From Actinospica robiniae DSM 44927 (GTDB taxonomy: Bacteria; Actinomycetota; Actinomycetes; Streptomycetales; Catenulisporaceae), in assembly GCF_000504285.1 (NCBI RefSeq), contig NZ_KI632511.1, positions 3,159,372 to 3,223,371 of the forward strand: a stretch of 64,000 nucleotides of DNA, in the 5' to 3' direction. The notes beneath the pieces are model-generated. The model worked only from the letters and a program-made list of their open reading frames with translations. It was not told the origin of the DNA and did not search any database. Position numbers and translations under genes: made by a program. How positions within the stretch are numbered: position 1 is the first letter of the stretch; each line of letters starts with the position of its first letter. This document shows positions 1-64,000 of this stretch, in pieces.

Positions 1-442
1 ACACTGCGACCGAGGCGGTGGGGAACTTCTCCCGCAGGTGGTCGTTCTCGCGGCCCGCGACCTCGCCGGAGAGCGTGAGGGCGAGAATCTCGAGGCCGGG
101 GTTGTGTCCGATCACGAGCGTCGTCCCCGCCTCGGCCGGAGCGCTCGCGATCACGTCCAGCAGCTCGAGCGCGGTGGCGCCGTAGACGCGCGGTTCGAAC
201 GTGGTCGGCGGAGTTCCGGCGAGCTCGCCCTTCACCAGCTCCCAGGTCTGGCGCGTCCGCAACGCGGTGGAGCAGAGCACGTGGTCGGGCCGGAAGCCCG
301 CCTCGCGCAGCCAGCGGCCCATCGCGGGCGCGTCGCGGCGGCCGCGGTCGGCCAGCGGACGCTCGTGGTCGGGGACATCCGCGGGCCAATCGGACTTGGC
401 GTGCCGCAGCAGTACCAGCGTCCTGTTTTTCGTCTCGCTCAC
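1..442 (-). CDS. SixA-type phosphohistidine phosphatase (histidine phosphatase superfamily), C-terminus cut by window edge
   Basis: The protein begins VSETKNRTLVLLRHAKSDWP from a GTG at 442. It carries the LRHAKS phosphate-pocket motif, with the catalytic His near residue 14. A downstream STALRTRQTW segment and the second conserved His in VIGHNPGLE are also present, as in SixA and phosphoglycerate-mutase-like phosphatases. About 147 codons are visible and the stop lies beyond position 1. Family members remove phosphate from histidine phosphotransfer proteins or small molecules; the substrate here is unknown. The gene is followed by an MFS exporter on the same strand with a 77 bp gap, so co-transcription is possible but not shown. 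Confidence 0.85.
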   Translation of the reverse strand, partial: MSETKNRTLVLLRHAKSDWPADVPDHERPLADRGRRDAPAMGRWLREAGFRPDHVLCSTALRTRQTWELVKGELAGTPPTTFEPRVYGATALELLDVIASAPAEAGTTLVIGHNPGLEILALTLSGEVAGRENDHLREKFPTASVAV

Positions 443-519
443 ACTCCCAGTGTGGCGCACCAAGCAGTGCCGGAGCCCGAGCGGGCCCCGGCACTGCGTG
501 TCCGGCGGGTGCGGACCGG

Positions 520-2019
520 TCAGATCAGCGCCGGCTGCTGCCGCGGCGCGTCGTCGTGCGCCGCGTCGAGCGCCGCCTCACCGGATTCGGCGCCGTGGTC
601 GCCCTGCTGGCCGTGCCGCGGGAGCAGGAACGCCAGCAGGAAGGACAGGGCGGTCAGGCCGAGCGAGATCTCGCCGATCAGCTTCGCCGCGTGCACGGCG
701 GGTGCAGCCGCCGACCCGGCATGCGCGCCGAAGGCGTTGAAGAACACGGTGCCGAGCACCGCGACGCCGAGCGCGGCGCCGAACTGCTGGACGCACTCGA
801 GCACGCCGGAGGCCGAACCGAGCTGGTCCATCCGCACCTCGCCCACCACCAGGTCGAAGAGCGGGACGAAGATCGCGCCCATGCCGAGACCGTAGACGGC
901 CAGCGGTGCGGTCATGTCCCAGCCGGTCACGCCCGCGCCGGCCGAGCCGAGCACCAGCAGGAAGCCGACCGTGGCCACACCCATCACGCCCAGCCCGAGG
1001 TGCAGGATGCGCCGGCCCAGCTTCAGCCCGATCGTGCTGCTGAGCGCCGAGCCGACGAACGCGCCGCAGGCCATGGACAGGGCGGTGAGGCTGGCGTGCA
1101 TCGGGCTGTAGCCGAGGCCGAGCTGCAGGAACAGCCCGAAGCTGAGGGAGAAGCCGACGACCACGCCGAAGAACGCGAGGATGAAGGCCAGACCCGAGGT
1201 GTAGGAGCGGTTGCGGAACACGCCGAGGTCGATCAGCGGGGTGCCGCCGCCCTTGCCGAGCAGCCGCTGGCGCAGCACGAAGCAGGCGAACACCGGCACG
1301 CTCGCGCCCATCATCAGGAAGGACCAGGCGGGCCAGCCCGACTCGCGGCCCTGGATCAGCGGGTAGATCAGCAGGGTCATCGCGCCGCCGCCGAGCACCG
1401 TGCCGACCAGGTCCAGCCGGGAGCCGCGGGCCGAGGGCGCCGTGTCGGGCAGCACGCGCCGGCCGACCAGCAGGGTGTAGCCGCCCAGCAGGAGGTTGAT
1501 GAGGAAGATCGCGCGCCAGCCGGTACCGAGCAGGTTCGCGTCGAGCAGGACGCCGGCCAGCACCGGGCCGAGGATCGTGGACAGTCCGATCGCCGGGCCG
1601 AAGATCCCGAACGCCTTGGTCAGCTCCGGCCCCGGGAACAGCTCCCTGAGCAGGCCGAAGGTCTGCGGCACCATCATCGCCGCGGCCAGCCCCTGCACCG
1701 CCCGGAACCCGATCAGCGAGGCCGGAGACCAGGCGAAGGCGCAGGCCACCGAGACCGCGGTGAAGGCGACCGAGGAACCGAGCAGCATCCGGCGCCGCCC
1801 CACCACGTCGCCGAGGCGGCCGCCGAGGAGCAGCCCGGAGGCCAGCGCGAGGGTGTAGGCGGCGGTGAACCACTGCAGGGTGGCGGTGCCGCCGCCGAGC
1901 GAACGGTGGATCTCCGGGCCGGCGATGTTGAGCACGGTCGCGTCGAGCAGGTCCATGAGCGTGGCGGCCAGGATCGCGCTCAGCCCGAGCCACTTGCGGT
2001 CAGTGGGGTTCGTCGTCAT
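520..2019 (-). CDS. DHA2-type MFS drug/multidrug exporter (EmrB/QacA-like)
   Basis: An integral membrane antiporter of about 499 residues, the usual 14-helix DHA2 length. The N-terminal region reads LMDLLDATVLNIAGPEI, the motif-D type signature of drug:H+ antiporters. The loop GGRLGDVVGRRRMLLGS is MFS motif A. Later hydrophobic helices run to a charged tail. I chose the ATG at 2019 because translation starts there directly with a typical TDRKWLGLSAI segment; an in-frame start seven codons upstream would run into the operator. It diverges from a WYL regulator across 62 bp holding a perfect dyad, so it is probably that regulator's target. The substrate cannot be told from sequence. Confidence 0.9.
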   Translation of the reverse strand: MTTNPTDRKWLGLSAILAATLMDLLDATVLNIAGPEIHRSLGGGTATLQWFTAAYTLALASGLLLGGRLGDVVGRRRMLLGSSVAFTAVSVACAFAWSPASLIGFRAVQGLAAAMMVPQTFGLLRELFPGPELTKAFGIFGPAIGLSTILGPVLAGVLLDANLLGTGWRAIFLINLLLGGYTLLVGRRVLPDTAPSARGSRLDLVGTVLGGGAMTLLIYPLIQGRESGWPAWSFLMMGASVPVFACFVLRQRLLGKGGGTPLIDLGVFRNRSYTSGLAFILAFFGVVVGFSLSFGLFLQLGLGYSPMHASLTALSMACGAFVGSALSSTIGLKLGRRILHLGLGVMGVATVGFLLVLGSAGAGVTGWDMTAPLAVYGLGMGAIFVPLFDLVVGEVRMDQLGSASGVLECVQQFGAALGVAVLGTVFFNAFGAHAGSAAAPAVHAAKLIGEISLGLTALSFLLAFLLPRHGQQGDHGAESGEAALDAAHDDAPRQQPALI

Positions 2020-2037
2020 GTGTTCCACGGTAGGGGG

Positions 2038-2064
2038 CAATCAGGCAAGCTCCGTTCCTGATTG
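2038..2064. promoter_or_regulatory. Perfect inverted repeat between divergent MFS and WYL genes (putative operator)
   Basis: CAATCAGG (2038-2045) and CCTGATTG (2057-2064) are perfect 8 bp arms separated by 11 bp, giving a 19 bp centre-to-centre spacing. The site lies in the 62 bp divergent intergenic region and would overlap both promoters. The natural candidate binder is the adjacent WYL/HTH regulator. Confidence 0.6.
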
Positions 2065-2081
2065 TGCGCGAGAATCGAACC

Positions 2082-3038
2082 ATGTTGGAAACCTCGGCTC
2101 GCCTGCTGCGTCTGCTCTCCCTGCTGCAGACCCCCCGTGACTGGACCGGCCCCCAGCTCGCCGAGCGCCTCGGTGTCAGTGCCCGTACGGTACGCAACGA
2201 CGTGGAACGGCTGCGCAGCCTCGGCTATCCCGTGCACGCCACCCGCGGCGCGGTCGGCGGCTACCGGCTCGGCGCCGGCGCGCAGCTGCCGCCGCTGCTC
2301 CTCGACGACGAGGAGGCCGTGGCGGTCGCGGTCGGGCTGCGCACCGCGGCGTCCGGCTCGATCTCAGGGATCGAAGAGACCTCGCTGCGCGCGCTGGCGA
2401 AGGTGGAGCAGGTGCTCCCGTCCCGGCTGCGGCGCCGGGTCAACGCGCTGCAGACGTACGTCGCCTCCGTGGCCGCGGCCGAGAACCAGCCACGGGTGGA
2501 CGCGAACGTGCTCACCGAGCTGACCGCGGCCTGCCGCGACCGCGAACTCGTCCGCTTCGCCTACCAGGACCGCGGCAAATCCGAGAGTCGCCGCGTCGCG
2601 GAACCCTACGGCGTCGTCAACTGGGGACGGCGCTGGTACCTGGTCGCCTGGGACCGCGACCGCGCGGACTGGCGCACCTTCCGGGTCGACCGGATGACGC
2701 CCGGCTTCCCGGCCGGCCCTCGGTTCGCCCCACGCGAACTGCCCGACGAGGACCTGGCCCGCTACGTCTCGGCACGCGCGTCGGCCGCGCCATGGCGGCT
2801 GGCGGCGCAGATCACGGTGCACGCACCGGCCGAGAAGGTGGCCGAGCGCGTGCCCGGCTACGTCGGCCCGATCCGCAGCGTCGATCCCGATACCTGCGTT
2901 TTGAGCACGGGCAACGACAATGCGGAGATGTTGGCCGCCTATCTCGGCATGATCGGGTTCGACTTCACCGTGACCGAGCCGCCGGAACTGGTCGAGGCGG
3001 TGCGCGTGCTCGGCGAGCGGTATTCCCGGGCGGTGTGA
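2082..3038 (+). CDS. HTH-WYL domain transcriptional regulator (YafY-like)
   Basis: A 318-residue DNA-binding protein. Residues about 5-60 form an HTH of the DeoR/HTH_11 type (QLAERLGVSARTVRNDVERL followed by the wing YPVHATRGAVGGYRLG). The middle and C-terminal parts are a WYL-type sensor domain, with RRWYLVAWDRDRADWRTFRVDRM as the core. The end, about residues 230-318, is the WCX extension. The ATG at 2082 was preferred over the GTG at 2064 because the HTH begins almost immediately and the earlier start sits in the dyad. It probably controls the divergent exporter. Its 3' end overlaps the convergent XRE gene by 100 bp. Confidence 0.88.
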   Translation: MLETSARLLRLLSLLQTPRDWTGPQLAERLGVSARTVRNDVERLRSLGYPVHATRGAVGGYRLGAGAQLPPLLLDDEEAVAVAVGLRTAASGSISGIEETSLRALAKVEQVLPSRLRRRVNALQTYVASVAAAENQPRVDANVLTELTAACRDRELVRFAYQDRGKSESRRVAEPYGVVNWGRRWYLVAWDRDRADWRTFRVDRMTPGFPAGPRFAPRELPDEDLARYVSARASAAPWRLAAQITVHAPAEKVAERVPGYVGPIRSVDPDTCVLSTGNDNAEMLAAYLGMIGFDFTVTEPPELVEAVRVLGERYSRAV

Positions 3039-3874
3039 AGGCTTTCGGTGCCCAGCACGTTCAGCAGCGCCAGCGCCTCGGCGCCAGGAGAGCCGGGCGG
3101 CGCGGTGTAGAGCACGAGGTGCTGGTCGCTGTCGGTGAGCGAGAGCGCGTCGCACTCGACGGTGATCTCCCCGACGACCGGGTGGCGGAACGTCTTCGTG
3201 TGGATGGGCGCGCCCTCGACCTCATGGCGCTCCCAGAGCCGGACGAACTCCGGGCTGCCCTCGCGCAGCTCCCGGACGAGGCCGGTCACCGCGGGATCAG
3301 CCGGGTAGCGGGCGAGCATGGCGCGCAGCTGCTGCGCGACGTGGTGGCGGAACTCGGCCGGGTCGGAGATCTGATAGAGCGCCCTGTCCCCGCGGGTCGG
3401 GCCGAGGAACGCCTTGCGGGCCAGGTTGCGCTCGCGCGGAGCGATGCGGGAGAAGTCCGTCATCAGCGCGGCCGCGAGATCGTTCCAGGCGAGCACGTCG
3501 AAGACGGCTGAGGTCACGATCGCCGCGGTCAGCGGAAGCCGCTCGATCAGCGCGAGAATGCTCGGACGCACGTCGCGCCGGTAGAGCCCGGTCCGGGCCG
3601 GGGCCGTGCCGGCCAGGACGTGCACGTGCTCTGATTCCGGCTCACTCAGCCGCAGCGCGTCCACGATCGAGGCGAGGACCTCGCCGGACGGACGCGGCGC
3701 CCGGCCCTGCTCGAGCCGGATGTAGTAGTCGGTGGAGATGTGCGCGAGGACGGCGACCTCCTCGCGGCGCAGCCCCGGCGTCCGCCGCCGCGGGCCGGAC
3801 GGCAGCCCGACCTCCTCCGGCCGCAGCCGCTCGCGCCGGCTGCGCAGGAACGCGCCGAGTTCCTTCTTCTGCAT
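2939..3874 (-). CDS. XRE-family regulator with MmyB-like ligand-binding domain
   Basis: A 311-residue regulator. The first 80 residues are an XRE HTH (ELGAFLRSRRERLRPEEVG, then RTPGLRREEVAVLAHISTDYYIRLEQGR). This is followed by a MmyB/PAS-like ligand-binding domain ending near EALALLNVLGTESL. The ATG at 3874 precedes MQKKELGAFL, the usual family start. About 29 residues after the conserved domain are unlike the family; they are read antisense to the 3' end of the WYL gene, so stop-codon drift is likely. It diverges from an SDR gene at 3962 (87 bp apart), a common regulator-target arrangement in actinomycetes. Confidence 0.88.
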   Translation of the reverse strand: MQKKELGAFLRSRRERLRPEEVGLPSGPRRRTPGLRREEVAVLAHISTDYYIRLEQGRAPRPSGEVLASIVDALRLSEPESEHVHVLAGTAPARTGLYRRDVRPSILALIERLPLTAAIVTSAVFDVLAWNDLAAALMTDFSRIAPRERNLARKAFLGPTRGDRALYQISDPAEFRHHVAQQLRAMLARYPADPAVTGLVRELREGSPEFVRLWERHEVEGAPIHTKTFRHPVVGEITVECDALSLTDSDQHLVLYTAPPGSPGAEALALLNVLGTESLHTAREYRSPSTRTASTSSGGSVTVKSNPIMPR

Positions 3875-3961
3875 ACCGCCGATTCTCCTCCTTCGGCCGC
3901 CGCGCATCCTGGTACCGGCTGTGCCTGCATCCGGGCTCGGCTGCGGCGCGATGCTGACGGC

Positions 3962-4744
3962 ATGACGACCATCATCGGCCCCTCCCCCGTCGGCCTGCTC
4001 ACCGGGAAAGTCGTGTTCATCACCGGAGCCAGCCGCGGCATCGGCGCCGCGGCGGCCCGGCTCTTCGCCGCCGAGGGAGCCGCGGTCGTCCTCGCCGCCC
4101 GTACCGAGGCCGCCCTGGAGCGGATCGTCGACGAGATCCGCCTCGACGGCGGCACCGCCCACGCCGTCGCCATGGACCTCGCCGACCGCGCCGACATCCA
4201 CGCCGCCGTCGACCACGTCGAGCAGGTGCACGGACGACTCGACGGCGCCTTCAACAACGGCGCGGCCGTCCAGCGGCCCGGTCCGCTCGACGCCACCAGC
4301 GAGCACGACATCGCAGAACAGTTCGAAGTGAACTTCCGCGCGCACTGGACCGCGATGACGGCCGAGGCCGCGCTCATGCGGCGCACCGGCGGCGGGGCGA
4401 TCGTCAACACCTCCAGCATCGGCAGCCGCCGCGCCAACCCGGCCCTGCCCGCCTACGGCGCGATGAAGCGCGCCCTGAACAGCATCACCGAGACCGCCGC
4501 CGTGACCTGGGGCCCCGAGCAGATCCGGGTCAACGGCATCACCGCCGGCGGCACCGAGACGGAGATGATGGCCGCGTGGGACGCGGTACGCCCCGGCATC
4601 GTCAAGGCCCTCACCGCGACGACGCCGCTCGGTCGGCTCGCCGAGCCGCGCGAGGTCGCCGAGGTGGCCGCGTGGCTGCTGAGCGACCGGGCCAGCATGG
4701 TCACCGGCGCGATCGTGCCGGTCGACGGCGGCGCAGGGGCCTGA
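3962..4744 (+). CDS. Short-chain dehydrogenase/reductase (SDR)
   Basis: A classical 260-residue cytosolic NAD(P)-dependent oxidoreductase. The cofactor motif TGASRGIG is at about residues 21-28. The NNGA segment follows the Rossmann fold, and the catalytic Ser lies in VNTSSIGS. The YxxxK pair is YGAMK. The C-terminal SDRASMVTGAIVPVDGG is the usual SDR ending. The ATG at 3962 gives the normal 13-residue N-terminal leader. The gene diverges from the XRE/MmyB regulator, which is probably its controller. The substrate is unknown. Confidence 0.92.
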   Translation: MTTIIGPSPVGLLTGKVVFITGASRGIGAAAARLFAAEGAAVVLAARTEAALERIVDEIRLDGGTAHAVAMDLADRADIHAAVDHVEQVHGRLDGAFNNGAAVQRPGPLDATSEHDIAEQFEVNFRAHWTAMTAEAALMRRTGGGAIVNTSSIGSRRANPALPAYGAMKRALNSITETAAVTWGPEQIRVNGITAGGTETEMMAAWDAVRPGIVKALTATTPLGRLAEPREVAEVAAWLLSDRASMVTGAIVPVDGGAGA

Positions 4745-4758
4745 CTCTCAGGCGGGCG

Positions 4759-5391
4759 TCACCTCGTCATGAACGCCGTGACGAGGAAGACGGTCCGCCG
4801 GCCGAGTCGCAATGCCTCAGCGCGTGCGGAGACGAAGCCCGCGTCGATCGCGATCCGAGAAGCTGCGTCGACGGAATCGGGCAACGGCAGGTCCGCGACC
4901 AGTTCGGCGAAGACTCCTCCAGCCCGGAAGCCCGAAGCCGCCGGCATCGTGAACCCGACCTGGCCGCCGGGACGCAGCGCCCTGCGCCAGTCCGCGAGCG
5001 CGCCGGCACCGAGGAAGTGCAGCGAGGATGCGCAGCAGATCGATTCGAGCGATGCAGCCGGAACAGGCAGCGGCACGGCCTCGGAGACCCGCCACTCGAT
5101 CCGATCGGCCACACCTGCGTGCTCGGCGCGCTCGCGACCCGACTCGATCATCGCCGGCGAAAGGTCGATCGCCAGGACCGGCGACGCGTCCGCGTCGCGC
5201 GCGGCCGCGAGGGCGACGGCCACAGCCCCGCTGCCGCAAGCGACGTCAGCTGCCGCGCCGGACGTCGCCGGTCGCATGAAGTCGATCAGAGCGCGGGCGA
5301 CGGCGTCGTGGTGCCCGTGATCGTAATCGGGCGCGAGCTCGTCGAACGCGCGCGTGATCCTCGATGACCGATCCTGAGCCCTGTCTTCCAC
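4759..5391 (-). CDS. Class I SAM-dependent methyltransferase
   Basis: A 210-residue methyltransferase. Motif I is DVACGSGAVAVAL near residues 49-61. Acidic motif II is LAIDLSPAMIESG. Post-motif CCASSLHFLGAG and ADWRRALRPGGQVGFTMP correspond to motifs III-IV of UbiE/Methyltransf_11 enzymes. It lies 9 bp downstream of the helical-repeat gene at 5401-6894 on the same strand and is probably co-transcribed. The substrate is not predictable. Confidence 0.85.
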   Translation of the reverse strand: MEDRAQDRSSRITRAFDELAPDYDHGHHDAVARALIDFMRPATSGAAADVACGSGAVAVALAAARDADASPVLAIDLSPAMIESGRERAEHAGVADRIEWRVSEAVPLPVPAASLESICCASSLHFLGAGALADWRRALRPGGQVGFTMPAASGFRAGGVFAELVADLPLPDSVDAASRIAIDAGFVSARAEALRLGRRTVFLVTAFMTR

Positions 5392-5400
5392 CTGCGCAGC

Positions 5401-6894
5401 TTACGCGGTTGCGCGCCCTCGCTCCTCGAGCCATACCCGCACCAACCTCAACCACGCCTCCGCCCGGATCGCCGGGTCGGACACCGCCGCCGCGAACCGC
5501 TCAGCGGCCGACGGATCCGTGAGGGCGAGATCGTCGACGCACAGGCACCGGGCCCAGTCCGCCCGCTCCGGCTTACTCAGCATCGCAATGACCTGCTCTG
5601 CGGCCGCCGCGTCCGTCTCCGCGAGATACGAGGCAACGTCTTCGAGTGCGAAGTCAGTCTTTTCGGGGTCTGAGATGCTCTCGGCAATCTGCAGGCCCCG
5701 CTTTAGATCTTGCCGCGCGCAGCGCCAGAGCAGACCACTGAGCGCGTCGTCTCTCACCGCGACATCATCGATACCTGCGACGAGGCGCTGGGCCCGGTCA
5801 GGGTCGATGCCGACGAGCGCGGTGGCCACCCGGACCACCCCGTCTATCCGCATTTCCGGATCGGCGATGCGCGCCACGATCATCTCCGCGCGGTCGGGAT
5901 CGAAGCAGGCGAGGCCACCCGCCAACTCCGCCAGAGCATAGTCACGCTGCGCCGCGTCGTAGTCGATGCCCAGCGCGATCTGCTCGGCTCGGTCCGGGTC
6001 GAGCGGCGCGAGCGTTTCGGCCAAGACCTGCGACACCGCGCAGATCGAATGCGGATCGCGCAGGTGCGGCAGAAGACGGGCAGCCGCCTCGGGGGCGACG
6101 CCGGCCAAGCGGAACACCGGCTCGTCCAGAGCCGCCGATCGCGCGTCGGCGTCACCGACGGCGTCGATCGCCTGGTCCAGCAACTCAAGGGCCTGTGAAA
6201 GCTCGGGGTCGCGACGATCCGCCATACCGAAAGCGATCATGCCCAGGTCGTGCAGCCGGCCGGCCGGATCGGTCGCAATCCCCGGCCGCGACAGCAGCGT
6301 CGCAAGGGGCTGCGGGGAGGACCAGAGCTTCGCCTCCGCGATCTGCCGAAGCCACTGCGTCCGGGCTTCGCCGGGTGGCATGAAGTCGACCAGGACCTCC
6401 CGCACACCGAAGCCCTGCGGGTCGTGCATGGCGTCCTGCAATATCTCCTCGCGAGCAGCCGAGTCAGCGATCCCCGCGACGATCCGTGCCGCGCGCGCCA
6501 CCCCGTCCGGCTGGCCTGCGAAGGTGGCCAGCAGACCGGTGTAGCCGGAAGGCCCGGTCCATCCGAAAGCGAGCATCTGCAGGGCGATCCGCTCCGCGCG
6601 CTCCGCGTCGTGGCGGCATGCCGAGCGGGCGATGCCAGCGAGGCAAGTGGCCCGCGCGCCCTCGTCGGCGAGACTCAGAGCAGCTTGTTCGGACTCGTCC
6701 CACAGCGCCGCCGCGCGCCCCGGATCACTCGGCGCGACGCACTCGGCGAGGAGGGACAGCTTCTTCAGCCGCTCCCCGGAGTCCTCAGCAATCTCCCGTG
6801 CAGCCCGCTCGATCTCATCTAGAGCTGCCGAGATCCGCTCCGTCGTCACCACATCCGGCGTGCCGACCGTACGATCCGCGCTGCTTGTCGACAT
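5401..6894 (-). CDS. Large alpha-helical repeat protein (about 35-residue DPDRAExI repeats), unknown function
   Basis: A 497-residue protein with no signal peptide or membrane segment. It is built from repeats of roughly 33-36 residues with the pattern DPDRAExIAxxIxDxxxRxxALxxLAxxL. Clear copies include DPDRAEQIALGIDYDAAQRD, DPDRAEMIVARIADPEMR and DPDRAQRLVAGIDDVAVR, and weaker copies cover most of the chain. This looks like a TPR/HEAT-like solenoid, suggesting protein-protein binding. The ATG at 6894 overlaps the TGA of the upstream repeat gene (TGATG), so the pair is translationally coupled. A methyltransferase follows after 9 bp. I recognise no named family. Confidence 0.75.
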   Translation of the reverse strand: MSTSSADRTVGTPDVVTTERISAALDEIERAAREIAEDSGERLKKLSLLAECVAPSDPGRAAALWDESEQAALSLADEGARATCLAGIARSACRHDAERAERIALQMLAFGWTGPSGYTGLLATFAGQPDGVARAARIVAGIADSAAREEILQDAMHDPQGFGVREVLVDFMPPGEARTQWLRQIAEAKLWSSPQPLATLLSRPGIATDPAGRLHDLGMIAFGMADRRDPELSQALELLDQAIDAVGDADARSAALDEPVFRLAGVAPEAAARLLPHLRDPHSICAVSQVLAETLAPLDPDRAEQIALGIDYDAAQRDYALAELAGGLACFDPDRAEMIVARIADPEMRIDGVVRVATALVGIDPDRAQRLVAGIDDVAVRDDALSGLLWRCARQDLKRGLQIAESISDPEKTDFALEDVASYLAETDAAAAEQVIAMLSKPERADWARCLCVDDLALTDPSAAERFAAAVSDPAIRAEAWLRLVRVWLEERGRATA

Positions 6895-7916
6895 CAGAGC
6901 TCTCCTGGCCGCTGTTGGCGAACCGATGTCTTCACATCCTCGGCTAACAGAACGAAGGCATGCGCTCGCGGGTGCGGATGGACGATCTGCCGCGCGGTTT
7001 TCGAGGCCAGGTCGGCATCGAAGCGGGCTTGGGCACGAGCAAGTCCGGCAGCGGCGAGGGATCGACTGTGGCTGGGCTCCACCTGTCCGAACACTGTTTC
7101 AGCGGCAGTAAGCAGCTCCCCGGCGAGAGCGGAATCGACGCGGTGAACCGACCGCGCCACTGAGGCTAGCGCGTTCAGCTGGACGAGCCCGTTGTGGCTG
7201 AACCTCGCGTTGCCCGCCGCGTTTTCGGCGGCCCGGACGGCCAGCTCAGGAAAAGCGTCCACGAGCTCCGCGCACAGACCGACCCACGTGCTGATCTGCT
7301 CGTGGAGTTCGGGTACCCGCTCGACCAGACCCACCGCACGCTGCGGATCGGAGGCGGCGAGGCGAGGAATGGCCCGAGACAGCACGATGCCTCTCAGCGC
7401 CGGGTCCGGTATTCGATCCGCCTTCTGCAGCGCCTCCTCCGGATCCAGCTCAGCCACGCGTTCGAGCACGGCAGCAGGCAGGCAGCGCCGCCTGCACGAG
7501 CACGTGGAGTCAGCTAGCAGCTCGGCCTCCGCGAGAGCGCGCCTGGCACGTTCGCGGTCGACCACTCCGAGCGCGCCGGCCGCCTCAGCGAGTGCGATCG
7601 TCCTCGAGCGCAGGTCGACGACCGTCTTGGCGATGCGCAGCGCAGCCCGGGCCGCCGACGCCGCGTTCGCCGGGTCGGTGGGCGCAAGGCCTTTGGAAAC
7701 CTCGGAGAGTACGAAGGAGCGGGCATAGGGATCCTCGATGCCGGCCGCCAGAGCCACCGCGCCTTTCGCCTCCTGCGCAGCGAACTCGGGGGTGTCGTCC
7801 TGGCGCAGCACTGAGATTCGAGCCAGCAGCGGCGCCTTGAAGTGTGACTCTCCCACCGCCGCAGCCCATCGCGTCGCTTCATCGAGGAGCTGCCACCTCC
7901 CCGCCACGTCGCTCAC
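6894..7916 (-). CDS. Second alpha-helical repeat protein, coupled to the 5401-6894 gene; unknown function
   Basis: A 340-residue soluble protein with the same repeat style as its downstream partner: AAGIEDPYARSFVLSEVSKG, ELDPEEALQKADRIPDPALR and ASDPQRAVGLVERV. A CSCRRRC cluster of three cysteines sits near residue 144, which is unusual in such a solenoid and might bind metal. Its stop overlaps the start of the next gene by one base. The pair probably arose by duplication and works as a complex. The upstream gene on the other strand (8049) is a methyltransferase, so both sides of the pair are flanked by SAM enzymes. Confidence 0.7.
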   Translation of the reverse strand: MSDVAGRWQLLDEATRWAAAVGESHFKAPLLARISVLRQDDTPEFAAQEAKGAVALAAGIEDPYARSFVLSEVSKGLAPTDPANAASAARAALRIAKTVVDLRSRTIALAEAAGALGVVDRERARRALAEAELLADSTCSCRRRCLPAAVLERVAELDPEEALQKADRIPDPALRGIVLSRAIPRLAASDPQRAVGLVERVPELHEQISTWVGLCAELVDAFPELAVRAAENAAGNARFSHNGLVQLNALASVARSVHRVDSALAGELLTAAETVFGQVEPSHSRSLAAAGLARAQARFDADLASKTARQIVHPHPRAHAFVLLAEDVKTSVRQQRPGEL

Positions 7917-8048
7917 CTGCGCGCTCCACTCTGCTCGTCCCGGCTCAGTTGAACTGTAGACCGCGCCGCCGGCCGGAGGCCGACCGCGGAGGCACTAGGA
8001 GCTGTGCGAAAAACCGCTCGACACGCATCCGCGGCTCGGGCTCAATGG

Positions 8049-8777
8049 ATGACCATGGTTCGCACTGACGACAACGATCTCTCCGACTTCTCCCCCGCAC
8101 CCAACCAGGGTGAGAACGCCGCCCTCTACGAACTGGAGAACGAGGCCTTCGACCCGGAAAGCCTTGTGCTCGCGGCGATGCGGGCGCGCGCTCCGTGGCG
8201 CGGACGCACCCTCGTCGATCTGGGGTGCGGCAGCGGATACTGGCTCACCCGCTACGTCGACGAAGCCGGTGAGGTCGTCGGGGTCGAACCCGACGAGCGG
8301 CTGCTGCCCCTCGCCACCGCCCGCGACGCGCGCGCGAAGGTGTTGCGCGGCTCGGCCGAGCACATCCCGCTTCCCGATGAGAGCGCCGATGTCGTCCACG
8401 CTCGCTTCGCGTACTTCTTCCCGCCGGGCTGCGACGCCGGCCTGGCGGAGGTCATGCGGGTCCTTCGTCCCGGCGGCACGCTGATCGTCATCGACAACGA
8501 CCTGGAGCACGGCGATTTCGCCACCTTGCTGCGCAGCTCCGCGTGGGCCGCCGCGCAGGGTGGCGGCAGCCCCACCGACACGTGGTGGGCCGAGCGCGGC
8601 GCCGATCGCACGACCGTCCACAGCGAGTGGCGCTTCAAGCAGCGCGAGGACTTCGAAGCCGTGCTGCGGATGGAGTTCCCCGCCGAGATCGCGAATCAGT
8701 GGCTGGAGACGCATCCCGAGAGGCTTGGGCTCAGCTACAGCTACGCGCTGTTCGCGATCACCAAGGCCGGCGCCTGA
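8049..8777 (+). CDS. Class I SAM-dependent methyltransferase
   Basis: About 242 residues. Motif I is LVDLGCGSGYWLTRYV, followed by EVVGVEPDERLLPLATARD (motif II), IPLPDESADVVHARFAYFFPP and EVMRVLRPGGTLIVIDND (motif IV and post-IV), a Methyltransf_11/25 enzyme. Two close starts, ATG at 8049 and ATG at 8055, lack a clear Shine-Dalgarno sequence; 8049 is used but 8055 is equally possible. It diverges from the helical-repeat genes and is followed after 37 bp by an AraC-type regulator. Confidence 0.82.
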   Translation: MTMVRTDDNDLSDFSPAPNQGENAALYELENEAFDPESLVLAAMRARAPWRGRTLVDLGCGSGYWLTRYVDEAGEVVGVEPDERLLPLATARDARAKVLRGSAEHIPLPDESADVVHARFAYFFPPGCDAGLAEVMRVLRPGGTLIVIDNDLEHGDFATLLRSSAWAAAQGGGSPTDTWWAERGADRTTVHSEWRFKQREDFEAVLRMEFPAEIANQWLETHPERLGLSYSYALFAITKAGA

Positions 8778-8814
8778 CCAGGTTTTGTCGGCAGCTTGTG
8801 TCAGGCTAGGAGCC

Positions 8815-9513
8815 GTGTATCAGGAGCGGCCGGCGCAGGTGCGCGGCGGCGTGCTGTGGACCAGCGTCGCCGCCGCGGACGGTGACGCGCTGATCGTCCC
8901 GGACGGCTGCATGGACCTGATGTGGTACGACGGCACCTTGCAGGTCGCCGGGCCCGATTCGGTCCCCTTCGCGATCCGGATGCAAGCGGGCGCCGCGTCA
9001 GCCGGGCTGCGGTTCGCACCTGGCACCGCGCCGAGCGTGCTCGGCGTCCCGGCGCACGAGCTGCTCAACCAGCGCGTGCGGCTCGAGGACCTGTGGTCGG
9101 CGGCGGAAGCACGCCGGGCTGCGGAGCGGATCGCTGACGCGCCCGACCACGGTGTGGCGCTGGAACGTCTGGCCGTCGAGCTGGCCGGGCGGGCCGAGTC
9201 GACTGATCCGCTCATCAGTGCGCTGACCGCACAAGCGCAGGCCGGCCAGCCGGTGGCCGAGATGGCGCACCGGGCGGGCCTCAGCCAGCGGCAGTTGCTG
9301 CGCCGCTGCCTGCCCGCGTTCGGCTACGGCCCGAAGACGCTGGCCCGGATCCTGCGCGTGCAGCGGGCGCTGGCGCTGGCCCGCTCCACACAGCGCCCCC
9401 GTTTCGCCGACGTGGCCGCGGCGACCGGCTACGCGGACCAGGCGCACCTCGCCCGCGAGATCAGGGCCCTGACCGGGCAGCCGCTCGGCGCCGCCGTTAA
9501 GCCAGGGGCCTGA
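8815..9513 (+). CDS. AraC-family transcriptional regulator with DUF6597-type N-terminus
   Basis: A 232-residue regulator. The N-terminal part (ALIVPDGCMDLMWYDGTLQVAGPDS) matches the sensor-like domain seen before AraC HTHs in actinomycetes. The C-terminal double HTH includes EMAHRAGLSQRQLLRRCLPAFGYGP and FADVAAATGYADQAHLAREI. The GTG at 8815 was chosen because TAGGAG sits about 3 bases upstream; longer readings run into the previous gene. It probably controls itself or neighbours; its ligand is unknown. Confidence 0.85.
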   Translation: MYQERPAQVRGGVLWTSVAAADGDALIVPDGCMDLMWYDGTLQVAGPDSVPFAIRMQAGAASAGLRFAPGTAPSVLGVPAHELLNQRVRLEDLWSAAEARRAAERIADAPDHGVALERLAVELAGRAESTDPLISALTAQAQAGQPVAEMAHRAGLSQRQLLRRCLPAFGYGPKTLARILRVQRALALARSTQRPRFADVAAATGYADQAHLAREIRALTGQPLGAAVKPGA

Positions 9514-9524
9514 TCAACGTCTTC

Positions 9525-9932
9525 TCACCCGTCCGCGAGCGAGGCGAACAGGTCCACGCTGTTGCCGTCCGGGTCGAGGACCTGGGCGTAGCGCTGGCCC
9601 CAGAACGCGTCCCACGGCTGCCGATGGCTGCGGTAGCCGGCCCCGACCAGGTCCTCGTACACGGCGTCCACGCCCGCGGCGCTGCCGCAGTGGAAAGCCA
9701 GCGACATCGCCGGGCCGCCGACCGCGGGCGACCACTGCGGGTCGAAGGACCGGACGACGTCCGTCGTGTCGAAGGCCAGCCGCAGGCCGCCCGGCAGCGT
9801 CAGCTCCACGTGCGGCTCCGCGTCGGCCGACGCGGGCAGCTCGAGGCCTAGGCGCCGATAGAAGGCGAGCGCCTTGCCCATGTCCGCGACGACGAGGCCG
9901 ATGAGGTCGAGGTGCACCCGAGGTGTGGTCAT
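9525..9932 (-). CDS. VOC-superfamily (glyoxalase/bleomycin-resistance-like) protein
   Basis: A 135-residue single-unit VOC protein starting MTTPRVHLDLIGLVVADM. The two beta-alpha-beta-beta-beta modules are visible, with KALAFYRRLGL in the first and YAQVLDPDGNSVDLFASL in the second. Family members bind metal or hydrophobic ligands as dimers. It is convergent with the AraC gene across 11 bp. The substrate is unknown. Confidence 0.85.
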   Translation of the reverse strand: MTTPRVHLDLIGLVVADMGKALAFYRRLGLELPASADAEPHVELTLPGGLRLAFDTTDVVRSFDPQWSPAVGGPAMSLAFHCGSAAGVDAVYEDLVGAGYRSHRQPWDAFWGQRYAQVLDPDGNSVDLFASLADG

Positions 9933-9996
9933 GCGTCCAACTTAGGCTTCCGCCATGCCGCCGGTCTTGAACGAATCGGACGCGTCTCGGGCCCGG

Positions 9997-11223
9997 TCAA
10001 CTGAGCGGGTGGCCCGGCGCGAGGTACGCGGCGATGCTGGTGGCGATCGTCTGGGCGTAGTTGGTGTTCGGGGTGGCGGCGGGGCCGTCGGTGGTGTCGA
10101 CGGCGATCGACAGCTTTTGCGACGGCAGGTAGGCCTGGATGGCGAAGTAGCCGGAGAACGACGGATTCTGCACGACCCATGTGTTGATCACTTGAATGCC
10201 GATGCCGTAGTGCGCGGCCTCGGTGTTGTGGCGGCAGATTCCCGGCGGGCACGCGGCCGCGTCGCCGAGCCCGACCGTGCCCGGGTCGAGCTGGATCCGG
10301 TGCGACGCCGGGGAGAGCAGCGCGCCGGACCCGACGGCCTGGGCGGAGGTGGCCAGGTCGCAGATGTCCTGAGTCAGGATCGCGCCGTGCGCGGTGGTCC
10401 AGGAAGGGTTCCAGTAGGTGGATTCCTCGTAGGTGCCGCGCTCTGAGGTGAACGCGTGTACCGGATGCACGATCGGCGGCTTGGAGTCGATCGAGGTGCT
10501 GTCCAGGTGGAGCGGCTCGAGGATCCGCTCGCGCAGGAGCTCGTCGAGCGGCCTGCCGGTGATCTTCGCCAGGGCCTCGCCGAGAAGGACGAAGTTGGCG
10601 TGCGAGTAGCTCCAGTTGGTCCCCGGCGTGTACCAGAGCGTGTGGCTGAAGGGGAAGGCGAGCAGCTCGGGCTCGGTCCAGTACTTGAACGGCTGGGCCT
10701 CGAGCTCGGCCGCGAACACCGGGTCGATGACGTAGTCGTGCAGGCCCGAGGTGGAGTCCGCCAGCATCCGCAGCGTGATCTGCTGCGAGTGCGGGACCTG
10801 CGGGAGCCAGCGCGAGATCGGGTCGTCGAGGTCGACGACGCCCTCCTGGGCCAGCTGAAGCAGGATCATGCCCATGTAGGCGATCCCGACCGAGCCCGTG
10901 CGGAAGCGCATGTCCGCATCGGCGGGGATGCCCGTCATGGACCGGCCCAGCGCGGCGGTGAGCAGGTTGCGCCTGCCCTCGGTGACTTTGAGGATGACGG
11001 AGTTCAGTCCGTACTGTCGTTCGGCCGTCTTGGCGATATCAAGGATCTTCAGGCCGGGGCCGCGGGTGGGCGTCGGCGACGCGACGCAGTCGCCCCGGTC
11101 TCCGCCTCCGCGCGGAGCTGCGGCGGCAGAAGCCGTGGCGGACGGGACGATCGCGGCGGCCAGAGCTGCGGCGGCGAAGAGCGCCGTGCTGCGACGCCTC
11201 CGCGGAACACGTGTCAATACCAT
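9997..11223 (-). CDS. Secreted class C beta-lactamase/DD-peptidase-like protein with degenerate active site
   Basis: A 408-residue exported protein with an N-terminal signal (RRRRSTALFAAAALAAAIVPSATASA) and the serine hydrolase fold of esterases and D-Ala-D-Ala carboxypeptidases. Expected family marks appear: LADSTSGLHDY, NWSYSHANFVLLGEAL and HYGIGI. However, the catalytic SxxK box reads RTGSVGIAYMG, with Ile where Lys should be. The YxN box reads YSH. This suggests a non-catalytic or altered binding protein. No operon partner is evident; the CBS protein upstream is 58 bp away on the same strand. Confidence 0.8.
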   Translation of the reverse strand: MVLTRVPRRRRSTALFAAAALAAAIVPSATASAAAAPRGGGDRGDCVASPTPTRGPGLKILDIAKTAERQYGLNSVILKVTEGRRNLLTAALGRSMTGIPADADMRFRTGSVGIAYMGMILLQLAQEGVVDLDDPISRWLPQVPHSQQITLRMLADSTSGLHDYVIDPVFAAELEAQPFKYWTEPELLAFPFSHTLWYTPGTNWSYSHANFVLLGEALAKITGRPLDELLRERILEPLHLDSTSIDSKPPIVHPVHAFTSERGTYEESTYWNPSWTTAHGAILTQDICDLATSAQAVGSGALLSPASHRIQLDPGTVGLGDAAACPPGICRHNTEAAHYGIGIQVINTWVVQNPSFSGYFAIQAYLPSQKLSIAVDTTDGPAATPNTNYAQTIATSIAAYLAPGHPLS

Positions 11224-11280
11224 GCGGGACAGTAAAGTATTGAAACCCGTGGAGGCGTGCGTACCACGCCGCCGGCCTCT

Positions 11281-11709
11281 TCAGCTCTGCACGTAGTCGA
11301 TCAGGTTCTGGCGGTCGAACTCGAGCTGGTCGATGGTGGACTTCACCACGTCGCCGATGCTGACGATGCCGACCAGGCGGCCGTTCTCGACCACCGGCAC
11401 GTGCCGGATCCGGCGCTCGGTCATCGTCTCGCGCAACTGCTCGACCTGGTCGCCGGGGGCACAGGTGGAGACCTCCCACACGGTGATCTCGGAGACCGGG
11501 CCGTCCAGGATCGCGTCGCCGCGGTCGTGCAGGCGGCGCACCACGTCGCGCTCGGAGACGATCCCGCCGACCGTCTCGCCGTCGGCCGAGACCACCACGG
11601 CGCCGATGTTCCGCTCGGCCAGGACCGCGAGCAGTTCCCGGCAGGGTGCGTCGGGGCGGATCGTGGTCGCCCCGCGCCCCTTGTGTCGGAGCACGTCCTC
11701 AACTCTCAT
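11281..11709 (-). CDS. Tandem CBS-domain protein
   Basis: A 142-residue soluble protein with two CBS motifs, residues about 8-65 (IRPDAPCRELLAVLAERNIG to VSERDVVRRL) and about 80-138 (QLRETMTERRIRHVPVVENG to VSIGDVV). CBS pairs bind adenosyl ligands such as AMP, ATP or SAM. The ATG at 11709 was preferred over an upstream start at 11748 because GAGGGAAG lies just upstream and translation begins MRVEDVL, the normal family start. Confidence 0.88.
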   Translation of the reverse strand: MRVEDVLRHKGRGATTIRPDAPCRELLAVLAERNIGAVVVSADGETVGGIVSERDVVRRLHDRGDAILDGPVSEITVWEVSTCAPGDQVEQLRETMTERRIRHVPVVENGRLVGIVSIGDVVKSTIDQLEFDRQNLIDYVQS

Positions 11710-11797
11710 GGCTTCCCTCACCTTCGAAGGAGCTGGCTCTCCTTCCACCTTCGCGGATGAGGCCGCCGATGGCCAGCCCCTTGTCGAGTGAAGGTTG

Positions 11798-11813
11798 TTT
11801 GACTAAAGTCAAA
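11798..11813. promoter_or_regulatory. MarR-type palindrome directly upstream of the MarR-GNAT gene
   Basis: TTTGACT (11798-11804), AA, AGTCAAA (11807-11813) is a perfect 7 bp dyad ending four bases before the GTG start at 11818. Size and AT-rich core fit a MarR operator; binding would block a transcript starting at or near the start codon. Autorepression is inferred. Confidence 0.6.
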
Positions 11814-11817
11814 TAAT

Positions 11818-12699
11818 GTGAGCACATCCTCTCAGGACACGATGATCTTCCGCCGGTTCAGCCGGTATTTCACCAGGCGCGTCGGGGTGCTCTCCGACGA
11901 GTACCTGGGACAGGCCCGCCCGCTCGGCGCGGCCCGGGTGCTGTTCGAGATCGGCTCCGGTACCTCGTTGCGCGAGCTACGGACCCGGCTGGGCCTCGAT
12001 CCGGGATATCTGAGCCGGATCCTGCGCTCGCTCGAGGACGAAGGGCTGGTGCGGCTGAGCGCGAACCCGGACGACGGACGCTCGCGCGTGGCGCGGCTCA
12101 CCGCGGCGGGCGAAGCAGAGCTCGATGAACAGCACCGCCGGGCGAACGACGCGGCCGAAACCCTGCTGGACGCGCTCAGCGACAAGCAGCGGGACGAGTT
12201 GGTCACCGCCCTCGACACCGCGCAGCGGCTGCTGCGACTCGCGGCCGTCGACGTCGTGGCGGTGGATCCGGAGTCGCCCGACGCGCGCGCCTGCCTGGCC
12301 GGGTACGTCGCCGAGCTGCGGCAGCGGTTTCCCGAAGGCTTCGAGGAGGCAGACCTCGTCCGACCGCGGGAGGTGCGGGGCGAGGCCGGCGCCTTCCTGG
12401 TCGCCTACGAAGACGGCGTCGCGGTCGGCTGCGGCGCGGTACGCGTCCTCGAGCCGGGGCTCGGCGAGATCCGCAACGTCTGGGTGGCGGCCGCTGCGCG
12501 CGGGCTGGGCCTGGGCAGGACGCTGATGGCTCGGTTGGAGGGCGAGGCGGCGCGGCGCGGCCTCAAAGCCGTCCGACTCGGCACCCATCCGGCCCTCAGC
12601 GAGGCTCTCCAGATGTACGCGACCAGCGGATACACCGAGATCCCGCAGTACGCGCCGGAAGCACACGCCCAGTACTTCTTCGAGAAGCGCCTGGGCTGA
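11818..12699 (+). CDS. MarR-GNAT bifunctional helix-turn-helix/acetyltransferase
   Basis: A 293-residue fusion. Residues about 1-145 are a winged helix MarR domain (ARVLFEIGSGTSLRELRTRL, GYLSRILRSLEDEGLVRL, wing NPDDGRSRVARLTAAG). Residues about 150-293 are a GNAT acetyltransferase with the acetyl-CoA loop ARGLGLGRTL and the end TSGYTEIPQY. The GTG at 11818 has no Shine-Dalgarno sequence and lies against the palindrome, so the mRNA may be leaderless. Such fusions are known one-component regulators whose acetyl-transfer substrate is seldom identified. Confidence 0.9.
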   Translation: MSTSSQDTMIFRRFSRYFTRRVGVLSDEYLGQARPLGAARVLFEIGSGTSLRELRTRLGLDPGYLSRILRSLEDEGLVRLSANPDDGRSRVARLTAAGEAELDEQHRRANDAAETLLDALSDKQRDELVTALDTAQRLLRLAAVDVVAVDPESPDARACLAGYVAELRQRFPEGFEEADLVRPREVRGEAGAFLVAYEDGVAVGCGAVRVLEPGLGEIRNVWVAAAARGLGLGRTLMARLEGEAARRGLKAVRLGTHPALSEALQMYATSGYTEIPQYAPEAHAQYFFEKRLG

Positions 12700-12860
12700 T
12701 CGGTCCCGGCGGCCGCGATCGAGCCGCGAAGGAGCCAAGATCGAGCCGCACGAAATTTTCGCGGCGAGGGCGCCGGGCAGTCCGGTGCCCATGAGCTGGA
12801 CCGTCGGACGACCGGATCCCGCCACCCGGCCGCCGCTCTCGGCGACCGGTCCCGCCATTC

Positions 12861-12880
12861 TTGACTAAATCGGTTTAGCG
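12861..12880 (+). promoter_or_regulatory. Operator-like element upstream of GH5 gene, shared with the CE2 esterase
   Basis: TTGACTAAATCGGTTTAGCG contains CTAAA-TCGG-TTTAG, a dyad with a central CG typical of LacI-family sites, preceded by a possible -35 TTGACT. A related element, TTGACTTAACCGGTTAAACA, lies at 26813. They are 70 and 69 bp before their start codons. Co-regulation by one LacI-type repressor, not in this window, is inferred. Confidence 0.55.
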
Positions 12881-12930
12881 AATCAGCCTTCTCGTCGAAG
12901 AATTCCTTCTCCGAGAGGGAGGTATCTCCC

Positions 12931-14514
12931 ATGCTCCGTCGCAATGCCCTGGTGGCCACCGTCACCGCCGGGGTGCTCGCCACGGCCGGGCTCACCGTGG
13001 CCACGACCCTGCCGGCCGCCGCCGCGAGTAGCGGCTGCTCCATCGCCTACGCCGTGCAGAGCCAGTGGCCCGGCGGCTTCACCGCGAACGTCACCATCAC
13101 CAATCTGGGGGCGGCGGTGAACGGCTGGACGCTCGCGTTCGCCTTCCCGGCCGCCGGGCAGTCGGTCACCCAGGGCTGGAGCGCCACCTTCGCGCAGGCC
13201 GGCGCGCAGGTGACCGCGACCAACCTGAGCTGGAACGCGTCGCTGGCCACCAACGGCACCGCCTCGATCGGGTTCAACGGCGCCTGGACCGGGAGCAACC
13301 CGGTGCCCGCGTCGTTCTCGCTCAACGGCGTCGCCTGCACCGGGTCGGTCACCTCGTCCTCGCCCTCCGCCAGCGCCTCGGCCTCGCACTCCGCGTCACC
13401 GAGCCCGTCGGCGTCCGCGAGCGCATCGGCTTCGGCGTCCGCCTCGGCCTCGCCCTCCGGGAGCCCGTCCGGCTACAACGGTCCGGCGCCCGCGTTGCAC
13501 GTGTCCGGCAACCACCTGGTCACCGCGGCCGGCGCGGACTACCGCATGCTCGGCGTCAACCGCTCCAGCGGCGAGTTCGCTTGCATCCAGGGCAACGGTA
13601 TGTGGGACGGTCCGGCCGACCAGACCATGATCGACGCGATGAAGACCTGGAACATCCACACCGTGCGCATCCCGCTCAACGAGGAGTGCTGGCTCGGCAC
13701 CTCGGACGTGCCGGCCAGCGGAACCAGCGGCGCGGCGTACCAGTCGGCCGTCAAGAGCTACACGGATCTGCTGGTGGCGAACGGGATCAACGTCATCCTG
13801 GACCTGCACTGGACCTACGGGCTCTACACCGGCAACGGCGCGGGCTGTTCGGACACGGCGGCCACCTGCCAGAAGCCGATGCCCGACATGCAGTACACGC
13901 CCACCTTCTGGAGCCAGGTCGCCACCATGTTCAAGGGCGACAACGCCGTCCTGTTCGACCTGTTCAACGAGCCCTACCCGGATGCGGCGGACAACTGGGC
14001 GGACGCCACCGAGGCGTGGACCTGCCTGCGGGACGGCGGGACCTGCACCGGCATCGGCTACCAGGTGGCCGGCATGCAGACGCTGGTGAACGCGGTGCGC
14101 GCCACCGGGGCCAGCAACGTCCTCATGATCGGCGGCCTGGCCTGGGCGAACGACCTGAGCCAGTGGCTGGCCTACGAGCCGACGGACCCGGACGGGAACA
14201 TCGTAGCCTCCTGGCACTCGTACAACTTCAACAGCTGCAACAGCAGCACCTGCTGGAACAGTACCATCGCCCCGGTCGCCGCGAAGGTGCCGGTGCAGGC
14301 GGGCGAGATTGGCCAGAACAACTGCAATGACGACTACATCAACTCGGTGATGACCTGGGCCGACACCGAGGGCATCGGCTACACGGCCTGGACCTGGAAC
14401 CCCTGGGGCGTGTGCAACAGCAACGGAAACGACCTGATCCAGGACTGGAACGGCACCCCGACGGTGACCTACGGCCAGGGATTCCAGGCGCACCTGCTCA
14501 CCCAGCACCCCTAG
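12931..14514 (+). CDS. Secreted GH5 endoglucanase with N-terminal CBM2
   Basis: A 527-residue exported cellulase. Signal peptide about residues 1-31 (cleavage near AAAASS). CBM2 at about 34-138 with CSIAYAVQSQWPGGF, conserved Trp residues and a pair of terminal Cys. A Ser/Ala/Pro linker follows at about 140-182. The GH5 barrel has HTVRIPLNEECW, ILDLHWTYG, FDLFNEPYP (acid/base Glu near 347) and VQAGEIGQNN (nucleophile Glu near 459). All expected catalytic residues are present. It hydrolyses beta-1,4-glucan outside the cell. A LacI-like dyad lies 50-70 bp upstream. GGGAGG before the ATG is a strong ribosome site. Confidence 0.93.
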   Translation: MLRRNALVATVTAGVLATAGLTVATTLPAAAASSGCSIAYAVQSQWPGGFTANVTITNLGAAVNGWTLAFAFPAAGQSVTQGWSATFAQAGAQVTATNLSWNASLATNGTASIGFNGAWTGSNPVPASFSLNGVACTGSVTSSSPSASASASHSASPSPSASASASASASASASPSGSPSGYNGPAPALHVSGNHLVTAAGADYRMLGVNRSSGEFACIQGNGMWDGPADQTMIDAMKTWNIHTVRIPLNEECWLGTSDVPASGTSGAAYQSAVKSYTDLLVANGINVILDLHWTYGLYTGNGAGCSDTAATCQKPMPDMQYTPTFWSQVATMFKGDNAVLFDLFNEPYPDAADNWADATEAWTCLRDGGTCTGIGYQVAGMQTLVNAVRATGASNVLMIGGLAWANDLSQWLAYEPTDPDGNIVASWHSYNFNSCNSSTCWNSTIAPVAAKVPVQAGEIGQNNCNDDYINSVMTWADTEGIGYTAWTWNPWGVCNSNGNDLIQDWNGTPTVTYGQGFQAHLLTQHP

Positions 14515-14552
14515 GGCCTGCACGAGGTTCAGCCCTTAGCAGTACTCTGGTT

Positions 14553-14582
14553 CGGTCCGGGCGCACGGCCCGGGCCGGACCG
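14553..14582 (+). terminator. Probable terminator after the GH5 gene
   Basis: CGGTCCGG (14553-14560) pairs with CCGGACCG (14575-14582), with GC-rich inner pairing. It lies 39 bp after the GH5 stop and lacks a U tract, which is usual in high-GC actinomycetes. Confidence 0.5.
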
Positions 14583-14641
14583 GCCAGGCGCGCAAGCCGG
14601 CGCGGCAGGATCCGGCCGCCGCCGGCTTCGAAGGGTTCGGC

Positions 14642-15187
14642 ATGTACCACAGAGGCCCGGAAGAGAGACCCGATCACCGCAGGCTGCTCATGGCGGATCA
14701 CGTCGCACGTTTCCCCGGGCCGGTGGCGATCTCGGACGAGGTGCCGGAGGGCTTGATCGCGTTGGCCGGCTTCCAGAACTCCGACGGCCGACCCTGGGCC
14801 ATCCAAGTCCGCTACCGCGATCCCGACGACGGCGGTCGACGCGTCGTCGTGCGCACCACGCGCGGCAGCCTGGACTGGACTCCGGTGATCGGAACGATCG
14901 AGAACGTGCGCACCGTCATGCTCAACTGCGGCGCTCGGCCGATCGAACCAGGCTTCGAGGAGCCGGTAGAGGTCGAGATCGAAGGCGAAGCGGTGCAGGC
15001 GGTCCGCATCGCGTGCCTCGACGGCGACTGCGCGATGGCTTTCGACTGGCGCGGCCAGCACGTCTACGTCGTCGGAACCGAAGAACTCGCCGACGCACTG
15101 CGGCTGCGCAGCGCCACCGTGGCCGATTTTGAGGCCTACGACGCGGCGCACCGCGCCCGGTACGGGCCGGACTCGAGACGGTCCTGA
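14642..15187 (+). CDS. Hypothetical protein, 181 aa
   Basis: I do not recognise the family. The protein is soluble, acidic, without signal peptide or membrane segment. Its central part is beta-rich (WAIQVRYRDPDDGGRRVVVR, VEVEIEGEAVQAVRIACL, GQHVYVVGTEE). AAGGG at a normal distance supports the ATG at 14642; an in-frame ATG at 14690 is the alternative. It stands alone between the cellulase and a lipoprotein gene. Codon use matches its neighbours, so it is likely real. Confidence 0.65.
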   Translation: MYHRGPEERPDHRRLLMADHVARFPGPVAISDEVPEGLIALAGFQNSDGRPWAIQVRYRDPDDGGRRVVVRTTRGSLDWTPVIGTIENVRTVMLNCGARPIEPGFEEPVEVEIEGEAVQAVRIACLDGDCAMAFDWRGQHVYVVGTEELADALRLRSATVADFEAYDAAHRARYGPDSRRS

Positions 15188-15352
15188 CGGCCGGACGCGC
15201 CCGGCTCTCATCCGGACGGGTGAAAGGCGCCGGGGCCCGGAGCGCCGGAAGGCCGGATCGGGTGCCAGTACGTAACGTGACTCGCACATCAACCCTCGAA
15301 GGCTTCGCGTGTTGCCTCCCAGGGGTCCGAGTTCACCTGAAAGAGACCTGTC

Positions 15353-15892
15353 ATGAAGCGCGTCGCCAGCTGTCTGGCCGGTTTGGCCGCCGTCGTGGCC
15401 AGCCTGTCCGGATGCAGCAGCTCGAACAATTCGAGCACATCCACGCCCGCAACGACCGCCCTCCAGAGCGCCACCGCCAACATCACGCCCACCGGCGCCG
15501 CCACGGTGAAGACCGCGAGCTCGCCGGTCGGCCAGATCCTGGTCGACGGCTCGGGCCGGACGCTCTACCTCTTCGAGGCCGACACCGGACCCACCTCGAC
15601 CTGCACCGGCACCTGCGCGGCGCAGTGGCCGCCGGATCTGACCGTCGGGACGCCGACCGGCACCGGGGTGAGTTCCTCCATGCTCGGAACGACCAAGCGA
15701 TCCGACAATACGACCCAGGTGACCTACAACGGCCACCCGCTCTACCACTTCGCCCTGGACACCGGCCCCGGCTCGACCAACGGGCAGGGCGTCAACGCCT
15801 TCGGCGCCCTCTGGTACACGGTCAACCCGAACGGCAGCGCGGACACCACCAAGCCCACCGGCTCGGCGAGCGCCTCGGCCGGACTCTACTGA
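15353..15892 (+). CDS. Secreted lipoprotein with COG4315-type repeats (Lipoprotein_15 family)
   Basis: A 179-residue lipoprotein. The signal ends in a lipobox VASLSGC, with Cys near residue 21, followed by a Ser/Thr-rich stretch. Two copies of the repeat follow: ILVDGSGRTLYLFEADTGPT with CTGTCAAQWPP, then VTYNGHPLYHFALDTGPGST with GALWYTVNPNG. This is the pattern of PF03640 cell-surface proteins of unknown role. The protein probably faces the outside of the membrane. A DUF6529-like membrane protein gene follows, a neighbour often seen with this family. Confidence 0.85.
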   Translation: MKRVASCLAGLAAVVASLSGCSSSNNSSTSTPATTALQSATANITPTGAATVKTASSPVGQILVDGSGRTLYLFEADTGPTSTCTGTCAAQWPPDLTVGTPTGTGVSSSMLGTTKRSDNTTQVTYNGHPLYHFALDTGPGSTNGQGVNAFGALWYTVNPNGSADTTKPTGSASASAGLY

Positions 15893-16007
15893 CCGCCGAG
15901 GTCCCCCGGCGTCCCGCCGCGTGGTCGCGCACCACGTCCGGCGGTACGTGCTGCCCCGTCTCGGCGTGTCGGGCCGCGTGCGAACGCGGGCGTACGAGAC
16001 TACGAGT

Positions 16008-16577
16008 GTGACTACGCAGGGATCGATCGGCCCGCGCGGCCGGCGAGCGTGGCCGGCTGCCGCGGCCACGCTCGTCCTGTTCGTGGCAGTGTTCCTCGCG
16101 ATCTTCGCCATCGGTCGTGCGGTCACGCCCGACTACACCACCGGCCTGTTCGGCCAGCACCTCGAGGACGCGGTGCGGCTCAAGGCGCAGCTGGGCACGG
16201 CCCTGCTCGGCCTCGCGCTGATCCAGCTCGCCCTCGCGCTGTGGATGTACGGACGCCTGCCCGGCGTCGCCCGGGCGCCGCGCCGGGTGCGCATCTCGCA
16301 CCGCGTCATCGGAGCGCTGGCGTTCCTGCTGTCCGTGCCCATCGCCGTGCACTGCATCACGACCTACGGCATCGAGCTCACCCCCACCCGCGCCGCAGTC
16401 CACGCGCTCAGCGGGTGCTTCTTCTACGGCGCGTTCGCCGCGAAGGTGCTCGTCGTGCAGTGGCGCGAGACGCCGAAGTGGCTGCTCCCGGTGCTCGGCG
16501 GATGCCTCGTCGTCGCCGTCGCGGTCTCCTGGTACGCCGCCGCCCTGTGGTACTTCAACGGTTTCGCCCTGCCGTAA
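16008..16577 (+). CDS. Four-helix membrane protein, DUF6529-like (cytochrome b561-like fold)
   Basis: About 189 residues with four hydrophobic helices: AAATLVLFVAVFLAIFAIG, ALLGLALIQLALALWMYG, VIGALAFLLSVPIAVHCI and the C-terminal LLPVLGGCLVVAVAVSWYAA. His residues in RISHRVIGAL and PIAVHCITTY are placed as in haem-binding four-helix proteins. GTG at 16008 is preferred since the longer reading from 15921 is unlikely coding. With the COG4315 lipoprotein it may form a small redox pair; this is inference. Confidence 0.75.
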   Translation: MTTQGSIGPRGRRAWPAAAATLVLFVAVFLAIFAIGRAVTPDYTTGLFGQHLEDAVRLKAQLGTALLGLALIQLALALWMYGRLPGVARAPRRVRISHRVIGALAFLLSVPIAVHCITTYGIELTPTRAAVHALSGCFFYGAFAAKVLVVQWRETPKWLLPVLGGCLVVAVAVSWYAAALWYFNGFALP

Positions 16578-16669
16578 CGCCCGGCCGCCGCACGCGCGAT
16601 GTACGCGCATTTACCAGGACGTCGGCGAACTGACGGCGCTCGGCCTGCCCGCGGCCCGCATCCGACGCA

Positions 16670-16717
16670 ACGCTCGCCGGGGCGAGAACCCTGAGAGGTT
16701 CTCGCCCCGGCGAGCGT
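16670..16717. terminator. Perfect 21 bp hairpin, bidirectional terminator
   Basis: A 21-base arm (16670-16690) and its exact complement (16697-16717) flank the loop CTGAGA. It lies between convergent genes ending at 16577 (+) and 16731 (-). No U tract. It is the strongest terminator-type hairpin in the window. Confidence 0.85.
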
Positions 16718-16730
16718 CGGCCGACCTAGG

Positions 16731-17399
16731 TCAGTCCTTGGTCCAGGGCCCGAAGCCGTTGGACTCGAAAGCCTTGTCGGAGGCCTTGATGGTCACCACG
16801 GCCTTGTTGCCGTAGTCCACGTTGTCGTTCGCGGCGATCGAGTCGGTGTCGCCGGTGGTGTTGGTCATCCGCTGCCAGTAGCCGCCGGTCGAGTCGGTCG
16901 CCTTGGCCGAGTAGGTACCGGGCTGGATGTCGATGCCGACGATCAGCGTGCCCGATCCGAACTTGCCCCTGGTCAGCGAGGGGCCGTTCGCCGGGACCCA
17001 TCCGCCCATGCCGCTGGACTTGAAAGCCTTGTCGGTGGGCAGGATCGTGACCACCGCCTGGTCGCCTTGGTCGACGTTGTCGTTGGCGAGGATGGAGTCG
17101 TCCGAGCCCGTCGTGTCCTTATCGCGCTCCCAGTAGCCGCCGAGTTCGTCCGTCGCCAGCGCCTTGTAGGTGCCGGGTTGGATGTCCTTGCCGACGATCA
17201 GCGTTCCGTTGCCGATGCCCTTGGGCGCGGCGGGCTTCGGCGCGGCGGACTTCGCGCCGGCTGTGGTTTTCGCGCCTGCAGCCGTCTTCGCCGAGCCGGA
17301 CGCGGAGCTCGACTTGTCGGCCTGGCAGCCGGTGGCCGTGACGGCGAGCGCGGCGGCCAGCGTGAACGCGCCGACGGTCTTCTTCAGGTTGCGAGACAT
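16731..17399 (-). CDS. Lipoprotein with two tandem copies of a ~65-residue domain
   Basis: A 222-residue protein. The signal ends AVTATGC, with lipobox Cys near residue 23, then an Ala/Lys-rich spacer. Two tandem copies follow, each starting GTLIVGxDIQPGTY and continuing GGYWxR, DSIxANDNVDxG, AVVTI and KAF(K/E)S. Neither copy carries an enzyme motif I know; the domain is common in actinomycete surface proteins. The ATG at 17399 begins MSRNLKKTVGAF; an upstream GTG in frame is less likely. The gene ends at the 21 bp hairpin and diverges from the HTH-methylase gene. Confidence 0.8.
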   Translation of the reverse strand: MSRNLKKTVGAFTLAAALAVTATGCQADKSSSASGSAKTAAGAKTTAGAKSAAPKPAAPKGIGNGTLIVGKDIQPGTYKALATDELGGYWERDKDTTGSDDSILANDNVDQGDQAVVTILPTDKAFKSSGMGGWVPANGPSLTRGKFGSGTLIVGIDIQPGTYSAKATDSTGGYWQRMTNTTGDTDSIAANDNVDYGNKAVVTIKASDKAFESNGFGPWTKD

Positions 17400-17546
17400 G
17401 ACGTGTACTCCCCTTTTCAGCGACTGTCCCGGGCGACTGCCCCGTGTTGACATATGAAGTGAAGCAGGAAGATGTGAACACTGTCAACAGCAAATCCGAC
17501 GGCGCTGAGTCCGACATTCGTGAACAGCGCGCGGTACGCTGGGCGC

Positions 17547-19397
17547 ATGACGGACCACACCGAGGTGACCGCCGCCCAGATCGCCCGCATCGCCGGCGTC
17601 GGCCGGGCGGCGGTGAGCAACTGGCGCAAGCGGCACGCGGACTTTCCGGCGCCGGTCGGGGGCAGCGAGACGAGCCCGACGTTCTCGCTGCGCGCCGTGG
17701 AAGACTGGCTGCGCGCCGAGGGGAAGCTCAGCGAGACCCCGGCCGACGAACTGCTGTGGCGTGCCGTCGACGCCGCGGGCGGCACTGCGGACGCCACCCG
17801 CGCCGTGCTCACCGGGCTCGGCCGCGCGCTGGCCGGCGCCCCCAGCTCACCCGCGGAGCAGACGCTCGACCCCGAACTCGTCGCTCAGGCCTCGAAGCTG
17901 GCCGAAGCCGACGGCCGGGGCGAGGTCTTCGAGCGCCTGCAGGACCGGTACGTCACCACGTATATGCGCAATCGGGACGCCGGGAACGTCGGCGAGCCGC
18001 TGGCCCGCCTCATGGCCGGCCTCTCCGCCCCGCCGCGCGCGTCCGCGTCCTCGCCGCCGGCTCACGTCTACGACCCCTGCTGCGGCATCGGATCCCTCCT
18101 CGCCGCCGCCGCACGGCAGGGCTCGACTTCACTCACCGGGCAGGCCGCCGAACCGAACCTCGTTCCCCTCGCGACCACCCGCCTCATGCTGCTCGCGGAC
18201 GGCCTCGACATCGACATCCAGCCCGGCGACGCGCTGCTCGCCGACACGCACGCCGGTCTCGCCGCCGACGCAGTGCTCTGCCAACCCCCCACCGCCCAGC
18301 GCGAGTGGGGCTTCGACGACCTCTCCTATGACCCGCGGTGGGAGTACGGCATGCCGCCGCGCGCGGAGCCGGAGCTCGCCTGGGTCCAGCACGCCCTCGC
18401 CCGCCTGCGCCCGGGCGGAATCGCCGTGGTCCTCCTCCCCCCTGGCGTCGCCGTGCGCCGCCCGGGCCGCCGGATCCGGGCCGAGCTGCTCCGCCGGGGC
18501 GCGCTGCGCGGCGTCATCGGTCTGCCCGCGGCCTGGGCCGCGCCGTACGGCGCTCCGCCGCATATCTGGATACTGCGACGTCCCGATCTCGCGAGCCCTG
18601 CGCCGAACCGGCTGCTGTTCATCGACCAGTCCGCGCCGGTCGACGTCGCAGCCCTCGGAGATACCGTGGAGCGTATCGTCGAAGCCTGGCACGCCTTCGA
18701 GCACTCGCCGGACACGGCCGCGGTCGAACCCGGGTTCAGTGCCGTCCTTCCGGTCATCGAGCTGCTCGACGACCTCGTCGATCTCAGCCCGGGCCGCCAC
18801 GTCCCGCACCCGGAGACCGGCCTGGGGCGAGTGGATCTGCTCGCGAGCCGGGCGACCGTGCAGAGCGTCCTCGCCCAGCTCGGCGCGTTACTGCCGGAGC
18901 TGGGACCGGATCCGTCGCCGAGCCTGCCCTGGCCGATGACGACGCTCGGCGACCTGGCTCGGACCCAGGCTCTTGAGATCCTGGCCGAGGCCGCCATCGC
19001 ACCGGGAGACGTCCTCGTGCCGGTCCTCGGCGGAGCTATGGGCCAGGCCGTCGTCGTCGGCGACGGAGATCCGCTCGTCGGGACCGCGACCGGGCGGGGA
19101 ACGGTGGCCCTGCGCACGGACAAGGGCGTGCTCGACCCCTGGTTCGTGGCCGGCTTCCTGCGCAGCGACGCCGCCGCGCGGCAAGCCGTGAGCCACGCGT
19201 CCTCGACGAGCCGGATGGACATCCGCAAGGCTCCGCTGCCGCGGCTGCCGCTTTCTCGCCAGCGCTCCTATGCCGCCGCGTTCCAGCGGATCGTGGAGTT
19301 CAGCGATTCGCTGCGCCTCGTCGCGGATCTCGGCGAGCGGTTCGCCCGGGAGATCACGAATGCCCTTGTCGAAGGCACCGCTCTGCCTGCTGAATGA
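17547..19397 (+). CDS. HTH + HsdM-like N6-methylase + HsdS-like fusion with altered catalytic motif
   Basis: A 616-residue protein. Residues about 6-60 are an HTH (TAAQIARIAGVGRAAVSNWR). Residues about 120-400 resemble the type I methylase subunit, with motif I as DPCCGIGSLLAA near 175. The catalytic NPPY box is replaced by QPPTAQREWG near 245, so DNA methylation may be lost. Residues about 465-616 resemble the half of a specificity subunit (TTLGDLARTQ to RMDIRKAPLPRLP). No HsdR is present. A membrane protein and a Ser/Thr kinase follow on the same strand. A role as a regulator or in phage defence is possible, but neither is shown. Confidence 0.8.
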   Translation: MTDHTEVTAAQIARIAGVGRAAVSNWRKRHADFPAPVGGSETSPTFSLRAVEDWLRAEGKLSETPADELLWRAVDAAGGTADATRAVLTGLGRALAGAPSSPAEQTLDPELVAQASKLAEADGRGEVFERLQDRYVTTYMRNRDAGNVGEPLARLMAGLSAPPRASASSPPAHVYDPCCGIGSLLAAAARQGSTSLTGQAAEPNLVPLATTRLMLLADGLDIDIQPGDALLADTHAGLAADAVLCQPPTAQREWGFDDLSYDPRWEYGMPPRAEPELAWVQHALARLRPGGIAVVLLPPGVAVRRPGRRIRAELLRRGALRGVIGLPAAWAAPYGAPPHIWILRRPDLASPAPNRLLFIDQSAPVDVAALGDTVERIVEAWHAFEHSPDTAAVEPGFSAVLPVIELLDDLVDLSPGRHVPHPETGLGRVDLLASRATVQSVLAQLGALLPELGPDPSPSLPWPMTTLGDLARTQALEILAEAAIAPGDVLVPVLGGAMGQAVVVGDGDPLVGTATGRGTVALRTDKGVLDPWFVAGFLRSDAAARQAVSHASSTSRMDIRKAPLPRLPLSRQRSYAAAFQRIVEFSDSLRLVADLGERFAREITNALVEGTALPAE

Positions 19398-19422
19398 CTC
19401 GTAAGACTCCTATGCTGTTCCG

Positions 19423-20013
19423 GTGAGAATCGTGATGCGTCGTGTGCTGTGGACGCTCGTGCCGATCGGGTCGCTCGGACTGCTCGGCTGGGTGCCCCCG
19501 CTGCGGATAGCGTTCAGAAGGAAGAACGCCACGGCCTGGCTGTGGTTCGCCGGGTCCGCCGCGGCGTTCGTGCTCGTCATCGTGCTGACGAGCACCGTGC
19601 GCGTATCAGATGTCGATAACACGCCGCCGACCTGGGTCGGCCTCGTCGAGATCCTCAACATCATCTTCACCGCTCTCTACACGGCCGTCGCCAGCAAGGC
19701 GCTGACCCCGAAGCCCAAGCCGGCGCCGGTGCCGCCGGCCGCGTGGGACGTGCCCGGCCGCGGTTACGGCTACGGCTACGGCTACGGCTACGCACCCGCA
19801 CCCGCACCCGCACCCGCCGCGGGGTACGGCTACGGCGGGTATCCGGCGCCGCCGCAGGCCTATCCGACCGCGCCGCCGGTCGCCGAGCCGTCGTCCGCCC
19901 GGCCGAACGACGTCGCCGCCGAGGTCCAGGCCGAGCTGCGGGAACTGCGCGACCTGCTCGGCGAGTCGGCCGCCCGGGCGCGCGAGGGCCGCGACGTGCG
20001 GGGTGAACAGTGA
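19423..20013 (+). CDS. Small membrane protein with Tyr-Gly/Ala-Pro tail, coupled to the kinase
   Basis: A 196-residue protein with two to three membrane segments in the first 95 residues (VLWTLVPIGSLGLLGWVPPL, WLWFAGSAAAFVLVIVLTST, ILNIIFTALYTAVASKAL). A cytoplasmic tail with YGYGYGYG and APAPAPAP repeats follows, ending in a charged helix EVQAELRELRDLLGESA. The GTGA overlap at 20010-20013 couples it to the kinase gene. A scaffold, anchor or kinase substrate role is plausible. GTG at 19423 is the start used; ATG at 19435 is an alternative. I do not recognise a named family. Confidence 0.75.
   Translation: MRIVMRRVLWTLVPIGSLGLLGWVPPLRIAFRRKNATAWLWFAGSAAAFVLVIVLTSTVRVSDVDNTPPTWVGLVEILNIIFTALYTAVASKALTPKPKPAPVPPAAWDVPGRGYGYGYGYGYAPAPAPAPAAGYGYGGYPAPPQAYPTAPPVAEPSSARPNDVAAEVQAELRELRDLLGESAARAREGRDVRGEQ
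19765..19815 (+). repeat. Hexanucleotide repeats (TACGGC)4 and (GCACCC)4 inside the membrane protein gene
   Basis: Four TACGGC units (19765-19788) are followed, after a partial unit, by four GCACCC units (19792-19815). They encode the YGYGYG and APAPAP stretches. Both are six-base units, so length change keeps the reading frame. Confidence 0.8.
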
Positions 20014-21605
20014 GGCAGGGCCGTGTGATCGCCGGCCGGTACCGGCTCGACGTCCCGCTCGGGCGGGGCGGGATGGGCGAGGTCTGGCGCGCGTACGACG
20101 AGCGCCTCGACCGGCACGTGGCGGTCAAGATCATCCTCGCTTCGGCCCCGGCCGGCCAGAACCCGGGCGCGGAACTGGCCGCGCGCTTCTCCCGCGAGTG
20201 CCGCGCGCTGGCCCGGATCGACCACCCCGGCGTGGTCGCCATCCACGACGCGGGCCGCGACCCCGACCGCGCCGGCGGCGAGCTCTACCTGGTCATGCAG
20301 CGCATCGACGGCATGAGCGTGGCGGACTTCATCGCCGAGAACGACCGGATACCGTGGTGGCAGGCGGCCGCGCTCGGCGCCCAGATCGCCACGATCCTGG
20401 CCGCCGTGCACGCGATCCCGGTGGTCCACCGGGACCTGAAGCCGAGCAACGTCATGCTGCGCCCGGACGGGACCGCGGTGCTGCTGGATCTGGGCATCGC
20501 AGCGGTCTTCGATCCGGACCTCAGCAGGCTGACACGGACCGGCGAGTCGCTCGGCAGCCCCGGATACATGGCGCCGGAACAGGCCACCTCCGGTCTCGCC
20601 GGGCCGCACAGCGACCTCTACGCCCTGGGCTGCGTCCTGCACGAAGTGCTGACCGGCCACCCCGTCTTCAGCGCGCCGACGCCGTACGCCCTGTTCGCCA
20701 AGCACGCCGGCGAAGCGCCCACCCCGGTCCGTGTGCTGCGCCCGGACGTGCCGGAGGCGTTGGAAGCTCTGATCCTGGAACTGCTGGCCAAGCAGCCCGA
20801 ATCGCGCCCGGCCTCGGCCCGTATCGTCTACCAGCGCCTGACCGCGCTGCTGCCCCCGCCCCGGCCGGATGCCGCGCAGGCGGAGCACCCGTTCGACCCG
20901 CTGCGTCCGTTCCACACCCCACTCGCCCCGCCGCCGGGGGCCGGCGGCCCCAGCACCCCGTTCGTCGCACCGGAAGCGTCCGAGCGGCCGGAGATCGACC
21001 TGTTCGCGGCGCTCGCCGAAGCCGAAGAGCTGATCGGCGCGGGCAAGTACGCCCCGGCCGTGCACATCCTCGGCGCCGCGCTCGACGCGGCCCGGCGCCA
21101 GCACGACCCGCACGGCCCGGTGGTGCGCTCGCTGCGCAAGCAGTATGCCAGGATCCTGATGCTCGACGGACAGGTCCGCCCGGCCCGCAGCGAGTTCCTG
21201 CACCTGGCCCAGGCCGCGGCCGCGAACCACGGCGCGGCCAGCGCGGAGGCGCTCGGCTACCGCTTCCTCGCCGCGCAGTGCCTCGAGCAGGCCGGCGAGA
21301 TCTCGGACGCGCTGGCCGAATACCAGGCGATCCTGCCGGCGTACGCGGCGCTGGTGAACCACGACCCGGGCAAGGCCCTGTCGGTGCGCGACCGCATCGG
21401 CAAACTGCTGATCGCCACCGGCCGCGCACGCGAGGCCTGGCCGGTCCTGCTCGGCCTGCTCCAGGACCAGGAACGCACCCTCGGCCCGCAGCATCCGGAG
21501 ACGCGCGCGCTGCGCTCGCGGCTGGACCAGCTCGGCTCCGCGACCACCGCGGTGGCTCGGACCGGTCGGACCCTGGGCGCCCGGACCGGTCGGAACGGGG
21601 AGTAA
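20010..21605 (+). CDS. Hanks-type Ser/Thr protein kinase with C-terminal TPR-like domain
   Basis: A 531-residue cytosolic kinase. Residues about 10-275 form the kinase domain: glycine loop GRGGMGEVW, VAVKII Lys, catalytic loop VVHRDLKPSNVM near 139, then LLDLGIAAVF (DLG instead of DFG, common in this group) and GSPGYMAPEQA. A Pro-rich linker follows. From about 330 a helical, TPR-like region with AEAEELIGAGKYAPAVHILG and ALAEYQAILPAYAALV. There is no transmembrane helix or PASTA domain; the coupled membrane protein may supply membrane location. The GTG start lies inside the stop of the preceding gene. Confidence 0.9.
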   Translation: MRQGRVIAGRYRLDVPLGRGGMGEVWRAYDERLDRHVAVKIILASAPAGQNPGAELAARFSRECRALARIDHPGVVAIHDAGRDPDRAGGELYLVMQRIDGMSVADFIAENDRIPWWQAAALGAQIATILAAVHAIPVVHRDLKPSNVMLRPDGTAVLLDLGIAAVFDPDLSRLTRTGESLGSPGYMAPEQATSGLAGPHSDLYALGCVLHEVLTGHPVFSAPTPYALFAKHAGEAPTPVRVLRPDVPEALEALILELLAKQPESRPASARIVYQRLTALLPPPRPDAAQAEHPFDPLRPFHTPLAPPPGAGGPSTPFVAPEASERPEIDLFAALAEAEELIGAGKYAPAVHILGAALDAARRQHDPHGPVVRSLRKQYARILMLDGQVRPARSEFLHLAQAAAANHGAASAEALGYRFLAAQCLEQAGEISDALAEYQAILPAYAALVNHDPGKALSVRDRIGKLLIATGRAREAWPVLLGLLQDQERTLGPQHPETRALRSRLDQLGSATTAVARTGRTLGARTGRNGE

Positions 21606-21610
21606 AGGAG

Positions 21611-22018
21611 CTAGGAGAGGCTGGAGCGCAGCGCCTGCACTCGGGCGAGCGCCGCGTCGAACGCCGTCGGCTCGAGCTGCCCGGTGGTGTACGCGCGCAG
21701 CCGGCTGACCACACCGGCTATCTGCGACGCGCTGGATATGTTCTCCCCGAAGAAGATCACCCCGGCGCACTGGCCGGCCTCGATGGCGGTGAGTAGCGCG
21801 GAGGGCACGGTCAGCCCCGGGTAGGAGTAGATGACGCGCTGGCCGGCCCACTGCAGGCTGCTCAAATTCGGCGTCGCCTTGCGAGGGCCGTACCCCTGCG
21901 CCCTCCGGAGGACGCTGACCAAGCCGATCCCGGAGACGCCCGCCAGCACGGTACGCCGGTGGGGAGGAAGGCGCGGCGCGCTCGGGCTCACGGACTCGAC
22001 TGAGGTCTGGCCGGTCAT
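21611..22018 (-). CDS. Collapsed glycoside hydrolase family 3 gene (N-terminal start and C-terminal end joined)
   Basis: A 135-residue ORF. Residues about 18-40 look like a Tat signal (PHRRTVLAGVSGIGLVSVL). LQWAGQRVIYSYPGL and CAGVIFFGENISSASQIAG match the first beta-alpha unit of exported GH3 enzymes. The text then jumps to TAFDAALARVQALRSSLS, which resembles the very end of such proteins. Everything between, including catalytic residues, is missing. An in-frame internal deletion of several hundred codons is the simplest reading. It may be inactive. It converges with the kinase gene five bases away. Confidence 0.65.
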   Translation of the reverse strand: MTGQTSVESVSPSAPRLPPHRRTVLAGVSGIGLVSVLRRAQGYGPRKATPNLSSLQWAGQRVIYSYPGLTVPSALLTAIEAGQCAGVIFFGENISSASQIAGVVSRLRAYTTGQLEPTAFDAALARVQALRSSLS

Positions 22019-22190
22019 GGCTCTCCGTCATGGCGCAGAAGCGGGTGCGAGGGCGAGCGCGCGGTGGGGTCGGGGGCCGGCGGTTTCGCAGTGTACTCAT
22101 CGACTGAACGGCGGCAAGGAGGCGGCCGCGGTGGCGGGAGCCCGCCAGAGACTTGCGCGCCATGGGCGGGTACAGGGCAGGGTAGGGCGA

Positions 22191-23072
22191 GTGAAGACGC
22201 CCATACGCACGAGACGTCCGCTTGCCCTGTTCGCGCTGCTCACCGCCTGCATCCTGGCGGCTACCGGTTGCGCAGGCCCGGCCACCGGCGACGGCCACGC
22301 GCTGCTGCCCGCGGTCGCCACCTCCTCGGCGGCAGCGGCGAGCGCCGCGTCGGCGAATCAGAAGTCTGCCGCCGCGGCCACCTCCTCAGCGGTATCCGCA
22401 GCGGACGCGGACCCGCTGGCGGGCAGGACGATCGTGATCGATCCCGGCCACGACGGCGGCAACGCCGCGCACGCCTCCGAGATCGCGAAGCTCGTGCCCA
22501 TGGGCTTCGGCAAGTCAAAGGCCTGTGACAACACCGGCACGAACGGCAACGACGGCTACCCGGAGCACGCCTTCACCTTCTCCGTCTCGCTCCTCGTGCA
22601 GCAGCTGCTGGAAGCCCACGGCGCGAAAGTGATCCTCACCCGCACCAACGACACCGGCGTCGGCCCCTGCGTGAACGTCCGCGCCGCCATCGGCAACAAC
22701 GCCCACGCGGACGCCGCGATCTCCATCCACGGAGACGGCTTCGCCGCCTCCGGCCACGGCTTCCAGATCATCCGCGCCACGAAGTCCGCCGGCGGCGCGG
22801 CCAACGACGCCGCCTCCTACACCCTCTCCCAAGCGCTGCAAGCCACGTTCCTGTCGGAGTCCGGCCTCACGCCCTCGACCTACATCGGCACCGATGGCTT
22901 CGAGAAGCGCAGCGACCTGGCCGGCCTGAACCTCTCCACCGTGCCGAAGGTGCTGGTCGAGTGCGGAAACATGCGCAACGCCGGGGACATCGCCCTGATG
23001 CAGTCGGCCGCGGGCCGCGCCCGCATCGCGAAAGCGATCGCGGACGGGCTCATCGCGTACCTCACGAAGTAG
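22191..23072 (+). CDS. N-acetylmuramoyl-L-alanine amidase (Amidase_3), lipoprotein
   Basis: About 293 residues. The signal ACILAATGC places a lipobox Cys near residue 23. A low-complexity Ala/Ser spacer follows. The Amidase_3 domain has zinc ligands in IVIDPGHDGG, the next helix YPEHAFTFSVSLLVQQLLEA, AISIHGDGF, and the catalytic Glu in KVLVECGNMRNAGD, as in Rv3717-like cell-wall amidases. It cleaves the amide bond between MurNAc and L-Ala. The GTG at 22191 after GTAGGGCGA was chosen; the long upstream frame is unlikely coding. Confidence 0.9.
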   Translation: MKTPIRTRRPLALFALLTACILAATGCAGPATGDGHALLPAVATSSAAAASAASANQKSAAAATSSAVSAADADPLAGRTIVIDPGHDGGNAAHASEIAKLVPMGFGKSKACDNTGTNGNDGYPEHAFTFSVSLLVQQLLEAHGAKVILTRTNDTGVGPCVNVRAAIGNNAHADAAISIHGDGFAASGHGFQIIRATKSAGGAANDAASYTLSQALQATFLSESGLTPSTYIGTDGFEKRSDLAGLNLSTVPKVLVECGNMRNAGDIALMQSAAGRARIAKAIADGLIAYLTK

Positions 23073-23100
23073 GCGAAGCAACGGCCTTGAGCAGCAGATC

Positions 23101-23137
23101 GGGCCGGCGGCACCCGCGAAAGGAGTGCCACCGGCCC
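23101..23137. terminator. Bidirectional terminator between amidase and Dyp peroxidase
   Basis: GGGCCGGCGGCAC (23101-23113) pairs with GTGCCACCGGCCC (23125-23137) with one mismatch and an 11-base loop. It lies between convergent genes. Confidence 0.75.
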
Positions 23138-23178
23138 GGTCTGGCTTGCGGTCTAGGGCCTCGGGCGCCGCTTCCACG

Positions 23179-24426
23179 TCACTCCGCCGGGTCCCCTTCC
23201 AGCAGCTCCCGGCCGAGGTATTCGCCCGGCCGGCAGCCGGGCAGGATCGCGAACAGGCCGGACGCCTCGTGCCGAATGAAGGTGCTGAGACTGTCCACGC
23301 CGGCCAGCCGCTGCTGGATGACGGTGAAGCCGTTGGCCGGATCCGCCTGGAACGCAAGGAAGATCAGCCCGGCGTCCGGCGCGCCGTCGGAGCGGGGCCC
23401 GTCGTAGTAGTTGAACGCGCGGCGCAGGATCGTCGCGCCGTTGTTCGCCTGGGCGCTGGCCTGCCGGACGTGCGCGCCGGCCGGGATGGCCAGGGCGCCC
23501 GAGGGGGTGAACTTCCGGTAGTCCGGCTCAGTGAACTCGTCGCCGCCTGAGAGCGGCGCGCCGGTGAGCTTGTCCCGGCCGATCACCGCCTCCTGCCCGG
23601 CCCGGTCGAGGGTGTCCCAGTCGTCCAGCAGCATTCTGATCTTCCGGTAGACGAGGTAGCTGCCGCCGCGCATCCACGCCGGGTCGGCTGTCGCCGGTGC
23701 GTAGACGGTCTGGTCGAATGCGGCAGTACCCTGCTTCGGGTTGCCGGTGCCGTCGAGCTGCCCCATGAGGTTGCGCGGCGTCGAGGCCGGGCTGGGCATG
23801 CTCCCGGCGGCGTCGGCGAAGCCGTTCACCTGCCAGCGCAGCGTGCAGCACGTCGCCGCCGCACGCTGTAGCGCGCGCAGAGCGTGAGCCGCGACCAGTC
23901 CGTCGTTCGCGCCTACCAATACGCACAGGTCGCCGTCGGACGAGGCGGGCACGAGCGCGTCGTTGAGGAACTTCGGCAGCGGCGCCAGCTGATCAGGGAT
24001 CTGATGGTTCAGTCCGAGCTTGGTCAGCAGCGACGCTCCGACTCCGACGGTCACACTCAGACCTGACGGGCCGCGCCCGTAGGTCATCGCGTCCTCGCCC
24101 GCGGTAAGCGAGCGGCCCGCCATCGTGGTGGCGGCGATCGCAGTCCACTGCTGAAGCAGGGCCTTGACTTGAGCGAGCGTCGCCCCGGAAGCCAGGTCGA
24201 AGGCCGTGAGCCAGCCGTGGGTCTGCGCTGGCGCCGCGATGCCCGGCTGGTGCGTGCCGTAGAACGTCAACTGCTCGTCGCCGACCAGAGCCGCGGAAGC
24301 GGGATCGGTGGCGCCATTGCCGGGTCCGAGCGCTGCGGCGCCCGCGCCCACTGCCACTCCGGCTGCCCCGACAGCGCCGGTGTAGGCGAATAGCCGGCGC
24401 CGCGAAAGCGTGCCTGGCTCAGCCAT
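23179..24426 (-). CDS. Tat-exported Dyp-type haem peroxidase (EfeB-like)
   Basis: A 415-residue enzyme. The N-terminus SRRRLFAYTGAVGAAGVAVGA is a Tat signal. The distal GxxDG motif is GQLDGTGNP. The proximal haem His lies in PAGAHVRQAS, and the domain ends with LFAILPGCRPGEY. Members use peroxide to oxidise dyes or porphyrins, or deliver iron from haem. The ATG at 24426 overlaps the stop of the SCO1 gene by eight bases (ATGGCTGA), so it belongs to the copper-type operon 26625-23179. Confidence 0.9.
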   Translation of the reverse strand: MAEPGTLSRRRLFAYTGAVGAAGVAVGAGAAALGPGNGATDPASAALVGDEQLTFYGTHQPGIAAPAQTHGWLTAFDLASGATLAQVKALLQQWTAIAATTMAGRSLTAGEDAMTYGRGPSGLSVTVGVGASLLTKLGLNHQIPDQLAPLPKFLNDALVPASSDGDLCVLVGANDGLVAAHALRALQRAAATCCTLRWQVNGFADAAGSMPSPASTPRNLMGQLDGTGNPKQGTAAFDQTVYAPATADPAWMRGGSYLVYRKIRMLLDDWDTLDRAGQEAVIGRDKLTGAPLSGGDEFTEPDYRKFTPSGALAIPAGAHVRQASAQANNGATILRRAFNYYDGPRSDGAPDAGLIFLAFQADPANGFTVIQQRLAGVDSLSTFIRHEASGLFAILPGCRPGEYLGRELLEGDPAE

Positions 24427-25099
24427 CCCGGCCCGCCAGGATGAGCGGGATGTCGTGAGTGATCTGGCCGACGGTCGCACCCGCGGTGTAGACGACGTAG
24501 GCCTTGCCCGCCGGGTCGAACGCGACCACCTCCGCGCCATGCGTGACGGTGTACCCGCCGTCCGCCTGCTTGACCGGCGCCTCGACGTCGATCCCCAGCG
24601 CCGACGCGCCCTTCTGGATCGTCGCGAAAGAACCGGTCAGGCCGATGAAGCCGAGGTTGTACTGGCCGAGCCAGGCCTTGAGCACGGCCGGAGTGTCGCG
24701 ATCCGGGTCGGTGGAGACGAACACCACCTGGATCTTCGCCGTCTGCGCGGCCGGCAGGGCCCGGATAGCCGAGGCGAGCGTGGCCATCGTCGTCGGGCAC
24801 ACGTCCGGGCAGTGGGTGTAGCCGAAGTAGAGCAGCGTCAGCTTGCCCTCGGTGCCCTTGACCAGGTTGAACGAGGCGCCGTCCGCATCGGTGAGAGTCA
24901 GGTCCGGCTTGCTGTAGGGCTTCCCGAGCTGGATCCCGTCGAAAATCGAGCTCGGCGCGGAGTCCACGGTCAGCGCCGCGGAGTTCGCGCTCCCCGAGGA
25001 CGAGGAGGAGCACGCCGCCAGAGTCCCGGTCAGCGCCAGAGCGGCCACCGCGCACAGCGTGCGGCGGGTGAGGACGGAGCGGTGCGGGATCGATCCCAT
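24419..25099 (-). CDS. SCO1/SenC-family copper-binding lipoprotein
   Basis: A 226-residue lipoprotein with lipobox TLAAC near residue 30. The thioredoxin-like domain has the copper pair CPDVC in YFGYTHCPDVCPTT and the ligand His in YTVTHGAEVVAFD. The family delivers Cu to cytochrome c oxidase CuA or handles thiol redox outside the membrane. It is coupled to the downstream Dyp peroxidase and lies 26 bp after a PCuAC gene, an arrangement for copper delivery. The ATG at 25099 is the only sensible start. Confidence 0.92.
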   Translation of the reverse strand: MGSIPHRSVLTRRTLCAVAALALTGTLAACSSSSSGSANSAALTVDSAPSSIFDGIQLGKPYSKPDLTLTDADGASFNLVKGTEGKLTLLYFGYTHCPDVCPTTMATLASAIRALPAAQTAKIQVVFVSTDPDRDTPAVLKAWLGQYNLGFIGLTGSFATIQKGASALGIDVEAPVKQADGGYTVTHGAEVVAFDPAGKAYVVYTAGATVGQITHDIPLILAGRDG

Positions 25100-25125
25100 G
25101 TCAGGTCCTTCGCTTCTCACGGTGA

Positions 25126-25761
25126 TCACATTCCCGGCATATCGGTCATATCGGAGCCTCCTGAGGCCGGGTCGGAACCCGTCTGCGCGTCCGAGAGCAA
25201 CGAGGTGATCGGGACGTCGACCTGGACCTTCCCGGCGTCCCGGAAGGTGAGGGTGAGCCGTACCGTGCCGCCCTGCTTGAGCGGCACCGCCGGGTCGGTG
25301 AGCATGACGTGGTAGCCACCGGGGCCGAGCGCGACCTCGGAGTTCCCGGGTATCGGCAGGCCGTCGGCGAGCGGGGTCATGCTCTCCGCGCCGCCGCTCG
25401 TCGACTCGGTCATCAGCGAGACCTGCGCGGAGGGCACGGACGTGGCCGAGAGCAGGACATCGGCCTGCGCGCTCGTGTCGGCGACGAGGAAGTAGACGGC
25501 GGCGACGTCCGGGGACGCGGGCTGGGGCAGGTACGCATCGGTGATCCGGATCGGACCGGCCGAAGCCGATCCGCGCGGCGACGGGCTCGCGCTCGCCGAA
25601 GCCGCGGCGGCTGCCGCGGCCGCCTTGGCGCCGGAATCCGACGACGTCGAAGAGCAGGCACACGCGGTGGCAAATGCCACCGCAGTGCAGGCGACCGCGG
25701 CCGAACCGCGGCGTGCCCGGGCGTCGAAGCGCACGGGCAGGGGGAAGCGGGGATGCGACAT
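25126..25761 (-). CDS. PCuAC-type periplasmic copper chaperone with a missing ligand His
   Basis: A 211-residue exported protein. A signal region with ACACSS (possible lipobox) is followed by an Ala/Ser-rich spacer, then the PCuAC fold from about 70 (ITDAYLPQPASPDVAAVYF). Of the usual copper motif, the second part GGYHVML and a Met in ESMTPLADG are present. The first His, normally after V-x-L, reads VSLMTE here. The C-terminus SDMTDMPGM is Met-rich and could replace ligands. In the copper operon between the membrane gene and SCO1. Confidence 0.82.
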   Translation of the reverse strand: MSHPRFPLPVRFDARARRGSAAVACTAVAFATACACSSTSSDSGAKAAAAAAAASASASPSPRGSASAGPIRITDAYLPQPASPDVAAVYFLVADTSAQADVLLSATSVPSAQVSLMTESTSGGAESMTPLADGLPIPGNSEVALGPGGYHVMLTDPAVPLKQGGTVRLTLTFRDAGKVQVDVPITSLLSDAQTGSDPASGGSDMTDMPGM

Positions 25762-25860
25762 GGACGAATGGCTCCTGTGATCAGGGCATGAAGAAGGAAG
25801 GCGCGGGCGCGGCGAAGCCACGACGCGGCCGACTGCGGGCCAATGTGCCCGGCAGCCTTG

Positions 25861-26625
25861 TCACATGCTGAAAACGAGAACCGGCGGACCACGCCGGATT
25901 AGTGCGTGCACGAGGAGGCGTCGGGCTCTCGGCACTCGTGCGCCCGCAACGTTCGGGACGACGATTGTGAGGTCCGGCACCGGGCGCGCGCCGGCGACGC
26001 AGAAGACCAGCAGCGGCACGACGAAGCCCGCGAGCGCGCGCATCAACTGGAAGGTCGCGACCTCGCCTCGGCGCAGCCACCAGGCGCACAGCAGTCCGGC
26101 CGCCACGTGGACGCCGACCATGCCGGCCATGCCGAGCGCGGCCATCGACGGCATCGAGGCCATCGCCCCGCCGCCGCCCGAGCCACCGGATCCGCCCGGC
26201 ACGCCGGTTGTGGCCGCGGCCACAGCTCGCATGCCGTCCATACCGTGGCCGCACAGCCAGTCCACGGCCGGAATCGGATGCGCCATCTTGATCCGCGACA
26301 TATCCGGCGACCACGAGGTAGCAGAGGTGGTCGGCGTACTCGCGGCGGCACCCGCGGCGACGCTCGTCGTCGTGCGCTGCGCCGCGCTGAACAGCAGGTG
26401 CAGCCCGGCCTCACCGGCCAGCATCAGTCCCGCGATCGACGCGAACCCGCGCTGCCGGCCAGCTACGGCGTAGCCGACGCCGCCCACAGCGAGCACCGCG
26501 ACGATCAGTGCCCACACAGCTATCGGCGTCCCCGACATCCACGCGTGTCCGGCCGCCGACACGCCGACGCACGCCGCGGCGAACACCGCGGCCCGCACCC
26601 CGCGCAACGATCGGCCGACCTTCAT
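25861..26625 (-). CDS. Membrane protein of the copper operon, Met/His-rich loop
   Basis: A 254-residue protein with about five hydrophobic helices (AAVFAAACVGVSAAGHAW, PIAVWALIVAVLAVGGVGYA, GLMLAGEAGLHLLFSAA, MAALGMAGMVGVHVAAGLLC, ALAGFVVPLLVFCVAGA). The loop between helices 3 and 4 contains WSPDMSRIKMAH and WLCGHGMDGM, rich in Met, His and Cys as in copper-binding proteins. It is the first gene of the run membrane protein, PCuAC, SCO1, Dyp. A role in copper uptake or delivery is inferred. The ATG at 26625 follows an in-frame upstream region with no coding look. Confidence 0.75.
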   Translation of the reverse strand: MKVGRSLRGVRAAVFAAACVGVSAAGHAWMSGTPIAVWALIVAVLAVGGVGYAVAGRQRGFASIAGLMLAGEAGLHLLFSAAQRTTTSVAAGAAASTPTTSATSWSPDMSRIKMAHPIPAVDWLCGHGMDGMRAVAAATTGVPGGSGGSGGGGAMASMPSMAALGMAGMVGVHVAAGLLCAWWLRRGEVATFQLMRALAGFVVPLLVFCVAGARPVPDLTIVVPNVAGARVPRARRLLVHALIRRGPPVLVFSM

Positions 26626-26812
26626 AGCCCGCCCATCCTCCCAAACCCCGCGCGCCAGCCCACCGGCGGGGCGTCGGCTCGCCGGTGGACGCACGCGCCC
26701 GCGTTCCTCGGACGGCGGTGCGGCCGACACGAAAGTTTCGGCTCTTTCTCCGTCACAGTGCGCTCGCCCACTACGGGGACCAGCCGTGCGTACGCCGGGC
26801 CGGGCGGCCCGG

Positions 26813-26832
26813 TTGACTTAACCGGTTAAACA
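26813..26832 (+). promoter_or_regulatory. Operator-like element upstream of the CE2 esterase gene
   Basis: TTGACTTAACCGGTTAAACA includes the perfect 12 bp palindrome TTAACCGGTTAA. TGACTT and AAGTCA also flank it as a wider dyad. It is 69 bp before the ATG and resembles the element at 12861. Confidence 0.6.
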
Positions 26833-26881
26833 AGTCACGGTGCGGACATACCTCGCAAACCCACAACCCGAGGAGCCCCGA

Positions 26882-28351
26882 ATGACCCTCAAACGCGGTC
26901 TGCTCGCGATCGCCGCGGTCGGCAGCGTCCTGGCGGGCATGGTCACCGCCGCGACGCTGCCCGCCGCCGCGGTGGAGGCCGGATGCACGGTCTCGTACAC
27001 GGTGCAGAGCCAGTGGCCCGGCGGATTCCAGGGCAACGTCGTGATCACCAACCTCGGCGACCCGCTCAGCAGCTGGACCCTGACCTGGTCCTTCGCAGCC
27101 GGGCAGACCGTCACGCAGTCCTGGGGCGCCACCGTCACCCAGGCCGGCGCGGCCGCCACCGCGGTCAACGCCAGCTACACCGCGAGCCTGCCCACCAACG
27201 GCACCCAGTCCTTCGGCTTCACCGGCACCTGGAACAACAGCAGCAACCCGATCACGACGGGCTTCCGCCTGGACGGCACCGTCTGCAACGGCGTCGTCTC
27301 GTCCGTCTCACCCACGCCGCAGCCTTCCGCCTCCGCGCTGGCCAACGTCAACACCGTCGGGCAGACCGAGACCGCCGGCAACTACGTCTCCTACGCCTGG
27401 CCCGGCATCTACTTCGAGGCCCGCTTCCACGGCACGGGCGTCGGCATCGTGCTCAACGACTCGGTCAACGACTACGACGTCTCGATCGACGGCGCCACCC
27501 CGGCTGAGATCGTCACGCCGGGGCAGACCACGTACTGGATCAACGGTCTGAGCAACGCCGACCACACCGTGCGGCTGGACAAGCGCACCGAAAGCCCGTG
27601 GCAGGTCGGCCAGTTCGGCGGCTTCGTGCCCGCCGCCGGCGGATCGATCCTGTCCAAGCCGGCCGCGCGCACCCGGCAGATCGAATTCATCGGCGACTCC
27701 TACACCGCCGGCTACGGCAACCAGGCCACTCAGCACGACTGCTCCACCATCGGCGGAGTGACCGCCAACTCCGACGCGGACGAGAGCTTCGGCGCGCTGA
27801 CCGCCAAGAGCCTGAACGCCGACTACCAGATCAACGCCATGTCCGGCATGGGCATGGTGCGCAACTACAACGGCTCCAGCGCCGGCACCGACTTCCGCAC
27901 GTACTACAACAGAACACTGGAAGCGGTCAACAACGACGTCTGGTACAACCCGGGCACCTGGCACCCGCAGCTGGTCGTGGTCGGCCTCGGCATCAACGAC
28001 TTCTCCACCGCGCTCAACTCCGGTGAGGCGTGGAGCACGACCGCCCAGCTGGCCGCCGCGTACGAGTCGGCCTACCAGGGCTTCATCAACACCCTGCGCC
28101 AGCAGTACGGCCCCAACACCGTCATCGTGGTCAGCGCCACCGCGTTGTCCAACACCACGCTGTTCGCCCAGAGCGCCCAGCAGGTCGTCGCCAACCGCAA
28201 CGCGATGGGCGACAAGAACGTGTACTACTGGTACTACGACGACCCGAGCCTGGACCACCTCGGCTGCGACTGGCACCCCTCCCTGCACGACGACAAGATC
28301 ATCTCAGGGCTGCTCGACAACTTCATCAGTACCCTGCCGCTTTCCTGGTAG
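26882..28351 (+). CDS. Secreted CBM2-SGNH (CE2-like) carbohydrate esterase
   Basis: A 489-residue exported enzyme. Signal about residues 1-32. CBM2 at about 35-135 (CTVSYTVQSQWPGGF, GWGA-type aromatic strands, terminal Cys), closely like the CBM2 of the GH5 enzyme. A short Pro/Ser linker precedes a jelly-roll domain (YAWPGIYFEARFHGTGVGI) and an SGNH hydrolase domain: Ser in FIGDSYTAGYG near 271, VVGLGINDF, and the Asp-x-x-His end DWHPS near 463. This layout is that of CE2 acetyl-xylan esterases, which remove acetyl groups from xylan or mannan. Probably co-regulated with the GH5 cellulase. Confidence 0.9.
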   Translation: MTLKRGLLAIAAVGSVLAGMVTAATLPAAAVEAGCTVSYTVQSQWPGGFQGNVVITNLGDPLSSWTLTWSFAAGQTVTQSWGATVTQAGAAATAVNASYTASLPTNGTQSFGFTGTWNNSSNPITTGFRLDGTVCNGVVSSVSPTPQPSASALANVNTVGQTETAGNYVSYAWPGIYFEARFHGTGVGIVLNDSVNDYDVSIDGATPAEIVTPGQTTYWINGLSNADHTVRLDKRTESPWQVGQFGGFVPAAGGSILSKPAARTRQIEFIGDSYTAGYGNQATQHDCSTIGGVTANSDADESFGALTAKSLNADYQINAMSGMGMVRNYNGSSAGTDFRTYYNRTLEAVNNDVWYNPGTWHPQLVVVGLGINDFSTALNSGEAWSTTAQLAAAYESAYQGFINTLRQQYGPNTVIVVSATALSNTTLFAQSAQQVVANRNAMGDKNVYYWYYDDPSLDHLGCDWHPSLHDDKIISGLLDNFISTLPLSW

Positions 28352-28356
28352 CCGCC

Positions 28357-28384
28357 GGGGCCGCGTGGCTTTCCACGCGGCCCC
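28357..28384 (+). terminator. Terminator after the CE2 esterase
   Basis: GGGGCCGCGTGG (28357-28368), loop CTTT, CCACGCGGCCCC (28373-28384): a perfect 12 bp stem starting five bases after the stop codon. Confidence 0.8.
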
Positions 28385-28515
28385 ACCCGGGAGAGCGTTC
28401 CGCCCCTTCTCCGCCGGAAAAACCCTTGGACGTGCTCGCCGCCGTCACGCGACACTGAGACCTCTCTTATGGCGGTCAGCCGCTCAATCCTGCGACATGA
28501 TGAGGAGGCGGCGTG

Positions 28516-30330
28516 ATGGGTGTTTCCGAAGACGAGCTCGAAGAGAAGCCGGACAAGGGTTCGGTGATGCTCGCCGTCGGCTATTACCGGCGCGAACTGA
28601 CGCGGATGTGGCGGATCGCGCTGCCGGCCATGTTGGGACCGGCCCTCGGCAACATCGGCCTCGGGTACATCGCGCCGTTGCTGGTCGCGCACCTGGTGAC
28701 GCGGATCGCAGACAACTCCCACCTTTCTTTGGGCGCGGCGCTTCCCTATGTGCTCGGATTCTTCGGGATCCTGTTGCTCTCCGAGGTGATCTGGCGCATC
28801 GGCATGCACTTTCTCAACCGCCTCGACGCGCTCGGCATCGAGAACCTGTACGTGGTGGGACTGGACGAGCTGTTCTCGAAGGACTCGGCGTTCTTTCACG
28901 ACAACTTCGCCGGATCGCTCACGAAGCGGGTCCTCAGCTTCGCCTCCCGATTCGAGCAGACCGCTGACACGCTCGTGTTCGAGGTCGTGGGCAACTTCGT
29001 CCCGCTGGCCTTCGGCTCGGTGGTGCTCTGGCATTACGACCCGTGGCTGGTGATCGGGCTGCTCGGGCTGCTCGCGGTCACGGCCGTCGCCGTGGTGCCG
29101 ATCATCCGGCGCCGCCAAGCGCTGGTCAACCTGCGCGAAGCGGCCATCGCCCGGGTCGCGGGACACGTCGCGGACAGCCTGACGAACATGGACACCGTGC
29201 GCGCCTTCGCCGCCGAACGCCGGGAGGCCGCCGAGCACCGCTCCCGGGTCGCGCAGGCCAAGCGGCTCTCACTGCTCTCCTGGGACTACAGCAACCTGCG
29301 CGTCGACACCCTGATCGCGCCGATGTCGGCGCTGGCCAACGGTTTCGGCCTGCTGCTGGCGGTCGTGCTCGCCACCCGGGGCGAGGGAGTCGCGGCCATC
29401 GTGGTCGTCTTCTCCTACTTCTCGAACGCGACCCGGATCATGTTCGACTTCAGCCGGATCTACCGCAATCTGGAGAGCGCGCTGACCGAGGCCGCGCAGT
29501 TCACCGCGCTCGTGCGCACGCCCCCGACCGTCCTCGACCCGGTGACGCCGCAGCCGCTGCAGTCCCGCTCCGCCGAGGTCCGCTTCGAGCGGGTGAGTTT
29601 CAGCTACGGCGGCGGCGCGCCGCTGTTCGACGGACTCGATTTGGACGTGCCCAGCGGATCGAGGATCGGACTGGTCGGCCGCTCCGGCGGCGGAAAGAGC
29701 ACGCTGACCCGGCTGCTGCTGCGGATGACCGACATCGACGGCGGCCGGATCCTGGTCGGCGGCCAGGACATCCGCGACCTGCGCCAAGCCGACCTGCGCG
29801 GCCAGATCGCGTACGTACCGCAGGACCCTGCGATGTTCCACCGGTCTCTGCGCGAGAACATCGCCTTCGCCCGCCCCGGCGCGACCGAGGCCGAGATCCA
29901 CCGCGCCGCCGAGGCCGCGAACGTCGACGAGTTCGTCCGCGCCCTGCCGGACGGCTACGACACCATGGTCGGCGAACGCGGCGTGAAGCTCTCCGGCGGC
30001 CAACGCCAGCGCGTCGCCCTGGCCCGCGCCATCCTGCGCGACGCACCGATCCTGCTGCTCGACGAAGCCACCAGCGCCCTGGACTCCGAGAGCGAGCTCC
30101 TCGTCCAGGAAGCACTCTGGCGGTTGATGGAAGGCCGCACCGCCCTCGTGGTGGCGCACCGGCTGAGCACCGTCGCCGGCATGGACCAGCTCGTCGTCCT
30201 CGACCGCGGCCGGATCATCGAGCAGGGAACGCATCACGATCTGCTGGCCACCAAGGGCGCCTACGCGAAGCTCTGGCAGCACCAGTCCGGCGGCTTCCTC
30301 GCCGAAGCCCCCGCCGAGGTGGGCGCCTGA
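28516..30330 (+). CDS. ABC exporter, fused membrane and ATPase domains
   Basis: A 604-residue half-transporter. Residues about 30-325 contain six helices of the ABC type-1 exporter domain. Residues about 350-590 are the ATPase: Walker A GRSGGGKST, Q-loop YVPQDPAMF, signature KLSGGQRQR, Walker B ILLLDEATSALD, and the H-loop His in VVAHRLSTV. All key residues are intact. It would work as a homodimer. GAGGAGG (28502-28508) favours the ATG at 28516 over the adjacent GTG. No obvious peptide or natural-product genes adjoin it, so the substrate is open. Confidence 0.92.
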   Translation: MGVSEDELEEKPDKGSVMLAVGYYRRELTRMWRIALPAMLGPALGNIGLGYIAPLLVAHLVTRIADNSHLSLGAALPYVLGFFGILLLSEVIWRIGMHFLNRLDALGIENLYVVGLDELFSKDSAFFHDNFAGSLTKRVLSFASRFEQTADTLVFEVVGNFVPLAFGSVVLWHYDPWLVIGLLGLLAVTAVAVVPIIRRRQALVNLREAAIARVAGHVADSLTNMDTVRAFAAERREAAEHRSRVAQAKRLSLLSWDYSNLRVDTLIAPMSALANGFGLLLAVVLATRGEGVAAIVVVFSYFSNATRIMFDFSRIYRNLESALTEAAQFTALVRTPPTVLDPVTPQPLQSRSAEVRFERVSFSYGGGAPLFDGLDLDVPSGSRIGLVGRSGGGKSTLTRLLLRMTDIDGGRILVGGQDIRDLRQADLRGQIAYVPQDPAMFHRSLRENIAFARPGATEAEIHRAAEAANVDEFVRALPDGYDTMVGERGVKLSGGQRQRVALARAILRDAPILLLDEATSALDSESELLVQEALWRLMEGRTALVVAHRLSTVAGMDQLVVLDRGRIIEQGTHHDLLATKGAYAKLWQHQSGGFLAEAPAEVGA

Positions 30331-30337
30331 GCGTGCC

Positions 30338-30724
30338 CTACTGGTAGCCCTCCGGCCACTCGGTGGCGTGCTCGATGCCGTCGGAAGCCTTGGCCTGCGC
30401 GTACTTCTCGACCGCGAAGCTCGTGCCCCAACTGGGCCAGAACGAGAACTCGCCAGACTCCTTGTCCAGGATGATGACGCCGCCGCCCGGCTCGACGGGA
30501 TAAAGCGGGATGCCGTCCTCACCGACCGGTGGGGGCGGCAGGACTTTGGAGATGGTGAAGCAGAAGCCGTAGTCGCCGTACACCAACCGGGCGCCCTCAG
30601 GCCGGATACCCACCTCGGACATGTGTAGGTAGCGCTCGACGAGCATTCGGGCTTGAGCAAGGCCGATGGGCGGGTGGCAGTCGGTGGGGTACGCCGGCAT
30701 CTTCCTTCGCTCAGGCTCGGACAC
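30338..30724 (-). CDS. Small protein resembling YrhB/Imm35-type immunity proteins
   Basis: A 128-residue soluble protein. QARMLVERYL, GDYGFCFTISKV and the strand GGGVIILDKESGEFSFWPSW recall the pattern of YrhB/Imm35 domains, where a helix is followed by a beta sheet with a D-K-x-x-G-x turn. The assignment is tentative. GAAGG just before the in-frame ATG at 30700 makes that an alternative start. No toxin gene is next to it; the left arm of the IS-interrupted repeat begins directly upstream, so a partner could have been lost. Confidence 0.55.
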   Translation of the reverse strand: MSEPERRKMPAYPTDCHPPIGLAQARMLVERYLHMSEVGIRPEGARLVYGDYGFCFTISKVLPPPPVGEDGIPLYPVEPGGGVIILDKESGEFSFWPSWGTSFAVEKYAQAKASDGIEHATEWPEGYQ

Positions 30725-30743
30725 TCGGCCACATTACTGCGAA

Positions 30744-31129
30744 TTGATGATCGGCTGAGTGCTCGTAGGTATGGAGCCTGTCGGGTCGGGGTGGTCGTCG
30801 TGGTGGGGGCGGCCGCTTCGCGTCGCCCGGTTCTCCTGTCCACCCACCCACCCGTTGCTTTTGCGCGGCGGCCTGCGGCTTCAAGATCTCGCCTCCGGCG
30901 CGGGCCCTTCCCTCGGAGAGAATGCCGGAGTCTGTGGGGTGCTGGCGTTGGCGGGGCGGGCTGAGGTCCGGGGTGGTCGGGTGCCGGGGGCGTGCTCTCT
31001 CCTCGGCCGGTCCCCGGAGGCAATCAGGAACCTGCCGGGAGCTCAAGCGGCGGCGACTTCCGCTCATGCTCGATCTTGCATCGCGCCGCTTGACCTCCCG
31101 GCAGAACCCTGATCGGGCTTCGCCTGCCC
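30744..31129 (+). repeat. Long inverted repeat, arm A (left part, before the IS insertion)
   Basis: This non-coding 386 bp stretch matches the reverse complement of the second arm (34080-34576). It starts at TTGATGATCGGCTGAG and ends at CTTCGCCTGCCC. Long identical runs include the block AATCAGGAACCTGCCGGGAG. The match resumes at 33510 after the IS elements. I see no gene in it. Confidence 0.8.
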
Positions 31130-31167
31130 TGGACTTCCCCCCGGCAACCGGACACATCTTTGGTTGC

Positions 31168-31998
31168 TCAGGCTGCCAGGTTCAGGACCTGGCCGTAGCG
31201 CTGCCGTGCCTCGAGCGGGGTCAGATAGCCCCAGCCCGGGTACTTACGCAGCCGCTTGCGATTATAGAAGACCTCGATGTACTCGAACAGCGCAGCGCGC
31301 GCAGAGGCGCGGTCCGGCCATTCCCGCACACCGATCTCGGTTTTGATCAGGGCCCAGTGGCTCTCGGCGACCGCGTTGTCGTAGCACGACCCGGTCCGGC
31401 CCATCGATTGCCGATACCCGCATCGGGCAATCAGACCCCTGAATCCGGAGCCCGTATACTCCCCGCCCCGATCCGAATGAACCACGCACCCCGGCCGCAG
31501 CCGGCCACGCGCCCGGGCCATCTCCAGCGCCGCGCCGACCAGCGCCCCGTCGTGATGCTCGCCCATCGACCAGCCGATCACCTCCTTCGTCGCCAGATCC
31601 ACCCAGCCGGCCAGATACAAAAACCCCTCACCCGTCGGGATACAGGTCACATCACCCACCAGCCGCTCCCCGGGAGCCCGCGCCGTGAAATCCCGGCCGA
31701 TCAGATCCGGGGCGAACCGCGCGGCATGATCCTGCTTCGTCAAACACCGCCGCCCCCTGCGCCGGGTGAAACCCGCAATCGAGTGATCCCGCATCAGCCG
31801 CTCCACCCTCTTCCGGTTCACCCGATGACCACGCCGGACCAGCTCGGCATGCACCCGCGGCGAACCGTACGCACCGCGCGAACCGAGATGGATCAGCACG
31901 ATCTCCGCCACCAGCAGCTCCTCGGCCCGCACCCGCGCCAGCCGGGCCGCAGCCGCGGCAACCCAGTCGTAGTACGCGTTCCTCGAAACCCCCAGCAC
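31168..31998 (-). CDS. IS3-family transposase OrfB (integrase catalytic domain)
   Basis: A 276-residue reading with a DDE/rve domain: first Asp in GDVTCIPTGEG, second in VVHSDRGGEYTG, Glu in NAVAESHWALIKTEI. The frame is open further upstream; reading from the A7 run gives a normal OrfB start including RPPVEAVYRFVGAEKAHHAV. So the active product is probably an OrfAB fusion made by -1 frameshifting and the listed GTG start may not be used. The product cuts and joins the ends of the element. All DDE residues are intact. Confidence 0.9.
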   Translation of the reverse strand: MLGVSRNAYYDWVAAAAARLARVRAEELLVAEIVLIHLGSRGAYGSPRVHAELVRRGHRVNRKRVERLMRDHSIAGFTRRRGRRCLTKQDHAARFAPDLIGRDFTARAPGERLVGDVTCIPTGEGFLYLAGWVDLATKEVIGWSMGEHHDGALVGAALEMARARGRLRPGCVVHSDRGGEYTGSGFRGLIARCGYRQSMGRTGSCYDNAVAESHWALIKTEIGVREWPDRASARAALFEYIEVFYNRKRLRKYPGWGYLTPLEARQRYGQVLNLAA

Positions 31999-32060
31999 CC
32001 CACACAGCAGCGTGACCGCATGATGCGCCTTCTCCGCACCGACAAACCGGTAGACCGCCT

Positions 32061-32360
32061 CTACCGGGGGTCGTTCGCGAAGAAGGCAGTGGCTTTTTTT
32101 AGGATGCTGATGACCTCGTCCTGCTGCTTGACCTTCCGGCGCAGCTCCCGCAGCTCAGCACGCTCATCCGCGCTCAGATCCGACCCACCGGCCGCCTCGC
32201 CCTCGGCCGCAAACGCCCTCACCCAGGTCCGCAGAGTCTCCCCGCTGATCCCCAGCTCCCGCGCCACCTCGGCCCGCGTACGCCCCGAAGAGGTCACCAG
32301 CCTCACCGCATCCCGCTTGAACTCCTCCGAGTACACCGGGTTCTGCTGCTTACCCACCAC
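32061..32360 (-). CDS. IS3-family transposase OrfA (HTH and leucine zipper)
   Basis: A 99-residue protein with an HTH (YSEEFKRDAVRLV, ARELGISGETLRTWVRAF) and a C-terminal coiled coil (LRELRRKVKQQDEVISILKK). It binds the element's ends. It ends shortly after the A7 slip site. GTG starts at 32360; a second GTG follows. Confidence 0.88.
   Translation of the reverse strand: MVGKQQNPVYSEEFKRDAVRLVTSSGRTRAEVARELGISGETLRTWVRAFAAEGEAAGGSDLSADERAELRELRRKVKQQDEVISILKKATAFFANDPR
32094..32100 (-). other. A7 slippery site for programmed -1 frameshift between orfA and orfB
   Basis: On the minus strand AAAAAAA follows ATCCT within codons ILKKA of orfA. A -1 slip joins orfA directly to the open orfB frame. 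This is the well-known IS3-family mechanism for making OrfAB. Confidence 0.75.
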
Positions 32361-32403
32361 TCGACACCACTTCCTGGTGGACCACGCGATCCACCCAGTC
32401 TAG

Positions 32404-33479
32404 ATGACTGATCGGGTTTCATTGCGTGGGGGTGGCGAACCCGTCGATCTGCTGTGAACGATCACGAAGGGTGTCCAGGCTGGATAGCGAATAACCAATC
32501 TCACCTGGGAGTTCGCTATGCACATCGACCTGGACACCCTTCTGACTGCACTCTACGTGGCGCTGACCGACTGCATCATGCCTTCGCTGGAATCCGCCCC
32601 CGACCGCCCCGGTCGACCGCCGGAGGTTACCGACGCCGAGGTCGTGTGTATCGCCGTAGCCCAAGCCCATCTGCGCTTCAACGACGAGCGCCACTGGATC
32701 CGCTCGGCCCCGAAGCTGATCGGGCACCTGTTTCCCAGGCTCTTGTCTCAATCGCAGTACAACGTGAGACTGCGCGCCGTGGGCCCGCTGATGCAGCACA
32801 CGGTGTTCTACCTCGCGACCGCGTGCCCCTCCAGTCAGGACGTGGTCCGTCTGATCGACGGGACCAAGGTGATCTGCGGAACCTCGCGCACGACGGTGCG
32901 CTGCTCGAACCTGTTCGGATACGCCGGCTACGGCTACGACAAGTCCCACAGTGTGTACTTCTGGGGCTGCAAACTCCTCCTCGAGGTCACCGCTGACGGC
33001 CTGGTCACCGGGTTCGTCCTGGTCAACCCGAAACTCATCGACGAGCGCCGGGCCGTGCTCCTGATGCAGGAACAGCCATACACGACGATGCCCCACGCCA
33101 CCACGGCCGTGGGCGACAAGGGGTTTCGCAGCAAACCCTTCGAAGCGGAACTCCTCGATCAAGGCGTCGTCCTGGTGCGCCCGGCGATGCGCAACGAGAC
33201 AGATCCGGGGGTGTTTCCCAAGTGGTTTCGCAACCGGGTCGAATCCGTCATCGACACCCTCAAGGGTCAACTCGGCATCGAGCATCCAGGAGCACATGAA
33301 CCGTCCGGACTGTTCGCCCGCGTAGTCCAGCGCATCCTGGCCCTGAACGCCGCCGTCTGGCACAACTGGAGCACCGGCGCGCACGTCAAGCGCTCCCTGA
33401 TCGCCTACGACCACTAACCAACGACCCGACCAGCCAAAACGCTCGCGCCACCCCCGCGCAATGAAACCCGATCAGTCAT
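32404..33479 (+). mobile_element. IS982-family-like insertion sequence nested in the IS3 element
   Basis: A 1076 bp element. Its ends are 34 bp inverted repeats with one mismatch: the first 23 bases are identical, then after one mismatch GGGGGTGGCG. Both sides are flanked by CTAG (32400-32403 and 33480-33483). CTAG is palindromic, so it could be a 4 bp target duplication or part of the ends. It carries one complete transposase gene on the plus strand, opposite to the IS3 genes. Intact ends and gene suggest a recent arrival. Confidence 0.85.
32518..33417 (+). CDS. IS982-like transposase
   Basis: A 299-residue transposase starting MHIDLDTLLTALYVAL. Family-like segments are PGRPPEVTDAEVVCIAVAQA, FGYAGYGYDKSHSVYFWGCK and the end TGAHVKRSLIAYDH. 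Probable catalytic acids: Asp in RLIDGTKV, Asp in AVGDKGFRS and Glu in NRVESVIDTLKGQL, giving a DDE layout. The ORF is uninterrupted. IS5-type DDE transposases are the main alternative assignment. Confidence 0.85.
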   Translation: MHIDLDTLLTALYVALTDCIMPSLESAPDRPGRPPEVTDAEVVCIAVAQAHLRFNDERHWIRSAPKLIGHLFPRLLSQSQYNVRLRAVGPLMQHTVFYLATACPSSQDVVRLIDGTKVICGTSRTTVRCSNLFGYAGYGYDKSHSVYFWGCKLLLEVTADGLVTGFVLVNPKLIDERRAVLLMQEQPYTTMPHATTAVGDKGFRSKPFEAELLDQGVVLVRPAMRNETDPGVFPKWFRNRVESVIDTLKGQLGIEHPGAHEPSGLFARVVQRILALNAAVWHNWSTGAHVKRSLIAYDH

Positions 33480-33509
33480 CTAGGTGCCCGGCCCCAAGGG
33501 GGAAGTCCA

Positions 33510-33616
33510 GCCCGACCGAGGAGAGAACCCACCCCCTGAAGGTCCGCTGCGAGCTGCGCTCGGGCCAAGTCACGTCCCGTGGCCCGGCCGCGCTCGATGC
33601 GGAAGGATTCTGCATC
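33510..33616 (+). repeat. Long inverted repeat, arm A (right part, after the IS insertion)
   Basis: Starts with the duplicated GCCC and continues GACCGAGGAGAGA. It matches the reverse complement of 34080-34190 down to GGAAGGATTCTGCATC. The middle is more diverged than the outer parts. Confidence 0.75.
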
Positions 33617-34079
33617 GCTGTTCTGGGCCGCTGTCTTCTTCTCTACTCCTTCAACGTCGGGGAGCGCGCCCGAGTGCCCGTAAATCTCCCTTATTTTTCC
33701 TTTTCCGGTGAAAGGCCGGATTCACTGTTTTTGTCGGTAGTGGCATCTAGCATGGAAGAGGACGAGGGTCGGAGCTTGTGGGAGGGAGGTGGACGAGGTG
33801 GCTGGGCAGATGGCGTCAGGGGTGAGGCCGAAGGCTGTGCAGGATTTCCCCTCGGGCTGCGACCGGGCCGGGCGATTCCGTGCAGTGCGTGAGCTCCGGG
33901 TGGATCAGATCAGGGCGATGCAGAAATCGCCCGCATCGGGCACGGCCGGCCTGCAGGATTCTGCAGCGGGGTCTGGGATCGGAGTGGATCGCACGAAGGC
34001 CGTGCAGGATTTCACATCGGGCCCGACCCGGGCATCGACGCCTTCGCGCGGAGCGAAGACCGGGGTGATCAGATCAAGG
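33617..34079. other. Non-coding spacer with short dispersed repeats
   Basis: I see no supportable gene here. The stretch repeats variants of TGCAGGATTTC or TGCAGAATCC (near 33837, 33918, 33951, 34004, and again at 34082). The longer phrase GATCAGATCA is followed by a G-rich link and GATGCAGAA near 33904 and again near 34066. Short ORFs across it are composed of the repeats (KAVQDF appears twice) and have no ribosome sites worth noting. Confidence 0.6.
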
Positions 34080-34576
34080 TGATGCAGAATCCTTCCGCAC
34101 CGAGCGCGGCCGGGCCACCGGCCGGGCCCCGGCCCGAGCGCAGCTCGCACCACTCCCCAGGGGGTGGGCTCTCTCCTCGGTCGGGCAGGCGAAGCCCGAT
34201 CAGGGTTCTGCCGGGAGGTCAAGCGGCGCCCTGCACAATCGACCATCAGCGGAAGCCGTCCGCCGCTTGAGCTCCCGGCAGGTTCCTGATTGCCTCCGGG
34301 GACCGACCGAGGAGAGAGCACGCCCCCGCAACCCCACCACCCCGAACCCCAGCCCGGCCCGTCAACGCCAGCAACAACGCAGACCCGGCAATCTCTCCGA
34401 GGAAGGGCCCGCCGGAGGCAGCTTTTGATCTTGAAACCGCAGCCCACCCCGCCAACGCAACGGGTGGGCGGGTGGACAGACAAACAGGGCGGAGCGAAGC
34501 GGCCGCCCACACCACGACGAAGGCCACCCCGACCCGACAAGCCACCACACCCCACCAACACTCAGCCGATCATCAA
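34080..34576 (-). repeat. Long inverted repeat, arm B (uninterrupted copy)
   Basis: The reverse complement of this 497 bp matches 30744-31129 joined to 33510-33616. It keeps the empty target site CTTCGCCTGCCCGACCGAGG that arm A lost to the IS3 insertion. No gene is supported inside it. Confidence 0.8.
34169..34319. repeat. 151 bp imperfect palindrome with ~60 bp arms (MITE/REP-like), inside arm B
   Basis: GCTCTCTCCTCGGTCGG (34169-34185) is exactly complementary to 34303-34319. Further in, the arms ATCAGGGTTCTGCCGGGAGG and its near-complement continue to AAGCGGCG/CGCCGCTT around a roughly 30 base centre. The same palindrome exists in arm A (from about 30992), split by the IS3 element. It could fold into a long hairpin RNA or be a non-autonomous mobile element. 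Confidence 0.7.
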
Positions 34577-34620
34577 GTCGCGTTAGCCGGGGGCCGTGCT
34601 CTACGCACAGATCGACGACA

Positions 34621-34820
34621 GCGGAGCCCCTGTCTCGAGGATGCCGGGAACCGCACCCTCGAGGCAGGAACTCCGCCGCGTTGCTACCGCGTCGCTAGTT
34701 CACGGTGATCGTGAAGGTCGGCGGAGCCCCTGTCTCGAGGATGCCGGGAACCGCACCCTCGAGGCAGGAGCTCCGCCGCGTTGCTACCGCGCCGCTAGTT
34801 CACGGTGATCGTGAAGGTCG
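34621..34820. repeat. Exact-length 100 bp tandem duplication covering the GH87 gene end and its terminator
   Basis: 34621-34720 and 34721-34820 are the same 100 bases apart from two visible substitutions. Each unit has the terminator-like hairpin and the last eight codons plus stop of the GH87 gene. Only the unit at 34721 joins the gene body. Confidence 0.9.
34721..34771 (-). terminator. Terminator of the giant GH87 gene (duplicated at 34621-34671)
   Basis: A 20-21 base arm beginning GCGGAGC at 34721 pairs with one ending GCTCCGC at 34771, with two mismatches and an ~11 base loop. It lies just downstream of the stop codon at 34795. A second copy follows, making a double terminator. Confidence 0.75.
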
Positions 34821-37800
34821 GGGACGACGGGTTGTAGATGTCGATGTAGTTGTCGCTCTCGGTCAGGCCGGTGAAGGTCACCGATCCGACCGCCGGGCCC
34901 TGCCCGGACTCCGGCAACGGGTTGCCGTAGATGCCGTAGCCGGACTTGGCGTTGTAGGCGTCACCGCTCTGGTGCGCGCCGGTGATCGTGGTGTTGGTGA
35001 AGGTGGTGTCGGTGAACGAGTTCACCGGCTGGCCGCCGACGTAGTCCGTCTGGAACATGATTCCGGAGTACGTCGGGCTGGAGATGTTCGCGTTGCTGAT
35101 CCGGATGCCCTGGAACGGCTGGGTCGCGCTGAACATCCAGACGGCGCCGAACACCTGCCCGCCCCAGAAGTGGCCGCCGTCGCGCACCAGCGAGAAGTTC
35201 TGGATCGTGGTGGGCGAGGTGCCGAAGCCTTGGAACGGATACCCGAAGTTCAGCGAGCTGACCGTCAGGCCGGAGTAGCAGAGCGTGTCGGCGACGTAGA
35301 AGTTCTTCACCGTGTTGTTGTCGCCACCGTAGATCGCGACACCGGCCGCGCGCCACGGGAAGAGCGAGGTGACGTTCGAGATCGTGTTGTTCTCGAGGTT
35401 GCCGGAGGCCTGGTCCTCGGCGGCGAACAGCACGAAGCTGTCGTCACCAGTGGCGCGGGCCTCGTCGTTGGTGATCAGGTTGCCGGTGCTCGCGTTCGTG
35501 AGGTTGATGCCGTCCGCGTAGGTGTCGCGGATGCGCATGTTCTCGAACGTGGAGTTCGACACCTTCGAGGCGCCCCAGACCGCGACGACCTCGTGCTCGA
35601 CCCAGACGTTGTTGATGGTGATGTTGGAGACGTTGCTCAGGTTCCACACCTTGCCCGGGCCGTCGATCCGCTGGTCGTAGTTGCCGAACCAGGCGAACCC
35701 GCTGAAGGACGAGCCGTTGACCCCGGACTGCAGGTCGAAGCCGACGTCGGTGTCCTCCTGGCCGGCCGGCGCGTTGAACTGGGTGTACCAGACCCCTGCG
35801 CCGACGACCTGGACCGGCTTGCCGTAGACCTCGAACTTGCCGGTCACCGAGTACTGGCCGGCCGGCAGGTAGACGCCGACGAGCGTGCCGGTGGTGTCCA
35901 TCCGGACCTTGTCGAACGCGGCCTGCACGGACGCCTGGTCGAAACCGGTGGGCGTGACGTAGGTGGCCGGGTTCGGGTTGGCGGTCTGGGTGGCCAGCTC
36001 GAGCTGCATGAAGTCGATCGTGTAGGTGCTGGTGTTCGCAGCGTCCTTCTGCAGCTTGATCGTGCTGCCGGAGGCGTACGTCGCGGGGAGCACGAAGCTC
36101 GCCTCGTCGTAGATGTGCCGCGGGCTGCCGGCGCTCGGGTCGTTGCCCGGGCCGGTCTCGGCGCCGTAGAGCCACGCGTAGTGCGAGGTCAGGCTCAGCG
36201 GCTGGACGAGGGTGCCGTTGACGTAGAGGTCGAGCGTCGAGGTGATGCCGCCGCCGCCCGTGGCGTCCGGGATGGAGAAGCGGACCACGAACGTGTTGGT
36301 CGCCTCGCGCGAGGTCCACTGGACGTAGCTGCCGGTGGAGCCGAGGGTGACGGCCTGGCGGCCGGACGCCTCGCCGGCGAGGTCGCCGATGGTGCGGTTC
36401 GGGCTGAGCACGACCGCGCCGCCGCCGACGGTGCCGGCTTCGGCCTCGTAGTTGTCGTACGGCATGTTGGCGCCGAGTCCGACGAACAGCGTCGTGCTGC
36501 TGGTGTTGTTCGCCTGCTTGACGGACTGCTCGGCGCTGTCGGCGGCTATCACGGTCTTGACGGTGAAGTTGCCGCTGGTCGAGGTCCACGAGCCCATGCT
36601 GACGTTCACCGTGGCGCCGGCGGCGATGGTGCCGGTGGTGGAGCCGGTGAGGGTCGCGACGGTCGCCCCGGTGGAGCTGACGACGGTCAGGGTGATGTTG
36701 TGGGCCCCGGAACTGGTGGCGATGTTGCCCTGGTTCTTGAGCGCCACCGTGAACGCCACGCTGTTGCCCGGCGACGGGTTGCTCGGCGTCCAGGACGTGG
36801 CCCCGACCAGGTCAGCGCTCTGGATCGGCGCGACGACGAGCGAGGTGGGGTTGGTGTAGGAGTTGTTGGAGTCGTTCAGCTCGACGATCGTGTTCGCCTC
36901 GTCGACCTTGGCCGTGAGCGAGTACGTGGCCGCGCTCTCGGTGCCGATGTTGGCGGAGACGGTCGTGGTCGCGCCGGCGGCGAGCGCCGGGACGGTCGCG
37001 CTGCCGACCTTCGTCGAGCCCAGGTAGAAGTTCACGCTGGATGCGGGCGAGGCCGCGGTGCCGATGTTGGCCACGGTGGCCGAGGTGGTGATCGAGTCGG
37101 TCTCGATCGGGCTGTTCGGCGTCCAGGACGAGCCGGTGACGGTCAGGTCCGGGTTCGGCGCCGGGGTGCCGAAGACCTGGAACTCGGCGACCTGGCCGCC
37201 GGGGGCGCCGCTGTTGCTGGTGATCGACAGCTCGATGTTCTGGTAGCTGCCGCTGACCGGGATCGTCACCGAGTTGCCGGTGTTCGGGTCGAAGGAGTAC
37301 GACTGCGCCGCCGCGAGCGTGACGAACGCGCCGCCGGACTGGTCCTGGCCGAGCACCGCGATCGTCTGCGTGCGCGCTCCCCAGGCGGAGGACGGGTTCA
37401 GTTTGACCACGACCGAGCTGAGCTGGGCGTTGCCGAGCAGGCTGGTGGTGACGGTGCTCGGGTAGGACGAGCCCTCGAAGTAGGTGGTCAGGTCGTTGTC
37501 GGTGGCGTTGGCCGGCGCGTAGATGTACGTGTACGCCGATCCGGTGGTCGGGCGGCCGACGGCGAGGTTGGTGCCGGTGGTGCCGCCTCCGGAGCCGGTG
37601 CGGGTGACGGTGTTGCTCGGCTGCGACTGGTTGCCGGCCGCGTCCTTGGCCACCACGTAGTACATGACCGTGGCCGTGTCCGCCTGGGACTCGGAGTAGG
37701 TCAGGGTGGTGCCGCTGACCGTGGCGTCGACGGCGCCGTTGCGGTAGACGACGTAGGAGGTGACCCCGACGTTGTCGGTGGAAGCGGACCAGGTCAGCTT

Positions 37801-39078
37801 CACGGTGCCGGATACGGGCGTGGTCACCGCGAGGTTCGACGGCGCGGTCGGCGCGGTCTGGTCGCCGGTCTGGCCGGTGCGGGTGACGCTGTTGGAGTTG
37901 CCGGACTGGTTGCCCGCGGCATCGTGCGCGCGCACGAAGTAGGTCGCGGTCAGGGTGTCCGGCTCGCTGTCGGTGTAGGTCGTCGCGGTGCCCGGGACGC
38001 TGGTGATCAGCGAGCCGTTGAGGTAGACGTCGTACCCGGTGACGCCGACGTTGTCGGTGGAGGCGCTCCAGCTCAGCGCGATCGAGCCGGACTGCGGCTG
38101 GGTGTAGGCGAGGTTGGTCGGGGCGGTCGGCGCCTGGGTGTCACCGCTGGTCGGGCCGTAGACCTCGAGCTCGCTGACCTGGCCGCCGTTCTGGACCGAG
38201 TTGGCGGTGAAGTTCAGCCGCACGTAGCGGGTGGTTGTGGCGCTCAGGTTGATCGTCACCGTGTTGGCGGAGCCGTCGAAGGTGTAGGTCGCCGACGTCA
38301 CCAGCGTGGTGAAGTTGGAGTTGTCGGTGCTGCCCAGGACCGAGAAGGTCTGGGTGCGCGTGCCCCAACCGGTCGGGAGCTTGACCACGACCTTGTTGAT
38401 GCTGACGGTGGAGCCCAGGTCGACCTGGACCCACTGCGGGAACGCGCCGTCGTTCGACTCCCAGTACGTGCTCTGGTTCCCGTCGGTGACGTTGCCCGAC
38501 GCGTAGGTCTGGGTGTGGCTGCTCTCCGAGGTGCTCCGGTTGAGCGCCAGGTTGGCCGAGGTGGTGGTGGGCCCGTAGACCTGGAACTCAGAGAGCTGAC
38601 CGGCGGGCCAGCCGGTGTTCGCGGTGAAGTTCAGCCGCAGGTAGCGCGTGGCGGTCTGGCCGAAGTTGATGGTGACCGTGTTCGCGCTGCCGTCGAAGGC
38701 GTACCCGGTGGAGGCGACGATGGTGCTGAAGTTGGTGTTGTCGGTGCTGCCCTGCACGGACAGGGTCTCGGTCCTGCTCCCCCAGCCGTTCGGCAGCTGC
38801 AGGACCACCTGGTTGACCTGGGTGCTGGCGCCCAGGTCCACTTCGAGCCACTGCGGGAAGGCGTTGTTCGTGCTCTCCCAGTAGCTCGCCTGGTTCCCGT
38901 CGTTGGCGTTGCTCGGCGCGTAGGTCTGGTTGTAGCCGCTCGAACTCATGGTCTTGCCGAGCGCGAGGTTCGAACTCGCGGCCGACGCGGGCGCACTGGA
39001 GGTGATGATCGGCACGGCCGATATCAGCAGGCACGACAACGCTGCGGCCAGGAGCCGCGGCGCGCGCTTCCATTTCAT
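34795..39078 (-). CDS. Giant secreted multidomain GH87-type alpha-1,3-glucanase (mycodextranase-like)
   Basis: A 1427-residue exported enzyme. Order: signal about 1-33; two F5/8-type C (discoidin/CBM32-like) domains about 35-170 and 175-320; two FN3 domains (SGSIALSWSASTDNVGVTGY and SGTVKLTWSASTDNVGVTSY) about 322-500; a third discoidin-like domain to about 645; two CARDB-like domains about 650-860; a CBM6/35-like domain from YEAEAGTVGGGAVV; and a right-handed beta-helix about 1010-1427. The helix has YADGINL and ATGDDS with Asp residues 23 and 24 apart, as expected for GH87. The pairing with CBM6 and discoidin domains is typical of enzymes that attack fungal or dental alpha-1,3-glucan. The catalytic family is assigned from motif layout only. 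Confidence 0.82.
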   Translation of the reverse strand: MKWKRAPRLLAAALSCLLISAVPIITSSAPASAASSNLALGKTMSSSGYNQTYAPSNANDGNQASYWESTNNAFPQWLEVDLGASTQVNQVVLQLPNGWGSRTETLSVQGSTDNTNFSTIVASTGYAFDGSANTVTINFGQTATRYLRLNFTANTGWPAGQLSEFQVYGPTTTSANLALNRSTSESSHTQTYASGNVTDGNQSTYWESNDGAFPQWVQVDLGSTVSINKVVVKLPTGWGTRTQTFSVLGSTDNSNFTTLVTSATYTFDGSANTVTINLSATTTRYVRLNFTANSVQNGGQVSELEVYGPTSGDTQAPTAPTNLAYTQPQSGSIALSWSASTDNVGVTGYDVYLNGSLITSVPGTATTYTDSEPDTLTATYFVRAHDAAGNQSGNSNSVTRTGQTGDQTAPTAPSNLAVTTPVSGTVKLTWSASTDNVGVTSYVVYRNGAVDATVSGTTLTYSESQADTATVMYYVVAKDAAGNQSQPSNTVTRTGSGGGTTGTNLAVGRPTTGSAYTYIYAPANATDNDLTTYFEGSSYPSTVTTSLLGNAQLSSVVVKLNPSSAWGARTQTIAVLGQDQSGGAFVTLAAAQSYSFDPNTGNSVTIPVSGSYQNIELSITSNSGAPGGQVAEFQVFGTPAPNPDLTVTGSSWTPNSPIETDSITTSATVANIGTAASPASSVNFYLGSTKVGSATVPALAAGATTTVSANIGTESAATYSLTAKVDEANTIVELNDSNNSYTNPTSLVVAPIQSADLVGATSWTPSNPSPGNSVAFTVALKNQGNIATSSGAHNITLTVVSSTGATVATLTGSTTGTIAAGATVNVSMGSWTSTSGNFTVKTVIAADSAEQSVKQANNTSSTTLFVGLGANMPYDNYEAEAGTVGGGAVVLSPNRTIGDLAGEASGRQAVTLGSTGSYVQWTSREATNTFVVRFSIPDATGGGGITSTLDLYVNGTLVQPLSLTSHYAWLYGAETGPGNDPSAGSPRHIYDEASFVLPATYASGSTIKLQKDAANTSTYTIDFMQLELATQTANPNPATYVTPTGFDQASVQAAFDKVRMDTTGTLVGVYLPAGQYSVTGKFEVYGKPVQVVGAGVWYTQFNAPAGQEDTDVGFDLQSGVNGSSFSGFAWFGNYDQRIDGPGKVWNLSNVSNITINNVWVEHEVVAVWGASKVSNSTFENMRIRDTYADGINLTNASTGNLITNDEARATGDDSFVLFAAEDQASGNLENNTISNVTSLFPWRAAGVAIYGGDNNTVKNFYVADTLCYSGLTVSSLNFGYPFQGFGTSPTTIQNFSLVRDGGHFWGGQVFGAVWMFSATQPFQGIRISNANISSPTYSGIMFQTDYVGGQPVNSFTDTTFTNTTITGAHQSGDAYNAKSGYGIYGNPLPESGQGPAVGSVTFTGLTESDNYIDIYNPSSPTFTITVN

Positions 39079-39644
39079 GGGTCATCCCTGTTCTGCGTAG
39101 AGAAGTGTTCTGCTTAGACGGTGGCGTGGGCGGGAACCGGGGCAGATCCGACGTCGCCCGGGCGGCACCGGTCACGTTCGGGACGTGCGTGACGTGCGTG
39201 ACGCGGGCCTGCCGGCGCGGGTGGCGAGCGTCCGCGCGCTGTCGAGATCGACACCACGTGTCTCTCCGGGGCTAGAGAGGGCGGAGGCACGGACACCAAG
39301 GGGCGCGTCCCTGCGGGAACTTGCGGTACCGGGTGCGAAACACAACTACATCGCGGCAAAATTTTGCGCGACCTTGGCCGAAGGTTACATACGTGCTTCG
39401 GTCTCGTCAATGGCCGTTAGCCGACCATCTTCCCCGGCGTCGCACGGTGCACGGATCTTCCGAGGACTCGGGGCCTTACACCCGATTTACGCTGCCTAGA
39501 GGCGATTCGATCCCCTCGGACTATCGGAGTTATTGCGGACACCACTTGATTAGTTGCCACTCATCATCGGGCTCTTGCAGACGCGCCTCGCCCGCCTGGC
39601 CGTGCCAGGTTGCCGCCGAGAGCGCAGCGCGTTCAGATCGGGAC
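39079..39644. other. 566 bp intergenic region between GH87 gene and a small ORF
   Basis: No coding sequence is supported. It holds the promoter region of the GH87 gene (read leftward) and is locally AT-richer around 39340-39560 than its surroundings, as expected for regulatory DNA. It includes the palindrome at 39356. Confidence 0.6.
39356..39367. promoter_or_regulatory. GCAAAATTTTGC palindrome upstream of the GH87 gene
   Basis: A perfect 12 bp palindrome about 280 bp upstream of the GH87 start at 39078. GCAA/TTGC half-sites also occur in the dyads before the second GH87 gene (50305-50342), so a shared regulator is possible but weakly supported. Confidence 0.35.
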
Positions 39645-39854
39645 ATGGACACCGACCGGCCTAGCCCCGAGGACGCTCCGAACGCGATCCTGCGCGGCGG
39701 CCCGTTCGAGGGCGAGCGGGTGAGGGTGACCGCACCGGTCCCGGTGGTGCGGATCAGGGGTCTGGTGCGGCACGTCTACGAGCCCACCGACCAGCCCGAC
39801 GACGAGTTCCCGGCCCTCGTCGTCTACCTCCACCGGCACACGCTGGTCTACTGA
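39645..39854 (+). CDS. Small conserved-looking hypothetical protein, 69 aa
   Basis: A 69-residue acidic protein beginning MDTDRPSPEDAPNAILRGGP, with a C-terminal beta-rich part (VPVVRIRGLVRHVYEP and ALVVYLHRHTLVY). No signal or membrane segment. The layout, with an N-terminal GGPF(E/D)GE turn then strands, is like many small actinomycete proteins of unknown role. The ATG at 39645 is chosen because the longer frame upstream is not coding-like. Confidence 0.6.
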   Translation: MDTDRPSPEDAPNAILRGGPFEGERVRVTAPVPVVRIRGLVRHVYEPTDQPDDEFPALVVYLHRHTLVY

Positions 39855-40186
39855 CCGCCCCGTAACGCCTTTCCGTCGTTTCCATCGCCTTCGTCGGCCC
39901 CGGTGCCGCCTTGCGTCGCGCCCGCCGGCGCCGAAACCCACGACGCTGGACCGCGCGCGCCGCATACGTGATGCGAAGGGGGCGGCGATGCGTGCCCTAA
40001 ACCGGTTTTTTTCCTTCGCGTCGTCCATGAATGTGTGCATTTATCATTCACGCCGAAAAGAGACGAATCATAACCCTTATGCGCGATTGAGCTGCGGGGA
40101 TGCACGAGGTGTACTGATATCAGCGGATCCGGAACAAGGTCGGACCCGGAAATTCAAAGCCGACACCGTTTTCAGGAGCAAAGCAA
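39855..40186. other. 332 bp intergenic region upstream of the RhiA-like gene
   Basis: I see no gene. The right half (about 40000-40180) is clearly AT-richer than the rest of the window and contains a run of T at 40005-40011. It probably carries the promoter of the RhiA-protease pair. No convincing dyad was found. Confidence 0.5.
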
Positions 40187-40834
40187 ATGTCCACCACCTA
40201 TCGCCTGCACGTCACCAACTCCTCCAACGCCTTCGAGAACTTCGCCGTCTACCAGAACGACCCCGACCTCGGCGTCTACAACGTCGTCAGCCTCGCCTGG
40301 TTCGCCAAGGGCGCGCACCCCAGCCAGCACCTGCTGTTCGAGTGGACCATCGACTACTCGGTCATGTGGTCCGAGGCGGGCCTGACCGGGAACTCCGGCA
40401 GCCCGGTCATGTTCACCGTCGGCCAGGAGGTGGGCGTCGACCCCTCTGACACCGGAAACAACGGCGTCGAGCTCACGTACGAGGACGGTGTCCCGCTGCT
40501 GCAGCTCGCCCCGCTGGCCGCGGGCACCCCGCAGCGCGGCAACATCTACGTCGACGAACTGGCCACGCTGCCCGACCAGAACTGCGGCTCGATCGGCCTG
40601 GCCATCGGCGGCTCCCCCGCCTACGCCGCCCCGGCGGCCCGCAACCGGCTCGAGGTCTTCACCCCGCACCCCAACTACTGGATCACCGCGGGCAACTTCG
40701 AGGCCGGCGTGGCCCTCGACGCCGAGGAGATCTCCGACCGCTCGCAGAACCTCTCCTACGCCCCTGGCGTCACCGAGCTCTGGGTCACCTTCGACCGCGG
40801 CCGCGAGTGGAGCGTGAGCGAGACCGCGGTCTGA
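40187..40834 (+). CDS. RhiA-like protein
   Basis: A 215-residue protein without signal peptide. It starts MSTTYRLHVTNSSNAFENFA, then YNVVSLAWFAKGAHP, LLFEWTIDYSVMWSE and near the end TPHPNYWITAGNFEAGVALD. The same landmarks occur, as I recall them, in RhiA of rhizobia, a quorum-sensing-controlled protein abundant in the rhizosphere. It has an all-beta look. AGGAG before the ATG is a strong ribosome site. A trypsin-like protease gene follows after 53 bp. The biochemical role of RhiA is unknown. Confidence 0.75.
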   Translation: MSTTYRLHVTNSSNAFENFAVYQNDPDLGVYNVVSLAWFAKGAHPSQHLLFEWTIDYSVMWSEAGLTGNSGSPVMFTVGQEVGVDPSDTGNNGVELTYEDGVPLLQLAPLAAGTPQRGNIYVDELATLPDQNCGSIGLAIGGSPAYAAPAARNRLEVFTPHPNYWITAGNFEAGVALDAEEISDRSQNLSYAPGVTELWVTFDRGREWSVSETAV

Positions 40835-40887
40835 CAAACCCAGAGCCCTCCTCACCGAGGGCCGCAACAGCGAAGGGTTCCAGCACC

Positions 40888-41670
40888 ATGCACGAGACGC
40901 ACCAGGGTCGCGAGTTGCCCGAAGACGTTGCCGCACCGCACGTCATCATCCCGGGCAGCGACCTCCTCCAGGTCGAGCAGCCGACCGACGACTACCAGCG
41001 CTGCGTGGGCTATCTCATCACGGAGATGAAGGAGACCATCAGCCTGGGCACCGGCACGCTGATCAGCGTGGGCGACAACTACGGCATCCTCACCGCCGCG
41101 CACAACGTCTACGACAAGACGACGCAGAGGGCGGGGCTCAATGCCGTCTTCCTGCCCACCGTCACGCTGGGCAGGCTCAGCGAGGCCGCGATCGCCTTGC
41201 CGGGAAGCGCGATCTACATCCCGCCGACCTATCGGAACAACGTGGCCGGCCCGAAGGACTACGCGATCATCGCCCTCCGGCCCGATCAGGTTCCCGACTT
41301 CGGCGTCTATCCGACCATGGCGACGATCGCGGTGGACGACATCGCCGATGTCCAGATCACCGGATACCCGTCCCAGCCGCCGGACCCCGGCGATCCGACT
41401 CCTGCCATGTACTACGGGCGCGGGCCCCGTATCGCGAGCCCCGACACGGCGTTCCTGAGGTACAGGGCGAGCACGGCCAAGGGCATGAGCGGCAGCGGCG
41501 TGTGCCGGATCAGCAAGAACACCGGCCTGCCGGAACTCGCCACCGTCACCGGCGTCCACGTCGACGGCTTCGGCAGGGGCGATCCGACGACCTGGTTCAA
41601 CTGGGCGGTCTACCTGACCGACGCCGTCATCCGGGAGCTCACGGCGCAGATCACGCCCGGCACGACCTGA
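40888..41670 (+). CDS. Trypsin-like serine protease without signal peptide
   Basis: A 260-residue S1-type protease. Catalytic His in GILTAAHNVYD near residue 72, Asp in PKDYAIIAL near 127, and Ser in AKGMSGSGVCR near 204. The start has no signal peptide (MHETHQGRELPEDVAAPHVI), so it may act in the cytosol or leave by another route. The ATG at 40888 follows a weak GAAGG. It probably shares an operon with the RhiA-like gene and may process it. Confidence 0.85.
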   Translation: MHETHQGRELPEDVAAPHVIIPGSDLLQVEQPTDDYQRCVGYLITEMKETISLGTGTLISVGDNYGILTAAHNVYDKTTQRAGLNAVFLPTVTLGRLSEAAIALPGSAIYIPPTYRNNVAGPKDYAIIALRPDQVPDFGVYPTMATIAVDDIADVQITGYPSQPPDPGDPTPAMYYGRGPRIASPDTAFLRYRASTAKGMSGSGVCRISKNTGLPELATVTGVHVDGFGRGDPTTWFNWAVYLTDAVIRELTAQITPGTT

Positions 41671-41835
41671 TCACGACCTGATCGACCCCGCGAGCGCGCG
41701 GCGGCTCCCCGACACCTCGGGCGGGCCGCCGCGCAGACGCGTCCCGTCTGCCGGTGCCCGATCGGCGCGCGATCTGATGATCCGTTCGATAACCCCCGTT
41801 CAGGTGATATCAGCCCACTCGGGTCGCACTGCGCC

Positions 41836-44697
41836 GTGACTCCCGCGAATCCGCGCGGACATGACGCATCATCGGACCATGGGTCGTACCGTCACTTCGC
41901 GCTGTCCGCGCAGCGACGCCCGGAGCGGGTGTTGACCTCCCGCCCCTCCCGTACGGACCCGATCGCCAGCACCGCCCGGCCCGACCGCGTCTTGCGGGGC
42001 CTGGTGGCCGCGTTCCTCGTGATCTCGGCCGCGGCGTTCGGCTGCTACGAGCTCCTGCCGGCCGGCCAGATGGCGTCCTGGGCGGTGCTCGGGATCGCCG
42101 CGCTCGCCGCCGTGGTCGTCGGAGTGATGCGGCATAAGCCGGACCCGGCGCTGCCGTGGGTGCTGTTGGGCGTCTCCCTGGCGATCGAGATCATCGCCGA
42201 CCTGGTCTACCAGTCGCTCGGCGGCTCGATCGGCGGCGACGGACCCTTCCCCAGCGCAGCGGACGCGATCTATGTCGCCGTCTACCCGGTGATGATCTAC
42301 GCGCTGCTGGGGTTCGTCCGGCGCGATCCGCCGGAGTACAGCCGCGGGACCCTGCTGGACGTGCTGATCGTGGCGGTCGGGTTCGGAGCGCTCAGCTGGG
42401 GAGTGTTCAGCGTTCCGGTCACACCGCTGCCGCAGCTGTCGGTGCTGGCCATGACGATCCTGTTCGCGTACCTGCTCGGGGACCCGCTGGTGTTCGCGCT
42501 CACGCTCCAACTGCCGCTGTCCGGGCGGCTGCGCTCCTGGCCGGTCTGGCTGCTGCTGCTCGGCGCGCTCGGATCGCTCTACTCCGACACCTACTTCGCG
42601 CTGACGGAGCTGCACCCGGACTGGCCGTCGGCGCCCGGTGAGATCATCGGCTATGCAGCCTTCTACATCACGTGGGGTCTGGCCGCGCTGCTGCCAGCGA
42701 TGGCGAAGGTCGTGCAGCCGCCGGCGGGACGGCCCTGGGCGCTGGTCGCCCCGCGCACCTGGATCGCGCTGCTGTGCTGCGCGGCGCTGATCAGCCCGGT
42801 GCTGCTGCTCGTCAACGCCTACCGCTCCACGCCACGCGACACGCAGGTGCTGGTGGGCTGCTGCATCACGATCTTCCTGCTCGTCTTCGCCCGGCTCGTC
42901 CAGGCGATGCGGGCGTGGCAGCGCACGTCGTTGCGGCGCGAGGCCCAGGCCTATCTGCACACCCTGATCGCGGATGCGCAGGACTCCATCATCGTGGCCT
43001 CCCCGCGCGGCGAAGTGCGCTTCTCCAGCCACTCCGCGCAGCGTCTGTTCGGCGCGCGGCTCGGCCGCGGCCCGGTGTCCGGGCTCTTCACCGGCGGCGA
43101 CCGGGACCGGGTCGCGCACTGCTTCGACGAGCTCGACGACGATCCGCACGCCGCGCCGCGCTGGCCGACCGCCGTACACGTGCGGTCCGCGGACGAGCGG
43201 ATCGTGCGCGCCGAGGCCCGGTGGAGCGACTTGCGCGAGGATCCGGCCGTGCGCGGCATCGCGTTGACGCTGCGCGACGTGACCGAGGAGCGGCGGCTCG
43301 AGGACGAGCTGCGCAAGCAGGCGCTGACCGATCCGCTGACCGGGTTGATGAACCGTCAGGCGCTGCAGCTGCTGATGCTCCGGGACCAGAACGCGGCCGC
43401 TGAGGACCCGGGCGCCGGGGGCCTGCTGATGATCGACCTCGATGACTTCAAGGAGGTCAACGACACCCTCGGCCATCCGATCGGCGACGAGGTGCTGGTG
43501 GCGTTCGCCGGTCGGATCCTGGAGCACGTGCGCGCGGAGGACGCCGTGGCCAGGCTCGGCGGCGACGAGTTCGCCGTGCTCATGGCGCACCGCTCGGACC
43601 CGTCGATGCTCGAGGCGGTCGCGCAGCGGCTCGGCGAGGCGTTCGACGAACCGCTGGAGACCAGCGCCGGACCGCTGCGGGTGGCGGCGAGCCTAGGACT
43701 CGTCGCCTTCGGGCCGGCGGCGTACCCCGAGACGCCGGACGAGGCGCAGGCGCAGGAAGCCGACCGGGACACGGACCCCGACGCGTTGATGCGCGCGGCC
43801 GACCTGGCGATGTACGCGGCGAAGGCCGAGGGCAAGCACCGCTGGCGCCGCTATCACGCCGGCCTGCTCGACCAGGCCGTACGCCGGTCCGAGCTGCGCG
43901 CGGCCCTCGACGAGACGCTCGCGCAGGGCGCGCTCGCCGTCTGGTACCAGCCGATCGTCCACCTCGACACGCGGCAGGTCTTCGGCTTCGAGGCCCTGGT
44001 CCGCTGGCCGCATCCCACCCTCGGCCTGCTCGGGCCCGATGTGTTCATCCCGCTGGCGGAGGAGACCGGGCAGATCCTGGAGCTGGGACGGCAGGTGCTG
44101 CGGATCGCCGCGAAACAGGCGGTGGCCTGGAGTGCCCTGAGACCCGTCCCGGGCTGCTCCATCAACGTCAACGTGTCGGTGCGTCAACTGCGCGAAGAGG
44201 GATTCGTCGAGGCGGTGCGCGACGTCGTCGCGGAGGTCGGGATCGAGCCGAGGCACCTGGTGCTCGAGGTCACCGAGACGGCGCTGCTCGATCACGACGA
44301 CGTCGAGGTGCGCGAGCGCCTGCAGCATCTGCGCGACCTCGGCGTCGCCATCGCGCTGGACGACTTCGGCACTGGCTACGCCTCGCTGATCTCGCTGCAC
44401 GACATGCCGATCGACATCATCAAGGTGGACAAGTCGTTCACCAGCAGACTCACCACCTCCGACCGCATGCGCCGACTCGTCCGGGGCCTGCTCGCGATCG
44501 GCGAGGCGATGGGCATCCATACGATGGCGGAGGGCGTCGAGTCCTGGGAACAGCACGAACAGCTGCTCGCCCTCGGCACCCGAGCGGGGCAGGGCTTTCT
44601 GTACGGACGGCCGCTGACCCCCGCGGACGCCTCGACGGTGTGGGTGGCGCACCGCCCGCTTCCGGTGGAGGACCCGCGGACGTCGCCGGATGCGTGA
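41836..44697 (+). CDS. Membrane-bound GGDEF-EAL protein (cyclic-di-GMP synthase/phosphodiesterase)
   Basis: A 953-residue protein. About ten membrane helices lie in residues 50-365. A PAS-like segment spans about 375-490 (LIADAQDSIIVASPRGEVRF). The GGDEF domain at about 495-670 has the intact active motif RLGGDEFAV. The EAL domain at about 690-940 has EALVRWPHP, EVTETALLDHDD, LDDFGTGYASL and AEGVES. Both domains retain key residues, so it may both make and break c-di-GMP, a signal that controls development in actinomycetes. The GTG at 41836 is used; a later start cannot be excluded. Confidence 0.92.
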   Translation: MTPANPRGHDASSDHGSYRHFALSAQRRPERVLTSRPSRTDPIASTARPDRVLRGLVAAFLVISAAAFGCYELLPAGQMASWAVLGIAALAAVVVGVMRHKPDPALPWVLLGVSLAIEIIADLVYQSLGGSIGGDGPFPSAADAIYVAVYPVMIYALLGFVRRDPPEYSRGTLLDVLIVAVGFGALSWGVFSVPVTPLPQLSVLAMTILFAYLLGDPLVFALTLQLPLSGRLRSWPVWLLLLGALGSLYSDTYFALTELHPDWPSAPGEIIGYAAFYITWGLAALLPAMAKVVQPPAGRPWALVAPRTWIALLCCAALISPVLLLVNAYRSTPRDTQVLVGCCITIFLLVFARLVQAMRAWQRTSLRREAQAYLHTLIADAQDSIIVASPRGEVRFSSHSAQRLFGARLGRGPVSGLFTGGDRDRVAHCFDELDDDPHAAPRWPTAVHVRSADERIVRAEARWSDLREDPAVRGIALTLRDVTEERRLEDELRKQALTDPLTGLMNRQALQLLMLRDQNAAAEDPGAGGLLMIDLDDFKEVNDTLGHPIGDEVLVAFAGRILEHVRAEDAVARLGGDEFAVLMAHRSDPSMLEAVAQRLGEAFDEPLETSAGPLRVAASLGLVAFGPAAYPETPDEAQAQEADRDTDPDALMRAADLAMYAAKAEGKHRWRRYHAGLLDQAVRRSELRAALDETLAQGALAVWYQPIVHLDTRQVFGFEALVRWPHPTLGLLGPDVFIPLAEETGQILELGRQVLRIAAKQAVAWSALRPVPGCSINVNVSVRQLREEGFVEAVRDVVAEVGIEPRHLVLEVTETALLDHDDVEVRERLQHLRDLGVAIALDDFGTGYASLISLHDMPIDIIKVDKSFTSRLTTSDRMRRLVRGLLAIGEAMGIHTMAEGVESWEQHEQLLALGTRAGQGFLYGRPLTPADASTVWVAHRPLPVEDPRTSPDA

Positions 44698-44736
44698 ACG
44701 CCGCGGCCGCGCGGCGCGATCCCCCGCCTGCTTCGG

Positions 44737-45414
44737 TCAGCGGGCGCGGACGTCCTTGAGCAGTCCGAGGTTCCATTCGCCCACGAAGAAGGTCTTCTCC
44801 GGATACTGATCGCGCACGGCGGCCACCGCGGCTTCCATCGGCGAGAGCACGCTCCGGCTGGAGACCGCCTGGAGGAAGGGCCGATCGGGCTCGGCCCAAT
44901 CCTCGGGGCGCCCGGCCTTCTCCCGTCCGCGGGCGACGACCCTGCGCGCCGACCAGCGCACCGCGCGATCGAGGTAGTCGACCGGATGTTGATTGTGGCT
45001 GCGGTGCCATGCGGCATCATCGAGGGCGACGACCAGGACGAGCTCCGCGCGCTCGGCGAAATGCCGATCCCAGAACCACGGTCCGCCGCCGGCGAGCCAG
45101 CGCGGCTCCGCGGCGAGCTGCCGGGCGACCTCTTCGAGCTCCGCCGCATCACGCGGCACACCTTCGCGGTCGTACAGGTAGGGGCGACTGACGATCGGTT
45201 CCAGGCCCAGCGTGGTCCTCATGTGTCCATAGGTGGAGGTCTCGTATCCGGGCACGTAGACCTCGGTTACCCCGCCGTCGAGCAGCTTCGCCCAGAGCTC
45301 GTCCTTCCCCTGCTGGGGGACGGCGTCCTGGGGCACGGCGTCCTGGGGGACGGCGTCCTGGGGAACGGCGTCCTGGGGAACGGCGTCCTGGGGCCCCTCC
45401 GGATTCTCCACCAC
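44737..45414 (-). CDS. Hypothetical protein with QDAVP tandem repeats at the N-terminus
   Basis: A 225-residue protein. Residues about 9-33 are five QDAVP units from a 15 bp DNA repeat. The rest is a compact soluble domain (LWAKLLDGGVTEVYVPGYET, ELVLVVALDDAAWHRSHNQH, PEKTFFVGEWNLGLLKDV) with a hydrophobic strand like the core of a nucleotide-binding fold but no P-loop. I do not recognise the family. An in-frame shorter start after the repeats is not obvious. Confidence 0.6.
   Translation of the reverse strand: MVENPEGPQDAVPQDAVPQDAVPQDAVPQDAVPQQGKDELWAKLLDGGVTEVYVPGYETSTYGHMRTTLGLEPIVSRPYLYDREGVPRDAAELEEVARQLAAEPRWLAGGGPWFWDRHFAERAELVLVVALDDAAWHRSHNQHPVDYLDRAVRWSARRVVARGREKAGRPEDWAEPDRPFLQAVSSRSVLSPMEAAVAAVRDQYPEKTFFVGEWNLGLLKDVRAR
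45316..45390. repeat. Five tandem 15 bp units (GGGNACGGCGTCCTG)
   Basis: Units at 45316, 45331, 45346, 45361 and 45376 differ only at the fourth base. They encode QDAVP on the minus strand. Unit length is a multiple of three, so copy-number change keeps the frame. Confidence 0.92.
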
Positions 45415-45540
45415 AAGCCATGCTAATCACGTCCTTCCCACAAGGGCGGAACCCACCGATCCGCCGTATGGGGGAAAGACGCGGACCGGGCCGGACACGC
45501 GGCGCGCCACGGCATCAGAGCACGCAAATCCTGGCTTTAG

Positions 45541-46251
45541 ATGAACGGCATGTCATGGACACTCCCCTATCGCGCGGCGCTGTCGGCTTTCGTCGGCGCG
45601 GTCGCCCTCGTCTCGACGCTGTCGGCGCCGGCCCACGCCGCGGAGCAGCCGGTGGCGGCGCCGGCCTACTCCACTTCGCACATGCCGGCGCCGCCCCGCC
45701 TCCCCCGCGACTTCCGCGGCAAGGGCACGTGGATCGTCCGCGACCTCGGCATCACCGTGCCCTTCACCTGGGAGGGCAGAGACGGCGACAGCCAGATGAC
45801 CGCCGGCGGCCCGCGGTACCCGATCTGGTTCACGAACCTGATCTACCGCGGTTCGCTCTACACCTTGACGTACAAGTGGCCCGGCCCGGTCTCGCACGCG
45901 TGCTCCCGGATCCCCGGCTTCGGCCTCACCCAGCTGAACGACGCCCTGCGCGGCGCGCGCTTCGTCGGCTCCGAGATCCTCCAGGGCAGTGCGGACCGGC
46001 GGGTGAACCACTGGCGGGTCGGCGTCGTCGTGCCGAAGCGCCCGCCCGGGAGTTTCCTGCGGCTCCCCCTCGCGCTGGGCGACGTCTACGTCGACCAGGA
46101 CGACCGCGGCACCTTCTGGCAGGTCCTCCAGTTCGGCGTCCAGAACCTCTTCGACCCCCAGCTGGACGAGTGGCTGCAGATGCGCACCTTCGACCACCGG
46201 CCCGGCGTGGTCGACCTCCCGCGGCGCTGCGCGGCGCTCGCGCAGACCTGA
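45541..46251 (+). CDS. Secreted hypothetical protein, 236 aa
   Basis: A signal peptide lies at about residues 1-34 (ALSAFVGAVALVSTLSAPAHA). The mature part has a conserved look: FRGKGTWIVRDLGITVPFTWEGRDGDSQM, PIWFTNLIYRGSLYTLTYKWPG and LRLPLALGDVYVDQDDRGTFWQVLQFG. There are two Cys, near CSRIPGF and RRCAAL. It resembles an actinomycete family of exported proteins of unknown function. ATG at 45541 or 45550. It ends at a bidirectional terminator facing the conservon. Confidence 0.7.
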   Translation: MNGMSWTLPYRAALSAFVGAVALVSTLSAPAHAAEQPVAAPAYSTSHMPAPPRLPRDFRGKGTWIVRDLGITVPFTWEGRDGDSQMTAGGPRYPIWFTNLIYRGSLYTLTYKWPGPVSHACSRIPGFGLTQLNDALRGARFVGSEILQGSADRRVNHWRVGVVVPKRPPGSFLRLPLALGDVYVDQDDRGTFWQVLQFGVQNLFDPQLDEWLQMRTFDHRPGVVDLPRRCAALAQT

Positions 46252-46268
46252 CGGCTCGTCACGGGCTC

Positions 46269-46294
46269 GCCCCCGGGCTCGCAGGCCCGGGGGC
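46269..46294. terminator. Bidirectional terminator between the exported protein and cvnD
   Basis: GCCCCCGGGC (46269-46278), loop TCGCAG, GCCCGGGGGC (46285-46294); a perfect 10 bp stem between convergent genes. Confidence 0.78.
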
Positions 46295-46298
46295 GGCC

Positions 46299-46916
46299 TC
46301 ACCCGGTCGCGCGCTCCGTCGCCACCTGCCCGTAGCCCGCCATCAGATGGTCGACGAGGCACAGCAGCACATCGCGGCTGACCGTGCGGTGGCGCAGGTC
46401 CCCCATCAGGATGGGGACGCGCGGGTCGAGGTCGAGGGCGTCGCGCACCTCCGCGATCGAGCGCTCCAGGCGTCCGTCGAAGCAGTTGACCGCGACCACG
46501 AACGGGATGCCGCGGTTCTCGAAGAAGTCGATGGCGCCGAAGCTCGACTGCAGCCGCCGGGTGTCGGCGATCACCACCGCGCCGAGTGCCCCGAGCACGA
46601 GGTCGTCCCACATGAACCAGAAGCGGTCCTGCCCCGGCGTGCCGAAGAGGTAGACCACCAGGTCGGGGCTGATCGTGATGCGCCCGAAGTCCATCGCCAC
46701 CGTCGTGGTGACCTTCTCGCCGATGCCGGCCATGTCGTCCACGCCGACGCTCGCGACCGTCAGGTACTCCTCGGTGCGCAGCGGCGCGACCTCGCTCACC
46801 GCCCCGACCATCGTCGTCTTGCCCACGCCGAAGCCGCCGGCGATCAGGAACTTCACCGCGGCCGCCGCGCTGCCCTCGCGCGGGCCGGACCACGGCTCAG
46901 AGCCGTCGTAACCCAT
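46299..46916 (-). CDS. cvnD: Conservon GTPase CvnD
   Basis: A 205-residue Ras-like GTPase. P-loop GGFGVGKTTMV near residues 27-37; switch region with TTTVAMDFGRI; LFGTPGQDRFWFMW (G3-like); and VAVNCFDG as the NKxD variant (NCFD). The last gene of the conservon. It acts with CvnA-C as a membrane-linked signalling complex likened to eukaryotic G-protein systems and known in Streptomyces to influence development. Its start overlaps cvnC by 20 bp. Confidence 0.93.
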   Translation of the reverse strand: MGYDGSEPWSGPREGSAAAAVKFLIAGGFGVGKTTMVGAVSEVAPLRTEEYLTVASVGVDDMAGIGEKVTTTVAMDFGRITISPDLVVYLFGTPGQDRFWFMWDDLVLGALGAVVIADTRRLQSSFGAIDFFENRGIPFVVAVNCFDGRLERSIAEVRDALDLDPRVPILMGDLRHRTVSRDVLLCLVDHLMAGYGQVATERATG

Positions 46917-47292
46917 CTCGCACCGCCTCCAGGAGTCGTTTGTCCGGCTGCTGCCCGGCCGTCACGGCCCGCGGATGACGGGTGGTCACGGCGCCCAGCG
47001 CGATCAGGTCGCAGATCAGGATCTTCGTCACGGCCACCGGGAGGTCGAGCTCCGCGGCGAGCTCGGCGATGGCCGTGGGGGTGGCGCATCGGTCCAGGAT
47101 GAAACGGTGCTCCGGCTCGAGGCCGCGCACCGGCAGCTGCGCCGGCGGCGGGTCGATCGCGGCGACCACCGTGATCAGGCTCAGATCCGGCCGGGCGGAA
47201 GCGGTGCGGCCCTGGGTGATCGTGTACGGCCGGACCGAGGAGTTCTCCGGATCGTCATCGAGGGGCACGTCGGCCCAGTGGCGCTCCGGCAT
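46897..47292 (-). CDS. cvnC: Conservon protein CvnC (DUF742)
   Basis: A 131-residue DUF742 protein: VRPYTITQGRTASARPDLSL, LEPEHRFILDRCATPTAIAE and the HTH-like AELAAELDLPVAVTKILICDL, ending LLEAVRDGLRRL. DUF742 proteins bind the CvnD GTPase. It overlaps cvnB by 38 bp and cvnD by 20 bp, so the whole operon is coupled. Confidence 0.93.
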   Translation of the reverse strand: MPERHWADVPLDDDPENSSVRPYTITQGRTASARPDLSLITVVAAIDPPPAQLPVRGLEPEHRFILDRCATPTAIAELAAELDLPVAVTKILICDLIALGAVTTRHPRAVTAGQQPDKRLLEAVRDGLRRL

Positions 47293-47737
47293 CGGCTCCC
47301 TCCTCGCCGTGTTCCGGACCGACCCGGGTCTCGGTGCCGAGGTGCCGGCCGACCTGCAGCACCAGGGTGTGCATGGCCACCGCCATCACCTCGGCGTCCA
47401 CCTCCTGGTCCGCCAGCACGGCGAGGTGCGTGCCGTGGCCGGCCGCGCTGACGAACAGCCACAGGCCCGCCAGCTCCACGATGATCTGGCGCACGCCGCC
47501 GCCGCCGAACAGCTCGCCGACCCCGCGGGCCAGGCTCTGCTGCCCGGTGGCGATCGCGGCCAGCCGCTCGGCGTCGGCGCGCTCGATCCCCTTCGACTGG
47601 CTGACCACGAGGCCGTCGTCGGACAGCACGATCGCGTGCCGGGTGCCGGGGACCTGGTCGACCAGGCGGTCGAGCAGCCAGTCGAGGTCGCGGTCGGTGG
47701 CCGTGGTGCGCTGCGGCAGGGAGGATCGCTCTGTCAT
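47255..47737 (-). CDS. cvnB: Conservon protein CvnB (roadblock/LC7)
   Basis: A 160-residue roadblock/LC7 protein: LDWLLDRLVDQVPGTRHAIV, GLVVSQSKGIERADAERLAA and LVLQVGRHLG. Such proteins regulate partner GTPases. Its ATG overlaps the cvnA stop as ATGA. The C-terminal about 30 residues overlap cvnC and are less conserved. Confidence 0.92.
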   Translation of the reverse strand: MTERSSLPQRTTATDRDLDWLLDRLVDQVPGTRHAIVLSDDGLVVSQSKGIERADAERLAAIATGQQSLARGVGELFGGGGVRQIIVELAGLWLFVSAAGHGTHLAVLADQEVDAEVMAVAMHTLVLQVGRHLGTETRVGPEHGEEGADAGAPLGRRAPR

Positions 47738-50145
47738 CGTTCGCCTTCTTCCGTGTTCGGTTCGCCCTCGGCGGCCAGCCGCGCCAGCCGGGACTGGCGT
47801 TGGAAGGCGCCGACCGTGGCCCCGGCCCGTCCCGGTCGCACCGGTTCCGGCGCCGCTTCGGCCTGCGCCGGCTCGGCGGCAGCGCCGTTTCCGTCGCCGG
47901 GCCTGCGCAGCTCCGTCACCAGGCTCGCCTGGCGTACCCGGCGCGGCAGCGGATCGAGCCCGGACCCGCCGTCCGGGACCGCCGCCGGCAAGCCGACGGC
48001 CGCGAGTGCCGGCTCGGGCTCGGGCACGCCGATCCGCTCCGGCGCGCTCGCTTCGACCGGCAGCGCGGCCGCCTCTTCGGCGGCGGCGATGATCGCCGAA
48101 AGCCGGCTGCCGGCTTCGAACTCGTCGTCGTCGGCGATGGAGGGCGGCAGCTGCTCCTCGCTGAGCACGAGCTCGGCCGGGATCAGCACGACCACGCGCG
48201 TGCCGCCGAAGGAGGAGGGCCGCAGCTCGACCTTCACCCCGAGGTTCGCCGCCAGCCGGGCCACCACGTACAGGCCGAGGCGCGCGTCGTCGGCCCGGGA
48301 GAGCACGTCCATCCGGGGCGGCTCGATCATCATAGCATTGATCTCAACATACTGTGCATCGTCCATGCCGACGCCGCGGTCCTCGATCTCGACCGCCAGG
48401 CCGTGCGACACCGGCGCGGCGCTCACCTCGACCGGCGTCGGCGGCTTGGAGAAGGAGACGGCGTTCTCCATCAGCTCCGCGAGCATGTGCACGAGCGCGC
48501 CGACCGCGCGTTCGGCGATCCACACCCGGCTGCGCGTGTCGATCCGGATCCGCCGGTAGTCCTGCACCTCGCCCTGGGCCGAACGCAGCACGTTGAGCAG
48601 CGGGACCGGCTTGCGCCAGCGCCGTTGCGGCTGCCCGCCGCCGAGGATGACCAGGTTCTCCTCGTACCGGCGCAGCCGCGTGGTGAGATGGTCGAGGTCG
48701 AACAGGCCCTCGAGCATCGCGGAGTCCTCGTACTGCCGCTCCATCTCGCTCAGCCGCTTCATCTGCAGGCCGATCAGCAGCTGCGTGCGCCGCGCGATGC
48801 GCTGCAGCAGCCGCTCGAAGCCGCGGTACTGCTCGACCTGCCGCACCGACGTCTCCAGCGCGCTGCTCCGGGCCGCGTTCAGCGCCCGGCCCAGCATGCC
48901 CAGTTCGTCGCCGCTGTAGCGCAGCTCCGGAAGTTCCGCGGCCGCGTCGACCTGCTCGCCCCGCCGCATCCGCTCGACCACCTCGGGCAGCCGCGTCTCG
49001 AGCCGGATCGCCGCCTCGCGCAGCGCGGAGATGCGCCGCCGCAGCCGGCCGACGAGCCAGGAGGTGAACGCGATCACCAGGATGACGCCTACCGCGCCCA
49101 GGACGCTCTGCAGGATCAGGTGCGAACGCAGCGAACTGAGCACCTCGTTGCCGCTCGCCAGGATGTAGCCGGTCTCGACCTGGGTCACCTGCATGAGCCG
49201 CGGATCGAGCGCGGCCGTGACCTGCTGCCACTGCCGGCCGAGCGCCGGCGACACCGCCGTGTCGCCGCTGCCCGCGGACTCGGGCGCGCTGAGCAGGCTC
49301 TGCTCGACCGCGGTCTTCTGCTGCCAGGTCGAGCCGGTGATCAGGCTCTGGTAGAGGCCTGAGATAGACGCCGGGAAGCTCGGGATGACCTCGTCCTGGT
49401 AGATGAACTGCTGGGCGCCGACGGCCTGGGCGATCTCAGCACGCTGAGCGCCGGTCAGCCGGCCGGAGGCCGCGCCGGCGGTGATGATCGCGTCCTCGCG
49501 CGAGATCATCTCCTGTCCCCAGGCCGGGAGCATCGTCGGCGCGACCTTGACGTCGATGTCTGCGACGCCGGTTTTGCTCAACGCGGTGAACAGCGACAGG
49601 TCCGAGCCGACCAGGGCCGTGTACTCGTCGAAGGCCTGCTGCTGCGTGGCCGTGCCGTTGTCGATCGCGGCCCGGTAGGCCGGAAGCTTCGTCAGGCCCG
49701 CCTCGAGCTGCTGCAGGCTCGCGGTGATGTCCGCGGGCATCCCGCCGGAGAGCGAGGAGAGGATCGTGGCCGAGGCGTCCGTGGCCTTGCGCGCCTGCGC
49801 CAGTTTCGCTTTGTACGCCGCGGGATCCGCCAATGCGGCCGCGTTCAGCTGGCGCTCCTGCTGGAGGGCGTAGAAGATCTCGACCGTCGGGACCGACCCG
49901 TTGTGGACGACCACGCTGTTCTCGCGGTTCTTCGCAGTCTGCCAGTCGCTGTAGAGCTGCCCCGAGTTGTCGGCCAGCAGCGCCACCATCGCGGCGCTGG
50001 GGACGAACGCCAGGACGAGCAGGACGACGCGCAGGGAGAGCTGCCGGCCGTCGCCGTTCTCCGCGGTCCGCCGGCCCTGCGCCGTTCGCTGAGGCCGTGC
50101 CGTTCGCGCATGGAGTGCCACCAAAAGCCCCCACCAGGCTCGCAT
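47734..50145 (-). CDS. cvnA: Conservon sensor histidine-kinase-like protein CvnA
   Basis: An 803-residue membrane sensor. Helix 1 lies at about 38-58 (LSLRVVLLVLAFVPSAAMVAL), followed by a large extracellular nitrate/nitrite-sensor-like domain. Helix 2 is at about 338-360 (SVLGAVGVILVIAFTSWLVG), then a HAMP-like linker. The ATPase part has N-box LAELMENAVSF, G1 IEDRGVGMD and G2 RLGLYVVARLAANLG. The usual phospho-His box is not apparent in RRTQLLIGLQMKRLSEMER, as usual for CvnA. The long acidic C-terminus is variable. Confidence 0.92.
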   Translation of the reverse strand: MRAWWGLLVALHARTARPQRTAQGRRTAENGDGRQLSLRVVLLVLAFVPSAAMVALLADNSGQLYSDWQTAKNRENSVVVHNGSVPTVEIFYALQQERQLNAAALADPAAYKAKLAQARKATDASATILSSLSGGMPADITASLQQLEAGLTKLPAYRAAIDNGTATQQQAFDEYTALVGSDLSLFTALSKTGVADIDVKVAPTMLPAWGQEMISREDAIITAGAASGRLTGAQRAEIAQAVGAQQFIYQDEVIPSFPASISGLYQSLITGSTWQQKTAVEQSLLSAPESAGSGDTAVSPALGRQWQQVTAALDPRLMQVTQVETGYILASGNEVLSSLRSHLILQSVLGAVGVILVIAFTSWLVGRLRRRISALREAAIRLETRLPEVVERMRRGEQVDAAAELPELRYSGDELGMLGRALNAARSSALETSVRQVEQYRGFERLLQRIARRTQLLIGLQMKRLSEMERQYEDSAMLEGLFDLDHLTTRLRRYEENLVILGGGQPQRRWRKPVPLLNVLRSAQGEVQDYRRIRIDTRSRVWIAERAVGALVHMLAELMENAVSFSKPPTPVEVSAAPVSHGLAVEIEDRGVGMDDAQYVEINAMMIEPPRMDVLSRADDARLGLYVVARLAANLGVKVELRPSSFGGTRVVVLIPAELVLSEEQLPPSIADDDEFEAGSRLSAIIAAAEEAAALPVEASAPERIGVPEPEPALAAVGLPAAVPDGGSGLDPLPRRVRQASLVTELRRPGDGNGAAAEPAQAEAAPEPVRPGRAGATVGAFQRQSRLARLAAEGEPNTEEGER

Positions 50146-50304
50146 AGACGGCCACCGCGTTCGGGGCCGAGCGTTGACGCACGGATACTACCCGTCACGG
50201 TAGCCACCGCCAATCACGACTCTGCGACGTTTCGTGAAGGCCTGGACCGGAGCCGTCCGGGAGGCGGGCGGAGAACGGGGCGAGGAGCAGGGCGAGGGTA
50301 AGAA

Positions 50305-50342
50305 CTTGCGATTGCATCGCAAGAAAATCTTGCAAGCTTGCA
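50305..50342. promoter_or_regulatory. Two adjacent dyads upstream of the second GH87 gene
   Basis: CTTGCGA-TTGCA-TCGCAAG (50305-50323) is a perfect 7 bp dyad. TGCAAGCTTGCA (50331-50342) is a perfect 12 bp palindrome. Their centres are about 22 bp apart, roughly two helical turns, and about 150-180 bp before the start at 50484. The rest of the 338 bp gap (50146-50483) shows no gene. Confidence 0.6.
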
Positions 50343-50483
50343 TCATCGCGCTAATCTCAAAGAAATTTTCGACGCAAGGCTTGTGGACTCCCTGACGCCG
50401 GCTTTACTGTCAGCTCACCTCGCGGCGTTCGCCCAGCCCCGAGTCCGCTTGCGCCACCTGACTGAGAGAGGCGAACACTTTCG

Positions 50484-52550
50484 ATGTCCCCGAACATCCC
50501 CGCCGCCGGACCCGCCTGGTCCGGCGGGCCCCGGCCGAGGCGCAAGACCCCGGTGACGATCGCCCTGGTGACCGTCGCCACCGGCACGCTCACCCTGACC
50601 GGCGCCGGCGCCGCCCACGCGGCCTCCGGTGCCACCCCGACCGCGGTCACCCGGGCCGCCCTCGACCCCTCGCTCGTGGCCGGCCGCGGCGCGGCCGTGG
50701 GCTTCCAGGAGCAGGAGGCCGAGAACGCGGTCACCGACGGCACCGTGATCGGGCCGAGCACCACGGCCTACACGCTGCCCGCGGAGGCCTCGGGCCGGTC
50801 CGCGGTCACCCTGGACCCGGGCCAGTACGTCGAGTTCACCCTGCCGGCCGCGACCAACGCGATCACCGTGCGCTACAGCATCCCGGACGCGCCCGACGGC
50901 GGCGGCATCACCGCCCCGCTGGACGTCACGGCCAACGGCCGCGACCAGCGCGTCATGACCCTGACATCTCAGTACTCGTGGCTCTACAACGAGTATCCGT
51001 ACTCCAACGACCCGAACGCGGGGCCGCTGGACCCGGACTGGTGGACCACCGAGTGCAGCTGCGTGCCGGACCAGACCACCCCGGAGCCGACCTTCCCGAC
51101 CCCGTGGCGGCCGAGCCACTTCTACGACGAGGAGCGGCTCTTCCTCGGCAAGACCTACCAGGCCGGCCAGAAGATCCGGCTGTCCGTGCCGACCTCGGGC
51201 GGCGTGGCCACCACGGTCGACCTGATGGACTCGCAGCTCGTCGCGCCGCCCAAGGTGGACCTGAAGGCGCTCAACGTGCTGCTGTTCGGCGCCGACCCGA
51301 CCGGCCGGCGTGACTCGGCACCCGCGCTCAACGCCGCGATCGCGCTCGCCCAGAAGACCGGTCTGAAGGTGTACGTCCCGCCGGGCACCTACCAGGTGAA
51401 CCAGCACATCATCGTCGACAACGTGACGATTGAGGGCGCCGGCAACTGGTACACCGTCTTCAAGGGCCACCAGGTCACCCTGAGCACGCCCGCGCCGGAC
51501 GGCTCCGTGCACACCGGCGTCGGCTTCTACGGCAAGGACGCGTCGGCGGGCGGCAGCGACAACGTCCACCTGTCCGGGTTCGCGATCGAGGGCGACGTGC
51601 GCGAGCGCATCGACACCGACCAGGTCAACGGGATCGGCGGATCGTTCAACGACTCGACCTTCGACGGCCTCTACATCCAGCACACGAAGGTCGGCATCTG
51701 GCTCGACGGCCCGATGACGAACGACAAGTTCACGAACAACATGATCGTGGACCAGATCGCGGACGGCATCAACTTCCACACCGGCGTGACCGACTCGGTC
51801 GCGTCGAACAACTTCATCCGCAACACCGGCGACGACGGCATGGCCATGTGGTCGCAGACCACTGAGGACGCGGACGACACCTTCGACCACAACACCGTGC
51901 AGACGCCGGTCCTCGCGAACGGCATCGCCCTCTACGGCGGCACGGACAACACGGTCTCGAACAACCTGATCGCGGACCCGATCCGCGAGGGCAGCGGCAT
52001 CCAGCTCGGCTCCCGGTTCACCTCGCAGGCCTTCACCGGGCACGCGTGGATCACGAACAACACCACGGTCCGCGCCGGAACCTACGAGCTGAACTGGAAC
52101 ATCGGCCTCGGCGCGATCTGGATCTACGCGCTCGAGCAGAACATCAACGCCGACATCGAGGTGGTCGGGGACGACTTCCTCGACAACACCTACAACGCGA
52201 TCATGCTGGTCTCCGACTACTCGGTCAAGGACCTGTATTCGATCACGAACGTCCACTTCAAGAACATCGAAGTGGACGGCACCGGCACCTCGGTGGTCAG
52301 CGCCCGCTCGGCCGGCAACGCCACGTTCCAGAACGTGGTGGCCCGCAACGTCGGCGCGGTCGGCATCAACAACTGCGGCGCCTTCGACTTCACGCCGGCC
52401 GGCTCCGAGTTCACCGTGACCGACCTCGGCGGCAACACCGGGGGCGGCACGACCGGCCCCTGGCTCGCCTCCTGGGAGCTGCCGAACACCATCACCTGCG
52501 ACGACCGGCCCCCGGTCGTGGTGCCGCCGGTGCCCTCGCCCTGGTCGTAA
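50484..52550 (+). CDS. Secreted GH87-type alpha-1,3-glucanase with N-terminal CBM6/35-like domain
   Basis: A 688-residue exported enzyme. Signal with twin Arg-like start (PRPRRKTPVTIALVTVATGT) ending near AHA. CBM6/35-like domain about 74-260 (EQEAENAVTDGTVIGPST, VEFTLPAATNAITVRYSIPD). The beta-helix runs about 265-650, starting LLFGADPTGRRDSAPALNAA. The Asp motif IADGINF followed by NTGDDG has the same 23/24 spacing as the giant GH87 protein. It lacks discoidin, FN3 and CARDB parts. The two may work together on fungal alpha-glucan. Pectate_lyase_3-type annotation is the alternative. Confidence 0.82.
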   Translation: MSPNIPAAGPAWSGGPRPRRKTPVTIALVTVATGTLTLTGAGAAHAASGATPTAVTRAALDPSLVAGRGAAVGFQEQEAENAVTDGTVIGPSTTAYTLPAEASGRSAVTLDPGQYVEFTLPAATNAITVRYSIPDAPDGGGITAPLDVTANGRDQRVMTLTSQYSWLYNEYPYSNDPNAGPLDPDWWTTECSCVPDQTTPEPTFPTPWRPSHFYDEERLFLGKTYQAGQKIRLSVPTSGGVATTVDLMDSQLVAPPKVDLKALNVLLFGADPTGRRDSAPALNAAIALAQKTGLKVYVPPGTYQVNQHIIVDNVTIEGAGNWYTVFKGHQVTLSTPAPDGSVHTGVGFYGKDASAGGSDNVHLSGFAIEGDVRERIDTDQVNGIGGSFNDSTFDGLYIQHTKVGIWLDGPMTNDKFTNNMIVDQIADGINFHTGVTDSVASNNFIRNTGDDGMAMWSQTTEDADDTFDHNTVQTPVLANGIALYGGTDNTVSNNLIADPIREGSGIQLGSRFTSQAFTGHAWITNNTTVRAGTYELNWNIGLGAIWIYALEQNINADIEVVGDDFLDNTYNAIMLVSDYSVKDLYSITNVHFKNIEVDGTGTSVVSARSAGNATFQNVVARNVGAVGINNCGAFDFTPAGSEFTVTDLGGNTGGGTTGPWLASWELPNTITCDDRPPVVVPPVPSPWS

Positions 52551-52593
52551 CCCCTAGCGGGCAGGGAGAGCAAGTAAGTAGTGACATATCAGA

Positions 52594-52633
52594 CCACTTC
52601 GCCCGGCCGGGTCAGCCCGGCCGGGCGAAGTGG
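52594..52633 (+). terminator. Terminator after the second GH87 gene
   Basis: An 18-base arm (52594-52611, starting CCACTTCGCC) and its exact complement (52616-52633) flank the loop TCAG. A perfect 18 bp stem 44 bp after the stop codon. Confidence 0.83.
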
Positions 52634-52745
52634 CGTTGAGAAGCCCGGGCAGATCGTCCGGAGCACATGTTGCGAACAGCTTAGGACGGCTAAAGTATGG
52701 TCAGTTCTTTGCCGATCCACGAAGCCCCGTCTGAAAGGGTGCGCG

Positions 52746-53591
52746 GTGAACTTGCGCCGACCGGCTCCGACCGCAAACGACCTGGCACTGCCGAGCACGG
52801 CACGGATCTACGACTACCTGTTGGGCGGGCACGAGAACTACAAGGTGGACCGCGAAGCCGCCAAGAACATGGTCGCCGCGGTCCCCGACTCGCCGACGGC
52901 GGTCCGGTCCAACCGCGCGTTCCTCTACCGCGCCGTGCGCTTCCTGGCCGGTGAAGCCGGAATAACGCAGTTCATCGACATCGGTTCCGGTCTGCCCACG
53001 CAGCTGAACGTGCACCAGGTCGCGCACGGCATCCGCCCCGACGCCCACGTGGTCTACGTCGACTACGACCCGCTGGTCAACGCCTTCGGCAACGCCCTGC
53101 TGTCCACCAGCGAGACGGTCTCCTTCGCCCGAAGGGACCTGCGCCTGCCCGGCGAGGTGCTCGGCGACCCCCAGGTGCGCAAGCTGATCGACTTCGACCG
53201 CCCGGTGGCCGTGCTGCTGATCGCGATGCTCCAGTTCATCGACGAGGACGAGGACCCGAACAGCATCGTCGCCCAGCTCCTCGACGCCCTGCCCTCCGGC
53301 AGCTACGTCGCCATATCGCACGTCGTGGACGAGCCGCGCACCCGCGCCATCGCGGAGGTCCAGCAGCGCGCCAACACCCACGCGTGGACGCCCCGCTCAG
53401 CCGAGCGGATCCGCCGCTTCTTCGACGGCCTCGAGCTCGTCGAGCCGGGCCTCAGCGTCGCCTGCCGCTGGCGCCAGGATCCTGACATCCCCATGCTCCC
53501 CCGCCCGGCCGACCTGCCCATCCTGCTCAACCCGGACGGCACCGAGCAGGACGTCGACTGGCTGCTCGCCGGGATCGGCCGCAAGCCGTAG
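52746..53591 (+). CDS. SAV2177/DUF574-family SAM-dependent methyltransferase
   Basis: A 281-residue protein of the actinomycete S-adenosyl methyltransferase family: TARIYDYLLGGHENYKVDRE, RFLAGEAGITQFIDIGSGLPT, HVVYVDYDPLVNAFGNALL and DRPVAVLLIAMLQFIDED. The GTG at 52746 gives VNLRRPAPTAND, a normal start; a longer frame runs back to 52581 without support. These genes occur in many copies per actinomycete genome and their substrates are unknown. A paralog is at 62652. Confidence 0.9.
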   Translation: MNLRRPAPTANDLALPSTARIYDYLLGGHENYKVDREAAKNMVAAVPDSPTAVRSNRAFLYRAVRFLAGEAGITQFIDIGSGLPTQLNVHQVAHGIRPDAHVVYVDYDPLVNAFGNALLSTSETVSFARRDLRLPGEVLGDPQVRKLIDFDRPVAVLLIAMLQFIDEDEDPNSIVAQLLDALPSGSYVAISHVVDEPRTRAIAEVQQRANTHAWTPRSAERIRRFFDGLELVEPGLSVACRWRQDPDIPMLPRPADLPILLNPDGTEQDVDWLLAGIGRKP

Positions 53592-53707
53592 CCGACCTGT
53601 TCGAGAAGACCCACTGGTCTGACGAATAAATTTCTCCCTCCGCTGTCCTAGCGACCCGGCCCCGTTCGCGTCTATCAGAACGAGGCCGGCGAAAGGGAGG
53701 GGCGGGC

Positions 53708-54217
53708 GTGGACCGCGCGAGCGAGCAGCGCTACTGCGACTTCGTCCTGTCCCGGCGCGCCGGCCTGCTCCGCGAGGCGTACCTGCTCGTCGGCGACGTG
53801 CACCTGGCCGAAGACCTGGTGCAGACGGTGCTGGCGAAGATCTACGTCGCCTGGCACCGGGTGAGCGCGAGCGACGCGCCGGACGCGTACGTCCGCAAGA
53901 TGCTGATCAACACGAACGTCTCCCGGCACCGCCGGCGCCGGGTGGCCGAGGTGCTGACCGACGCGCCGCCGGACGCGGCCGACCTGGCGTCGGCGCAGTC
54001 GCACGCTCCGAGCAGCGCCGTCATCGAGGCGCTGATGGGCCTTTCCCGGCGTCAGCGGACCGCGATCGTGCTGCGGTTCTGGGACGACCTGCCGGAGTCC
54101 GCGGTGGCCGAGCTGATGGGCTGCTCGGTCGGTTCCGTGCGCACGCACACGGCCCGGGCGATGGCCCGGCTGCGCGCCGTGCCCGATCTGCGGCAACCGG
54201 CCGCGCACGAGAGATGA
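53708..54217 (+). CDS. SigE-family ECF sigma factor
   Basis: A 169-residue RNA polymerase sigma factor. Region 2 has LREAYLLVGDVHLAEDLVQT and RKMLINTNVSRHRRRR. Region 4 has LSRRQRTAIVLRFWDDLPES followed by AVAELMGCSVGSVRTHTARAM. The GTG start follows GGGAGG. It is followed after six bases by a small single-helix protein and then a PMT gene, so it probably controls its own operon. Confidence 0.92.
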   Translation: MDRASEQRYCDFVLSRRAGLLREAYLLVGDVHLAEDLVQTVLAKIYVAWHRVSASDAPDAYVRKMLINTNVSRHRRRRVAEVLTDAPPDAADLASAQSHAPSSAVIEALMGLSRRQRTAIVLRFWDDLPESAVAELMGCSVGSVRTHTARAMARLRAVPDLRQPAAHER

Positions 54218-54223
54218 GGCGAG

Positions 54224-54535
54224 ATGGCCGAGCTGATTCGATCCGGCGAGCCGGACGACGAATGGATCAGACCCCTGCTGACGATGGCGACCGGCGCCGT
54301 CGCGGCCGGTCCGGTCAGCCGGGAACAGCTGATCGCCGACGGCCGGAGCCGCCTGGCCCGTCGCAGGGTCCTGGCAGGCACCGCCCTCACCGCGGTGCTG
54401 GCGTTCGCGCTCGGCGGATACGCCGTCGCCGAACGCACCGGCGCGGGCGGATCCGGGCAGGTCGCCGTGACCGTTTCGGCGACGGCGACCTCGGGCTCGT
54501 CCCCCGCCTCGTCGCCCACGCCCCGCACTTCCTAG
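54224..54535 (+). CDS. Small single-pass membrane protein, putative anti-sigma partner
   Basis: A 103-residue protein. Residues 1-45 are a soluble, possibly sigma-binding part (LIRSGEPDDEWIRPLLTMAT, QLIADGRSRLARRR). One membrane helix follows (VLAGTALTAVLAFALGGYAVA) and a short Ser/Thr/Pro-rich outside tail (SSPASSPTPRTS) that is a good O-mannosylation site. The position right after a SigE gene supports an anti-sigma role. No ZAS Cys/His motif is present. Confidence 0.7.
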   Translation: MAELIRSGEPDDEWIRPLLTMATGAVAAGPVSREQLIADGRSRLARRRVLAGTALTAVLAFALGGYAVAERTGAGGSGQVAVTVSATATSGSSPASSPTPRTS

Positions 54536-54545
54536 GACCAGTCCG

Positions 54546-56213
54546 TTGCTCCGCGCCGCATCCCGACCCGCGCTCCGCCTGCCGCCCGCCGTGCGCCGCC
54601 CGCCGCTGGCCGAACGCCTCGTCGCGCCCTTCCCGCCGGAGTTCTTCCGATGCGCCGACTGGATCGTGCCGCTGCTGGTCACCGTCCTCGGCGGCCTGCC
54701 GCGGTTCTGGAACCTCGGCCGGCCGGACGCGGTGGTCTTCGACGAGACGTACTACGCCAAAGACGCGTGGTCGATGTACCGCTACGGCTGGGAGCACTCG
54801 TGGCAGCGCTCTGCGGTCGCCGATCCGGCGCTGGTCGGATCCGGCGGCGTCGGGCCCGGCGCTCACGGCGCGACCCTGTTCGGCTGCCAGCCGACCTGCG
54901 CGGAATTCGTCGTGCATCCGCCGATCGGCAAGTGGATCATCGGCTTCGGCGAGCAGATCTGGGGCCTGAACCCGGTCGGCTGGCGGCTGATGCCGGCCCT
55001 GCTCGGCACCCTCGCGATCTTCATCCTGGCCCGCACCGCACGCCGGATGTTCCGCTCCACCCTGTGCGGTGCCATAGCCGGCCTGCTGTTCTCGTTCGAC
55101 GGTCTCGCCTTCGTGATGGCGCGCACGGCTCTGCTCGACGACGTGCAGATGTTCTTCCTCCTCGCCGGATTCTCCTGTCTGGTCGTGGACCGCGACCGCA
55201 CCCGTGCGCGTATGGCGGCGTGGGCCGTGCACCGGCGGCGCGAGGATCCCGGCCCGCTGCCGATCCGCGAGTCCGGGCCTCGTCTCGGCGTGCGGCGCTG
55301 GCGGCTGCTCGCCGGAGTGTGCCTGGGGCTCGCGACGGCGACGAAGTGGAACGGTGTGTTCTTCCTCCTCGCATTCATGCTGCTGTCTTTGGCGTGGGAC
55401 CGTGGAGCCCGCCGCGCGATCGGCGTGGCGCGGCCCACCCGCGCCGTCCTGCGCGCAGACGCGCCTTGGGCCGTCCTGGCGTTGCCGGTCACCGCGATCG
55501 GCGTCTTCGTGGCCTCATACGCCGGCTGGTTCGCGGACACCTCGCACGGCGGCGGCTGGGATCGGTTCTGGGCGCAGGCGAATCCGCCCCGCGGCTTCGA
55601 CATACCGTTCGGCCGTGCCCTCGCCGGCTGGACCCCGGATTCGTTGCGCTCCTTCTGGTTCTACCTCGCCCAGCAATATCAGGCGAGCGTCAACATCACG
55701 ACTCCGCACCCTTATATGTCGAACCCGTGGTCCTGGCTGGTGCTCGGCCGCCCGGTGGCGTTCTACATCGGGCCGTCCGGCTGCTCGGCGAGCAGCGGCG
55801 TCTGCTCCGAGGTGCTGGCGCTCGGCAACCCGCTGCTGTGGTGGCTCGGGTGCGCGTCGCTGCCGTACCTGGCGTGGCTCTGGCTGGGCCGGCGGGACTG
55901 GCGCGCCGCCGCGATCCTGTGCGCGGAAGCCGCCGGGCTGCTGCCCTGGATGCACTACGCCCAGCGCACGATCTTCTCGTTCTACGCCGTCTCCTTCGCG
56001 CCGTTCGTCGCGCTCGCCGCCACGATGACGCTCGGCGCGATCATCGGCCGCGCCGACGCATCCGTGTCCCGGCGCGCCTGGGGCGCCGCAACAGCCGGAA
56101 CCGTGATGATCGGCGTGGTCCTGTTGTTCGGATATTTCTATCCGCTCTACACCGGCGAGACGATTCCGTACGACGACTGGCTCGACCGCATGTGGCTGCC
56201 CTCCTGGGTGTGA
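54546..56213 (+). CDS. PMT-family protein O-mannosyltransferase
   Basis: A 555-residue polytopic GT39 enzyme. The first outside loop carries the catalytic Asp-Glu in VVFDETYYAKDAWSMYRYGW. About ten helices follow, and the end has a PMT_4TMC-like part with PHPYMSNPWSWLVLGRPVAF and YAQRTIFSFYAVSFAPF. The enzyme moves mannose from polyprenyl phosphate to Ser/Thr of exported proteins. The TTG at 54546 is the listed start, but a later codon is possible. Its 3' end overlaps the convergent GlxA-type gene by 67 bp. Confidence 0.9.
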   Translation: MLRAASRPALRLPPAVRRPPLAERLVAPFPPEFFRCADWIVPLLVTVLGGLPRFWNLGRPDAVVFDETYYAKDAWSMYRYGWEHSWQRSAVADPALVGSGGVGPGAHGATLFGCQPTCAEFVVHPPIGKWIIGFGEQIWGLNPVGWRLMPALLGTLAIFILARTARRMFRSTLCGAIAGLLFSFDGLAFVMARTALLDDVQMFFLLAGFSCLVVDRDRTRARMAAWAVHRRREDPGPLPIRESGPRLGVRRWRLLAGVCLGLATATKWNGVFFLLAFMLLSLAWDRGARRAIGVARPTRAVLRADAPWAVLALPVTAIGVFVASYAGWFADTSHGGGWDRFWAQANPPRGFDIPFGRALAGWTPDSLRSFWFYLAQQYQASVNITTPHPYMSNPWSWLVLGRPVAFYIGPSGCSASSGVCSEVLALGNPLLWWLGCASLPYLAWLWLGRRDWRAAAILCAEAAGLLPWMHYAQRTIFSFYAVSFAPFVALAATMTLGAIIGRADASVSRRAWGAATAGTVMIGVVLLFGYFYPLYTGETIPYDDWLDRMWLPSWV

Positions 56214-57214
56214 GCCTCGTCTTCTCCACGGAAGGTGCGGCGATAGGCAGACGGTGAGACACCGACCTTCTCGCGCAGCGCCCGGCGCAGGTTGGCGCCG
56301 GTGCCGAAGCCGGCCCGCTCGGCGATCTGGTCCACCGCCAGCTCGGAGTCCTCGAGCAGTTGGCGGGCGTAATCCAGGCGCTGCGCCGCGAGCCACACGC
56401 CCACGCTGACCCCTGTCTCGGCGCGGAACCGGCGGGTGAAGGTGCGCACGCTCATTCCCGAGTGCCGAGCCAGCTCCTCGAGGCCGAGGGGCCGACCGAG
56501 ACGCTCGACCGCCCACGCGCGGGTGGCCGCGGTGCCGCCATCGGCGGCAGGCGGAATCGGGCGCTGCACGTACTGCGCCTGCCCGCCTTCGCGCCGCGGC
56601 GGGACCACGCACAGACGCGCCGCCAGGTTCGCCACCGCGCTGCCGTGATCGCGCCGGATCACGTGCAGGCAAAGGTCGATCCCGGCGGCGACGCCGGCGG
56701 AAGTCAGCACGTCGCCGTCGTCGATGAACAGCACGTCCGGCTCGACCCGCACCGACGGGAACAGCCTCTGCAGGGCCGAGGCCTCCGCCCAGTGCGTCGC
56801 CGCCGGACGCCCGTCCAGCACGCCCGCGGCGGCGAGGACGAAGGCGCCGGTGCAGATGGCGATCAGCCGGGTGCCCGGCCGGATCTCCTTGAGTGCGCGC
56901 TGAATCGGCTCGGCGAGCAGACCGCCCTCGATGATCTCGCCCAGCGCGTGCGAGGGCGGGATCACCACCGAGTCAGCAGTCGCCAGGAGGCGGGCATCAT
57001 GCACGACGACGACCGCGTAGTCGGCGTCGGTACGCACCGGCCGGCCGTCGACCGAGCAGGTGAGGACCTCGTACAGCGGCGCGTAACCGTGCTGGGCCGC
57101 CCGGGCTCCGCCGAAGATGCGGCCCGGGATGGCGAGCTCGAACGGCACCACCCCCGGCAGGGCGAGCACGACCACTCGATGCGGACGAGGGTGCGACAGG
57201 GATTCGGTCACCAT
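56147..57214 (-). CDS. GlxA-family AraC-type regulator (DJ-1/PfpI domain + HTH)
   Basis: A 355-residue regulator. Residues about 12-190 are a DJ-1/PfpI-like domain with the nucleophile-elbow segment LIAICTGAFVLAAAG. Residues about 225-330 are the AraC double HTH (LARHSGMSVRTFTRRFRAET and QIAERAGFGTGANLRRAL). The last about 25 residues extend into the convergent PMT gene and look non-conserved. It diverges from a quinone oxidoreductase at 57287 with a 72 bp gap, the probable target. Confidence 0.9.
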   Translation of the reverse strand: MVTESLSHPRPHRVVVLALPGVVPFELAIPGRIFGGARAAQHGYAPLYEVLTCSVDGRPVRTDADYAVVVVHDARLLATADSVVIPPSHALGEIIEGGLLAEPIQRALKEIRPGTRLIAICTGAFVLAAAGVLDGRPAATHWAEASALQRLFPSVRVEPDVLFIDDGDVLTSAGVAAGIDLCLHVIRRDHGSAVANLAARLCVVPPRREGGQAQYVQRPIPPAADGGTAATRAWAVERLGRPLGLEELARHSGMSVRTFTRRFRAETGVSVGVWLAAQRLDYARQLLEDSELAVDQIAERAGFGTGANLRRALREKVGVSPSAYRRTFRGEDEAHTQEGSHMRSSQSSYGIVSPV

Positions 57215-57286
57215 GGCCCGATCCTTTCATATGCTGTCCATCCGGCCACTAGGCGGTACCCGGCCACGGCAGCGAGAGTAAGGACT

Positions 57287-58237
57287 ATGAGCGAGAAGAC
57301 GATGCAAGCGGTCGTCGCCGAGAGCGCCGGCGGCCCGGAAGTCCTGACCCTGCGCGAGGTCCCGAGGCCGGTACCGGGGCTGACGGAGATCCTGGTGCGG
57401 GTGCGAGCGGCCGGAGTGAACCCGACGGACTGGAAGACGCGCGCGGGCAGGGGCCTGGGCACCCGCAGCTTCCCGACCATCCTCGGCTATGACGTCGCCG
57501 GCGTGGTCGAAGAGGTGGGGCCGGGCGTGACGATGTACAAACCCGGCGACGAGGTGCTCGGGATGCCGCTGTTCCCGACGCCGCCCGGCGGCTATGCGGA
57601 ATTCGTCGCCGCGCCCAGCCGCCATTTCGTGCGCAAGCCCGCGGCGTTGAGCTTCGAGGAGGCGGCCGGCTTGCCGCTGGCTGCGCTGACCGCGTGGCAG
57701 GGCCTTTTCGACACAGCGAAGCTGACGGCGGGTCAGCGCGTGCTGGTGCACGCGGCGGCGGGCGGGGTGGGCCACCTCGCGGTGCAGATCGCGAAGAGCG
57801 CAGGCGCCTACGTCATCGGCACCGCCAGCGCGGCCAAGCACGATTTCGTCCGCGCACTCGGCGCCGACGAGATGATCGACTACCGAAGCGTGGACTTCGC
57901 GCAGGTGCTGCGCGAGACCCCGGTCGACGTGGTCTTCGACCCGATCGCAGGCGACTACAGCGCGCGCTCGATCAGCGTCCTGAAGGACGGCGGCGCGCTG
58001 GTGTCGATTCTTCCGGTGCCCCCGGAGGCGGCGGAAACGGCACGGGTCCGCGCGATCCCCACCGGATTCACTTTGGTGGAGCCGGATCGGCTCGGCCTGA
58101 CCGCCATCGTCGGCCTGGTGGAGCAGGGCCGGCTCCGCGTCGAGATCGACTCGGTCTTCCCGCTCGCCGAAGCCGCGCAGGCACACCGCCGCGGGGAGAC
58201 GAACCGCGCCAGCGGCAAGATCGTGCTGCGGGTCTGA
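57287..58237 (+). CDS. NADP-dependent zinc-independent quinone oxidoreductase (MDR superfamily)
   Basis: A 316-residue MDR enzyme: VRVRAAGVNPTDWKTRAG, FPTILGYDVAGVVEEVGPG, nucleotide-binding loop VLVHAAAGGVGHLAVQIAK, and the end HRRGETNRASGKIVLRV. The lack of the zinc Cys/His pattern indicates a quinone or enone reductase. AGTAAGGACT precedes the ATG at 57287. It diverges from the GlxA-type regulator. Confidence 0.92.
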   Translation: MSEKTMQAVVAESAGGPEVLTLREVPRPVPGLTEILVRVRAAGVNPTDWKTRAGRGLGTRSFPTILGYDVAGVVEEVGPGVTMYKPGDEVLGMPLFPTPPGGYAEFVAAPSRHFVRKPAALSFEEAAGLPLAALTAWQGLFDTAKLTAGQRVLVHAAAGGVGHLAVQIAKSAGAYVIGTASAAKHDFVRALGADEMIDYRSVDFAQVLRETPVDVVFDPIAGDYSARSISVLKDGGALVSILPVPPEAAETARVRAIPTGFTLVEPDRLGLTAIVGLVEQGRLRVEIDSVFPLAEAAQAHRRGETNRASGKIVLRV

Positions 58238-58284
58238 GCTTTCGCTCCTCCCCCACTCGCCGCGTGCCTGTCCGCTTCGGCAGG

Positions 58285-59025
58285 TCAGCCCCCGCCGGGC
58301 GGTGCGGATCGCCGCCGCTCGGCGCGTTGCGCGAGCACGTCGAGAACCCGACGCCACGCCGGCGACGCCGCGAGGATCAGGGCGAAGACCGGCGTCGGGT
58401 TCTCCGGGCGGCTGCTGCCGCCCGCGTGCCCGACCTCCCAGGCCTCCAGGTCGTCGATGAGTCGATCGACGCACGGATCGTGCGGATCCCAGTCGACGGA
58501 CTGGTCGCAGGCGAGATACAGCCGCATCTTCTCGGGATCCGCGAAGCCGGCGTGTTTCTCCCGCACCCACCGTGGCACCGCCTCCGGCTCCGCCGCCTGC
58601 ATCAGGATGAGCCAGTCGCGCTCGAGCCGGACCGTGCGTTCGCTGACTCCGAGGCTGCGCAGCCGATTCAAGACGGCGACCAGTTCGCCGGGCAGGACGA
58701 GCTCTTCGCCACTCGCGAGCCCGGCGATGCGGCGGCGATGCTCGGCGAGCTGGTCGATCTTGGCTTGCAGCGCGATGTCGATCCGGCTGACGGCGGCCGC
58801 GAACTCCTCCGGCTCCGCGTGCAGCAGCGCGTCGATGCGGGAAAGCGGCACCCCGGCTTCGGCCAGAGTCCTGATCCGAACGAGATCCACCGCCGCTTGC
58901 GCGTCATACCGGCGGTAACCGGAGGCGTCCCGCTCGGGCTCTGGCAGCAAGCCGACCTGGTGGTAGTGGCGGACGGTGCGCACGGTCACGCCGGCGGTCG
59001 CCGCGAGCTGCCCGATGGTGAGCAC
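58285..59025 (-). CDS. MerR-family regulator, second gene of the hydrolase operon
   Basis: About 246 residues. The N-terminal MerR HTH (LTIGQLAATAGVTVRTVRHY, wing RDASGYRRYDAQAAVDL) is followed by a long dimer helix and an all-alpha effector domain. The GTG at 59025 is preferred because GGAGG lies five bases upstream and the HTH begins at once. A GTG at 59079 that overlaps the hydrolase stop (GTGA) is a reasonable alternative by coupling. The palindrome at 60026 is its likely operator. The effector is unknown. Confidence 0.85.
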   Translation of the reverse strand: MLTIGQLAATAGVTVRTVRHYHQVGLLPEPERDASGYRRYDAQAAVDLVRIRTLAEAGVPLSRIDALLHAEPEEFAAAVSRIDIALQAKIDQLAEHRRRIAGLASGEELVLPGELVAVLNRLRSLGVSERTVRLERDWLILMQAAEPEAVPRWVREKHAGFADPEKMRLYLACDQSVDWDPHDPCVDRLIDDLEAWEVGHAGGSSRPENPTPVFALILAASPAWRRVLDVLAQRAERRRSAPPGGG

Positions 59026-59075
59026 CGCCACCTCCGGTCCGAGAGAACGTGGTCGAGCCGAGTCTAGGCGCATGG

Positions 59076-60011
59076 TCACGCGGCGCGGGTCACCCGATCG
59101 ACGACGTCGAGCACCGCGCCGACCACGATGTCAGCGTGCGTGAAGCACAACTGGAGGTGGCCGACGCCGGACACGACGCGATGCTCCCCCGACGTCACCG
59201 AACCCGCCACGGCAGCGGCCATCTTCCGCATCCCTTCATGAATTGCACGCAGCGCCTGCTCCGGAATCTGCGCCTGTGGGCCGGGATCGACGCCCTCCGC
59301 AGTGATCGCGATCAGCGGCACGTCGGGAAGCCCCGGCCCGCCTCGAAGCTCGTCCGCGAGCGCGACCAAGGTGCCCCGCTCGACGATGCCTACCCGCAGC
59401 CATTCGTCGCTGAGGTGCGCATCGATCAGCGGCTGCTGCAGTTGCTCCGGATATCCCGCCACCAGCTCGGTGAACATCGCGCGGAGAGCCGGACGCATCG
59501 CGCGGGTCTTCTCGAGGACCAGTTCCGTTTGCCCGCCCGCGGCAGGGCTCGCCGCGGTTGGCATGAACGTGTCCCAGTCGCGATGGAAGCCGTCCAGCCA
59601 TACCAGCCCGGCCACATCGTGCGGGTAGAGCTGCGCGAACCGATGCGCATAGGCGCCGCCGAGAGAGTGCGCGACGAGGATGTACGGCCCGGCGAGGTCC
59701 AGAGCGCGGAGCAACTCGCGCAGCTCCTCAGCGACCGCGGACGCAGTGCGCGGCAGCGGAACCCGATCGCTGTATCCGCTGCCGCCACGGTCGTAGACCA
59801 GCGCAGTGCAGAACTCTGAAACCCCTTGCTGCGCAGCGAGGTAGTCCAGCCCCGAGGCACCCGCGCCCGGCAGGAAGACCACGGCCGGCCCGCCGCTGCC
59901 CACCTCATGCACCCACAGGCGGTGGCCGCCGACCTCCTGGAATCCGCCGATAGGCGGCGCAGGCGGCGACGTGGGCGCGGATCGGGCCTCGGAAGCGAAG
60001 TTCTTCGTCAT
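59076..60011 (-). CDS. Alpha/beta hydrolase
   Basis: A 311-residue hydrolase starting MTKNFASEARSAP. It has HEVGSGGPAVVFLPGAG (oxyanion hole HG-type variant), the nucleophile elbow ILVAHSLGGAYAHRF (Ser near 118), a conserved VWLDGFHRDWDTF, and a C-terminal His in VSGVGHLQLCF. The longer frame up to 60770 is not coding-like. No Shine-Dalgarno sequence precedes the ATG, and the palindrome ends only 15 bases away, so the mRNA is probably short-leadered or leaderless. Confidence 0.88.
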   Translation of the reverse strand: MTKNFASEARSAPTSPPAPPIGGFQEVGGHRLWVHEVGSGGPAVVFLPGAGASGLDYLAAQQGVSEFCTALVYDRGGSGYSDRVPLPRTASAVAEELRELLRALDLAGPYILVAHSLGGAYAHRFAQLYPHDVAGLVWLDGFHRDWDTFMPTAASPAAGGQTELVLEKTRAMRPALRAMFTELVAGYPEQLQQPLIDAHLSDEWLRVGIVERGTLVALADELRGGPGLPDVPLIAITAEGVDPGPQAQIPEQALRAIHEGMRKMAAAVAGSVTSGEHRVVSGVGHLQLCFTHADIVVGAVLDVVDRVTRAA

Positions 60012-60025
60012 GGTGCAAGGCTGCA

Positions 60026-60046
60026 ACCCTGACGCAGCGTCAGGGT
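60026..60046 (-). promoter_or_regulatory. MerR-type operator with -35 box upstream of the hydrolase-MerR operon
   Basis: ACCCTGACGC-A-GCGTCAGGGT is a perfect 21 bp dyad. On the minus strand TTGACC (60049-60044) overlaps its left edge as a -35 box, placing the dyad in the spacer as MerR regulators require. A -10 box is weak. The site starts 15 bases upstream of the ATG. Confidence 0.75.
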
Positions 60047-60091
60047 CAAGGCCTGCGGCTGGCGGAAGTCTGACGACGGACCCGTCAGCAG

Positions 60092-60454
60092 TCAGAGCCA
60101 GATCGTCGCCAGCCAGACCGTGGCGGCGGCCAGCAGGACGAGGCCGAGGTTGAGGGCGATCTGGCGGTCGCCACGGCGCAGATGGACGCGCGTGGCGAGG
60201 ATCTGCAGGAGCACGAAGCCGACAGCCGCGGCGAGGGCGAGCCACGGGGCGATGCCGGTCAGCGGCGGCAGGATCAGGCCGATCGCGCCCAGCACCTCGA
60301 CCGCTCCGATGGCGCGCACGGCCCGCATCGGCGTGGTGTCGACCCACGCCATCATCGGCAGCAGTTGCTCCCGGCTCTGGATCAGTTTGATCCCGCCGCC
60401 GTAGAGATAGAACAAGGCCAGCACGCCGGCGACGATCCAGAACGCGATATGCAT
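60092..60454 (-). CDS. DoxX-like membrane protein
   Basis: A 120-residue four-helix protein: HIAFWIVAGVLALFYLYGGGI, AVEVLGAIGLILPPLTGIAP, LALAAAVGFVLLQILATRV and ALNLGLVLLAAATVWLATIW, typical of DoxX-like families. The ATG at 60454 is used; an in-frame ATG at 60538 would overlap the palindrome and the divergent gene. Probably controlled by the former LysR regulator next to it. Confidence 0.83.
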   Translation of the reverse strand: MHIAFWIVAGVLALFYLYGGGIKLIQSREQLLPMMAWVDTTPMRAVRAIGAVEVLGAIGLILPPLTGIAPWLALAAAVGFVLLQILATRVHLRRGDRQIALNLGLVLLAAATVWLATIWL

Positions 60455-60509
60455 GGCGCCATTGCACCGGCTCGCCCGCACCGCCGTCCAACACTTCTTC
60501 CGGCAGCCT

Positions 60510-60526
60510 GATACCCCTGGGGTATC
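60510..60526. promoter_or_regulatory. Perfect palindrome GATACCCC-T-GGGGTATC between DoxX-like and LysR genes
   Basis: The arms are 8 bp with one central base. ATACCCCTGGGGTAT within it contains the T-N11-A core expected for LysR regulators. It ends ten bases before the LysR start codon and lies 56 bp before the DoxX-like start. Confidence 0.65.
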
Positions 60527-60536
60527 GTGACTGCTC

Positions 60537-60894
60537 ATGGAGCTGCGTACGCTGCGCTACTTCGTGGCCGTGGCCGAGGAGCTGCACTTCGGGCGGGCGG
60601 CTGTGCGGCTGCGGATGAGCCAGCCGCCGCTGAGCCGCGCGATCAAGCGACTCGAGATCGAGGTCGGCGCGGTGCTGCTGCAACGCTCCCCGGCCGGTGT
60701 CGCCCTCACTCCGGCGGGTGCGACGATGCTCGACGAGGCCCGCGCGCTGCTCGCGCAGGCCGATCGGCACCGGTTCCGCCGCCCTCGATCACGCCGTAGA
60801 CGACGCCGGTGATGCCGAGGAGTTCAACGCCGCGCTGCTGCGGCTGCTCGCGAACGTCTTCGCGGAGCACGCCGCAGCCCGGGCCACTGTCTGA
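60537..60894 (+). pseudogene. Truncated LysR-family regulator fused out of frame to an unrelated tail
   Basis: Residues 1-76 form an intact LysR HTH ([54 protein letters not shown]). The frame then degenerates into an Arg-rich tail and stops at 60812. From about 60768 another frame reads [20 protein letters not shown] and goes on NAALLRLLANVFAEHAAARA to a stop at 60894; it looks like the end of a different protein. The whole effector domain, about 200 residues, is missing. A deletion joining two genes explains this best. The palindrome upstream remains intact. Confidence 0.7.
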
Positions 60895-60909
60895 GCCGGA
60901 TTCGTCCCG

Positions 60910-61326
60910 TCAGCCGGCAGAGCTCAGCTGGGTGAAGCGGATGCTGTTGCCGAAGGGGTCGCGCAGGCCGCAGTCGGTCCCGTAGTCGCGTTCGGTCAGC
61001 TCGTCGGTGAACTCGACGCCCTTGGCCAGCAAGGTCTCGTAGGTCTTGCGGCAGTCGTCGGTGGTGAAGAACAGCGAGCCGCCCATCGCGCCCTTGGTGA
61101 GCAGCTCCCGGACCTGGTCCGCGGTCGCCTCGTCCAGCCGCGGCGGGCCGGGCTTCTCCAGCAGGATCGCGCGGTCGGGCCGACCGGGCACCTGAACGGT
61201 GAGCCACCGCATGAAGCCGAGATCGGCGTCGGTGTTGACCTCGAGGCCGAGCTTGCCGACGTAGAAGTCCAGCGCCTCGTCCTGGTCGAGCACGTAGATC
61301 TGCGAAATGTTGATCGAAGTGAACAT
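60910..61326 (-). CDS. VOC-superfamily protein
   Basis: A 138-residue VOC protein: ISQIYVLDQDEALDFYVGKL, RAILLEKPGPP, LFFTTDDCRKTYETLLAKGV and GLRDPFGNSIRFTQL. It lies 57 bp after an AraC-type gene on the same strand and is probably co-transcribed with it. Substrate unknown; many such AraC-VOC pairs exist in actinomycetes. Confidence 0.87.
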   Translation of the reverse strand: MFTSINISQIYVLDQDEALDFYVGKLGLEVNTDADLGFMRWLTVQVPGRPDRAILLEKPGPPRLDEATADQVRELLTKGAMGGSLFFTTDDCRKTYETLLAKGVEFTDELTERDYGTDCGLRDPFGNSIRFTQLSSAG

Positions 61327-61383
61327 GTCAGCAACGGTAGTGCGCGGACCCGGCCTGGTGCTTATCCGAAAGCGCCAAACGGC

Positions 61384-61776
61384 TCAGCCCCGCGGCCGCA
61401 TCCAGGCCATCGCGAAACAGGTCGGCACCTCCGGCAGCGGCCCGCGCCGGCGGTAGTCGGACGGAGACTCGCCGACGATCTCCCGGAACGTGCGGCTGAA
61501 GGTCCCCAGGCTGGTGAAGCCGACCTCCATGCAGATCTCGGTCACGCTCCGGTCGCACGACCGCAGCAGGAACATGGCCCGCTCCACCCGCCGACGCTGC
61601 AGGTAGCGGTGCGGCGTCTCACCGAACGTGGCACGGAAGACGCGGATGAAGTGGCGCGGGGAGACGTGCGCGATCTGGGCCAGCGCGGGCACGTCCAACG
61701 GCTCGGCGTAGTCCCGATCCATCGCGTCGCGGGCGCGCAGCATGCGACGGTTGGTCTCCTCCACGGCACGGTTCAT
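61384..61776 (-). CDS. Short AraC-family regulator (HTH only)
   Basis: A 130-residue AraC HTH protein without a sensor domain: LDVPALAQIAHVSPRHFIRV, FRATFGETPHRYLQRRRVE, EICMEVGFTSLGTFSRTF and GESPSDYRRR. It precedes a VOC gene; the VOC partner may sense the ligand. It diverges from the acetyltransferase pseudogene at 61827. Confidence 0.88.
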   Translation of the reverse strand: MNRAVEETNRRMLRARDAMDRDYAEPLDVPALAQIAHVSPRHFIRVFRATFGETPHRYLQRRRVERAMFLLRSCDRSVTEICMEVGFTSLGTFSRTFREIVGESPSDYRRRGPLPEVPTCFAMAWMRPRG

Positions 61777-61826
61777 CTCGTGATCACACTACATGAGCAG
61801 CCCATACGTCCGCCTATACTCGAACC

Positions 61827-62650
61827 ATGACGTTCGACGTGGATGCGTATCTGGCGCGGGTCGGCCTCAAGCCGGGTCGCGAAGACTACCCCGCCACGAG
61901 GCAGACGCTCGCCACGTTGACGCGTGCGCACGTCTTCTCCATCCCGTTCGAGAACCTCGACCCCGTCAGTGGCCGTGCGCCTCGCTCGAACTCGACGATC
62001 TCGCCGCGAAGCTGGTTTCCGGAGGCCGCGGCGGCTACTGCTACGAGCACAACCTGCTGTTCGCGGCGGTGCTGCGCGAGCTCGGCTACACGGTGAGCCT
62101 GCACTCCGGGCGCGTGTTGTACGGCGCGCGGGGCGACGCGGTGCGGCCGCGTTCGCACACGATGCTCCTCGTCCACTTCGACGACGAGCCCCAGCCCTAC
62201 CTGACCGACGTCGGCTTCGGCACCGTGGGCTGCCTCCTCGCGCCGATCCCGCTGATCGCCGACGCCGAACTGCGGGACGAGCCGCGCCGCCACCGCCTTG
62301 TGCGCGAGACCGGCCCGAATCCGCTACCGACCTGGACGCTGCAGGCTCACACGGACGGCGAGTGGGTGAATCAGTACATGTTCACCGAGGAGACGTTCCT
62401 GCCGGTCGACTACCAGATGCTCAACTGGTACACCTCGACGTTCCCGCGCTCGCCGTTCAAGCTGGCGCCGTTCATCCAGCACAACAGCCCCGAGCGCCAC
62501 CTCGAGTTGACCGGCAAAACCCTGACCGAGCGGCACGTCGACGGCACCCGCGCGGTCCGCGAGATCGAGGACCGCGCGGAACTGATTCGCCTGCTGCGCA
62601 CGGAGTTCGGCATCGACGTGCCGCAGTACTTCGTCGAGAGCGCGTCTTAG
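61827..62650 (+). pseudogene. nat: Arylamine N-acetyltransferase interrupted by a frameshift near 61980
   Basis: The start reads MTFDVDAYLARVGLKPGRED and HVFSIPFENLDPVSGRAP in one frame to about 61980. The rest is in another frame: SLELDDLAAKLVSGGRGGYC and YEHNLLFAAVLRELGYTV to DVPQYFVESAS at 62650. A single lost base after GCGCC restores the full enzyme. The catalytic Cys (RGGYCYEHN), His (SHTMLLV) and Asp (LTDVGFG) are all intact behind the frameshift. A sequencing error, or a true recent mutation, is possible. It would acetylate arylamines from acetyl-CoA. Confidence 0.85.
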
Positions 62651-62651
62651 A

Positions 62652-63506
62652 TCACGGCTTGCGACCGACCGCGCCCGCGATGCACCGCTGCGCTGCGGTG
62701 AGCGGCCGCAGCCGGGGGCCGTCCGGCCACCAGTCGGCGCAGCGGACCAGGCCGGGCTCGACGAGCTCGAGCCCCGCGAACAGCTCGAGGAGCTGGGCCT
62801 GGGTGCGGAAGGTGCCGGATCCCATCGGGCTGTGCAGGAAGGCCTGCTCGGCGTCGCGCGCGGTGGAGCTGTACTCGTTCTCCGGGTCGAAGAAGTGGGA
62901 GAGCACGACGAAGGAGCCGGAAGGGAGCGCCTCGATGTACTCGCGCATGATCTGCGCGGGACGGTCCTTCGGGCCCGAGTAGTGGTGCAGGGTACCGCTC
63001 TGCACGAGCGCGAGCGGACGGGTGAAGTCGATCTTACGCGTGATCACCTCGTTGGACAGGATGGCCTTCGGCTCGAAGATGTCCTCCGCGATGAAGCGGC
63101 AGTGCTCGTTCGCTTCGAGCAGCGCGCGGCCGTGCGCGAGCACCACCGGGTCGTTGTCCACGTACACGACTTCGGCTTCCGAGTTGATGCGCTGCACCAC
63201 CTGGTGCACGTTCTCGGCCGTGGGCAGGCCGGAGCCGAGGTCGAGGAACTGGTCGATCTTGGCCTCCAGGACCAGGAACCGGCAGGCCCGGGTGAGGAAG
63301 CCGCGGTTCTCGAAGGCCAGTTCCTGCGCTGTCGGCATGTGCTCTTGCACCTGCGCGAGGACCGCGCGGTCGATGGCGTAGTTGTCCTTGCCGTTAAGGA
63401 AGGCGTCGTAGACCCTGGCGATGCTCGCCCGCGTGGGGTCCACCCCGACCGGTGGCTTCGGCTCCGCGACGAGGGGAGAAACGGCAACCTCTGGACTGTC
63501 CGACAT
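62652..63506 (-). CDS. SAV2177/DUF574-family SAM-dependent methyltransferase (paralog)
   Basis: A 284-residue protein: ASIARVYDAFLNGKDNYAID, CRFLVLEAKIDQFLDLGSGL, AEVVYVDNDPVVLAHGRALL, LALVQSGTLHHYSG and AQRCIAGAVGRKP. Same family as the gene at 52746 but clearly diverged. It ends one base from the acetyltransferase stop. The ATG at 63506 follows GGAGAG. Substrate unknown. Confidence 0.9.
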   Translation of the reverse strand: MSDSPEVAVSPLVAEPKPPVGVDPTRASIARVYDAFLNGKDNYAIDRAVLAQVQEHMPTAQELAFENRGFLTRACRFLVLEAKIDQFLDLGSGLPTAENVHQVVQRINSEAEVVYVDNDPVVLAHGRALLEANEHCRFIAEDIFEPKAILSNEVITRKIDFTRPLALVQSGTLHHYSGPKDRPAQIMREYIEALPSGSFVVLSHFFDPENEYSSTARDAEQAFLHSPMGSGTFRTQAQLLELFAGLELVEPGLVRCADWWPDGPRLRPLTAAQRCIAGAVGRKP

Positions 63507-63765
63507 GAAAACCGACTCTCCTTCGCAGGCGAGATCTTCCGGCGGCTCGACGCTCCCGTGTGGACGCGCGGTAACTCAGCGTAGGCCGCCGTGCCGGAAT
63601 AGTAAATCGATGTGAGGTGCGAGTCGCGTGACGGATCAGCATCCGCGAGCCTCGCAGTTCCCTGACCGTCCTAAACGTCCGGTCGGCCGACCGGCATCTC
63701 ACCGCGGAAGCGGACTTTTAGCGGACATGGGCTTGAGGAGGCGCGGAAGCGCAGGTAGACGACGG

Positions 63766-63797
63766 CCCGCCCGGCCGAGGGTACACGGCCGGGCGGG
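63766..63797 (-). terminator. Terminator downstream of the last, partial gene
   Basis: CCCGCCCGGCC (63766-63776) pairs perfectly with GGCCGGGCGGG (63787-63797) around a ten-base loop. It follows the stop codon of the minus-strand gene at 63845 by about 50 bp. Confidence 0.75.
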
Positions 63798-63844
63798 TTC
63801 AGCAGCACCCTGACTCAGAGCATTGCTTGAATGTACGAGTCCTG

Positions 63845-64000
63845 TCAGCGCGAGGACGTCACGTCCAGCAGCGTGCGGCCCACGACACGGCCCGCGGCGA
63901 CGAACAGCAGGTGCAGGCGCGCCGAGACGGCGCCCGCGGGCAGGGACGTGCAAACGCGGACCGGCTCGCTCAGCCGGAACGGCTGCGCCTTCACCGACTC
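63845..64000 (-). CDS. C-terminal fragment of an unidentified protein, cut by window edge
   Basis: The last 51 codons on the minus strand read ESVKAQPFRLSEPVRVCTSL, then PAGAVSARLHLLFVAAGRVV and GRTLLDVTSSR, then TGA. The beta-strand look and codon use fit a real gene whose start is outside the window. It is followed by a terminator. No family is recognised. Confidence 0.6.
   Translation of the reverse strand, partial: ESVKAQPFRLSEPVRVCTSLPAGAVSARLHLLFVAAGRVVGRTLLDVTSSR

Follow-up and report, generated by a model that had tools for sequence, protein, structure and literature searches.

Loss of catalytic residues in a methylase-like protein conserved with a membrane protein and a Ser/Thr kinase suggests a phage-defence enzyme turned gene switch in Streptomyces and relatives

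In a 64,000-nucleotide stretch of the Actinospica robiniae DSM 44927 genome (hereafter the window), a methylase-like protein with an N-terminal helix-turn-helix (HTH) domain, here called MT, is encoded together with a membrane protein (MEM) and a Ser/Thr kinase (KIN). MT has lost catalytic residues, the order of the three genes is conserved and a candidate operator is conserved locally, upstream of MT. We consider it probable that MT descends from a type I-like adenine methylase and today serves as a transcription regulator, namely a local repressor that would bind this operator under the control of a membrane-coupled kinase. The findings suggest that a phage-defence enzyme has been turned into a gene switch in Streptomyces and relatives.

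The three-gene locus and its conservation

An ORF check places three co-directional genes where a preliminary description of the locus had put them, MT (positions 17547..19397, + strand, 616 aa), MEM (19423..20013, + strand, 196 aa) and KIN (20010..21605, + strand), and the GTGA junction that it reported between the last two is a real overlap of 4 nucleotides. The start of MT is taken as the ATG at 17547, and a longer form starting at the GTG at 17520 is possible. MEM could not be assigned to any family; three of its segments are hydrophobic, its tail is Tyr-Gly/Pro-rich and of low complexity, and a helix at its C terminus (EVQAELRELRDLL) is strikingly conserved among relatives (for example, RIDQVRAELDELSDYLRK). 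The kinase domain of KIN matches PF00069 (3e-40) with its active-site motifs present, the C-terminal tail is formed by TPR-like helical hairpins, and no membrane segment is seen in the protein, which is predicted to be soluble. Divergently oriented upstream of MT is a gene for an exported lipoprotein of 222 aa (16731..17399, - strand) with a lipobox and two repeats and without a Pfam match, which we propose as a target gene. Neither this gene nor the candidate operator had been picked up in the preliminary description.

MT, MEM and KIN were sought in 41 relatives by whole-genome searches, and the contexts of about 90 homologs were compared, with genes called using a codon-position model. The three genes are found together in many of the 41 relatives, and about 35 triad loci are recognized in Streptomycetaceae and Catenulisporaceae, across which the kinase and the Tyr-Gly membrane protein stay beside MT, the adjacency that the preliminary description had proposed to check. 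The overlap of the same 4 bases (GTGA-type) between MEM and KIN recurs in 27 of the 30 pairs measured, and an exported or lipoprotein gene lies divergently and directly upstream of MT in 33 of 34 triads, although these upstream genes belong to several unrelated families (c13, DUF4352, c12 and c71). Thus, the three genes form a conserved unit, and their arrangement is not due to chance. In three Streptomyces-family genomes (L157-L159), MEM and KIN are retained at the site of the triad while both MT and the lipoprotein gene are missing; the kinase pair therefore serves some purpose by itself. In most Streptomyces loci the triad has a constant position, with mfd on one side and surA-mazG-P450-rpf-rpf-eno on the other, and the Catenulisporaceae triads are at another chromosomal position. 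The counterpart in S. coelicolor is presumably SCO3101-SCO3104; the literature searched, with most subscription journals outside it, yielded no paper naming these genes and no description of the triad or of methylase-kinase regulators of DISARM.

Relatives in defence loci

More distant homologs of MT and of KIN are found in two kinds of defence loci. The first is DISARM-like, with the gene order DrmA-DrmB-DrmC-MT-KIN-UvrD in L182, L184 and L190 and a similar order in L043 and L191, the last of which has no called DrmC; here the profiles were run on L184, and the assignment extends to L043, L182 and L190 by their same gene clusters. The second is of type I restriction-modification (R-M) type, where genes for a kinase and for a MAD3-like ATPase accompany HsdM-HsdS-HsdR; here L058 was the locus searched with profiles, with the same clusters in L188 and L189 and parts of them in L054, L055 and L060. 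The TPR-like kinase tail of KIN is common to the kinases of all five DISARM-like loci and of L054, L055, L058 and L060. A defence ancestry of the triad is therefore plausible, and the data from all of these relatives would fit a pairing of MT and kinase in control of defence operons, with the triad as its domesticated, stand-alone form.

These distant relatives also speak for the triad itself being a reduced anti-phage defence unit, as the preliminary description had offered as one option, in which MT would recognize foreign DNA but leave it unmodified and the kinase would be the effector, as in single-kinase (PD-T4-6) or Pgl-like defence. KIN indeed scores 294 bits against the PADLOC model PD-T4-6 (PDLC04042), but such models match Ser/Thr kinases broadly. 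The Streptomyces triad, however, is at one fixed housekeeping locus outside defence islands, a profile search of the 10 genes flanking the window triad found no defence genes beside it, and the target-recognition region of MT is conserved and not diversified. The defence option is thus not supported for the triad, and we regard it as unlikely.

A candidate operator between MT and the lipoprotein gene

The comparison of upstream regions reveals an imperfect palindrome, CTGTGAACCGAGTCAACA in Streptomyces and CTGTGAACACTGTCAACAG in Catenulisporaceae, about 70-180 bp upstream of MT, between MT and the divergent lipoprotein gene. In the window, the proposed operator is TGTGAACACTGTCAACA (17473..17489), of the form TGTGAA-N4-GTCAACA, which can also be described as CTGTGAAC-N3-GTCAACAG. 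A second half-site, GTGAACA (17520..17526, + strand), occurs here and in related Catenulisporaceae loci. It is within the spacer of a possible MT promoter, CCGACA-N18-TACGCT (17511..17540, + strand), which ends 6 nucleotides before the ATG and would give a leaderless transcript; a scan for consensus promoters found none above threshold, and this element scores below the cut-off.

The degenerate palindrome TGTKRACNNNGTYMACA has one copy in the 9.9-Mb genome against 0 for the control, and this single site from the regulon search points to a local regulator. The exact pattern TGTGAANNNNGTCAACA was surveyed across 198 genomes of Streptomycetales: 107 of the 167 with an MT homolog contain it, as against none of the 31 without one (Fisher 1e-12), and at least 88 of the 135 exact matches are directly upstream of a listed MT match in the same orientation. 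When a matrix built from triads alone is applied to 52 non-triad loci, the MT upstream region takes first place within its locus in 19 of them and falls in the top 5% in 33. In a cross-validated test with a score threshold of 15, 61 of 86 MT upstream regions exceed the threshold, as compared to one of about 720 valid controls. This sole high-scoring control is the region upstream of drmA in L191, which heads an operon that holds MT as an internal gene. Variants of the operator are also seen upstream of most of the distant MT homologs and at the head of a DISARM-like operon with a methylase homolog and a kinase.

Based on sequence comparison, we infer that the operator is read by the HTH domain of MT (17553..17732, + strand), which is the best conserved domain of MT in every class of homologs and shares 69-79% identity with the Streptomyces triads. 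Proteins with the recognition helix GRAA are associated with TGTGAAC-like half-sites and most of those with TRAT with TGAAA half-sites, the other half-site, GTCAA, being constant; this co-variation tracks the tree and does not represent many independent events. Partial correlations that set the HTH against the target-recognition domain as the reader of the operator gave no clear separation.

Could the palindrome instead be the site of another transcription factor, or mainly a strong promoter of the lipoprotein gene, with MT acting elsewhere? The site reads TTGAC on the - strand, and in Streptomyces a -10-like hexamer follows it at 17 bp. Yet the site tracks MT across families, strands and differing divergent neighbours, it also heads DISARM-like operons in which MT is internal, and it is absent from the surveyed genomes that lack MT, which together render such a reading quite improbable. 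The conservation of the operator may still be due in part to the promoter, through the TTGAC -35-like element. In the window, the - strand of the operator contains TTGACA, a possible -35 element of the lipoprotein gene.

Domain architecture of MT

Profile searches and an AlphaFold2 model (mean pLDDT 88, pTM 0.73, with 29 relatives as input) bear out the preliminary description of MT as a single protein with HTH, HsdM-like and HsdS-like parts. The N-terminal HTH (residues 9-57 in the model) gives a weak match to a mad1-like profile, the methylase domain matches N6_Mtase (PF02384, 1.5e-25), and residues 475-590 match type I specificity proteins (1.3e-6); the profile match and the model together delineate an HsdS-like target-recognition half (TRD) at 18927..19316 (+ strand). 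The closest structures are PacII M1/M2, and residues 64-427 superpose on PacII M with a Z-score of 33 over 346 residues at 3.4 Å, as well as on the type I methylases 3lkd and EcoR124I. The best Foldseek match is the fused M-half-S enzyme 7eew, to which residues 68-607 of MT align; the RMSD of 26.9 Å over 486 aligned residues reflects a differing placement of the domains, and the tail of MT continues along 7eew. These matches of the fold and the tail show that MT combines an HTH, an HsdM fold and a half-HsdS in one protein. At equal identity of the catalytic domain, the TRD is more constrained in triads than in non-triads (51 versus 36%).

The proximity to PacII M1/M2 also raises the possibility that MT is a non-catalytic partner subunit, M1M2S-like or METTL14-like, of a methylase encoded elsewhere, and in Nocardia and others a homolog does directly precede an intact HsdM (NPPF)-HsdS-HsdR set. 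However, none of the triad loci examined has an HsdM neighbour, and we consider this arrangement very improbable for the triad.

Loss of catalytic residues

The catalytic motif IV of the window MT is the degenerate QPPT (residues 246-249; 18282..18293, + strand), as was read in the preliminary description, which had also proposed to check its conservation. Degeneracy holds throughout the triad clade, where the intact form (N/D/S)PP(Y/F/W), and with it the NPPY expected of ordinary solitary enzymes, occurs in none of the 35 proteins; QPPT or QPPS itself, however, is confined to six Catenulisporaceae proteins, and the 29 Streptomycetaceae proteins have HPPF or HPPY. Among non-triad homologs, 31 have an intact (N/D/S)PP(F/Y) and 21 are degenerate. 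The MT homologs beside HsdM in L054, L058 and L060 have lost motif IV. On a tree of the MT family built without the motif IV columns, the triad clade groups (SH-aLRT 89), and motif IV must have switched between intact and degenerate forms at least 11 times.

The SAM-binding motif I is retained in the window MT (DPCCGIG). The SAM-ribose acid of motif II, part of GQE/GQD elsewhere, is Ala in the window MT and Ala or Thr in all five Catenulisporaceae proteins with data; its loss is restricted to this family, and most Streptomyces triad proteins keep motifs I and II. Given the loss of this acid, cofactor binding has probably been lost in the window MT along with catalysis. In most Streptomyces proteins, HPPF with its aromatic residue and the SAM motifs may permit residual methylation. 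It is unlikely that the large Streptomyces/Catenulispora clade of MT consists of ordinary methylases. Least probable of all the readings considered is that MT is still active, as an unusual methyltransferase with His or Gln in place of the motif IV residue and a role in epigenetic regulation. In its favour are the HsdM fold with its similarity to PacII M, the retention of motif I and the emergence in several clades of HPPF with the aromatic residue kept; against it, QPPT and QPPS lack the Asn as well as the aromatic residue, and Catenulisporaceae have lost the motif II acid in addition.

Proposed mechanism and implications

In the reading that we favour, that of an operator-binding repressor, MT would probably dimerize through its half-HsdS tail, and its N-terminal HTH would bind the palindrome between the MT and lipoprotein genes. 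Bound MT would lower transcription of its own operon, of the lipoprotein gene or of both. MEM and KIN, translated together, might constitute a membrane-coupled signalling pair that supplies the input, and KIN could phosphorylate MT or a bound partner and thereby alter the grip of MT on the operator in one direction or the other. The non-methylating DNA-recognition regulator envisaged in the preliminary description is thus well supported and has gained a specific candidate operator; its read-out by phosphorylation is a step that we infer.

More tentatively, and at somewhat less than even credence, the triad could represent a new class of bacterial signalling in which a membrane-coupled, TPR-like Ser/Thr kinase controls a pseudo-methylase factor dedicated to one operator, domesticated from an MT-kinase module that regulates DISARM-like and type I R-M operons in other actinobacteria. 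If the reading that we favour is right, about half of Streptomycetales would carry a kinase-linked transcription switch built from a restriction-modification enzyme, usually at a fixed site, and the methylase-kinase pairs seen in loci of the DISARM-like and type I R-M kinds would be candidate controls for switching actinobacterial defence on. Defence finders label MT proteins as type I methyltransferases (the window MT matches PADLOC MTase_I at 5e-98) despite the degeneracy of the clade.

Comparison with known systems

The triad belongs to none of the Pgl/BREX, MADS, DISARM and type I R-M systems. Like Pgl/BREX, with its PglX methylase and PglW kinase, it brings together genes for a methylase-like protein and a Ser/Thr kinase, but KIN scores 61 bits against a PglW cut-off of 990 and, in line with the preliminary description, there is no match to the PglZ phosphatase or the PglY/BrxC ATPase among the 10 flanking genes. 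With MADS it shares the same parts, as weak profile matches to MAD1 (HTH), MAD2 (methylase), MAD5 (specificity) and MAD6 (kinase); however, the scores are 11.9 against 720 for MAD2 and 157.5 against 460 for MAD6 (NCBIfam cut-offs), MADS is an eight-gene locus of which MAD3/4/7/8 were not found near the triad, and three of the parts are fused in MT. DrmA, DrmB and DrmC of DISARM were not found around the window triad. With regard to type I R-M, the lack of a restriction subunit stated in the preliminary description stands, with no HsdR among the flanking genes, and MT scores 22 against the hsdM equivalog cut-off of 243. The fused M-half-S type I methyltransferase of Vibrio vulnificus (7eew) resembles MT in having an HsdM body, one TRD and a long helix, but MT has an added HTH, a lost catalytic motif and no R subunit.

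WhiA of Streptomyces (PMC3781837) likewise derives from a family of DNA-processing enzymes, the homing endonucleases, that turned regulator, as we propose for MT, though its fold and genes are unrelated to MT. The HTH-autoregulating methyltransferases EcoRII, SsoII and Ecl18kI carry an N-terminal HTH and repress their own promoters (PMC3874152); MT likewise has an N-terminal HTH on a methylase fold, and a candidate operator at its own promoter. Those proteins are catalytically active and have a nuclease as their partner, whereas MT has degenerate catalysis on an HsdM and half-HsdS fold, and the place of the nuclease is taken in the triad by a membrane protein and a kinase.

Expansion of the HTH-methylase family

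The HTH-methylase family is unusually expanded in genomes of the same class (family code f18), with up to 11 matches per genome. In the MT family tree, the HPPF form of motif IV, in which Asn is replaced by His, originated in multiple separate clades.

Sequence features around the triad and related palindromes

An additional half-site, TGTTGACA, is present at window positions 17442-17449, closer to the start of the lipoprotein gene. Elsewhere, three copies of TGTGAAC-N3-GTCAACA occur inside 210 bp of one contig (G389:C18:22946-23154), and none of the MT matches listed adjoins this cluster. Downstream of the triad, a small ORF of 135 aa on the minus strand (21611-22018), for which no Pfam match was found, is possibly the remnant of a longer gene for an exported enzyme.

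MT homologs in DISARM-like and type I R-M loci

Five loci (L043, L182, L184, L190 and L191) are DISARM-like operons (DrmA-DrmB-DrmC) that contain an HTH-methylase homolog with differing motif IV (DPPF, GPPS, APPF), a TPR-like kinase and, frequently, a UvrD-like helicase. The region upstream of drmA in L190 and L191 holds the palindrome CTGTGAAC-N3-GTACACAG. Six others (L054, L055, L058, L060, L188 and L189) are type I R-M loci, where the set of HsdM (NPPF), HsdS and HsdR is preceded by an extra HTH-methylase with a degenerate motif IV (S-PL, EPPF, HPPF), and is accompanied by a divergent SMC/MAD3-like ATPase and a downstream Ser/Thr kinase.
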